Virus record (IMG/VR): IMGVR_UViG_3300045975_000174
Coordinates: 1 to 28,463 of that record
Strand: one strand, 5' to 3'
Length of the DNA: 28,463 nucleotides
From: a virus
Below, piece by piece: positions 1 through 28,463 of this stretch. The notes under the pieces are model-generated. The model saw only the letters and a program-made list of their open reading frames with translations. It searched no databases and had not been told where the DNA came from. How positions within the stretch are numbered: position 1 is the first letter of the stretch; the number at the start of each line of letters is the position of its first letter. The position numbers were made by a program, and so were the translations under genes.

Positions 1-251
1 TGATGGACCGACTTCCCGGTCGCCAGCGGGATGACGCCCGCCTTGCGTCGATAGCCGCTCCCGTGCACGCCAGCGTGATACTCGCCGTAGCGACGCATGC
101 CGCAGTCGCGCTGCCCGCGGCTGATGGGGGAGTTGGACGTGTACCACAGCGCAGGGAAGCGCGGCTCGGCTGCGCGCGCGGCGTCGCGCCGCATCACCTC
201 AGCGGCGACGTCGTCCAGGGACGGCGGTAGCTCGATCGGTTCGTCAGGCAT
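1..251 (-). CDS. Partial RecB/Cas4-like PD-(D/E)XK nuclease (N-terminal fragment)
   Basis: The frame opens at an ATG (251-249) and runs off the left edge after 83 codons, so only the N-terminus is visible. After an acidic amphipathic start comes the segment RDCGMRRYGEYH, followed about 15 residues later by IPLATGKSVHH. The order Cys, Arg/Lys, aromatic, YH, then PLxTGxxVH resembles the opening of phage RecB/Cas4-like PD-(D/E)XK nucleases, which process recombination or replication ends. The catalytic D/E-x-K residues would lie outside the window, so the family call is an inference. The start overlaps the stop of the upstream 82-residue gene by 8 bases, which implies translational coupling. It could be another DNA-metabolism protein. 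Confidence 0.45.
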   Translation of the reverse strand, partial: MPDEPIELPPSLDDVAAEVMRRDAARAAEPRFPALWYTSNSPISRGQRDCGMRRYGEYHAGVHGSGYRRKAGVIPLATGKSVH

Positions 252-492
252 GATCGTGCGGGACTGTTGACTCGCTGTGCTGATCCTTCGACAGGCTTAC
301 CGGGCCGGCGTCGAAGCGCAGCGGGGGATCGCTGCCGTCGGGGGCGATACGACGTCGCACGATGCCGATCGCGACGGCGGTGTAGGTATCTTCTGCCTTC
401 GGTCCTGGCGGTACCCAGGCACGCACGACGTGCCGGCTCGCGCGCCCGGTCGCCGGCTCCTCAACGAAGATCGTCCCGATGTAGTAGGGCAT
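244..492 (-). CDS. Hypothetical protein, 82 aa, coupled to the nuclease-like gene
   Basis: I do not recognise this family. The product has a hydrophobic start (MPYYIGTIFVEE), a basic middle with VVRAWVPPG, an IGIVRRRI segment and a polar His-containing tail (SKDQHSESTVPHDHA). There are no Cys pairs or membrane spans. GGAG lies about nine bases before the ATG inside a repeated GGA-rich leader, giving good start support. The stop codon overlaps the start of the downstream nuclease-like gene, so the two are probably one translation unit. It diverges from the RepA-like gene across a 229-bp gap that should hold promoters for both. Confidence 0.6.
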   Translation of the reverse strand: MPYYIGTIFVEEPATGRASRHVVRAWVPPGPKAEDTYTAVAIGIVRRRIAPDGSDPPLRFDAGPVSLSKDQHSESTVPHDHA

Positions 493-721
493 TTGCCGCT
501 CCGCGTTCCTCCGCGTCCCGAGTGAGCCACACGGCCTTAGACTGGCGTAGTGTCAGGCCGACTGCAGGTCAGTGTCAAGCACAATGTGCACGTTTTTGCT
601 GAGAAAAAGCGCCAATCTTCTGACGATCGACCGTCAAATCTTTGTCGTTGATCTCCACGTGCGGCGGGTGTAAAGTCGGGCGCCCTTTTTTCGCGGCAGC
701 TCCCCTTCGAACGAGGCGTAC
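493..721. other. Divergent intergenic region between nuclease-like and RepA-like genes
   Basis: The gap of 229 bases separates leftward and rightward genes, so both must be transcribed from here or from further away. The leftward strand has a perfect TTGACA (578-573), but no good -10 box sits 16-18 bases from it. The rightward strand has a better pair, listed separately. Motif GTGTCAR occurs twice (550-556 and 572-578), and a GCACAATGTGC imperfect palindrome lies just to the right. No small gene with a ribosome site was seen. Confidence 0.4.
648..676 (+). promoter_or_regulatory. Candidate promoter for the RepA-like gene
   Basis: TTGATC (648-653) and TAAAGT (671-676) are separated by exactly 17 bases; each matches four of six sigma-70 consensus positions. 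A transcript would start near 683, leaving a leader of about 40 bases before the ATG at 722, where GAGG gives a ribosome site. The match is moderate and no experiment backs it. Confidence 0.4.
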
Positions 722-1669
722 ATGTCGACAGGCGACGGCTCAGCGTTCCTCGACCCTATCCCTGGCATCATCCCCTTCGGCACACTGACAGTTTTCGCGG
801 GCGCTCCTGGCGTGGGCAAGACGGCCATGCTCGCCGACTGGATCCAACGCTGGCGCCAGGGCCGTGAGATATGGGGGTGCAAGACCAACGCGCCGAACCA
901 ATTCGCCTACATCGCCGGCGACCGCCATTGGGCCAGTCATGCCGAATGGTTCGAGGCCGCTGGCTTTCCTGAGATTCCGCACTATTCCATCGTCGACGAT
1001 CTCTCCATTGATCCTGCTGAGTACGCGAATGCCGGCGGTGCGCTCGAATTGTTCGATAAGTGTCTCAATCGTGCCGCTGATGGGTACCCTCCGGTACCCG
1101 GTGCGCTCGTTGTCGTCGATCCGGCCATTCCGTTGTTTATTGCCGGCAATCAGAACAGCCCGCGCGACGTGGCGCGCTCATTGGTGACAATGGCACGCAC
1201 GGCGCGCAAACGCTTGTACACGCTGATCGTCGTGGGACACTTCGGCAAACAGAAGGCGGACGCAAAAGACCAATATTTGCGCCCCCAGGATCGCATCGCG
1301 GGGAGCTACGCATTCTCAGGCTTCAGCGACACACAGATTTACCTGATCGCCCCCGAGGAACAGCGCCCCTTCTACATGCTCGGCTGGAACCCCAGGCATC
1401 AGGCCCCGCAAGAGTTTGCCTGCGCACGCGACACGAAAACCGGCCTGTTCATTCCCTACGACGTCATCGCCGAGGACAAGGTCGCCTCCGAGGTATGGGA
1501 TTGCTTCGAAGCAACCGGCCCGACGACGCGCGCTGTCATCCTCGACCGCGTGCGCGAGCGCCACGGCTACAGCGACGCCACCATCAAGCGCGCCTTGTCC
1601 CGGCTGCTCGACGAGCACCGCATCGCCAAGCTCGGCCGTGGCCGCTACGCAAAGGTCAAGATCCACTAG
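722..1669 (+). CDS. RepA-like AAA+ ATPase / replicative helicase with C-terminal winged helix
   Basis: This is a RecA-fold ATPase of the phage/plasmid RepA type, a hexameric helicase or helicase loader in DNA replication. Walker A is GAPGVGKT at residues 27-34. Walker B is the hydrophobic strand ALVVVDP near 128-134. A later strand, LIVVGHFGK (168-176), and the AGSYAFSGFSD stretch (193-203) match the sensor/arginine region typical of the family. The last 60 residues (EVWDCFEATGPTTRAVILD to the end) read as a winged helix, which may touch DNA or a partner. At 315 aa it is normal for RepA-like proteins. GAGG about six bases upstream supports the ATG. It stands alone on the plus strand in the left arm, next to a repeat cluster that could be its origin. 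Confidence 0.85.
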   Translation: MSTGDGSAFLDPIPGIIPFGTLTVFAGAPGVGKTAMLADWIQRWRQGREIWGCKTNAPNQFAYIAGDRHWASHAEWFEAAGFPEIPHYSIVDDLSIDPAEYANAGGALELFDKCLNRAADGYPPVPGALVVVDPAIPLFIAGNQNSPRDVARSLVTMARTARKRLYTLIVVGHFGKQKADAKDQYLRPQDRIAGSYAFSGFSDTQIYLIAPEEQRPFYMLGWNPRHQAPQEFACARDTKTGLFIPYDVIAEDKVASEVWDCFEATGPTTRAVILDRVRERHGYSDATIKRALSRLLDEHRIAKLGRGRYAKVKIH

Positions 1670-1680
1670 AAAGCGAAAGG

Positions 1681-1707
1681 CCCCCTGTGGCTGAATGACA
1701 CAGGGGG
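1681..1707. terminator. Strong hairpin after the RepA-like gene
   Basis: CCCCCTGTG (1681-1689) pairs perfectly with CACAGGGGG (1699-1707) across a 9-nt loop, starting 12 bases after the stop codon. There is no T-run on either side, so it is not a classic intrinsic terminator. Its position between convergent genes suits transcription termination or end stabilisation. Confidence 0.5.
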
Positions 1708-1716
1708 AGGATCTGA

Positions 1717-1886
1717 TGACCCTATGGTACCTAAGTGCCGTAGACACCTACAAATAACTAGTACTAACAACGCTGAGCCAATCGTGACCCTAATGACCCT
1801 AACTCGGGTCATGGCTCACGTTAGGGTCAGGGTAGGTGAGCCGAGTTAAGTCTAGTGCAGTCAATGGGATAACCCACAAAGGGTCA
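1717..1886. repeat. Nested TGACCCTAA direct and inverted repeats; candidate origin
   Basis: TGACCCTA occurs at 1717-1724 and TGACCCTAA at 1785-1793 and again, immediately adjacent, at 1794-1802. The inverted form GTTAGGGTCA is at 1820-1829 and forms a perfect 10-bp inverted repeat with 1794-1803. Shorter GGGTCA copies lie at 1806-1811 and 1881-1886. A second interleaved set is TGAGCC (1774), GGCTCA (1813) and TGAGCC (1837), plus AACTCGG (1801-1807) against CCGAGTT (1841-1847). The 1740-1775 stretch is more AT-rich than its surroundings. The gap lies between convergent genes, where promoters are not expected, and beside a RepA-like helicase, so an iteron-type origin is the leading inference. 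Confidence 0.5.
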
Positions 1887-1939
1887 TAGTTTTGGGGGGT
1901 GTCAGGGGGCGAAAACGGAGGCGAAGGTGGACTTTCGCC

Positions 1940-2296
1940 TCAGTCTTGTCCTCGTCGAGGCCGGCCAACCGAGCCGGTACCGCGTCGGTTCCCTGGCGAA
2001 CAGATCGAGCAGATCCGGCTGCCGTTGGCCTGTTTCTTCAGCCGGCGCTCCAGCGCAAAGGCGTCCTCCGCGCTCGCGCAATCCCAGACGTCAGCCAGGA
2101 TGAACGTCCCGCCTGCCTTGCGTAAGGCCCGCATGAGTACGGCCGGCCGCCCGTACCGACTGTCGCCGCGGTGCGCGGCCAGGCGCTGCTCCAGCGGCTG
2201 CGTCGACACGCCGAGGTAATGGCGGGCGTGCTGGTACGGGTTGTGCGCGAAGCACAGCAGGTAGACGAAGGCCGGCGCGTCGCCGTTGTCGCTCAT
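1940..2296 (-). CDS. GIY-YIG-like nuclease domain protein
   Basis: The N-terminal VYLLCF (11-16) and HYLGV (26-30) correspond to the two strands of a GIY-YIG fold. RLAAHRGDS (38-46) supplies the Arg and His region, and ALERRLKK (81-88) carries the conserved Glu. The catalytic GIY and YIG triplets are degenerate (VYL, YLG), as in many small free-standing members. The family cleaves DNA, often as homing, repair or host-genome-degrading enzymes; the target here is unknown. GAGG just before the ATG is a good ribosome site. It is the last gene of the leftward operon, and the C-terminal 20 residues are basic and probably disordered. Confidence 0.7.
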   Translation of the reverse strand: MSDNGDAPAFVYLLCFAHNPYQHARHYLGVSTQPLEQRLAAHRGDSRYGRPAVLMRALRKAGGTFILADVWDCASAEDAFALERRLKKQANGSRICSICSPGNRRGTGSVGRPRRGQD

Positions 2297-2302
2297 GGTT
2301 CC

Positions 2303-2536
2303 TCAGTACAGCTGCCGGGTGATGATCTCATTGCTGCAGGCACGCAGGCGCCGCCGATCAGCTCGCAGCCCGTGTCGCATGATCGGCGTACGCTCCCAGT
2401 CGAACGCCTGCGCGGCCAGCTCGCGCAGCTCATGCCCGTCCCAATCCTCGGGCCAGCGGTCCGACTGTGCGAGTAGATGATCGCGGACCTGATTGACGAA
2501 GGTACGCAGGAGCCGGCGCTGTTGTGAACGTGTCAT
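2303..2536 (-). CDS. Hypothetical protein, 77 aa, basic helical
   Basis: I do not recognise this family. The product is Arg-rich and predicted mostly helical: RSQQRRLLRTFVNQVRDHLLAQ, then WPEDWDGHELRELAAQAFDWERT. There are no Cys pairs. The start is well supported, with GGAGGA five bases upstream of an ATG that overlaps the preceding stop as ATGA. It ends six bases before the GIY-YIG gene start. The charge pattern would suit nucleic-acid or protein binding, but that is only a guess. Confidence 0.65.
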   Translation of the reverse strand: MTRSQQRRLLRTFVNQVRDHLLAQSDRWPEDWDGHELRELAAQAFDWERTPIMRHGLRADRRRLRACSNEIITRQLY

Positions 2537-2739
2537 GTAGTCCTCCGACCGATGTAGTCCTCCGGTACACCTTCCGCCCGGCGGTCTAGTTCAATTTCGA
2601 GCTGTTCAAGCGCCTTTTGTAAACGCTCCCGATCCTTGTCGGTGTCGGCGTGATGCTCAGTCGCGCCGACGTCGTAGAAATTGCTGATGAGACGAGCTGT
2701 GATCCGACAGGCTAGGCGCTTCGCGTCCCTTTGGGTCAC
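2533..2739 (-). CDS. Hypothetical protein, 68 aa, with helical Glu/Arg-rich half
   Basis: Function unknown. I chose the GTG at 2739 because GGAGGA lies nine bases upstream and because the GTGA overlap with the upstream gene matches the pattern of the whole operon; the longer open frame has no ribosome site. The protein begins with a basic helix (TQRDAKRLACRITARLISNFY) and continues with a DTDKDRERLQKALEQLEIEL segment that looks like a short coiled coil. It could dimerise. Confidence 0.6.
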   Translation of the reverse strand: MTQRDAKRLACRITARLISNFYDVGATEHHADTDKDRERLQKALEQLEIELDRRAEGVPEDYIGRRTT

Positions 2740-2987
2740 TGCGTGCGATCCTCCGTGAATACGATCTTGCCCATGACAAGCGCCAGCTCGATCCCGACCA
2801 CGTCGAACCGGTCGCACTCCGAACACCGATAACCCTCCGCGTCAGGCTCGACGAAGCCGCTTGACGCCGTCACTGCGCCGCATGTCAGGCACAGCCCTTC
2901 GTTGTCCTCACACGCGTTGACGTACGCATGCTCGGGCATCACGACTACTTGCACGCCGTCGACGATTGACCAGTTCGACCGGGTCAT
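2736..2987 (-). CDS. Small zinc-ribbon protein, 83 aa
   Basis: Two Cys knuckles are visible: CLTCG and, about 20 residues later, CSECD, a classic C-x2-C...C-x2-C zinc ribbon. A beta-rich N-terminus (IVDGVQVVVMPEHAYV) and a hydrophobic C-terminus (VVGIELALVMGKIVF) flank it. The start at 2987 gives an ATGA overlap with the upstream gene; the longer frame adds 36 basic, low-complexity residues that look out of frame. No enzyme motif is seen. Small zinc ribbons in phage early operons often bind nucleic acid or host proteins, but the partner is unknown. Confidence 0.65.
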   Translation of the reverse strand: MTRSNWSIVDGVQVVVMPEHAYVNACEDNEGLCLTCGAVTASSGFVEPDAEGYRCSECDRFDVVGIELALVMGKIVFTEDRTQ

Positions 2988-3220
2988 AGCGGCCGGTACC
3001 GTCGATCGCGTCGTAGGCACGCCTGGCACGTTGGGCGCTCGGCTGTGTCGCCGGCCAGCGGATCGGCGAGTGATTCGAGCTGGACGCGCCCGCACAGGAC
3101 GCGCACCTCGACGCCGTCGTCGTCCACTTCTACGGCATGCGATAACATCCGGTGCGGGTAGGTACGACTGCGCAGGCCACGGTACACAGCGCCGAGTAAG
3201 ACGCGCGTTTCGATGTTCAT
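2984..3220 (-). CDS. Small Cys-knuckle protein, 78 aa
   Basis: Unknown family. The chosen ATG (3220-3218) overlaps the upstream stop as ATGA, and the open frame upstream of it looks like non-coding shadow. The middle holds a beta-like HAVEVDDDGVEVRVLCGRV strand pair. Cysteines at CGR and C-x2-C (TCQAC) about 25 residues later could bind one zinc. The C-terminus is basic (LRRDRRYRPL). Confidence 0.65.
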   Translation of the reverse strand: MNIETRVLLGAVYRGLRSRTYPHRMLSHAVEVDDDGVEVRVLCGRVQLESLADPLAGDTAERPTCQACLRRDRRYRPL

Positions 3221-3429
3221 CGCGTCGCCGCTTGTCGGGCCAGGTTCGGCGTGGTACCGGTACCGTACAAGCCTGTACGCCGGTACAGTGCGGACCATGT
3301 GCCGAGATTGCAGCAGTACTCCCAGCCCTGGCGATCGAAGCCGAGGCCGTTCGGCCAGATCCGCCCGTTGACTAGGTGCGCCTCGCGTACGACGGCGACG
3401 CGGTCTAAACGTGTGCGATCGTCGACCAT
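3217..3429 (-). CDS. Hypothetical protein, 70 aa, Tyr/Trp-rich
   Basis: No recognisable family. The aromatic core RIWPNGLGFDRQGWEYCC, followed by NLGTWSALYRR, suggests a small folded domain rather than a random frame. A vicinal CC pair is present, but there is no C-x2-C knuckle. The start lies one base after the upstream stop, and its own stop overlaps the next start as ATGA. The coding DNA around 3250-3295 is packed with GTAC, including two adjacent GGTACC sites. Confidence 0.6.
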   Translation of the reverse strand: MVDDRTRLDRVAVVREAHLVNGRIWPNGLGFDRQGWEYCCNLGTWSALYRRTGLYGTGTTPNLARQAATR

Positions 3430-3430
3430 G

Positions 3431-3640
3431 CTAGTACTCCTTCAAGGCTTCGCCGCGCTGCAGCTTTGCCAGCTCGGCCGGCCGTAACTGCCTGCAGCAG
3501 CGTTGTGTCTGCTGGCGCTGTCGCCCGTGCTTGACGCAGTAGACGTACCCTTTGGCGTCGATGTAGGCGACAGGGTCAGTGCAGCCCCTGACCATGTCGC
3601 ACGTGAGTACCGCCGGCGCGGTTGTCGTGTTGTCGCTCAT
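3431..3640 (-). CDS. Small zinc-finger-like protein (C-x5-C...C-x2-H), 69 aa
   Basis: The motif LTCDMVRGCTDPVAYID, followed by GYVYCVKHG, gives three Cys and one His in C-x5-C...C-x2-H order. This pattern is shared by many tiny phage proteins that appear to bind one zinc. The tail is Arg/Gln-rich (RQRQQTQRCCRQLR), then a helix (AELAKLQRGEALKEY). The ATGA overlap with the upstream stop decides the start at 3640; the longer frame lacks a ribosome site. Role unknown. Confidence 0.65.
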   Translation of the reverse strand: MSDNTTTAPAVLTCDMVRGCTDPVAYIDAKGYVYCVKHGRQRQQTQRCCRQLRPAELAKLQRGEALKEY

Positions 3641-3957
3641 CGCTTCTGCTTCGCCTCCCAGTACGGATCGAACTTGAACGCCACGTCGTACCAGATCCCT
3701 CCCTCGACCTGATTGGTAAAGGACGGCGCCGACCAACCACCAGGCGTTATCCCGTGCGCTTTCAACAGCTCGCGTACCTGCTGCGTTGCCGGCAGGTACA
3801 GATCGCTGTAATGGCTCGCGTAAGGGATCCCGAGGCGTACGACAGCCCGGTACAGTGATTCACCCTCGATCAGCCCCTGCGCGCGCCGGTTGGCCTGGCA
3901 ATCGGGATCGGGGCAGCTCGGGCCATCGGGACAGACGTTATCGACCTGGCCGGCCAT
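3637..3957 (-). CDS. Hypothetical protein, 106 aa, N-terminal Cys cluster
   Basis: Unknown. The N-terminus VCPDGPSCPDPDCQANR has three Cys within 12 residues, compatible with a metal knuckle. The middle is helical (LYRAVVRLGIPYASHY; TQQVRELLKAHGI), and the C-terminus is aromatic (GGIWYDVAFKFDPYWEAKQKR). It starts one base inside the stop of the upstream gene (TAATG) and ends with an ATGA overlap, so it is co-translated with both neighbours. Confidence 0.65.
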   Translation of the reverse strand: MAGQVDNVCPDGPSCPDPDCQANRRAQGLIEGESLYRAVVRLGIPYASHYSDLYLPATQQVRELLKAHGITPGGWSAPSFTNQVEGGIWYDVAFKFDPYWEAKQKR

Positions 3958-4436
3958 TACAAACCCCCCTTGATATGGCGTGCGCAGGCGCCGATCAGAA
4001 TCTCTAGGTACCGCTTGCGATCGTCGCCGTAGACGTCATCGATCCCGGTCAACGGCTTTGCCAGGTCGATCAAGGCTTGCTCTGTGCGCATTAGCAGCGT
4101 TTCCGCTGTCAGCGCGGGGCAGTGTCCCTTAGGCCCCTTGAACCCGTGCGCGCGGTGCGCCTGATCGCACTCCTCGAAGTAGGCCGCTACGCCGGCCTCA
4201 TCGGTGCACATGTACAGCTGATCAGGCTTTTCGATCGGTGTGCCGCGGCGCTCGCCACGGCTCAAGCCGTCGACGAAGGTATAGCGCGCGAAGATCGGCA
4301 GGATGTACGCGTCGACGCGCTCGCGCTCGACCTGCGCGAAGGCGCGCGCCATGAGTACGGCTTTTGCCGCCGGCGCGCAATCCTTCGCCCATTGCTTGAA
4401 TTGCGGTAACGTCGGCCTCGGGTGTGTACCTATCAT
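3957..4436 (-). CDS. Hypothetical protein, 159 aa, mostly helical
   Basis: I do not recognise a characterised family. The product is one of the larger ones in the operon and reads as a globular helical protein: FKQWAKDCAPAAKAVLMARAFAQVERERVDAYI, then FEECDQAHRAHGFKGPKGHCP, then ETLLMRTEQALIDLAKPL. The Cys and His in ECDQAHRAHG and KGHCP might bind metal, but the spacing is not diagnostic. The start at 4436 is set by AAAGGA upstream and an ATGA overlap with the preceding stop. Confidence 0.65.
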   Translation of the reverse strand: MIGTHPRPTLPQFKQWAKDCAPAAKAVLMARAFAQVERERVDAYILPIFARYTFVDGLSRGERRGTPIEKPDQLYMCTDEAGVAAYFEECDQAHRAHGFKGPKGHCPALTAETLLMRTEQALIDLAKPLTGIDDVYGDDRKRYLEILIGACARHIKGGL

Positions 4437-4714
4437 CGGCGGATCGTCCTTTCGTGTGTGTCGAGGCAGTCGGGGCAAGTACAATGTGGATCCTGGCGCT
4501 CGTGTTCCTGCTGCGCTTCGTACGCTGCGCGGATGCTGTCGGCCACTTCGGCGCACTCAGTACCGATCTCCGCAAGTGGATTGCAGAGCAAGTGCGCGAC
4601 GCGGCTGCAGACGGTGTGCGACTCCTGATCGAGTACGATCGGGCCGTCGTGATTGATGCGTATACGGTACAGCTGGGTATCGCCGATACGCTCGACACGT
4701 GCAGTAAGGATCAA
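4433..4714 (-). CDS. Hypothetical protein, 93 aa, TTG start, C-terminal Cys knuckle
   Basis: Unknown family. The only start that fits the operon pattern is TTG at 4714, overlapping the upstream stop as TTGA with GGGGCG about seven bases before it. The N-terminal half is beta-like (ILTARVERIGDTQLYRIRIN). The centre is helical (VAHLLCNPLAEIGTECAEVADSIRAAYEAQ). The end has HCTCPDCLDTHER, a C-x-C-x2-C...H cluster suited to one zinc. The rare start may lower its dose relative to its neighbours. Confidence 0.6.
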   Translation of the reverse strand: MILTARVERIGDTQLYRIRINHDGPIVLDQESHTVCSRVAHLLCNPLAEIGTECAEVADSIRAAYEAQQEHERQDPHCTCPDCLDTHERTIRR

Positions 4715-5070
4715 CGTCGGCGCCCCATGTAATGCCCGCGCCCGTCCAGGCCGTAATCCTCACAATCGTGCACGATCAAGAAACCCAATTCCCGCGTATT
4801 GATAATGCACGCGTTTTGCCTGCGCTCGATTGGCCGGCCGCCGACGATCAGCGGCGTAAGGTCGGCCGGTGTGGCGTGTTCGGGATTCTCCCGCAGGCAG
4901 AACAACCCCCACAGCGCCGACGTCGACGTATAGACGTATTGCGTGTACCCGAGGAAGCGCGCGATACGCTCGCCGATTCTGTGATCGGCCTCCGACCATT
5001 CGAGCATGGTCAGCGTTTCCACTTCGCGCGCGTTGCCATCGCGCGCCGGCTTTGGCTTTGCCTTGCTCAC
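4711..5070 (-). CDS. Hypothetical protein, 119 aa, GTG start
   Basis: No family recognised. GGAGGT six bases before a GTG (5070), and a GTGA overlap with the upstream stop, fix the start. After a basic leader (SKAKPKPARDGNAREVE) comes a globular part with ADHRIGERIARFLGYTQYVYTS, ALWGLFCLRENPEHA and ELGFLIVHDCEDYGLDG. The last segment, with Asp, Glu and His after a hydrophobic strand, could be a metal site, but no known catalytic signature is met. Confidence 0.6.
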   Translation of the reverse strand: MSKAKPKPARDGNAREVETLTMLEWSEADHRIGERIARFLGYTQYVYTSTSALWGLFCLRENPEHATPADLTPLIVGGRPIERRQNACIINTRELGFLIVHDCEDYGLDGRGHYMGRRR

Positions 5071-5534
5071 GGTTGTACCTCCACCTTTGCCAGCTGTTGA
5101 CGGATTGACCGCGATAAGGGCGCGCAGCGCCCGACGCGCGCGCCGTCCGCGATCAGCTTGTCCGCGCGACGTTTCGCGCGCGTTGCCCATTCGGGCGTAC
5201 CAATCGCCGGCGCACGGCCGCGGAAGTACAAACGCTCGCGCCGCCACATGGCGCGCAGCTCGGCCAGGATCGGCGGCTTTGGTGCCGGCCCTAACGCCTC
5301 AGCGAAGGCGCGCAGCTCGGGCGACATACGCGCGCGCATGAAAAAGGCATAATCGGCGGCCGGCGCTGTCCGCTTGTAGTGCGCAAACACTTCCGCCGAC
5401 GTCATAGCGGCCAGGTCCGGCGCCTGGCCGGCGCTGTCAGCCGGTACCGCCGGCGCCGGCGTACGCTTGGCTGCCGGCCAGCGCCGGCCGCACGTCGGAC
5501 AGCATGCGGCGCCCTTCCCGTTTCCGTTACTCAT
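5067..5534 (-). CDS. Hypothetical protein, 155 aa, N-terminal CPTC knuckle
   Basis: The ATG at 5534 overlaps the upstream stop as ATGA; the longer frame begins at a TTG without a ribosome site and looks spurious. The N-terminus has CCPTCGRRW, a single knuckle of the kind that needs a partner or dimer to hold zinc. A Pro/Ala-rich linker follows. The rest is basic and helical, with AEVFAHYKRTAPAADYAFFM, ILAELRAMWRRERLYFRG and TRAKRRADKLIADG. This suggests nucleic-acid binding; no enzyme motif is visible. Confidence 0.6.
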   Translation of the reverse strand: MSNGNGKGAACCPTCGRRWPAAKRTPAPAVPADSAGQAPDLAAMTSAEVFAHYKRTAPAADYAFFMRARMSPELRAFAEALGPAPKPPILAELRAMWRRERLYFRGRAPAIGTPEWATRAKRRADKLIADGARVGRCAPLSRSIRQQLAKVEVQP

Positions 5535-5968
5535 GCGCGGATCCATCCTTCCGCCTTTAGGTACTTCTCCCAGTACCCTTGATTGTTCCAGCGCGTTTGT
5601 ATGCCCTTGCGCACCTTCGGACAGGGTACCGGGTAATCGTCGATGTACTCCGCGCAGGCGGAATAGTCGATCGCCAGGTAGCACCGGGAGAAGGTACCAA
5701 CCGACAGGCAATAATTCCCCTGTCCGCGGTCCTGCAGCTCGGCGTACCCATGCGCCGCGATTGCCTCAGCTAAATCAGGCATAGGCCGATACGGATCGGC
5801 GGTAACCCGTACCACCTTGTAATAGTTGGCGTGCATTTCAGGCACGTTGTACCCGGCGTACTGTGCGCGCACATAGTACGCCTGGCCGATACGTACCAGC
5901 TGAGAACCTACGCCGGCGTATGGCAGGTTCGCGCGTTGAATAGTCGACCGATCGGTACTGGTACTCAT
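5531..5968 (-). CDS. Hypothetical protein, 145 aa, Tyr-rich beta protein
   Basis: Unknown function. The start at 5968 is set by the ATGA overlap with the upstream gene. The first half is beta-rich and very tyrosine-rich: GSQLVRIGQAYYVRAQYAGYNV, then MHANYYKVVRVTADPYRPM. The second half has GNYCLSVGTFSRCYLAIDYSACAEYIDDYPVP and ends in a C-terminal NNQGYWEKYLKAEGWIRA helix. Four Cys are present but not paired as knuckles. The fold could be a small OB or SH3-like barrel, which is only a guess. Confidence 0.6.
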   Translation of the reverse strand: MSTSTDRSTIQRANLPYAGVGSQLVRIGQAYYVRAQYAGYNVPEMHANYYKVVRVTADPYRPMPDLAEAIAAHGYAELQDRGQGNYCLSVGTFSRCYLAIDYSACAEYIDDYPVPCPKVRKGIQTRWNNQGYWEKYLKAEGWIRA

Positions 5969-6339
5969 AGCTGATTCGTTTCGGCCTGGTACTCGGCCGC
6001 CTCTTGACACGTGACGCACGCCTCGCCAATCGCGACAAGATCGCCACATTCGAAGCATTCCACGGCCGGACGCGTCTCAGCCACTACGGCCGCCTGGCCG
6101 GCCGTATCAGGGATCAGCGCGCAGCCTTCAGGCTCGGAAAATTCGTACTCGGGTAACCCTGTGCGGCCGATCGTATGGGTTACCTCATGGCCTGTCTTGC
6201 GCCGGCGCCGAGCCAGGCGCACGATCGCGCGTATAGCCTGGCTGCGGTCTAACCCTGTGTCGATGTCGTACGCCATGCCGCAATAGGCGTACATAACAAC
6301 CTTGTATGTACCTGTCGGTACTGTGTGTTTGGTCCGCAT
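5965..6339 (-). CDS. Zinc-ribbon protein with N-terminal beta domain, 124 aa
   Basis: The C-terminal CFECGDLVAIGEACVTC gives C-x2-C...C-x2-C, a clear zinc ribbon. The N-terminal part (GTYKVVMYAYCGMAYDIDTG) and a basic helix (SQAIRAIVRLARRRRKTGHE) suggest a separate small domain able to contact nucleic acid. It starts four bases after the stop of the upstream gene and ends overlapping the next start as ATGA. Family not recognised. Confidence 0.65.
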   Translation of the reverse strand: MRTKHTVPTGTYKVVMYAYCGMAYDIDTGLDRSQAIRAIVRLARRRRKTGHEVTHTIGRTGLPEYEFSEPEGCALIPDTAGQAAVVAETRPAVECFECGDLVAIGEACVTCQEAAEYQAETNQL

Positions 6340-6343
6340 TGCC

Positions 6344-6793
6344 TTACCTCATGGCCTGGCAGGCTTCGCAGTAGCGTAATTGCGTCCGAGGCGTACCGCA
6401 CGTATGCAAGGGCGCCGGCGCTGGTAACAGTTTGGGCATATCGTCCGGATGTACCAGTACCGTAAATCCGCGATCCTTCCCGCAAAAGATCGATCGTTCG
6501 ATCGCGATAACGCCAGGCACTAGCGGTACGTCGCCGATCGGCAGGTTGTACGGGTTACCCTGCTGCTGTCTGTTCTCAGGTTTCAACAGCTGATCCGAGG
6601 TATAGACCGTTGAACCGTCTACGCTCGCAAACTGGACGTACGTCCGGCTACCGCCGTCCCAATAATCGTGCACGCGTACTGTCTGGCAGGTCCGGATCCG
6701 CACAGGTAGCCGGCCGCGGTAATCCCTGTACAGCTGTTTGCAGAACCTGCCTAGCTTGCTATTCAACGGTATCGTAAGCGTAGTGTTTCCCAT
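6344..6793 (-). CDS. Hypothetical protein, 149 aa, beta-rich with C-terminal Cys knuckle
   Basis: GGGAG upstream of the ATG at 6793 supports the start; 32 untranslated bases separate it from the upstream gene, one of the few real gaps in the operon. The body is beta-rich: NTTLTIPLNSKLGRF, RLPVRIRTCQTVRVHDYWD, TYVQFASVDGSTVYT and DRGFTVLVHPDDM. The end, TCGTPRTQLRYCEACQAMR, is a C-x10-C-x2-C cluster that could hold a zinc ion. Function unknown. Confidence 0.6.
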   Translation of the reverse strand: MGNTTLTIPLNSKLGRFCKQLYRDYRGRLPVRIRTCQTVRVHDYWDGGSRTYVQFASVDGSTVYTSDQLLKPENRQQQGNPYNLPIGDVPLVPGVIAIERSIFCGKDRGFTVLVHPDDMPKLLPAPAPLHTCGTPRTQLRYCEACQAMR

Positions 6794-6825
6794 GTACGTG
6801 TACTCCCTGGCCGGCGCCTGGCCGG

Positions 6826-7047
6826 CTATGCCTTGAACGGTAACGGTAATCGCGGAACCTGGCCGGCGACGTCCGGCCGATACTGCCGACACCACGATCG
6901 AAAATCATCCGAGGCGGCCGGATATGCCTGCCAGGTAGGCGCAAATCCGCGGCCGGCTAGCCAATCTGCCAGCGCCGATCGAAGATCCCGCAGCCTAGCG
7001 GGATCGGTGCACGTATTCTGCTCGGCTAGGTTAGCGTTTGGATCCAC
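6826..7047 (-). CDS. Hypothetical protein, 73 aa, GTG start
   Basis: GGAGGG six bases before the GTG at 7047, lying across the stop of the upstream gene, supports this start. The protein is a single Trp-containing helical domain: PARLRDLRSALADWLAGRGFAPTWQAYPAASDDFRSWCRQYRPDV. It ends in a basic hydrophobic tail. No family was recognised. It shares the operon's GTAC/GGCC-rich base use. Confidence 0.6.
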   Translation of the reverse strand: MDPNANLAEQNTCTDPARLRDLRSALADWLAGRGFAPTWQAYPAASDDFRSWCRQYRPDVAGQVPRLPLPFKA

Positions 7048-7050
7048 GGG

Positions 7051-7785
7051 TTACCCTCCGATCTTCCCGATACACTCCGGACCAAATCCGGATTCAATCG
7101 AGGCAGGTACCGTGAGTACGCGCCCGCAGCGCCCGCAGCGCCCGGCATGTAACACCCTGGCAGGTTCGATCGGGCGGCCGAGCCATAGCCGGCCGATCGT
7201 CCAATCAAACGCGCGCACTGGCAGGCTATCAGGCTTGTACGCCGATTTACGGGTTAGGCGGATCGTACCGCGCGACGCGTCCAGCATGCCGACGTACGAA
7301 TAATCGGCCGTGTTATCCGGACCTGTCAGCAGCGCGACAAAGTACACAGGTCCGCGATCGGCGTACTGGCTGCCAGGTTCGGGATCCTTCCGGCTAACCT
7401 TGAACGTGTACCGGCTAGCCTGGCCTATCAACGTGAAAATCGCATTGCCTGCCAGGATGAACGTTTGGCCGATCGGCCGGCCAGGTTCGGCGCTGTCGAC
7501 AGGTTCGGCCGCGGCCTGGCCGGCGACAGGTTCGGCAGGTTCGGCCGCTACAGGTTCGGGCGCCGGCGCCTGGCGCACAGGTTCGGCCGGCCGGCTAGCA
7601 GGTTCAATCGGGCGCCTGGCTGCCTGCCTGGCCGGCGCCGGCATAGCGGCCGGCATCTCAAAATCAGGTCCGCCGATGATACCGGCCAGCGGATCAGCAA
7701 TCGGCGCCGCACAACCTACGCGATCGTCTGTCGGCGCCGCGGTAATCCCGCGTTGAATCCGAGCTAACGTCTGCCATGCTGTCAT
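7051..7785 (-). CDS. DUF6011-like protein with Ala-Glu-Pro-Val repeat linker, 244 aa
   Basis: Three parts are visible. The N-terminus is short and helical (AWQTLARIQRGIT). From about 45 to 105 there is a low-complexity linker of repeated AEPV/EPV units, encoded by repeats of the nonamer CCGAACCTG. The rest is a beta-rich region, ending with GRCGRCGRVLTVPASIESGFGPECIGK. The pattern CxxCGRxLTxPxSxxxGxGPxC is that of DUF6011, a putative metal-binding tail found in phage and actinobacterial proteins of unknown role. The middle (FILAGNAIFTLIGQASRYTFKV) resembles the ligand-type domain often joined to it. GGGAGG precedes the ATG. It is the largest product of the leftward operon. Confidence 0.7.
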   Translation of the reverse strand: MTAWQTLARIQRGITAAPTDDRVGCAAPIADPLAGIIGGPDFEMPAAMPAPARQAARRPIEPASRPAEPVRQAPAPEPVAAEPAEPVAGQAAAEPVDSAEPGRPIGQTFILAGNAIFTLIGQASRYTFKVSRKDPEPGSQYADRGPVYFVALLTGPDNTADYSYVGMLDASRGTIRLTRKSAYKPDSLPVRAFDWTIGRLWLGRPIEPARVLHAGRCGRCGRVLTVPASIESGFGPECIGKIGG

Positions 7786-7803
7786 CGTGCGACGCCTCCC
7801 TGT

Positions 7804-7836
7804 GCGTCAAAAGATTGACACTCTTACCGGAGTGTC
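7804..7836. repeat. Overlapping inverted repeats at the gap between two leftward genes
   Basis: GACACTC (7817-7823) and GAGTGTC (7830-7836) form a perfect 7-bp hairpin with loop TTACCG that spans the stop codon of the upstream gene. Overlapping it, GCGTCAA (7804-7810) and TTGACAC (7815-7821) form a 6-of-7 inverted repeat with a 4-nt centre. The two pairings exclude each other, so the site could switch, attenuate or stabilise the leftward transcript ahead of the DUF6011-like gene. Confidence 0.4.
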
Positions 7837-8036
7837 TCAATATCGAACACTACAGGCTCGACAAGGATCCGCACGTGGTCGACGTCGGCGCTGCAGGATT
7901 GAAAGACGTCGGAGTAAATCGAGACGTATCGGTTAGCCTGCGCTTGCGTCACGTGCCGATCCACGGCCGTACCTTTGGCCGTTATCAACGTGACGTTGAA
8001 CAGCGTGAAAGTGGATCCCGGCGCCGGCGCTGTCAT
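7824..8036 (-). CDS. Hypothetical protein, 70 aa, first full gene of the leftward operon
   Basis: Unknown family. The ATG at 8036 overlaps the stop of an 11-codon leader ORF as ATGA; the alternative TTG at 8045 has no ribosome site. The protein is a small beta-rich domain: STFTLFNVTLITAKGTAVDRHVTQAQANRYVSIY, then DHVRILVEPVVFDIETLR. There are no knuckles. Because it lies closest to the promoter, it may be the first and most abundant early product. Confidence 0.6.
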   Translation of the reverse strand: MTAPAPGSTFTLFNVTLITAKGTAVDRHVTQAQANRYVSIYSDVFQSCSADVDHVRILVEPVVFDIETLR

Positions 8037-8068
8037 TCGGACCAAATCACGTTAGCGTTAGGCCGCAT
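8033..8068 (-). CDS. Possible 11-aa leader peptide (MRPNANVIWSE)
   Basis: The ATG at 8068 is preceded by GGGAGGG at ideal spacing, the best ribosome site at the head of the operon. It opens a frame of 11 codons whose TGA overlaps the next ATG. Since the 70-aa gene itself has no ribosome site, ribosomes probably load here and restart downstream. It could be a genuine leader that couples translation to regulation, or simply a loading platform. Confidence 0.4.
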   Translation of the reverse strand: MRPNANVIWSE

Positions 8069-8079
8069 AGTGATCCCTC

Positions 8080-8092
8080 CCTGGCTGCCAGG
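8080..8092. repeat. CCTGGC-T-GCCAGG palindrome in the leader of the leftward transcript
   Basis: Perfect 6-bp arms around one base lie between the predicted transcription start and the leader ORF. It shares CCTGGC with the inverted repeat around the promoter, so one regulator could bind both. Confidence 0.4.
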
Positions 8093-8113
8093 CTAGCAGA
8101 TACCTTGCCAATA

Positions 8114-8147
8114 GCCTGGCCTAACCTAGTCGATTATCAGGCCAGGC
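8114..8147. promoter_or_regulatory. 9-bp inverted repeat flanking the -10 of the leftward promoter
   Basis: GCCTGGCCT (8114-8122) and AGGCCAGGC (8139-8147) are exact reverse complements separated by 16 bases. The -10 box and predicted start point lie between the arms, a natural place for a repressor or autoregulator. As RNA or DNA it could also form a hairpin. Confidence 0.5.
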
Positions 8148-8161
8148 GCCGGCGCTGTCAA
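8133..8161 (-). promoter_or_regulatory. Strong sigma-70-type promoter for the leftward operon
   Basis: On the minus strand TTGACA (8161-8156) and GATAAT (8138-8133) are separated by exactly 17 bases, matching 11 of 12 consensus positions. The predicted start near 8126 gives a leader of about 58 bases before the 11-codon ORF. This is the best promoter seen in the window. The spacer contains the palindrome GCGCCGGCGC. Confidence 0.75.
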
Positions 8162-8219
8162 GTCTACTAATCCGAGCCTGCCAGGTAGTAAGTCTAGCTA
8201 GCGCACGAATTGCACACGC

Positions 8220-8237
8220 CTGCCTGCTAGTAGGCAG
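8220..8237. repeat. CTGCCT/AGGCAG inverted repeat
   Basis: Perfect 6-bp arms enclose GCTAGT in the control region, upstream of the leftward promoter and downstream of the direct repeats. It could be an operator half-site pair; no partner protein is evident. Confidence 0.35.
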
Positions 8238-8412
8238 AACTGCACGCAGCTGCGCATGCTTACGCCTCAAGTACCCAGTCCTGCGCATGGCTGCACAGTC
8301 CTGCCCAAAGGTGCTCGAATTGTCACAGGGGTAGGCCGCCGACGCCTGCGAAAAGGGGTACCGAGCACACCTGTCACTTTTTCGTTTTCTATTTCGCCGA
8401 TGACTGTGCTAA

Positions 8413-8432
8413 AGCGTCAACGAATTGACGCT
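8413..8432. repeat. AGCGTCAA-CGAA-TTGACGCT inverted repeat
   Basis: Perfect 8-bp arms surround CGAA. The half-site TTGACRC recurs at 7804-7821, 572-578 and 17637-17673, so this looks like a shared operator, although TTGAC also resembles a -35 element on either strand. Confidence 0.45.
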
Positions 8433-8481
8433 CCTAATAGCGGTGCCCTGGCGGTGACCTAGCGGTCAGCGTCATCGAGCC

Positions 8482-8511
8482 TTGACAGCTCGCGCCAAGC
8501 GGCTGGATGAT
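8482..8511 (+). promoter_or_regulatory. Candidate promoter for the rightward block
   Basis: TTGACA (8482-8487) is followed after 18 bases by GATGAT (8506-8511). Transcription would begin within a base or two of the ATG at 8520, giving a leaderless message; the gene indeed lacks a clear ribosome site. The -10 match is only four of six. Confidence 0.35.
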
Positions 8512-8519
8512 GCTCGCCT

Positions 8520-9587
8520 ATGAGCCGAGTGATTGGCGACAGCTCCCAGGCGGTCACGCAGTCCGGACAACCGATTGGCATCGGCACGGGCGCCGAGCCT
8601 CCACCGCACGCGCCGCACGAAGTGTCGCAGGGCGTCGACGATGCCGCGCGCACGGTGCCTGGCGACAAGCGCGCGAACGAGCAGGAGCTGACGCCGCTCA
8701 AGCCAGCGACACGTCCGCCGCTCAGCGGCAAGCGACTCGTCGCCGCGGTGGGCGAGGCCAAGGCGCGCATCATCGAAGCGGGCCGTGCCCTCACGGGCGG
8801 CGCGCGACCGAGTGTCGCAACGGCGCAGGTCGAGACGGTTGCGATGCCGAAAGCTGTGCCGGTGCAAGCAGCTCTTTCTGTTGCTCCGATTACCGATCAA
8901 GTTGCACACGCTGAACAGGTTGAGCAGGCTAAGCATGTAGTCGTCGACACCGACTCACCTGGCGACGTGGCCGACGCTGCGCTGATGGTGGCAGACGCAG
9001 TCGAAGCAGACGTGGTCGACTACGACATCGGCGAGCAGCCGCCGCTCAGCCCGGTCCTCCCGCACATGCGCGCAGCGAGCGACACCGACACGCCCTCGCG
9101 TGGCATCCCGACACCGGTCGCCGATCCTGGCAAGCGCGTCACGGGCGGCTTCGGCGACATGGGCGACGCGCAGTACTTCCCGCTCGACGGAACCGAGCTG
9201 CGCACGCTCATTGAGAAGCTGCTGGACGACATCAAGGCGCGCATCCGCGACGACGGCCGGTTCACGATCGCGCTGACCTACCCACGTGTCACTGCGCGCG
9301 TTGACGTCACGATCGAAGGTGTCGCGTCCGACAGCGGCTTCACGATTCCGAAAGTGCTCGCGCCTAGACCTAGCGGTCAGCCAGGCACGACGCCGATCGA
9401 CATCGCGCGCGCGTACGGCGAGGAGATCGTGTTTGTCGTGTCCGCGCAGCGCCAGGAGTTCGATGCGGCTGGGCAATCGATCTCGCCGCCCAACGCCATG
9501 CGCGAGGAGCTGCAGCTGGGGATACCGCAGAAGCGGCGTGTCGACGTGCCGGGCGGCCATTTGATCGTCGACGTCGTCACACGATGA
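8520..9587 (+). CDS. Large protein of unknown function, 355 aa, first rightward gene
   Basis: Family not recognised. Residues 1-110 are Pro/Ala/Gly-rich and probably disordered, with a helical KRLVAAVGEAKARIIEAGRAL stretch. Residues 110-215 are acidic and Val/Ala-rich. From about 220 a folded domain begins: YFPLDGTELRTLIEKLLDDIKARIRDDGRF, then beta strands TIALTYPRVTARVDVTIEGV and EEIVFVVSAQRQEF. The ATG has no good ribosome site, and a candidate promoter would make it leaderless. Its position ahead of the packaging genes suggests a virion or assembly role. Confidence 0.7.
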   Translation: MSRVIGDSSQAVTQSGQPIGIGTGAEPPPHAPHEVSQGVDDAARTVPGDKRANEQELTPLKPATRPPLSGKRLVAAVGEAKARIIEAGRALTGGARPSVATAQVETVAMPKAVPVQAALSVAPITDQVAHAEQVEQAKHVVVDTDSPGDVADAALMVADAVEADVVDYDIGEQPPLSPVLPHMRAASDTDTPSRGIPTPVADPGKRVTGGFGDMGDAQYFPLDGTELRTLIEKLLDDIKARIRDDGRFTIALTYPRVTARVDVTIEGVASDSGFTIPKVLAPRPSGQPGTTPIDIARAYGEEIVFVVSAQRQEFDAAGQSISPPNAMREELQLGIPQKRRVDVPGGHLIVDVVTR

Positions 9588-9613
9588 CGCTGGAGCGTCG
9601 TAGCGGAGGAGCT

Positions 9614-9982
9614 ATGCACCCACAAGAACAACTGTTCCGGTCCTGCCTGGCGACGATCGACAGCCTGGCTGCGCGCGTCGAGTCGAACGAGCGCCGTCCG
9701 TCGGCTGACCACATTACGAGTGTCCTGCGTGGGGTGCACGCGCAGCTCACGTCCCTGCTGCCGCCGCCGGACGACGAGGACGTGCAGGCGCCTGCGCGGC
9801 CGGCCTACACGGCGCTCGACCCCTCGGAACCGATTGTGCTACCCTCGACCGACCAAAACGGGCAGGCGACTGCCGCCACGGAGGACGCAGCGCATGGCGA
9901 GGAAACCACAAGTGCTGAAGGTGCGGATGGTGGACAGCCCGTCGATGCCGCCGGGCATGTCAGCCGAAGCGAAGAAGCGTGA
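9614..9982 (+). CDS. Hypothetical protein, 122 aa, acidic C-terminus
   Basis: GGAGGAGCT directly before the ATG at 9614 makes this the preferred start. An alternative ATG at 9584 overlaps the previous stop as ATGA and would add 10 residues. The N-terminal half is helical (EQLFRSCLATIDSLAARVESNERR; HITSVLRGVHAQLTSLL). The rest is an acidic, Pro/Ala/Gly-rich tail. The last 89 bases also encode the start of the next gene in another frame. Role unknown. Confidence 0.65.
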   Translation: MHPQEQLFRSCLATIDSLAARVESNERRPSADHITSVLRGVHAQLTSLLPPPDDEDVQAPARPAYTALDPSEPIVLPSTDQNGQATAATEDAAHGEETTSAEGADGGQPVDAAGHVSRSEEA

Positions 9983-10133
9983 GCAGGAATCGCGCGACGA
10001 GGACGATCATCGTCAGCTGACGCGCGCTGAGGAAATCCGCGAGGACAAGTCGCGCATGGCCGGCGTGCTGCGACACCATCGGAAGCAAATGCGTGCGGTG
10101 CAGCGCATGTCGCGCACGTTCGGTGCACGCTGA
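9894..10133 (+). CDS. Small charged helical protein, 79 aa
   Basis: The ATG at 9894 has GGAGG nine bases upstream, so it looks genuinely translated although it overlaps the previous gene by 89 bases. The product is highly charged: AEAKKREQESRDEDDHRQLTRAEEIREDKSRM, then a very basic end (RHHRKQMRAVQRMSRTFGAR). Its TGA overlaps the next ATG as TGATG. No known family; it could bind nucleic acid or act in assembly. Confidence 0.6.
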   Translation: MARKPQVLKVRMVDSPSMPPGMSAEAKKREQESRDEDDHRQLTRAEEIREDKSRMAGVLRHHRKQMRAVQRMSRTFGAR

Positions 10134-10474
10134 TGGCACAAGACAACGAACCCCTTCGTGTCGAAGGCGGGTATCTCAACCGGCCCTATCCGATCAACTC
10201 AATGGCGGACGTGCACCGCGCGAAGGTGCTGCCGCCGCCTCGATCACAGCGCCTGCCGCCGCCGCCGAAGAAAGCACGGCCGTCGATGCTGTCACGTGTG
10301 CGATCGGCGGCCAGTTCGATCTCACGCAAACTCGCGCCGGCCGATGACACACCGTCCGATCCCGAACAGCCGCGCAGCGCCTTCGACTCGGTGCTCAAGC
10401 GCAACCAGATGTTGAAGAAGATGAGCGATCGGGAGCCGTCGCGCGCGCGCCGGAATGGATCGCGGAGAAGCTGA
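10133..10474 (+). CDS. Hypothetical protein, 113 aa, Pro-rich middle and Arg-rich tail
   Basis: Coupled to both neighbours by TGATG overlaps. It begins AQDNEPLRVEGGYLNRPYPI, continues with a Pro-rich stretch near 33-47 and a basic helix (MLSRVRSAASSISRKLA), and ends SRARRNGSRRS. It is likely disordered in large part. It is one of a set of small proteins in the late block that finish in Arg-rich tails, which would suit contact with packaged DNA or RNA. Function unknown. Confidence 0.6.
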   Translation: MAQDNEPLRVEGGYLNRPYPINSMADVHRAKVLPPPRSQRLPPPPKKARPSMLSRVRSAASSISRKLAPADDTPSDPEQPRSAFDSVLKRNQMLKKMSDREPSRARRNGSRRS

Positions 10475-10707
10475 TGCCGAAAGAACGCACCAAGGAATCC
10501 GGCGTCCCGATCGGGACCAAACTCAAGCGGCAGCTGCCGTTCCGTCCCAAGGACATTCGTCTGCCGCGCGAGCGCGCCGACGATCGCGATCCGCGCTTGC
10601 CCCCTGCGGGGCCGCTCGAAGGCGTGCGCGAGGGACTTGAAGTCATCAAGAACGTCGGCAGGCAATCACGTCGATCGAACGGCCGCAGCCGCGGCAGGAA
10701 CGCCTAG
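10474..10707 (+). CDS. Small basic protein, 77 aa
   Basis: Begins in a TGATG overlap with the previous gene. Composition is dominated by Arg, Lys and Pro: TKLKRQLPFRPKDIRLPRER, a short helix (GVREGLEVIKNVG), then a QSRRSNGRSRGRNA tail. No Cys, no enzyme motif. It is too basic for a free cytosolic enzyme and is probably bound to nucleic acid or to an acidic virion partner. Confidence 0.6.
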   Translation: MPKERTKESGVPIGTKLKRQLPFRPKDIRLPRERADDRDPRLPPAGPLEGVREGLEVIKNVGRQSRRSNGRSRGRNA

Positions 10708-10709
10708 TC

Positions 10710-10904
10710 ATGCCAGGCGCCAAAGGCTACACGCCGGTCAAATCCAAAGCGCAGTCGCGGGCGCTGTTCGCCAAGGCCAACCGCGGCGAGCTGCCCATGC
10801 ACGAGGCCCGCGGCAAGACGCGCGCCGCTGACTTCAAATCGCTGCCCGAACGCAAGGGCAAGAAGGCGTCCGGCCGCGCCAAGCGGTCCCGATCCCGCTC
10901 CTAA
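10710..10904 (+). CDS. Small basic protein with SKAQxRALFAxA motif, 64 aa
   Basis: The stretch YTPVKSKAQSRALFAKANRGEL resembles the SKAQ-R-LF motif of short phage and bacterial proteins such as DUF3008-like ones. Their function is not known, although they are frequent near head genes. The C-terminus is Lys/Arg/Ser-rich (GKKASGRAKRSRSRS). AGGAA upstream supports the ATG, two bases after the previous stop. Confidence 0.6.
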   Translation: MPGAKGYTPVKSKAQSRALFAKANRGELPMHEARGKTRAADFKSLPERKGKKASGRAKRSRSRS

Positions 10905-10905
10905 C

Positions 10906-10935
10906 TTGCTAGACTTCCGGCAGTCGGCTTATGCT
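10906..10935 (+). promoter_or_regulatory. Candidate promoter ahead of the packaging genes
   Basis: TTGCTA (10906-10911) and TATGCT (10930-10935) are 18 bases apart in the only gap between the small-protein run and the packaging genes. Each hexamer matches four of six consensus positions. The start point would lie near 10942, two bases before an ATG at 10944 that opens a long frame. Confidence 0.35.
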
Positions 10936-10983
10936 GACCGCTGATGGCGATTGCCCGCCCGTCAATTACAGGAGCTGCCGTTC

Positions 10984-11340
10984 ATGCTGTGGCTGCGCCG
11001 TTGGCTTCGCCCCACGCCTCCACCGGATCTGTCCCAGCTGCTCGCGCACCTGCAGCACCTGCAGCGTCGACAGCAGGAAACCAACAGCCTCTTGCGGGAA
11101 CTGCTGGTCGCCCTGACACAGCGTCCGGCCGCGACGCCGCACACACCAGCGGTACCGGACCCGTCGCCACGCCCACCAGCAGCGGCGACAACGGACCCGT
11201 CACGCTCCCGCCCGCGGACGGATCAGCACGTGTTCTACCAGACGAGGGAAATGGCACTCGAACAGCAGGTCGAGCGCGCGGTCGCCGAGGCAAAACGCGC
11301 GTCCGACGGCGTACGCATCGTCGGCCCGTTGAGCGAGTAA
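10984..11340 (+). CDS. Hypothetical protein, 118 aa, helical with Pro-rich centre
   Basis: AGGAG nine bases before the ATG is a good ribosome site. The N-terminus is MLWLRRWLRPTPPPD, followed by a heptad-like helix (LSQLLAHLQHLQRRQQETNSLLRELLVAL), a Pro-rich linker and a second helix (EMALEQQVERAVAEAKRASDG). It may oligomerise by coiled coil. A second open frame runs through the whole of this gene into the putative small terminase, so either two proteins overlap here or a frameshift joins them. Confidence 0.6.
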   Translation: MLWLRRWLRPTPPPDLSQLLAHLQHLQRRQQETNSLLRELLVALTQRPAATPHTPAVPDPSPRPPAAATTDPSRSRPRTDQHVFYQTREMALEQQVERAVAEAKRASDGVRIVGPLSE

Positions 11341-11441
11341 CTGACGTCGATCCCGCCAACTTCACCGCGACGCCGGCACACGCCGATCTGCCGCGCCTGG
11401 TCGAGCCACGACAGGACGGCGGCCGTCACGCGGTGCACCCG

Positions 11442-12167
11442 ATGCCCTTCGAGCTGCCGCGGACGGACGAAGTGCGACTGAAGCTGCGCGAGATCCACCG
11501 ACGGATCTGCGGGGCCAACACCAACGGCCACGGTCTGCCGACGGAGCTGCCGACGATTCCTGGCGTGTGCTCGCTGTCGATCGCCGCTCGGTTTATCGAC
11601 GGCGGCCGTCCGCGCTTTATCGCGCTCGTCCAGCAGGCGATGCTCAATCGCATTGCGTGCGCGGAGAAGTGGTGGCTGGTCTACGCCGAGCTGACGGCGA
11701 ACGAACGGGCCATCGTCAGTTTCGATGACGTCTGCGCGGCCAGTGGTGTCCGCCCCTCAGAGCTGATGGCAAACGTCGTCGCGGTCGCGATGGAGTTCGA
11801 ACAGGACGTCGGCAATCTCGTCGCGGCGACGACGCACCCGGCGATCGTGCATCAGGCCGCCAAGTCGGCGAAGCGTATCGGCGGCGACTACGCCCACATT
11901 GCGGTCAAGGACCGCGAGATGCTGTTCCAGCATCACGGCTTCGTGCCGGTGCCGAAGGCGGCGATCGTCAGCGTGCATGCCAACGCGTCCGCGACGGCGC
12001 AAGCGGCTGCCGCGGCTGCGGTCGATCCCTCCGTCCCGTCCTTCGCTGACACCATGCGGTCGCTGTCGGGCGTGCGCGAGCAAGTCCATCGGCAGCTCGG
12101 CGAGGCGGATCCGGCGCTGGAGCCGATCGACGTCATGCCCTCGCGGGCGACCGTCCCGGCTGAGTGA
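11442..12167 (+). CDS. Putative terminase small subunit
   Basis: The gene ends four bases before the large terminase, the usual small-subunit position, where the protein recognises DNA for packaging. The product is helical, with DEVRLKLREIHRRICG, FIALVQQAMLNRIACAEKWWLVYAEL, VSFDDVCAASGVRPSELMAN (a possible helix-turn-helix), an Ala-rich stretch and a VREQVHRQLGE helix. The start is uncertain: this frame has no good ribosome site near 11433 (GTG) or 11442 (ATG) and stays open back to an ATG at 10944, which would add 166 low-complexity residues. Assignment rests on context more than on motif. Confidence 0.55.
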   Translation: MPFELPRTDEVRLKLREIHRRICGANTNGHGLPTELPTIPGVCSLSIAARFIDGGRPRFIALVQQAMLNRIACAEKWWLVYAELTANERAIVSFDDVCAASGVRPSELMANVVAVAMEFEQDVGNLVAATTHPAIVHQAAKSAKRIGGDYAHIAVKDREMLFQHHGFVPVPKAAIVSVHANASATAQAAAAAAVDPSVPSFADTMRSLSGVREQVHRQLGEADPALEPIDVMPSRATVPAE

Positions 12168-12170
12168 TCT

Positions 12171-14399
12171 GTGTACGACCGCGCCATCACGGCTCGCGCC
12201 CTGGAGATCGCCAATTCGGTCATCGCCGACGGCTGTCGTGCTGCGGGCAAACCCGTCTGGGAGCTGGAGCGCCACACCTCGGTCCAGATCGACTACGCGC
12301 GCAGCAGCCTCGCTGACCTGTACGATCCCGAGCAGCAGCGCCTGCGACGTGCGCTGCGTCCGGACGAGGCGCAATTCATCGAGAACGAGCGCATCATGTG
12401 CGCGCTCGATTTTCGCGATCACTGGCTGCCCAACTACGCGCGCATCATCGACTGGCAGAAGCGTCCGTCTACCTTCACCCCCAACGTCGCGCAGGCGATC
12501 ATTCTCGATCTCTGGGCTGAGTCTGAGGCGGCTGGCGAAGCGATCTGGATGCAGCAGCTCAAAGCACGTCGGTTGGGCGTGTCGACGCTCTCCGAGCTGA
12601 ACGTCTGCCATCGCTTCCAGTTTCAGGCGTACGCCAACTGCGTCGTGGCCTCAGCCGATCCCACCAAGACCGTCGAGATGGCGGCGATGATCAAGTACTG
12701 CCTCGACGAGCAGCCGTGGTGGTTGCTGCCCGAAGTCACGAAGGTGTCGCGTGGCATTCCGGTCGAGTTCGGCAAGCAGCACGCGACGCTCGCCATTCAG
12801 GCCGGCAACCAGTTCACCGGCGTCGCACGCGGATCCTCGCCGAACATCATCCACCTCAGCGAGCTGTGCGAGTGGCGCGACGCCGAGAGCCTCATCGACG
12901 GCGCGTTGCTGCCGGCCATTCTCGACACGCCGGACGTGTTCGGCATCCTCGAATCGACCGGCAAGGGGCCGGGCTGGTGGAAGATCAAGTGGGAGCAGAC
13001 CAAGCGCGACTGGGAACGCTCGCGCGCTCGCCTGCGTCCAGTGTTCCTGCCGTGGTACGTCGGCACTGACATCTACCCGACGCCCGCCGACCTGCGCAAG
13101 CGGCCGATCCCGCCGAATTGGATCCCCTCCGAGCGCACCGTCGCCCACGCCGAGCGCGCGAGGCAGTACGTCACGTCGAATCCGCTGCTGTTGGAGCATC
13201 TCGCGCACGGCGACCGGAATTGGAAGATGCCGCGGCAGCAAATGTGGTGGAGGGAGATCGGCTACGACACGGCGCGCGAGGAGAAAAAGCTGAACATTTT
13301 TCTCGCGGAGTACTGCTCGGACGACATCGACGCGTTTCAGTCGAACGAAGTGCCGGTCATCGACACCGAAGTACTGCTGGCCTATCAGGACCGCACGCGG
13401 GTACCGCTCGGCGCCTATACGATCATCGGGCCGGACATTCCGCCACAGATGGTCGCGCCCCTGCGCCGACACGATCAGTCGCGCGAGCCGATCACGATTC
13501 GTACGCGCGATCTCCTCCCGCGTTTCGATGCGACCTACCAGCTCGTCCCGCTCAAGTTCGAAGGCTATCCGACCTTCGATGAGGCGCTCGTCCTGCTCGT
13601 CTGGGAATGGCCGCACGACGGACAGCTCTACGGCATCGGCGTCGACACCTCCGAGGGCCTCGGGCACGACAACGCGGTCATGCAAGTCCTGCGCGAAGCG
13701 ACGCCCATGCGCGAGCCGGGCCAGGTCGCCGAGTGGGCGAGCAACACCGTCACGGCGTTTCAGCTCTGGCCGCTCGTCATGGCTGTCGGGACGTGGTACT
13801 CGACGGTGCATCCGACCGCGGGCATTCGTCGACAGTGCCGGCTGGCGATCGAAGCCTTCAGCAACGGCGCCTCGACGCAGAACGAACTCCAGAAGCGCGG
13901 CTGGACGAATTTTCACCCGTGGAAGTACAACGACACGAAGCGCCCGAAGCCGGACGCGCAGGTCAGTCGCGTCGGGATCTACACCAACGTCTGGTTCCGC
14001 GCGACGATGTTCGATATGCTGCTCACCTGCCTGGGCGAGGAAGCGATCGATCTGCCGTCGCCTTATCTCGTCGGCGAGCTGTCGTCGCTCGTCAACAATC
14101 AGGGCAAGGTCGAAGCCGGCGAAGGCGCCTACGACGACCGCGTCATGGGCATCGGCTTCCCGCTCTACTCGCTGCACATGAACAAGCCGCCGCTGAAACA
14201 GTTCACACGGCGCCGCGTGGCCTACCAGCCGGGCCTGTCACCCGAGCCGCGGACGCCGCATCCGATCTGGACACCCGGCGATCAGGCGTCCTCAGTGGCC
14301 TTCGGTGGAAAGGTCGCGCACCAACCGGCCGATCGGTACTCCCGTGCGGGAGGGCTGCGCGGGCTGGTTGACTTACTGCGACCGATCGGTCGACGATAA
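12171..14399 (+). CDS. terL: Terminase large subunit
   Basis: This is the packaging motor ATPase and nuclease that cuts concatemeric DNA and pumps it through the portal. A variant Walker A, KARRLGVST, is at residues 131-139; the hydrophobic strand and acidic pair NIIHLSE (225-231) are Walker B; ILESTGKG (259-266) is the coupling motif. The RNase H-like nuclease has IGVDTSEG (489-496, Asp 492), the strand end IEAF (560-563, Glu 561), and YDDR (654-657). The start is a GTG with a weak ribosome site, four bases after the small-subunit stop. At 742 aa it is longer than typical 500-600 aa TerL. The extra length lies in the N-terminal 120 residues and a Pro/Arg-rich tail. Confidence 0.92.
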   Translation: MYDRAITARALEIANSVIADGCRAAGKPVWELERHTSVQIDYARSSLADLYDPEQQRLRRALRPDEAQFIENERIMCALDFRDHWLPNYARIIDWQKRPSTFTPNVAQAIILDLWAESEAAGEAIWMQQLKARRLGVSTLSELNVCHRFQFQAYANCVVASADPTKTVEMAAMIKYCLDEQPWWLLPEVTKVSRGIPVEFGKQHATLAIQAGNQFTGVARGSSPNIIHLSELCEWRDAESLIDGALLPAILDTPDVFGILESTGKGPGWWKIKWEQTKRDWERSRARLRPVFLPWYVGTDIYPTPADLRKRPIPPNWIPSERTVAHAERARQYVTSNPLLLEHLAHGDRNWKMPRQQMWWREIGYDTAREEKKLNIFLAEYCSDDIDAFQSNEVPVIDTEVLLAYQDRTRVPLGAYTIIGPDIPPQMVAPLRRHDQSREPITIRTRDLLPRFDATYQLVPLKFEGYPTFDEALVLLVWEWPHDGQLYGIGVDTSEGLGHDNAVMQVLREATPMREPGQVAEWASNTVTAFQLWPLVMAVGTWYSTVHPTAGIRRQCRLAIEAFSNGASTQNELQKRGWTNFHPWKYNDTKRPKPDAQVSRVGIYTNVWFRATMFDMLLTCLGEEAIDLPSPYLVGELSSLVNNQGKVEAGEGAYDDRVMGIGFPLYSLHMNKPPLKQFTRRRVAYQPGLSPEPRTPHPIWTPGDQASSVAFGGKVAHQPADRYSRAGGLRGLVDLLRPIGRR

Positions 14400-14405
14400 C
14401 CGCGC

Positions 14406-15044
14406 ATGCCCCTCATTGACGTCAAGTGCCGAGACTGCGGACACGTCTTCGAATATCAGCGCCCACTCGCCGACTATCCCAACGTGCCGGCCTGTCTCGC
14501 CTGCGCCTCGATCCACACCGAGCAGACGCATCTCCCACCGTCGTCGCGCTGGGACGTCGCGCCCGTGGTCGTGTTCCGCACGGCGGACGGCAGCTATCGC
14601 TTCCCTGGCGACGCCAACGGACGCATGGCAGCGCACTATCAGACACTCGGCTACGAGCGCGTCGAGCTGCGCGGCGCACCTGACGTGCGGCGCTTCGAAA
14701 AGCACATGAACCAGCTGGAGTACTCACGCTTGGCGCGGCGCGTCGAGGCGCAGCACTACCAGAAGGAACTCGCCGATCGCGAACGCTCGTCCAACGTGCG
14801 GCACGGGTTGGAGCAAGGGTTCCTCATCCCCGAGACGAATCAGCGTGGGCAGCGCACCGGGCGCATGCTGCGTGTCCGCCTCGGCCCCCGTGGGCGCGAT
14901 CTCATGCACGCGGCCGTTCGCCAGGGCGAAGCGCGCCCGCAACCGAGAACCTACGACACTGGGTTTCACGTCGACGTGTACTCCAACGATCGATCGAATC
15001 GTGACGAATCCCGCGACTCCTCGGGACGCCGTCGGAGGGACTGA
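14406..15044 (+). CDS. FmdB-like zinc-ribbon protein, 212 aa
   Basis: The N-terminus MPLIDVKCRDCGHVFEY, followed about 20 residues later by CLAC, is the CxxC...CxxC zinc ribbon of the FmdB/CxxC_CXXC_SSSS regulatory-protein type. A longer charged helical region follows (EKHMNQLEYSRLARRVEAQHYQKELADRERS) and a basic end (SGRRRRD). Proteins of this shape often sit between terminase and portal genes in phages; a role in packaging or assembly is inferred from that. The stop overlaps the next ATG as TGATG. Confidence 0.7.
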   Translation: MPLIDVKCRDCGHVFEYQRPLADYPNVPACLACASIHTEQTHLPPSSRWDVAPVVVFRTADGSYRFPGDANGRMAAHYQTLGYERVELRGAPDVRRFEKHMNQLEYSRLARRVEAQHYQKELADRERSSNVRHGLEQGFLIPETNQRGQRTGRMLRVRLGPRGRDLMHAAVRQGEARPQPRTYDTGFHVDVYSNDRSNRDESRDSSGRRRRD

Positions 15045-15346
15045 TGGACATCATCGATCCACGCGTGCCACCGGATCTCATGCCGCCTGGCTCGCGCGCC
15101 TTCATCATCAATGGCCCGAAGCATGAGTACAACGACCTGCCAGCCGTCGTGACGCCTCAAGGTCGCGTCGTCTCGCGCTGGTCGCCGACGGAGGCTGAGC
15201 GTGCGCGGATTCTCGCCGGCGAGGATCTGTACCTGACGATCTGCACGTTCGGCCAGCGTCTGCAGCCGGTCCTGCTGACCGTCGGGACGATTGACTGGGC
15301 ACTGGCCGAATCGCTGCCGTTGGCCGACGATGGTACGCCCCCCTGA
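15044..15346 (+). CDS. Conserved-looking phage protein, 100 aa, unknown
   Basis: A compact, probably folded protein: DPRVPPDLMPPGSRAFIINGP, then AVVTPQGRVVSRWSPTEAERARILAGEDLYLTICTFGQRLQPVLLTVG. The WSPTEAERARILAGEDLYL segment followed by a TFGQxLQPV strand resembles small proteins I have seen near portal genes of other phages, none with a known function. It starts in a TGATG overlap, so it is translated together with the FmdB-like gene. Confidence 0.6.
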   Translation: MDIIDPRVPPDLMPPGSRAFIINGPKHEYNDLPAVVTPQGRVVSRWSPTEAERARILAGEDLYLTICTFGQRLQPVLLTVGTIDWALAESLPLADDGTPP

Positions 15347-15545
15347 TCTCAGTCGTTTGTGGCGGAATGAACACGTGCGGCCGTGGGTCCAGGGCACGCC
15401 GATCCGTCCCTGTCGGGCCGCGACGCTGTTTTCTGCTATCCTCGGCCGCACGGTGACGTGCCGGGAGGCCCTTGACCTGCTGGCGCACCTGAGAGCCTTA
15501 CATGCCCCCACCAACCAACAACTACGAGATCCCGTACTACGGTAG
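15330..15545 (+). CDS. Possible small protein bridging into the portal gene, 71 aa
   Basis: This frame fills the 155-base gap before the portal gene and overlaps it by 44 bases. The product has a plausible helix, PCRAATLFSAILGRTVTCREALDLLAHLRALHA, and a basic Trp-rich N-terminus (RPPDLSRLWRNEHVRPWV). No ribosome site is evident at the ATG (15330), so translation could depend on the upstream gene, which it overlaps by 17 bases. If not real, the gap is a leader for the portal gene. Confidence 0.4.
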   Translation: MVRPPDLSRLWRNEHVRPWVQGTPIRPCRAATLFSAILGRTVTCREALDLLAHLRALHAPTNQQLRDPVLR

Positions 15546-17601
15546 CCCGGCGTCGACGCTGCACGGCTGGTGTCTCGAAGCGCAGCAAGAAGGGCTGGCG
15601 TGGCTCAACGTGCAACGCCCGACGCGTGCCTGGGCCGGCGTCATCGAGATGCTGTCGGCGGTCGAGGGCGGCGACGAAGTCGAGGGCCTCTCCAACACCG
15701 GCTACAACAAGGGCAAGCGCATCGCGCGCGAGCTGGTTGCCACACTGGGCAACTTCCGGCATGAAGGCGAAACCAAGGTCACCTGGGATCAGTCGCTCTA
15801 CGATCAGGCACACGTCCTGACGCAGCTCGATCGCAATCTGTACCGGCAGCCGCAGATCCCTCGCGGGTTCCGATCGGCGCTCCAGTACGCCGTGGGGAAG
15901 GGCACCGCGTACCTGTGGGAACGCTGGAATCCCAGCTTGCACTCGCCCCACCGCGGTGACATCGAACTCGTCGCGCTCGATCCTGGCGACGTCACGTTTG
16001 TGCAGCTGCCTCGGGACTTCGATATTCAGCGCGCCTACGCCGTCATCATCCGCGAGGAACTGCCGCTCAACCTCGCCAAAGCGATGTACCGCGGGACCAA
16101 CGCGGTGTTTGCTGCGAGCCTTACGCCCGATCGGGAGTCGCCGGGCTGGCTTGCCAAGGGCCTGCAGAAAGTGCAGCGATTCGTCGCGCCGGCGCTGCGC
16201 GTCGCCGGTCGTATCGGTGGACAGTCCGATCAGGCGTCGTTCCCGACCGTGGACATTTTCCACATGTACACGCTCGACAGCACGCTGAACGAAGGGCCAT
16301 TCGCCATTCCAATGGGACCGCGAAGTGCCTCGGGCGGACCGGCCGCCAACTGGGCCTACGACGTGCCGGCGCTGGGCGATCCGCTCCCAACCGGCCTCAT
16401 CAACCCGGCCACAGGCAACGAGTTCACCACGCCGGCCGAGTGGACGGACACGCGGATGTTCCCGTTCCGGCGGTACACGATTTTCTCGCGCACGGGCATC
16501 GCCTACGATGGCCCGGCGACCAACTGGCACGGTGCCTGCCCGGTCGCGCGCCTCCGCTTCAACGACTGGCCGTGGGAAGCACTGGGTGCGACGCTCGTCG
16601 GCGAAGTGCGCACGATGCAAAAAGGCATCGAGGCGCTCATGCGCGCGATCGAAGACAGCGCCGCGGGCCGTCTCAACCCGGCACGTATCTACGACGACAC
16701 GCTCGTCGCCGAGTCATGGGCGAAAGCCTTCAATCCGCGCATGGCTGGCGCCGTCGCTGCTGCGCCGCTGTCGCAGGGCAAGGTCATCGAGTTTCCGCTG
16801 GGCGCCGAGTACTACAACGTGCCGACGTGGATCCCCGAGTGGATCCGGTCGCAGGAAGATCGCATGGACTACATCACGTCCGTGCGCGATCTGGTCGCGA
16901 TGGCGAAGGCGCAGCAGATCCCCTCAGCCGACACGATCGAGAAGCTGTTCGAGATGGCCGGCCCCATCGTGCAGGATCTGGTCCGCCAGGTCGAGGAACC
17001 GTTGCTGCAGCTCGGGAGCTGGCGCATCGCGAGCTACTTCCAGTTCTACACACGTGAGCGCATGATCACGATCACCGGCGAGGACGGCGTCGACGTTGAC
17101 ACCCTCTACAAACCGGATTCGCTGCGCATCCCGGCGCCGAAGAACGCGGCCGTCTCGCCCACCGGCGATCGACGTCGCGCGATCAAGTCGCTCGACGAGT
17201 TCAAGTACGAAGTCACCGAGTCAGGCGTCAACGAAATCCATCGCATGTCGACGAAGCTGTTCTACCTGCAGCTGATGAAGGAAGGCTTCCCGATCTCGCC
17301 GTGGACGTTCGCGCGCATCGCGCAGATCCCGAACTTCGGCCCCGAGCCGAAGGGCACCAATACCGAAATGGAACGCTGGATGGCGTGGCGCCGGATGGAG
17401 ATCGAGCTGGAGGCCGAACTACAGGCCGAGCAGGCGATCCGCATGCAGGAGATCGCCGCGGCCGGCATCGGCCAGCCGACCGATGGCGGGACGCCGCAAA
17501 GCGGCAACGGGGGCCGCCCCGGTCGCCCGCAAAGCTACCAGAAGCCGCCGAAACTCGAACAAAAGGACGGGGGCGCGCGCACGACGGTGACGACGAGTTG
17601 A
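15502..17601 (+). CDS. Portal protein
   Basis: The portal is the dodecameric ring at the head vertex through which DNA enters and leaves. Evidence is the position between terminase and scaffold/capsid genes, the length (699 aa, in the range of long podovirus-type portals), and sequence character. It begins with a helical wing (AWAGVIEMLSAVEGGDEVEG, YNKGKRIARELVATLGNFRHE) and has DQLDRNLYRQPQIPRGFRSALQYAVGKGTAYLWERWN-type stem-entry segments. It then has the strand ELVALDPGDVTFVQLPRD and a long alpha-helical crown (EWIRSQEDRMDYITSVRDLVAMAKAQQ). The C-terminal 60 residues are helical then Gly/Pro/Lys-rich and probably disordered. Confidence 0.85.
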   Translation: MPPPTNNYEIPYYGSPASTLHGWCLEAQQEGLAWLNVQRPTRAWAGVIEMLSAVEGGDEVEGLSNTGYNKGKRIARELVATLGNFRHEGETKVTWDQSLYDQAHVLTQLDRNLYRQPQIPRGFRSALQYAVGKGTAYLWERWNPSLHSPHRGDIELVALDPGDVTFVQLPRDFDIQRAYAVIIREELPLNLAKAMYRGTNAVFAASLTPDRESPGWLAKGLQKVQRFVAPALRVAGRIGGQSDQASFPTVDIFHMYTLDSTLNEGPFAIPMGPRSASGGPAANWAYDVPALGDPLPTGLINPATGNEFTTPAEWTDTRMFPFRRYTIFSRTGIAYDGPATNWHGACPVARLRFNDWPWEALGATLVGEVRTMQKGIEALMRAIEDSAAGRLNPARIYDDTLVAESWAKAFNPRMAGAVAAAPLSQGKVIEFPLGAEYYNVPTWIPEWIRSQEDRMDYITSVRDLVAMAKAQQIPSADTIEKLFEMAGPIVQDLVRQVEEPLLQLGSWRIASYFQFYTRERMITITGEDGVDVDTLYKPDSLRIPAPKNAAVSPTGDRRRAIKSLDEFKYEVTESGVNEIHRMSTKLFYLQLMKEGFPISPWTFARIAQIPNFGPEPKGTNTEMERWMAWRRMEIELEAELQAEQAIRMQEIAAAGIGQPTDGGTPQSGNGGRPGRPQSYQKPPKLEQKDGGARTTVTTS

Positions 17602-17609
17602 TCTATTTA

Positions 17610-17624
17610 GATCCCATTGGGATC
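17610..17624. repeat. GATCCC/GGGATC hairpin just after the portal gene
   Basis: Perfect 6-bp arms with an ATT loop begin nine bases after the portal stop. No T-run follows, so it is more likely an RNA end stabiliser or processing site than a classic terminator. Confidence 0.4.
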
Positions 17625-17636
17625 ACCGTCAGCCCC

Positions 17637-17673
17637 TTGACACCGCCAGGAAATTGACGTCGCGTCTTGACAC
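17637..17673 (+). promoter_or_regulatory. Three direct TTGACRY repeats upstream of small virion genes
   Basis: TTGACAC (17637-17643), TTGACGT (17654-17660) and TTGACAC (17667-17673) lie in tandem. The last could serve as a -35 with a poor CAGACT (17691-17696) 18 bases on, which would start transcription at the ATG of the next gene. They also match the half-site of the inverted repeat at 8413-8432. Confidence 0.4.
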
Positions 17674-17698
17674 AGTCGTGCAGTTACATGCAGACTGT
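17672..17698 (+). promoter_or_regulatory. Bulged hairpin six bases before a start codon
   Basis: ACAGTC (17672-17677) and TGCA (17679-17682) pair with TGCA (17689-17692) and GACTGT (17693-17698), giving a 10-bp stem with one bulged G (17678) and a GTTACA loop. It occupies the place where a ribosome site should be. A bulged-purine hairpin at a start codon is the classic shape of a translational operator, but it could equally be a DNA operator. Confidence 0.4.
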
Positions 17699-17703
17699 CG
17701 CGC

Positions 17704-17862
17704 ATGCGTTCATCCAGCAACAAAGCAGCCAAGGCCGCAACCGCAGGTGGCGGCACGGGTACGGTGACGTCCGGATCGGTTCGTAAGACCATCCAACCGC
17801 CCTTCGGCGCGCGCACGACCGGCAAGCGCACAACCGGCAAGCGCGGCGGACGTAGCCGTTAG
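17704..17862 (+). CDS. Small basic Gly/Thr/Arg-rich protein, 52 aa
   Basis: A short complete frame in the gap after the portal gene. It begins RSSSNKAAKAATAGGGTG, passes through VRKTIQPPFGARTTG, and ends in repeated TTGKR units then RGGRSR. There are no acidic residues at all. There is no Shine-Dalgarno, and a bulged hairpin lies immediately upstream. Composition and tail match other basic mini-proteins in this block, suggesting a nucleic-acid-associated virion component. Confidence 0.5.
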   Translation: MRSSSNKAAKAATAGGGTGTVTSGSVRKTIQPPFGARTTGKRTTGKRGGRSR

Positions 17863-17894
17863 GTCAACGCTCATGTGCATCTACCTTTCCGACG

Positions 17895-18197
17895 ATGGCT
17901 GAAGGCGTAGCCGGCGCAGCGTCACCGACATCTGCACTCGGTGACTTCGGAGGAGGCGCACCCGCGGCAGGCCAGCCCGGTGCGGGCGCGTCCGCCATGC
18001 AGGCACAGCTCCAGCAGCTCGCCGGTCAGGTGCGCAACCTGAACAACCTCGCGATGCAGCTGGCGCAGTCCACACCGATCATTGCGCCCGAGATGCAGCA
18101 GATCGCGCAGATCCTCAAGCAGGCCATCGTCAAGGTCGCGCAAGCGGCACCGCAACAGACCGCATCCGGCGCGATGGTGCCCGGTGGAGGCATGTAG
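17895..18197 (+). CDS. Small helical virion-type protein, 100 aa
   Basis: A Gly/Ala-rich N-terminus (1-34) precedes a strong amphipathic helix pair: MQAQLQQLAGQVRNLNNLAMQLAQ, then APEMQQIAQILKQAIVKVAQAA. A Gly-rich end closes it. The Gln-rich heptads suggest an oligomeric coiled coil. No ribosome site is visible before the ATG, so the start could be translated by coupling with the preceding 52-residue gene 32 bases away. Position between portal and scaffold suggests a head-assembly role; the family is unknown. Confidence 0.6.
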   Translation: MAEGVAGAASPTSALGDFGGGAPAAGQPGAGASAMQAQLQQLAGQVRNLNNLAMQLAQSTPIIAPEMQQIAQILKQAIVKVAQAAPQQTASGAMVPGGGM

Positions 18198-18261
18198 GAT
18201 CTCTGGTGCTTCATGTCCTTCCGATTGTGTTCCCCGTCAATTCGTGACTCGCACCCTGGAC

Positions 18262-18277
18262 CCAGCATTCCTGCTGG
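18262..18277. repeat. CCAGCA/TGCTGG hairpin upstream of the scaffold gene
   Basis: Perfect 6-bp arms with a TTCC loop in the 170-base gap before the scaffold gene. The rest of this gap shows no gene and no convincing promoter. Confidence 0.4.
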
Positions 18278-18367
18278 AAGGGGTGAGTTGCATAGTTCGC
18301 TTGGACCCCGCGTGCTGAACGGCATCAACCCATACAGCGCACGGGAAGGGCGAAGGAGCAGGTAGTC

Positions 18368-19285
18368 ATGCCAATGGACGTCGTCAAGTGGCTGCGGGAG
18401 GACATGAAGTTTTCTGACGAGGACGCCAAAGCGTTGGCGCCGAAGTTCGAAGCGGATGGTCGTGCGGACGCGCTTGAAAAAGGGTTTGCGCGGCAGGCTG
18501 ATTACTCGCGCGCGATGGACAAACTCAAGACCGAGCAAGAGAAACTCGGTGAGGCCAACGAGCGGTTGACCGCCGAGATGGCCGAATGGGCAGCGACGCA
18601 GGCGCGTGGCGAGACGCTGACCAAGAAGCAAAAGGAGTCGCTCGACGCGGCTGAGGCCAGTGTGTTGAAGCTGACGCAGACCGTGCGCTCGCTGGCGACG
18701 GCCGCGGGACAGGATCCCGAAGAAATCCTCAAGGGAGCCGCTGTGGTTGTGCCGCCGAAAAAGGACGATGATCCGCCGGCGCCCGATATGTCGGGCTACC
18801 TGACGCGCGAGCACGGCGCGCAGCTCGCGCAGCTGTCGTTGACCATCCCGGCCGAGATCGCGGCGCTGGCACACGAGCACCTGACGCTGACCGGCGAGCA
18901 CCTCGATGCCCGCGCGCTCGCGCGTGAAGTGCTCTCGCGCTTGAATACGAAGGGCAACCAGAAGTCGACTGACGTTCGCGTGGTCTGGGAGGAGATGTAC
19001 GACGTCCCGTCCAAGCGCACGGCCGCCGACAAGAAGAAGTTCGACGACGCGATTGCGGCGGCCGAGAAGCGCGGGCGCGAGGCGGCGCTGAGTGAGGCGC
19101 CGTTGCCTGGACAGCCGACGGCACCCGGTGCCAAGGCGCCCGTGTTTCAACATCTCGGCGGGCCGGAACGCACGTCGAAGCTCGAACGTCCGCAACCGGG
19201 GCAGGGCATCTCGACGGCTGCCGCGGCGCTGCGGTCACACAAGTACGCGCAACCATCTGGTGCCGGCGCACCAGCAAAGACCTGA
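18368..19285 (+). CDS. Putative scaffolding protein
   Basis: It lies directly before the major capsid gene, the usual scaffold position, and has the expected sequence character: highly charged and largely helical. A long coiled-coil segment runs from about residue 45 to 110 (YSRAMDKLKTEQEKLGEANERL, then LTKKQKESLDAAEASVLKL). An acidic/Pro hinge (PPKKDDDPPAPD) follows, then further helices and a Gly/Pro/Ala-rich tail. Scaffolds guide procapsid assembly and leave or are cleaved before packaging. AGGAGCAGG upstream supports the ATG. No protease motif is seen, so a fused maturation protease is unlikely. Confidence 0.75.
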   Translation: MPMDVVKWLREDMKFSDEDAKALAPKFEADGRADALEKGFARQADYSRAMDKLKTEQEKLGEANERLTAEMAEWAATQARGETLTKKQKESLDAAEASVLKLTQTVRSLATAAGQDPEEILKGAAVVVPPKKDDDPPAPDMSGYLTREHGAQLAQLSLTIPAEIAALAHEHLTLTGEHLDARALAREVLSRLNTKGNQKSTDVRVVWEEMYDVPSKRTAADKKKFDDAIAAAEKRGREAALSEAPLPGQPTAPGAKAPVFQHLGGPERTSKLERPQPGQGISTAAAALRSHKYAQPSGAGAPAKT

Positions 19286-19308
19286 TAGGCGCGCGCGCCG
19301 GTGCGCCG
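19264..19308. repeat. 9-bp inverted repeat spanning the scaffold stop codon
   Basis: CGGCGCACC (19264-19272) and GGTGCGCCG (19300-19308) are exact reverse complements. Between them lies the 12-nt palindrome GGCGCG-CGCGCC (19288-19299). The structure ends just before the capsid gene's ribosome site and could set the scaffold-to-capsid ratio. Confidence 0.45.
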
Positions 19309-19326
19309 TAGCAAGGGAGAACAGCT

Positions 19327-20436
19327 GTGGATCCGAATGTTGCTGAACTGAACAGCGTCACGCATTTCGAGATTTACCCTCGCGTGGTGCAGGACAACTT
19401 CTTCCTCGCCACGCCGCTGCTGGCGTACTTCCGTGATCACTGCCTGGTGCCCTTCACCGGCGGCACGTTCATGCAGGCGCCGTTCCGCTACGCGTCGCTG
19501 ATCGGCGGTTTCTACGCGCCAGGGGCCAACTTCAACATCACGAAGCGGCAGACGATCACGTCGCTCCAGTTCGACACGCGCTACTGCTACGTGTCGATCC
19601 CCGAGTACAAGGAACAGCTGCAGGTCGAAAACAAGGGCGAGCTGGCGGTCGTATCGCTGCTCGATGCCGACATGCAGAACGGCGTCGACACGATCAACGC
19701 GATCGTGGCCGTCAACAGCAACCTGAACGGCCAGACGGCCGGCCGGACGCTGTTTATCAACGGCTGGCCCGAGGCGATCAACAACGGCATCGACCCGTCG
19801 TGGGATGGCAACATCTACACGACCTACGGGCAGACCACACGCAACGGCGCCGTCGGATCGGCCCTCAACTCGACGCCGCTGTGGTGCGGCAACGCGGACG
19901 GCTCGGCCGGCGTGATCTCCTACGCGCAGCTGGAGGAAGGCTATCAGGACGCCTGCATCGGCAAGAAGGAGCCGAACCTGGGCGTCGGGAACAAGGCGGC
20001 CATCGCCTACATCAAGGAGAAGATGGTCGTCCAGCAGCGGTTCCAGCAGGAGCGCGATCCGGTGTGGGGTGTGACCGGCTTCCGCCTCAACAACGCGATG
20101 GTGCTCAAGGACGACTACTTCCCGTCCGAGCGGTACGGGCAGAACGATCCGATCCTCGGCAACTGGCTGACGGGCAGCTTCACCGCGCCGGCCTCGCCGT
20201 CGGCCGCGTCGAACCTGCCAGCCTCGCAGACGTGCGACGTCGCCGAAGTGTTCGTGTTCTTCAACACGTTCGATTGGTTGTTCCGCGTGACCGACAACGA
20301 GGAGTTCGGGTTCGGCTTCTCGGGGTTCGTGCCGGCGCAGGACAACACGCGCGTCGTCGGGCAGGTCAAGGCGATGGTCAACGAGGAGTGCCTGTCGCCG
20401 AGGACGCAGAAGCAGCTGTACGGCTTCAACGGGTAG
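19327..20436 (+). CDS. Major capsid protein
   Basis: It builds the icosahedral shell. The call rests on position after the scaffold, length (369 aa, normal for an HK97-type shell protein), a strong AGGGAG ribosome site before a GTG start, and character. Features are an N-terminal region (VTHFEIYPRVVQDNFFLATPLLAYF) that would form the N-arm and first helix, long beta-rich stretches, a central helix (GVDTINAIVAVNSN), a spine-helix candidate (EEGYQDACIGKKEPN, NKAAIAYIKEKMVVQQRF), and a C-terminal strand pair (EVFVFFNTFDWLFRVTDNEEFGFGFSGF). Codon use is strongly biased to C/G third bases, as in highly expressed genes. The fold assignment is inferred. Confidence 0.85.
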   Translation: MDPNVAELNSVTHFEIYPRVVQDNFFLATPLLAYFRDHCLVPFTGGTFMQAPFRYASLIGGFYAPGANFNITKRQTITSLQFDTRYCYVSIPEYKEQLQVENKGELAVVSLLDADMQNGVDTINAIVAVNSNLNGQTAGRTLFINGWPEAINNGIDPSWDGNIYTTYGQTTRNGAVGSALNSTPLWCGNADGSAGVISYAQLEEGYQDACIGKKEPNLGVGNKAAIAYIKEKMVVQQRFQQERDPVWGVTGFRLNNAMVLKDDYFPSERYGQNDPILGNWLTGSFTAPASPSAASNLPASQTCDVAEVFVFFNTFDWLFRVTDNEEFGFGFSGFVPAQDNTRVVGQVKAMVNEECLSPRTQKQLYGFNG

Positions 20437-20476
20437 TCGCCCTCGCGGGCAGCTCGCAACGTGTCAACCGTTCTCC

Positions 20477-20503
20477 CCGGTGCTGGTGTAGAGCCAGCAC
20501 CGG
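20477..20503. repeat. 10-bp hairpin after the capsid gene, loop TGTAGAG
   Basis: CCGGTGCTGG pairs perfectly with CCAGCACCGG across a 7-nt loop. A second hairpin 8 bases on shares the TGTAGA loop. No T-run follows. It lies 40 bases after the capsid stop. Confidence 0.5.
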
Positions 20504-20510
20504 TCATTCG

Positions 20511-20527
20511 CCCGGTGTAGAACCGGG
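20511..20527. repeat. Second hairpin, CCCGGT/ACCGGG, loop GTAGA
   Basis: A 6-bp stem whose top and loop repeat the GGTGTAGARCC of the preceding hairpin while the lower stem differs. It ends just ahead of GGAG, the ribosome site of the next gene, so folding could influence its translation. Confidence 0.45.
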
Positions 20528-20542
20528 ACTGGAGTTAGCATC

Positions 20543-21193
20543 ATGTCATCGTGGGATTCCCCAATCATTCGCGTCTCGACCGGGTTGCTGAACACGGTCA
20601 ACGACGCGCTCATCGGCGGCGTCAGCGGCGGCGCCAGCGGCTTCAGCAAGTTCTCTGGACAGCTGGGCAAAACCCTGTGGGTGCCGCCGGACCAGATCAG
20701 TCTGCTGCACGATAGCTCGGTCGGCACGCTCTACGGCGGGCGCTTCCGCTACGTGCGCATGCGCTCGGCCGACGACGATTCGCCGGCGCTGACGCCCGGC
20801 AAGCTGCTGTTCTGGGACACGACGATCACCAACTGGCAGTCGTCGTACCAGGTGACACGTGACGAGGACCTGTCGTCGGTCGACAACGCGGTGATGCTCG
20901 CCGGCGTCTACCTCGGCGGCTTCGAGCCGGGCAACTACGGGTTCATTCAGGATCTCGGCATGGTGCCCGTCCGGTTCCGTTCGGTGCTCACGACGGCGGG
21001 CGCGATCGGCTCGCGCGTCTACGCGGCGGGTGCGGGCGATACCGGCGACGACCAGGGCACGGCCGACGTGCTGACGTCCGATGCGACGTCACTGGCGCAC
21101 GCGCGTTTCCTCGGGCGTGCTCCGACGGCGCCGTCCGGCGGCAGCCTCACGGCAGTGCTGCTCGACTTCACCAACGTGCTCGGCGTCGGATAG
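20543..21193 (+). CDS. Putative capsid accessory or decoration protein, 216 aa
   Basis: Follows the capsid gene. The N-terminus has a Gly/Ser-rich segment (ALIGGVSGGASGFSKFSG). A beta-rich body follows, with TLYGGRFRYVRMRSA, GKLLFWDTTITNWQSSYQVT, NAVMLAGVYLGGFEPGNYGFIQDLGMVPVRFRS, AGAIGSRVYAAGAGDTG and a C-terminal AHARFLGRAPTAPSGGSLTAVLLDF. The GxY-GFIQxxG pattern with a following 'AxGSRVY' strand suggests a beta-barrel or sandwich that coats the head, like small decoration proteins. Exact family not recognised. Confidence 0.6.
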   Translation: MSSWDSPIIRVSTGLLNTVNDALIGGVSGGASGFSKFSGQLGKTLWVPPDQISLLHDSSVGTLYGGRFRYVRMRSADDDSPALTPGKLLFWDTTITNWQSSYQVTRDEDLSSVDNAVMLAGVYLGGFEPGNYGFIQDLGMVPVRFRSVLTTAGAIGSRVYAAGAGDTGDDQGTADVLTSDATSLAHARFLGRAPTAPSGGSLTAVLLDFTNVLGVG

Positions 21194-21215
21194 TCCTCGA
21201 CGATAGCTTGCGGAG

Positions 21216-21240
21216 GCGGCGTGGCAATCCTGCCCGCCGC
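21216..21240. repeat. Bulged GC-rich hairpin before the next gene
   Basis: GCGGCG and GGCA pair with TGCC and CGCCGC around an ATCC loop, with one bulged T (21222). It fills most of the 75-base gap. A GGAG ribosome site follows it. Confidence 0.4.
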
Positions 21241-21268
21241 TTCCCTCGCGTCATTTGGAGAATGACTC

Positions 21269-21658
21269 ATGCGTCCACTCAACGGCTACCCCACGTCTAT
21301 TGGCAGCGAGCGCGCCTCGATCATGGGCCTCGCCGGCCCGACCAGCTACACCGCGGTGACCGCAGGTGCCACACCGTCCGGCGGGCAGACCGTCGGTGCG
21401 GTGGCGTTCGGCCTCAAGTTCCTTGACTTCATCGTGGGCGGCGAAACCGACAGCGGTCGGTTCTTCGTCGAGGCGATTCCGGTGACGCCGACGCAAGGGG
21501 CGCCAGCCAACAGTGCTGGCACAACCTACCGATTGCGGTGGGTGTCGCGCGTGACGGCGTCCGTCGGTGGGCAGGCGCAGGTGGCCTACACCGAAGCCGC
21601 CGCGTCGACCGATCTCTCCGGTGAGACGGTTCGGCTGCTCGCGATCGGGCCGAAGTAA
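21269..21658 (+). CDS. Small beta-rich virion-type protein, 129 aa
   Basis: Probably a second head accessory protein. It begins RPLNGYPTSIGSERASIMG and has alternating strands: SYTAVTAGATPSGGQTVGAVAFGLKFLDFIVGGE, RFFVEAIPVTPTQGAP, TTYRLRWVSRVTASVGGQAQVAYTEA and ETVRLLAIGPK. It has no Cys and little helix, fitting a small beta-sandwich. GGAG upstream supports the start. It closes the head-protein run before the glycan genes. Confidence 0.6.
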   Translation: MRPLNGYPTSIGSERASIMGLAGPTSYTAVTAGATPSGGQTVGAVAFGLKFLDFIVGGETDSGRFFVEAIPVTPTQGAPANSAGTTYRLRWVSRVTASVGGQAQVAYTEAAASTDLSGETVRLLAIGPK

Positions 21659-21664
21659 TTCCCA

Positions 21665-21683
21665 GCGTTCTGAAAGGAAACGC
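21665..21683 (+). promoter_or_regulatory. Ribosome site of the first glycan gene presented in a hairpin loop
   Basis: GCGTT (21665-21669) pairs with AACGC (21679-21683), leaving AAGGA in the loop. The distance from AAGGA to the ATG at 21692 is about 12-14 bases, long unless the lower stem shortens it. Confidence 0.3.
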
Positions 21684-21691
21684 AGCGACGG

Positions 21692-22327
21692 ATGGGCGGG
21701 CGGGCGCTGGCGTCAGTACCTCGGTGCTGGCCCGGCGCCACGCTCGTGTGTGCGGCGTCCGGCCCGAGCTTGTCCGTCGACGATTTGCAATACGTCCGCG
21801 ACGTCGGCTGCCCACTCCTTGTCATCAACGACGCCTACCGCCTTGCGCCGTGGACAGACGTCCTCTACGCCCCTGACGATCGCTGGTGGACGTGGCATCG
21901 CCCATTTGTCCAGCCGCTGACCGCGCGCAAGTTCACGCTCAGCCCGCGTGTCGGAGAAGCCAACACCGACGTCACAGTGATCAACTTTCGACCAGGCAAG
22001 GGCATCTCGCTCGATCCGACCTACATCTACACCGGCGGTCACGCCGGCTATCAGGGCATCAACCTCGCGGTCCTGCTCGGTGCCGTGCGGCTCATCCTGC
22101 TTGGCTATGACATGCAGTCGACGCCGGACGGAACTGCACACTTTTTCGGGAACCATCCTGACGGCAGCCACGTGCGCTATCATCAGTGGCACGAGATGTA
22201 CGATGGGCTGCCGGACATGCTCGCTCGCGTGGGCGTATCGATCGTGAATGCGTCGCGCGAGACAGCGATTACCGGCGTGCCGCGACTCTCACTGGACGAG
22301 GCGCTGCCGTGCTCCCCATCCCGGTAA
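21692..22327 (+). CDS. GPSL-motif protein, glycosyltransferase-like (DUF115/GT42-like)
   Basis: The N-terminal strand TLVCAASGPSLSVDDL with GPSL at residues 24-27 is followed by PLLVINDAYRLAPWTDVLYAPDDRWW. This is the nucleotide-binding start of DUF115- and GT42-like sugar transferases, where the GPSL loop binds the donor nucleotide. Further on, AGYQGINLAVLLGAVRLILLGYDM and the YHQWHEMYDGLPDML helix complete a Rossmann-like fold. At 211 aa it is a minimal version. The same family is common in phages, often annotated only as morphogenetic or hypothetical. Its last 19 bases overlap the next gene. The catalytic role is inferred. Confidence 0.6.
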   Translation: MGGRALASVPRCWPGATLVCAASGPSLSVDDLQYVRDVGCPLLVINDAYRLAPWTDVLYAPDDRWWTWHRPFVQPLTARKFTLSPRVGEANTDVTVINFRPGKGISLDPTYIYTGGHAGYQGINLAVLLGAVRLILLGYDMQSTPDGTAHFFGNHPDGSHVRYHQWHEMYDGLPDMLARVGVSIVNASRETAITGVPRLSLDEALPCSPSR

Positions 22328-23076
22328 GCTACGCGGTTCAAACGGAGAAGTCCTCACCGAAATTCGCGCGAGCCTTCGCCCTCGGCTGCGGTGGGCGAGC
22401 CTCACCCAACGATGTCCTCGAACCGGGACCGATCGCTTTGTTTGGCTCGCCAGCTCGCCGGCGGCTGCTCGACGAAGCCATCGCCGCGGGGCGGGACTGG
22501 TACTACGGCGATCACGGGATCTTCCGGCGCTTTCAGTACTACCGCGTGACGCGCAACGCCTATCAACATCCGGGTACCGGCCACGCGTCGCCGCATCGGT
22601 TCGAGCAGCTCCATGTGCAGCTCCAGCCGTGGCAGCCTTCGATCGGCGGATCGATCGTCATCTGCCCCAACTCGCCGGCGTACATGGCGTGGTACGGGAT
22701 CGACGCAAAGCAGTGGACACTCGACTGCATCAAGCGGGTTGGGGAGCTGTCGGATCGGCCGATCGTGGTGCGGTGGAAAGCGTCGGCGAAATACCGGCCG
22801 TTCTACGTCGACCTGCATCTCGCGTCGATGGTCGTGGTGTTCAGCTCCGCGTGTGCGATCGAGGCGCTCGCGTCGGGCATTCCGATCTGCACCCTAGCGC
22901 CGTGGGCGTCGACGGCACGCATGGGCATCCAGTCGCTCGACGATCTCAACACGCCGTACCTGCCGTCAATCGACGAGCGCGATCAGTTCCTGTTCAACCT
23001 CGCGGACAATCAGTGGACGCTGGCCGAGATCGAACAGGGACTCGCGTGGAGGCATTTCAATGCGTGTGCCACTTGA
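22309..23076 (+). CDS. GT-B-like glycosyltransferase domain protein
   Basis: I chose the GTG at 22309 because GAGG lies upstream and the overlap with the previous gene is then only 19 bases; the longer frame adds 41 basic residues with no ribosome site. The C-terminal half looks like the donor-binding domain of GT-B enzymes. It has SIVICPNSPAYMAWYG, a strand RPIVVRWKAS, then VVVFSSACAIEALASGIPICTLAP, equivalent to the S-x-x-EAL-x-G-P segment that holds the nucleotide sugar in Kdo or polysaccharide transferases. The N-terminal half (DWYYGDHGIFRRFQYYRVTRN) is less clear. Acceptor unknown. Confidence 0.55.
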   Translation: MLPIPVSYAVQTEKSSPKFARAFALGCGGRASPNDVLEPGPIALFGSPARRRLLDEAIAAGRDWYYGDHGIFRRFQYYRVTRNAYQHPGTGHASPHRFEQLHVQLQPWQPSIGGSIVICPNSPAYMAWYGIDAKQWTLDCIKRVGELSDRPIVVRWKASAKYRPFYVDLHLASMVVVFSSACAIEALASGIPICTLAPWASTARMGIQSLDDLNTPYLPSIDERDQFLFNLADNQWTLAEIEQGLAWRHFNACAT

Positions 23077-23830
23077 TCTCCCGCATACGATCTACATCGG
23101 CTGGGACGCGGCCGAAATGATGGCGTGGAACGTCGCGCACACGTCGCTGCGCGTGCACACGCCCAACGTCATCGTCAAGCGCCTCGCGCTCAGCCATCTG
23201 CATCACCTGGGCCTGTACCGCCGGCCAACAGAGGAGCGCCACGGGCAGCTCTACGACGTGATCTCCGAGGCGCCCATGTCGACCGGACATGCGATTGCGC
23301 GGTTCTTCGTACCCACGCTGTGCGGGCACCAAGGCTGGGCGCTGTTTACCGACGGCGACGTCCTGTTCCGCGCCGACGTCGACGAGCTGTTCAAGCTGGC
23401 CGACGATCAGTACGCGGTCATGGTCGTACCGCATCCGCCAGGGCAGGGCGGCGCGAGCTACGACACGAAGAAAGCCGGCCACGTCCAGCAGCCCTACCCG
23501 CGCAAGAACTGGTCGAGTGTCATGCTGCTCAACTGCGCGCATCCGTACTGGCGCCGGCTGTCGATCGAGGATCTCAACAGCCGACCTGGGCGCGATCTGC
23601 ACGCGTTCTACTGGCTGCATGAGACGCATGTCGGCGCCTTGCCGGCAGGCTGGAACTATCTCGTTGGCGTGTCCGCGGAGCTGCCGCCTGATCAAGTCAA
23701 ACTCGCGCACTACACACTGGGCGTGCCGGATCTGCCCGGTCACGAGCACGACGCGTTCGCCGACGAATGGTTCACTGTCGCGCGCGCGGCTGGCTACGAT
23801 CGCTCGGCGCGCTACGCAGGGACACGCTGA
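23060..23830 (+). CDS. GT-A glycosyltransferase, family 8-like
   Basis: A GT-A fold with HTIYIGWDAAEMMAWNVAHTS at the start, STGHAIARFFVP (74-85) for the nucleotide-sugar loop, then FTDGDVLF with the metal-binding DGD at 98-100. Downstream come NWSSVMLLNC, LHETHVGALPAGWNYL and KLAHYTLG, matching the later strands and His of GT8-type retaining galactosyl/glucosyl transferases. GGAGG eight bases before the ATG is a good ribosome site. It overlaps the preceding gene by 17 bases and the following by one (TGATG). Donor and acceptor cannot be read from sequence. Confidence 0.72.
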   Translation: MRVPLDLPHTIYIGWDAAEMMAWNVAHTSLRVHTPNVIVKRLALSHLHHLGLYRRPTEERHGQLYDVISEAPMSTGHAIARFFVPTLCGHQGWALFTDGDVLFRADVDELFKLADDQYAVMVVPHPPGQGGASYDTKKAGHVQQPYPRKNWSSVMLLNCAHPYWRRLSIEDLNSRPGRDLHAFYWLHETHVGALPAGWNYLVGVSAELPPDQVKLAHYTLGVPDLPGHEHDAFADEWFTVARAAGYDRSARYAGTR

Positions 23831-24633
23831 TGGGCTGGGGCGACGAGATTCTCGCGGCGGGGCAGGCGCAAGTCGTCTGGGACGCGCAGGGGATCCGCTC
23901 GATGATCCTCGACAAGGCCGGCCAGCATCGCTGGCACCCGATCTGGGAGGGCAATCCGGCGATCGTGCGCCCTGATGAAGGACCGCCGTACAAGGGCGTG
24001 TTCAACTGGATCACCAACGGCCCGCACGTGCGCCCTTACATCGTCTACCCCTTCACTGAGGACACGGGCTGGACGTTCAACAAGGAGTTCCACGCCCGCG
24101 ACTACCGCGCTCGCATCTACCTGACCGACGCCGAGCGCAGCTTCGCCGATCGCTTCTGTCTCGCGGCCGGCGGCCGTCGCTACGTGCTCATCGAGCCGTG
24201 GTCGAAACACGCCAACCTGCGCTGGCCGCTGACGCACTGGCGCGAGCTGGTCGAGAGCCGGCCGGATCTGCTCTGGGTCCAGCATGTCCATTCCGGCACG
24301 CCGTCCGAGTTCTACGTGCCTGGCTGCGTGTACCAGCATGCGACCTTCCGCGAAGCCTGCGCGCTCGTCGAACGCTCACTGGTGTACATCCGTGGCGAGT
24401 CGGGCATGTGCCACGCGGCGGCGGCGCTTGGGCATCCGCAGATCACCATCTGGGGCGCGTGCATGGACTGGGACGTGCTTGGCGGCTACGACCAGCAGGA
24501 CGGCGTCGGCATCGGCGCCACGCCGTGCGGCATGTGGCGTCCGTGCGCGCACTGCGCACTGTTCATGCGAGACATCGCCCCTGCACAGGTCGCTCGCGCG
24601 CTTGATTCGGTACTCGCCCATGCAGCAGTTTGA
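23830..24633 (+). CDS. GT9-like glycosyltransferase (first of two paralogues)
   Basis: Begins MGWGDEILAAGQAQVVWDA in a TGATG overlap. The C-terminal half has YVLIEPWSKHANLRWPLTHW, a typical GT9 segment with the K-W pair. Later GESGMCHAAAALGHPQITIWG corresponds to the D-S-G-x-x-H-x-A-x-x-L-G-x-P motif of heptosyltransferases. It is 267 aa, shorter than the usual 330-350, with the N-terminal domain reduced. A CGMWRPCAHCALFM cluster near the end has three Cys. It shares sequence along its length with 25288-26094, so the two arose by duplication. The substrate is unknown. Confidence 0.72.
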   Translation: MGWGDEILAAGQAQVVWDAQGIRSMILDKAGQHRWHPIWEGNPAIVRPDEGPPYKGVFNWITNGPHVRPYIVYPFTEDTGWTFNKEFHARDYRARIYLTDAERSFADRFCLAAGGRRYVLIEPWSKHANLRWPLTHWRELVESRPDLLWVQHVHSGTPSEFYVPGCVYQHATFREACALVERSLVYIRGESGMCHAAAALGHPQITIWGACMDWDVLGGYDQQDGVGIGATPCGMWRPCAHCALFMRDIAPAQVARALDSVLAHAAV

Positions 24634-25288
24634 CGCGTGGTGGTTCCCTGACGGCGAGACACAGCTGCCCGAGGCGATGGCCGCGGCCAACGTCCGCGTC
24701 GCCGGTCGCCTGACCTGGCAGCATCACAAGTACGCCGCTGCGTGCGGACTCTGTACTGCGCTCGGGCGCAAGGCCGTCGCCGTCGACATCGGCGCGCACG
24801 TCGGGCTGCTGTCGTACTACATGGCGAAGGACTTCGCGCACGTCTTTGCCTTCGAGCCGGTTGCCGCGCACGCCGAGTGCTGGCGCGCGAACATGGGCTA
24901 CGCGCCAAACGTGCGCCTGTACGAACGGGCGCTCGGCTCGCATCAGGGCAGCGTCGCGTTGACGGCCGCGGACGGGCAGTCCGGTGGCGCCCACGTCGAC
25001 GTCACCGCCGTGGACACCCCGCGCGTCGAGATGGACCGCCTCGACGACTACGACCTGTGGGGCGTCGACCTGCTCAAGATCGACGTCGAGGGCTACGAGC
25101 CACACGTGCTCGCCGGCGCGCGTCGCACGCTCCTGCAGCGCAAGCCGGTCATTCTCATCGAACAGCACATTGTTCCGCACCACGCCGACTACGGCTTCGC
25201 GCCAACGGCCGCGGTCGACTACCTGCTGTCGCTCGGCGCGGCTGTTCGCACGCAGCTCGGATCCGACTTCATCCTCTGGTGGCCCTGA
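24620..25288 (+). CDS. FkbM-family SAM-dependent methyltransferase
   Basis: The SAM-binding motif I is AVDIGAHVGLLSYYM (DIGAHVG at residues 56-62), followed by HVFAFEPVAAHAECW with the acidic FEP at 78-80. VDLLKIDVEGYEPHVLAGA (KIDVEGYE at 153-160) is the signature of FkbM enzymes, which O-methylate sugars. At 222 aa it is complete for the family. The gene starts inside the preceding GT9 gene (14-base overlap) and ends in a TGATG overlap with the second GT9, so it is translated as part of the same unit. A cap-methylation of a glycan made by the neighbours is the natural inference. Confidence 0.82.
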   Translation: MQQFDAWWFPDGETQLPEAMAAANVRVAGRLTWQHHKYAAACGLCTALGRKAVAVDIGAHVGLLSYYMAKDFAHVFAFEPVAAHAECWRANMGYAPNVRLYERALGSHQGSVALTAADGQSGGAHVDVTAVDTPRVEMDRLDDYDLWGVDLLKIDVEGYEPHVLAGARRTLLQRKPVILIEQHIVPHHADYGFAPTAAVDYLLSLGAAVRTQLGSDFILWWP

Positions 25289-26094
25289 TGGGCTACGGCG
25301 ATCAGCTGATGGCCGCCGGCCAGGCGCAGACGATCTTCGACGCGGATCGCTCGCGCGGACCGATCCTGCTCGTCGACATCACCGGGCGCCCGCGCTGGAA
25401 TCCCGTGTGGCTGCACAACCCGGCGGTCGCTGTGCCAGGGACGGAGCCAGGTCTGCGTCAACTCGTCACCGGCCGCGACGCGCTGCCCTACATCGTCAAC
25501 CCGTACTCGCTCGACACCGGTTGGCGTTGGACCGACTGGCGCGCACAGGATCACCGCGGGCGGCTGTACCTAACCGGTGACGAACGCGTGCACGGCTACC
25601 GGCTGCGGAAGTGGCACGGGCCGTTCATCCTGCTGGAGCCGACCGCCGAGCGCAAACACGTGAACCGGCGCCCGCCGCGCGAGTTCTGGGAACGACTCGC
25701 GATGCGACTCGCACACGTCACCCGCCTGCCGATCGTACAGCTCGCGCACGCCGACGCCGAGCGCCTGCCGCATATCGTTGACTACGTAGCACATGCAACC
25801 TTCCGCGAGGCGTGCGGCATTCTGCAATCAGCAGCCGTGCTGGTGTCGACCGAGGGCGGGTTGCCGCACGCGGCGGCGGCGCTGGGCGTGCGCGCGGTCG
25901 TGCTGTGGGGCGGTAACGTCAGCTGTGCCAATCTGGGTTATCCTGAGCACGAAAATCTTGTCGATGACCAACCGGGAACGCCCTGCGGCATGCTCAAGTC
26001 GTGCGATCACTGCGCGCGGGCCTGGGTACGGCTGTCCGTGGACCGTGTCGCTGACGCGGTGCAGCGAGAGGTAATGGCGCATGGCCTTCCTTGA
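25288..26094 (+). CDS. GT9-like glycosyltransferase (second paralogue)
   Basis: Begins MGYGDQLMAAGQAQTIFDA, nearly the same as the start of the first GT9-like gene. It has the matching segments FILLEPTAERKHVNRRPP, EGGLPHAAAALGVRAVVLWG and CGMLKSCDHCARAW. The acidic/Gly-His motif EGGLPHAAAALG replaces ESGMCHAAAALG. Divergence is large enough to suggest different donor or acceptor use. It overlaps the downstream connector-like gene by 14 bases, which ties the glycan cassette to virion gene translation. Confidence 0.72.
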   Translation: MGYGDQLMAAGQAQTIFDADRSRGPILLVDITGRPRWNPVWLHNPAVAVPGTEPGLRQLVTGRDALPYIVNPYSLDTGWRWTDWRAQDHRGRLYLTGDERVHGYRLRKWHGPFILLEPTAERKHVNRRPPREFWERLAMRLAHVTRLPIVQLAHADAERLPHIVDYVAHATFREACGILQSAAVLVSTEGGLPHAAAALGVRAVVLWGGNVSCANLGYPEHENLVDDQPGTPCGMLKSCDHCARAWVRLSVDRVADAVQREVMAHGLP

Positions 26095-27157
26095 TCTCGT
26101 CTCGCAGCTGACCGGTGAACTGCCGGGCCTCTCGCCCCTGCTGGCGCAGAAACATATCAACTGGGCGTGGCGTGACATTCGCCAGATGCGGCTGTGGAGC
26201 TTCCTGTCACTCGACGGCGCCGTCGTCTGCCCGGCGCAGGTGACCGCCGGCGCTGTCTCGATCACGCAGTACACCGATACGGTGACGCTTGACGCGACGG
26301 CCTCAGCCGCGCTGCTCGCGCAAACCGCCGTCGGCGCCGTGCCGGGTATTCAAAACCTGTCGATTCGCTTCGGCGCGACGTCGCCTGTCGCGGGACAGGT
26401 GTACAACATCATCAACTTCGACGCGTCCGTCCCGGCGGCCATCGTCCTGACGCTCAACCGCGTCGTGCTCGAAGCCACCAACGCGACGTCCGGCTACCAG
26501 TGCTACCGCGCGTACATCGTACCGCCGATGGCCGACTTCCTCGGCTGGGAGTCGCTCAACGACATGGCGAACGCCTTCTCGATGACGCATGAGAACGGGC
26601 GGCTGTCGCACACGTCGAAGTACTTCGATCTGCGTGATCCGCAGCGCACGGCGCAGGGACTCGCCTACTTCCTCGGCGCCTACGCCGGTGCGTACCAGAG
26701 TGATCCGATTGCCAACACGGTTATTCCGGTCGCGACGGTCGATCCTGGCGTCAACATCTACGAGCTGTGGCCGCACCCGACGTCGGGGCAGACCTTCTAC
26801 GCGCGCTTCCGTCGGCGTGGGGCGGACTTCGCGCAGCAGAATGAGGCGCAGCCGGACGTCATCCCCGACGCGATGATTCTGGAGCGTGCCAAGGCGACCT
26901 ACTCGTATCCGTTCGCCGCCGCCAACGTCGGCAACTTCCCGACGTTCAAGGGCGTGGCGTGGCAATCGCTCATCGCGGTGTCCAAGGCCAACTTCAAGGA
27001 TGCGCTCCTGCTGGCGAAGAAGAACGACGACGAGGCGGCGCTGCAAACCGTGTATGCTCGGGGGCACGGCTTGCGGACGGGCACCTGGGACTTCAAGGGG
27101 TTGAATGCGTTTCCGATCGACAGTAACTTCATGCAATCGCATCTAGTGAGGTTCTGA
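26081..27157 (+). CDS. Putative head-tail connector/adaptor protein, 358 aa
   Basis: The N-terminus FLDLVSQLTGELPGLSPLLAQKHINWAWRDIRQMRLWSFL is a helical opening like that of adaptor proteins that bind the portal in short- and long-tailed phages. The middle is beta-rich (AVVCPAQVTAGAVSITQYTDTVTL, NLSIRFGATSPVAGQVYNI). The last third is helical again (PDAMILERAKATYSYPFAAANVG, KANFKDALLLAKKNDDEAALQTVY). I recognise the general type but not a named family. GAGAGG upstream supports the start. It is followed by a TGATG overlap. Confidence 0.55.
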   Translation: MAFLDLVSQLTGELPGLSPLLAQKHINWAWRDIRQMRLWSFLSLDGAVVCPAQVTAGAVSITQYTDTVTLDATASAALLAQTAVGAVPGIQNLSIRFGATSPVAGQVYNIINFDASVPAAIVLTLNRVVLEATNATSGYQCYRAYIVPPMADFLGWESLNDMANAFSMTHENGRLSHTSKYFDLRDPQRTAQGLAYFLGAYAGAYQSDPIANTVIPVATVDPGVNIYELWPHPTSGQTFYARFRRRGADFAQQNEAQPDVIPDAMILERAKATYSYPFAAANVGNFPTFKGVAWQSLIAVSKANFKDALLLAKKNDDEAALQTVYARGHGLRTGTWDFKGLNAFPIDSNFMQSHLVRF

Positions 27158-27453
27158 TGGGATTCCTGGGAGCCTTGCATCGGGGAATTACCGGCGCCGT
27201 CAAGGCAGTCGGCAAATCGGCAACCGGAGCCGCCAAATCGATCGCACGTGGCGAGCCGAAAAGTCCTGTCGGCGCGCTGGTGGGAGCACTCCGTGGTCGT
27301 CCGCGGCCGACGGCACGTGGGGGAGCGCCAGGGGCGGCACAGAGCATCCTGCCCGGCGAGCCGAGCATCGATCCGCAAGCGGCGCAACGGCCCCCTGTTC
27401 GTGGCATGATGCGTCGCGGTGCCCGTCGTGGACGGAACACCGGGCGTCGCTAG
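27157..27453 (+). CDS. Small basic protein with Gly/Arg-rich tail, 98 aa
   Basis: Starts in a TGATG overlap with the connector-like gene. A short amphipathic helix (GFLGALHRGITGAVKAVGKSATGAAKSIA) could insert in or lie on a membrane, as antimicrobial or holin-like peptides do, but it is too short to span twice. The rest is Pro/Arg-rich and ends MMRRGARRGRNTGRR. That tail matches other late-block proteins here. Virion component or ejected protein is the likeliest role. Confidence 0.55.
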   Translation: MGFLGALHRGITGAVKAVGKSATGAAKSIARGEPKSPVGALVGALRGRPRPTARGGAPGAAQSILPGEPSIDPQAAQRPPVRGMMRRGARRGRNTGRR

Positions 27454-27467
27454 CAAAGGAGATCAGC

Positions 27468-27743
27468 ATGGCGTCGACAAAAACCGATCGCGGAGGCGGA
27501 CCGGGCACCTACACGTCCAAAGGCGTGCGGTGCACGATGGATCCGCCGTTCAAGGCTGGCTTGGGCAAAGGCAGCCAAACCAACATGGGCGGCATCTTCG
27601 ATCAGCCGCGCTCGGGTGGTGACAACGGCCTGCCGACGCGCGTGACCGATCGCCTGGGCGGACCGAGCAAGGGACCGAAGCCAGGTTACGCGGCCTCGGC
27701 GCCGAGCGCGCAGGGACCGATTCGCAAGGCGACGTCCCGCTAG
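27468..27743 (+). CDS. Small Gly/Pro/Ser-rich protein, 91 aa
   Basis: AAAGGAGAT six bases before the ATG is one of the best ribosome sites in the block. The product is low in hydrophobic residues and probably unfolded: STKTDRGGGPGTYTSKGVRC, then FKAGLGKGSQTNMGGIFDQPRSGG, and a tail GPIRKATSR. One Cys. No family. It lies just before the large hairpin. Confidence 0.55.
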   Translation: MASTKTDRGGGPGTYTSKGVRCTMDPPFKAGLGKGSQTNMGGIFDQPRSGGDNGLPTRVTDRLGGPSKGPKPGYAASAPSAQGPIRKATSR

Positions 27744-27750
27744 ACACCCT

Positions 27751-27842
27751 GCGAGGGTTGAACGTCCCCGCGAATGCGTCGGAGGCTAGGGGGCAACCCC
27801 GGTAAAACCCTCCGATGGCGCAAGGGGACGTTGAACCCTCGC
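27751..27842 (+). ncRNA. 92-nt highly structured RNA element upstream of the last gene
   Basis: GCGAGGGTTGAACGTCCCC (27751-27769) pairs with 27824-27842 over 19 positions with a single G-G mismatch in the centre. Inside it, TGCGTCGGAGG (27775-27785) pairs with CCTCCGA (27809-27815) and CGCA (27819-27822), leaving TGG bulged. At the top GGGG-CAA-CCCC can close a mini-hairpin. Both long arms contain GTTGAAC. It fills the whole gap and ends seven bases before the ATG at 27850, which lacks a ribosome site. Candidates are a translational control element, a processing site or a packaging/recombination site. Confidence 0.6.
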
Positions 27843-27849
27843 CACGTCG

Positions 27850-28463
27850 ATGCCGTACACCCAGCCCACGCTCGCGCAGGCACAGACGGCGCTCTCTATC
27901 CGTCTGCAAGATCCCAACATGGTTCGGTGGGTTGCCGCCGAACTGACAGGGTACCTGCGCGAGGCGCTCCGCTGGTGGAACGCGATGACTGCGCACTTCC
28001 GCGCGCAGGACAGCTTCGCGACGCAAATGCTCGTCCCGTTCTACGATCTGGGTACCGAGCTGCCGGCGCTGCGTGCACGGTCAGTCACCAACTGGGAGAT
28101 GGTCGCTGATCTCCAGTACGCCCTGCTCGAACCAGCCGCGGCCGGCGGCACGTGGACTGGTACCGATCAATTCGATCTCGCGACGCTCAACGGCGCGATC
28201 CAGGGGAAGCGCGACGAGTTCCAGCGCGAGACGGGCGCGACAGCCACGCGGGCCGAAACGGTGTACGCGGCACCGCCGGCGTCTGGCCGGCTGGATCTCG
28301 ACGAAGCCGTGCTGTTGGTGCGCCGCGCCGCGTGGCGGCCGTCAGCGACACAGCTGCTTCAGCCTCTCTTGCGGACCGATGAATGGGCCGCCAATCACTT
28401 CGTCCCGACGTGGGTGACCCCGGCGACACCGTCGACGGCGTACTCCGTCACGGCGGTGCCTCC
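27850..28463 (+). CDS. Partial structural-type protein (N-terminal 204 residues)
   Basis: The frame from ATG 27850 stays open to the window edge. It reads as a folded protein: YTQPTLAQAQTALSIRLQDPNMVRWV, then LTGYLREALRWWNAMTAHFRAQ, FYDLGTELPALRARSVTNWEMVADLQYALLE, DQFDLATLNGAIQGKRDEFQRETGA and DEAVLLVRRAAW. This pattern of helices with a later FYDL-x-x-ELP strand resembles conserved proteins seen near connector genes of other phages. I infer a neck or tail-proximal component. The start codon lacks a ribosome site and follows the 92-nt hairpin. Confidence 0.65.
   Translation, partial: MPYTQPTLAQAQTALSIRLQDPNMVRWVAAELTGYLREALRWWNAMTAHFRAQDSFATQMLVPFYDLGTELPALRARSVTNWEMVADLQYALLEPAAAGGTWTGTDQFDLATLNGAIQGKRDEFQRETGATATRAETVYAAPPASGRLDLDEAVLLVRRAAWRPSATQLLQPLLRTDEWAANHFVPTWVTPATPSTAYSVTAVP

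Follow-up and report, generated by a model that had tools for sequence, protein, structure and literature searches.

A large hairpin in a tightly packed phage gene junction, apparently a lineage-specific insertion and possibly an RNA separator between late cistrons

Phages such as T7 carry RNase III processing hairpins between their late genes. The junction described here resembles these in that, within a late operon, its intergenic stem is long and interrupted and lacks a T-run, but it differs in that its hairpin is not conserved between relatives and in that cleavage is here putative. A second point of comparison is provided by ribosome termination structures (RTS; Chemla et al., 2020; PMC7518266), in which a stable structure is found right after the stop codon and the gene pair is at least 25 nt apart. 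The present locus shares this arrangement, with a hairpin that begins 7 nt past the stop and whose predicted stability of -60.8 kcal/mol is far beyond the RTS threshold of -6 kcal/mol. It departs from RTS in that the hairpin occupies 92 nt, compared with the 40-nt windows by which RTS are defined, in that the following gene, which starts at position 27850, has no Shine-Dalgarno sequence for independent initiation, and in that the element is known from sequence alone. The seg43(25) hairpin of Aeromonas phage 25, which precedes a homing endonuclease gene and leaves a ribosome-binding site between stem and start (PMC2988022), is likewise very stable and lies immediately ahead of a start codon without itself sequestering it, whereas the hairpin examined here is accompanied by no ribosome-binding site and by a gene that likely encodes a virion protein. 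Finally, this hairpin is near-palindromic, intergenic, and apparently inserted without gene disruption, as are REP, ERIC, and MITE sequences, but in the searches described below it proved to be single copy, and no family, target duplication, or transposase was found.

Layout and predicted fold of the junction

The hairpin is contained in a viral fragment of 28,463 nt (28.5 kb; IMG/VR record IMGVR_UViG_3300045975_000174), the whole of which is referred to here as the window, and which includes terminase, portal, and major head protein genes. The features of the junction, all on the plus strand, are as follows.

27468-27743, +: upstream gene, encoding a small protein of 91 aa; good Shine-Dalgarno sequence; homologs in both close relatives
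27741-27743, +: TAG stop codon of the upstream gene
27744-27750, +: left spacer ACACCCT, 7 nt, from stop codon to hairpin
27751-27769, +: 5′ outer arm, 19 nt, GCGAGGGTTGAACGTCCCC
27770-27823, +: inner part, with a 9-bp stem, asymmetric loops, and the GGGG-GCAA-CCCC tip (z -1.83)
27824-27842, +: 3′ outer arm, 19 nt, GGGGACGTTGAACCCTCGC, pairing with the 5′ arm except at one G-G
27843-27849, +: right spacer CACGTCG, 7 nt, without a Shine-Dalgarno sequence
27850-28461, +: downstream gene, ATG at 27850, truncated by the contig end; encodes the N-terminal portion of a protein of about 450 aa

The product of the downstream gene is a distant homolog of gp30 of Tunturiibacter phage Tunturi_1, which is annotated as a structural protein, and it is likely to be a virion protein.

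The positions that an earlier note on this DNA had assigned to the stop codon, the hairpin (27751-27842), and the ATG at 27850 are all exact. Its description of the fold is accurate for the 19-nt outer arms, which are paired at 18 of 19 positions and carry one central G-G mismatch, but needs revision further in: the inner stem comprises 9 bp rather than 11, an asymmetric 3/8 internal loop lies below the tip, and the tip itself is best read as GGGG-GCAA-CCCC, with a GNRA-type tetraloop, rather than as GGGG-CAA-CCCC. The occurrence of GTTGAAC in both arms had been taken to mean that the two halves are also partial direct repeats of one another. Because GTTNAAC is its own reverse complement at every position except the middle one, however, inverted arms with a G-G center will both read GTTGAAC, and the apparent repeat follows from the inverted arms.

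The minimum free energy (MFE) of the hairpin, -60.8 kcal/mol, corresponds to a z score of -7.28 relative to dinucleotide shuffles. The 106-nt gap as a whole yields z scores of about -5.3 to -5.7 and is the most structured among the 11 gaps compared within the window, as delimited by gene calls made in this analysis. Across the window, arm length is a more useful ranking than MFE, since an even better fold is predicted for GC-rich sequence at 5413. None of 2000 shuffled gaps attained the hairpin's arm score of 16, and 2 of 300 shuffles of the whole window attained it anywhere; in the window itself, no other stem does so. The inner 54 nt are mildly better than chance (z -1.8; 10 of 200 shuffles equally good). 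Thus, the fold signal resides in the outer arms, with the inner half near chance, and it is the pairing of the outer arms that has to be explained. Fold-back during assembly is an unlikely origin, because the two halves of the hairpin differ from one another and are not exact inverted copies.

As DNA, too, the arms pair (z -3.3), and GTTGAAC in each arm fits the attC R′ consensus, GTTRRRY. Both observations would suit a DNA-level site, whether a cruciform, a recombination site, or a packaging signal. We nevertheless consider such a site very improbable, as the hairpin is missing in relatives for which replication and packaging are equally necessary, and its DNA fold is weaker against shuffles than its RNA fold. 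For the cruciform or packaging role that had been proposed, the palindrome itself makes up the whole of the case. The layout of an integron attC site, with terminal R boxes (RYYYAAC/GTTRRRY) and an unpaired central spacer, also fails here: the GTTGAAC boxes are internal rather than terminal, the 5′ copy does not conform to RYYYAAC, and the spacer at the center is base-paired. This candidate was rejected.

Folded as RNA, the plus strand is more stable than the minus strand (-60.8 versus -54.2 kcal/mol), a difference that, together with the GNRA-type tip, would be in keeping with a structured regulatory RNA or an unusual terminator specific to this phage and its relatives. We hold this to be improbable: the hairpin matches no Rfam family at either gathering or permissive thresholds, it lacks a T-run, and a single-sequence covariance model matched the window alone in a search of 441 kb of loci (37 sources beyond the window) and 18 related records. 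Intrinsic transcription terminators consist of a short GC-rich stem with a T-run immediately behind it. A terminator of this kind was rejected, since the lack of a T-run that the earlier note had reported holds for both strands of the sequence, and since the hairpin is not among the terminator-like sites found.

The same junction in relatives

The closest syntenic relatives of the window, at roughly 65-77% DNA identity, are IMGVR_UViG_3300025327_001677 (G001; loci L002 and L051) and IMGVR_UViG_3300031965_000020 (G002; loci L006 and L047-L050). Homologs of the upstream gene are located at L002 4995-5246 in G001 and at L006 3041-3316 in G002. In G001, the same two genes are separated by a 13-nt gap that contains neither a hairpin nor a Shine-Dalgarno sequence. 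In G002, a 216-aa gene (L006 3338-3988), whose product appears methyltransferase-like by eye, lies between the two, and the downstream gene begins 12 nt after the stop of this additional gene. Among remote homologs, the downstream gene begins 0 to 4 nt past the preceding stop in L009, L010, and L040 and, by our reading, overlaps it by 9 nt in L008; in most of the homologs other than that of G001 the start is found at -9 to +13 nt from the preceding stop. One distant homolog, L023, has a 90-nt gap with a strong but unrelated hairpin of its own (z -4.0). The 27751-27842 hairpin was present at this junction in none of the homologs compared, and the expectation that homologous phages would carry a paired structure in the gap is not borne out by the two closest, G001 and G002.

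Subtracting the 92 nt of the hairpin from the gap leaves 7 + 7 = 14 nt, the corresponding gaps of G001 and G002 being 13 and 12 nt. This remainder, together with the short gaps of the relatives, makes it simplest to suppose that a short coupled junction received a precise insertion. Thus, the hairpin would most simply represent an insertion specific to this lineage, in a junction that is unstable, and from the sequence comparison the insertion looks recent. We term the junction unstable because of the methyltransferase-like gene present there in G002 and because a neighboring gene of the window, at 27157-27453, is missing from both relatives. The latter gene encodes 98 aa, has a good Shine-Dalgarno sequence, and is absent between the same neighbors in G001 and G002; with the hairpin, it brings to two the window-only inserts within 700 bp. 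By comparison with relatives, the hairpin is a clear case of a large hairpin entering a tightly packed phage gene junction.

These comparisons also bear on the proposal that the hairpin stands in for the ribosome site of a structural gene. The gene at 27850 indeed has no Shine-Dalgarno sequence, as had been noted (+0.4 kcal/mol against the anti-Shine-Dalgarno), but its counterpart in G001 is equally devoid of one (-0.6 kcal/mol) in the absence of any hairpin. The hairpin therefore did not replace a ribosome site, and it does not hold up as a novel type of ribosome start site or initiation device. Of the other roles proposed for it, RNase processing and translational regulation are conceivable.

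An insertion of this type could be a stray palindromic element (MITE-, REP-, or ERIC-like) that entered a tolerant junction, serves no phage function, and has the outer arms as its terminal inverted repeats. The hairpin occurs in the window only, being absent at a precise position from both close relatives; its signal is concentrated in the outer arms, which is the pattern of terminal inverted repeats; and the G002 junction likewise took up a gene. A neutral insertion is accordingly a real possibility, though a doubtful one, and it ranks second, close behind the RNA separator considered below. It is weakened by the failure to find a second copy. None was detected elsewhere in the window, by blastn in phage and plasmid collections, in a strict arm-pattern scan of 2.9 million viral contigs, or in an arm-pattern scan of an 84,980-species genome set; a loose arm-pattern scan of the viral contigs returned three chance matches, all within unrelated sequence, and a pattern scan for the inner part of the hairpin returned none. 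Dispersed related copies of the sort that typify REP, ERIC, and MITE families are thus not apparent in these collections, with the reservation that diverged copies are poorly detectable and would be missed by exact-pattern scans for the arms. One contig is the only known source of the hairpin, and a protein search of genome contigs yielded no relatives. In addition, the flanks ACACCCT and CACGTCG share no clear or convincing target-site duplication, the relatives being too diverged for base-by-base alignment of an empty site, and the window contains no Y1 transposase.

A candidate separator in the late transcript

The reading that we tentatively favor is that the hairpin acts as an RNA separator between late cistrons, either as an insulating, RTS-like barrier or as a substrate for RNase III processing. 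A near-palindromic sequence would, as the comparison with relatives suggests, have been inserted between two co-directed late phage genes and would be transcribed with the late mRNA, folding with its base 7 nt past the stop codon. A structure of this stability, abutting the terminating ribosome, may block scanning or re-initiation into the next gene, and its long double-stranded stem could offer RNase III-type enzymes a site for cleavage or binding, so that each cistron would have a fate of its own. The 27850 gene would then rely on its own weak initiation without a Shine-Dalgarno sequence. In E. coli, stable structure right after the stop has been linked to gaps of at least 25 nt and to reduced re-initiation (PMC7518266), and re-initiation drops steeply with gap length, such that gaps of 38 nt lower it by 80-100% (PMC10666635). 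Together with the stability of the fold, the comparison with relatives, and the unrelated hairpin in the 90-nt gap of L023, these published results and the T-less hairpins behind other stop codons of the window lead us to favor a separator: strong T-less stem-loops are located behind stops at 20477-20503 and 1681-1707, and the gap at 21194-21268 has a z score of -4.2. Against a separator, insulation leaves the 27850 gene without coupling and without a Shine-Dalgarno sequence, which is odd for a virion gene; in addition, no conservation is seen, the hairpin comes from one contig, and the inner half of the fold is close to what chance would give.

Alternatively, the hairpin might bridge a translational coupling. 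As the downstream gene lacks a Shine-Dalgarno sequence in both the window and G001, coupling is likely to be the ancestral mode, and if the 92 nt fold out, the 106-nt distance from stop to start could act as the residual 14-nt spacer, close to the 13 nt of G001 and the 12 nt of G002. Ribosomes would then re-initiate at 27850, and the insertion would have survived by keeping the coupling. We regard this as unlikely, because any precise insertion gives the same spacing, because the E. coli results on post-stop structure (PMC7518266) and on 38-nt gaps (PMC10666635) indicate that re-initiation would be hindered, and because no precedent was found for re-initiation across a 92-nt hairpin. The hairpin could be used for testing whether such structures insulate, process, or preserve the translation of the next gene.

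Other hairpins and repeats

Two hairpins in tandem, each closed by a GUAGA loop, follow the major head protein gene of the window and have counterparts at the same place in G002.

20477-20503, window: first GUAGA hairpin, CCGGTGCTGGT-GTAGA-GCCAGCACCGG
20511-20527, window: second GUAGA hairpin, CCCGGT-GTAGA-ACCGGG
2360-2408 of L048 (G002), minus strand: counterparts, CGAGCACTGGT-GTAGA-GCCAGTGCTCG and GTGCCGT-GTAGA-GCGGCAC

Between the window and G002, both sides have changed with pairing kept in 4 of the 11 pairs of the first hairpin and 3 of the 6 pairs of the second, as counted by eye. The GUAGA loop remains constant while the stems covary. G001 (L051) has one shorter form of the GUAGA hairpin. 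The hairpins were absent from 16 more distant records and had no match in Rfam. Selection has probably acted on the 20477-20527 tandem as an RNA element, which may be a site of protein binding or processing, and the tandem constitutes better-supported evidence of selected RNA structure than does the 27751-27842 hairpin.

The stem-loop at 1681-1707 is a perfect 9-bp hairpin, CCCCCTGTG/CACAGGGGG, that has no T-run and lies 11 nt past the stop of the 722-1669 gene, which is primase/helicase-like. Behind this gene, at 1780-1900 of the window, TGACCCTAA repeats occur in both orientations. The matching place in G002 (L049 805-1000) contains TGAGAATTTG repeats instead, including a 22-bp perfect hairpin at L049 864-937, and the two sets look like repeats of an origin or operator, with a different sequence in each relative. 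A distant relative contains a near-perfect hairpin of 27 bp, with a loop of 20 nt, at L010 672-745.
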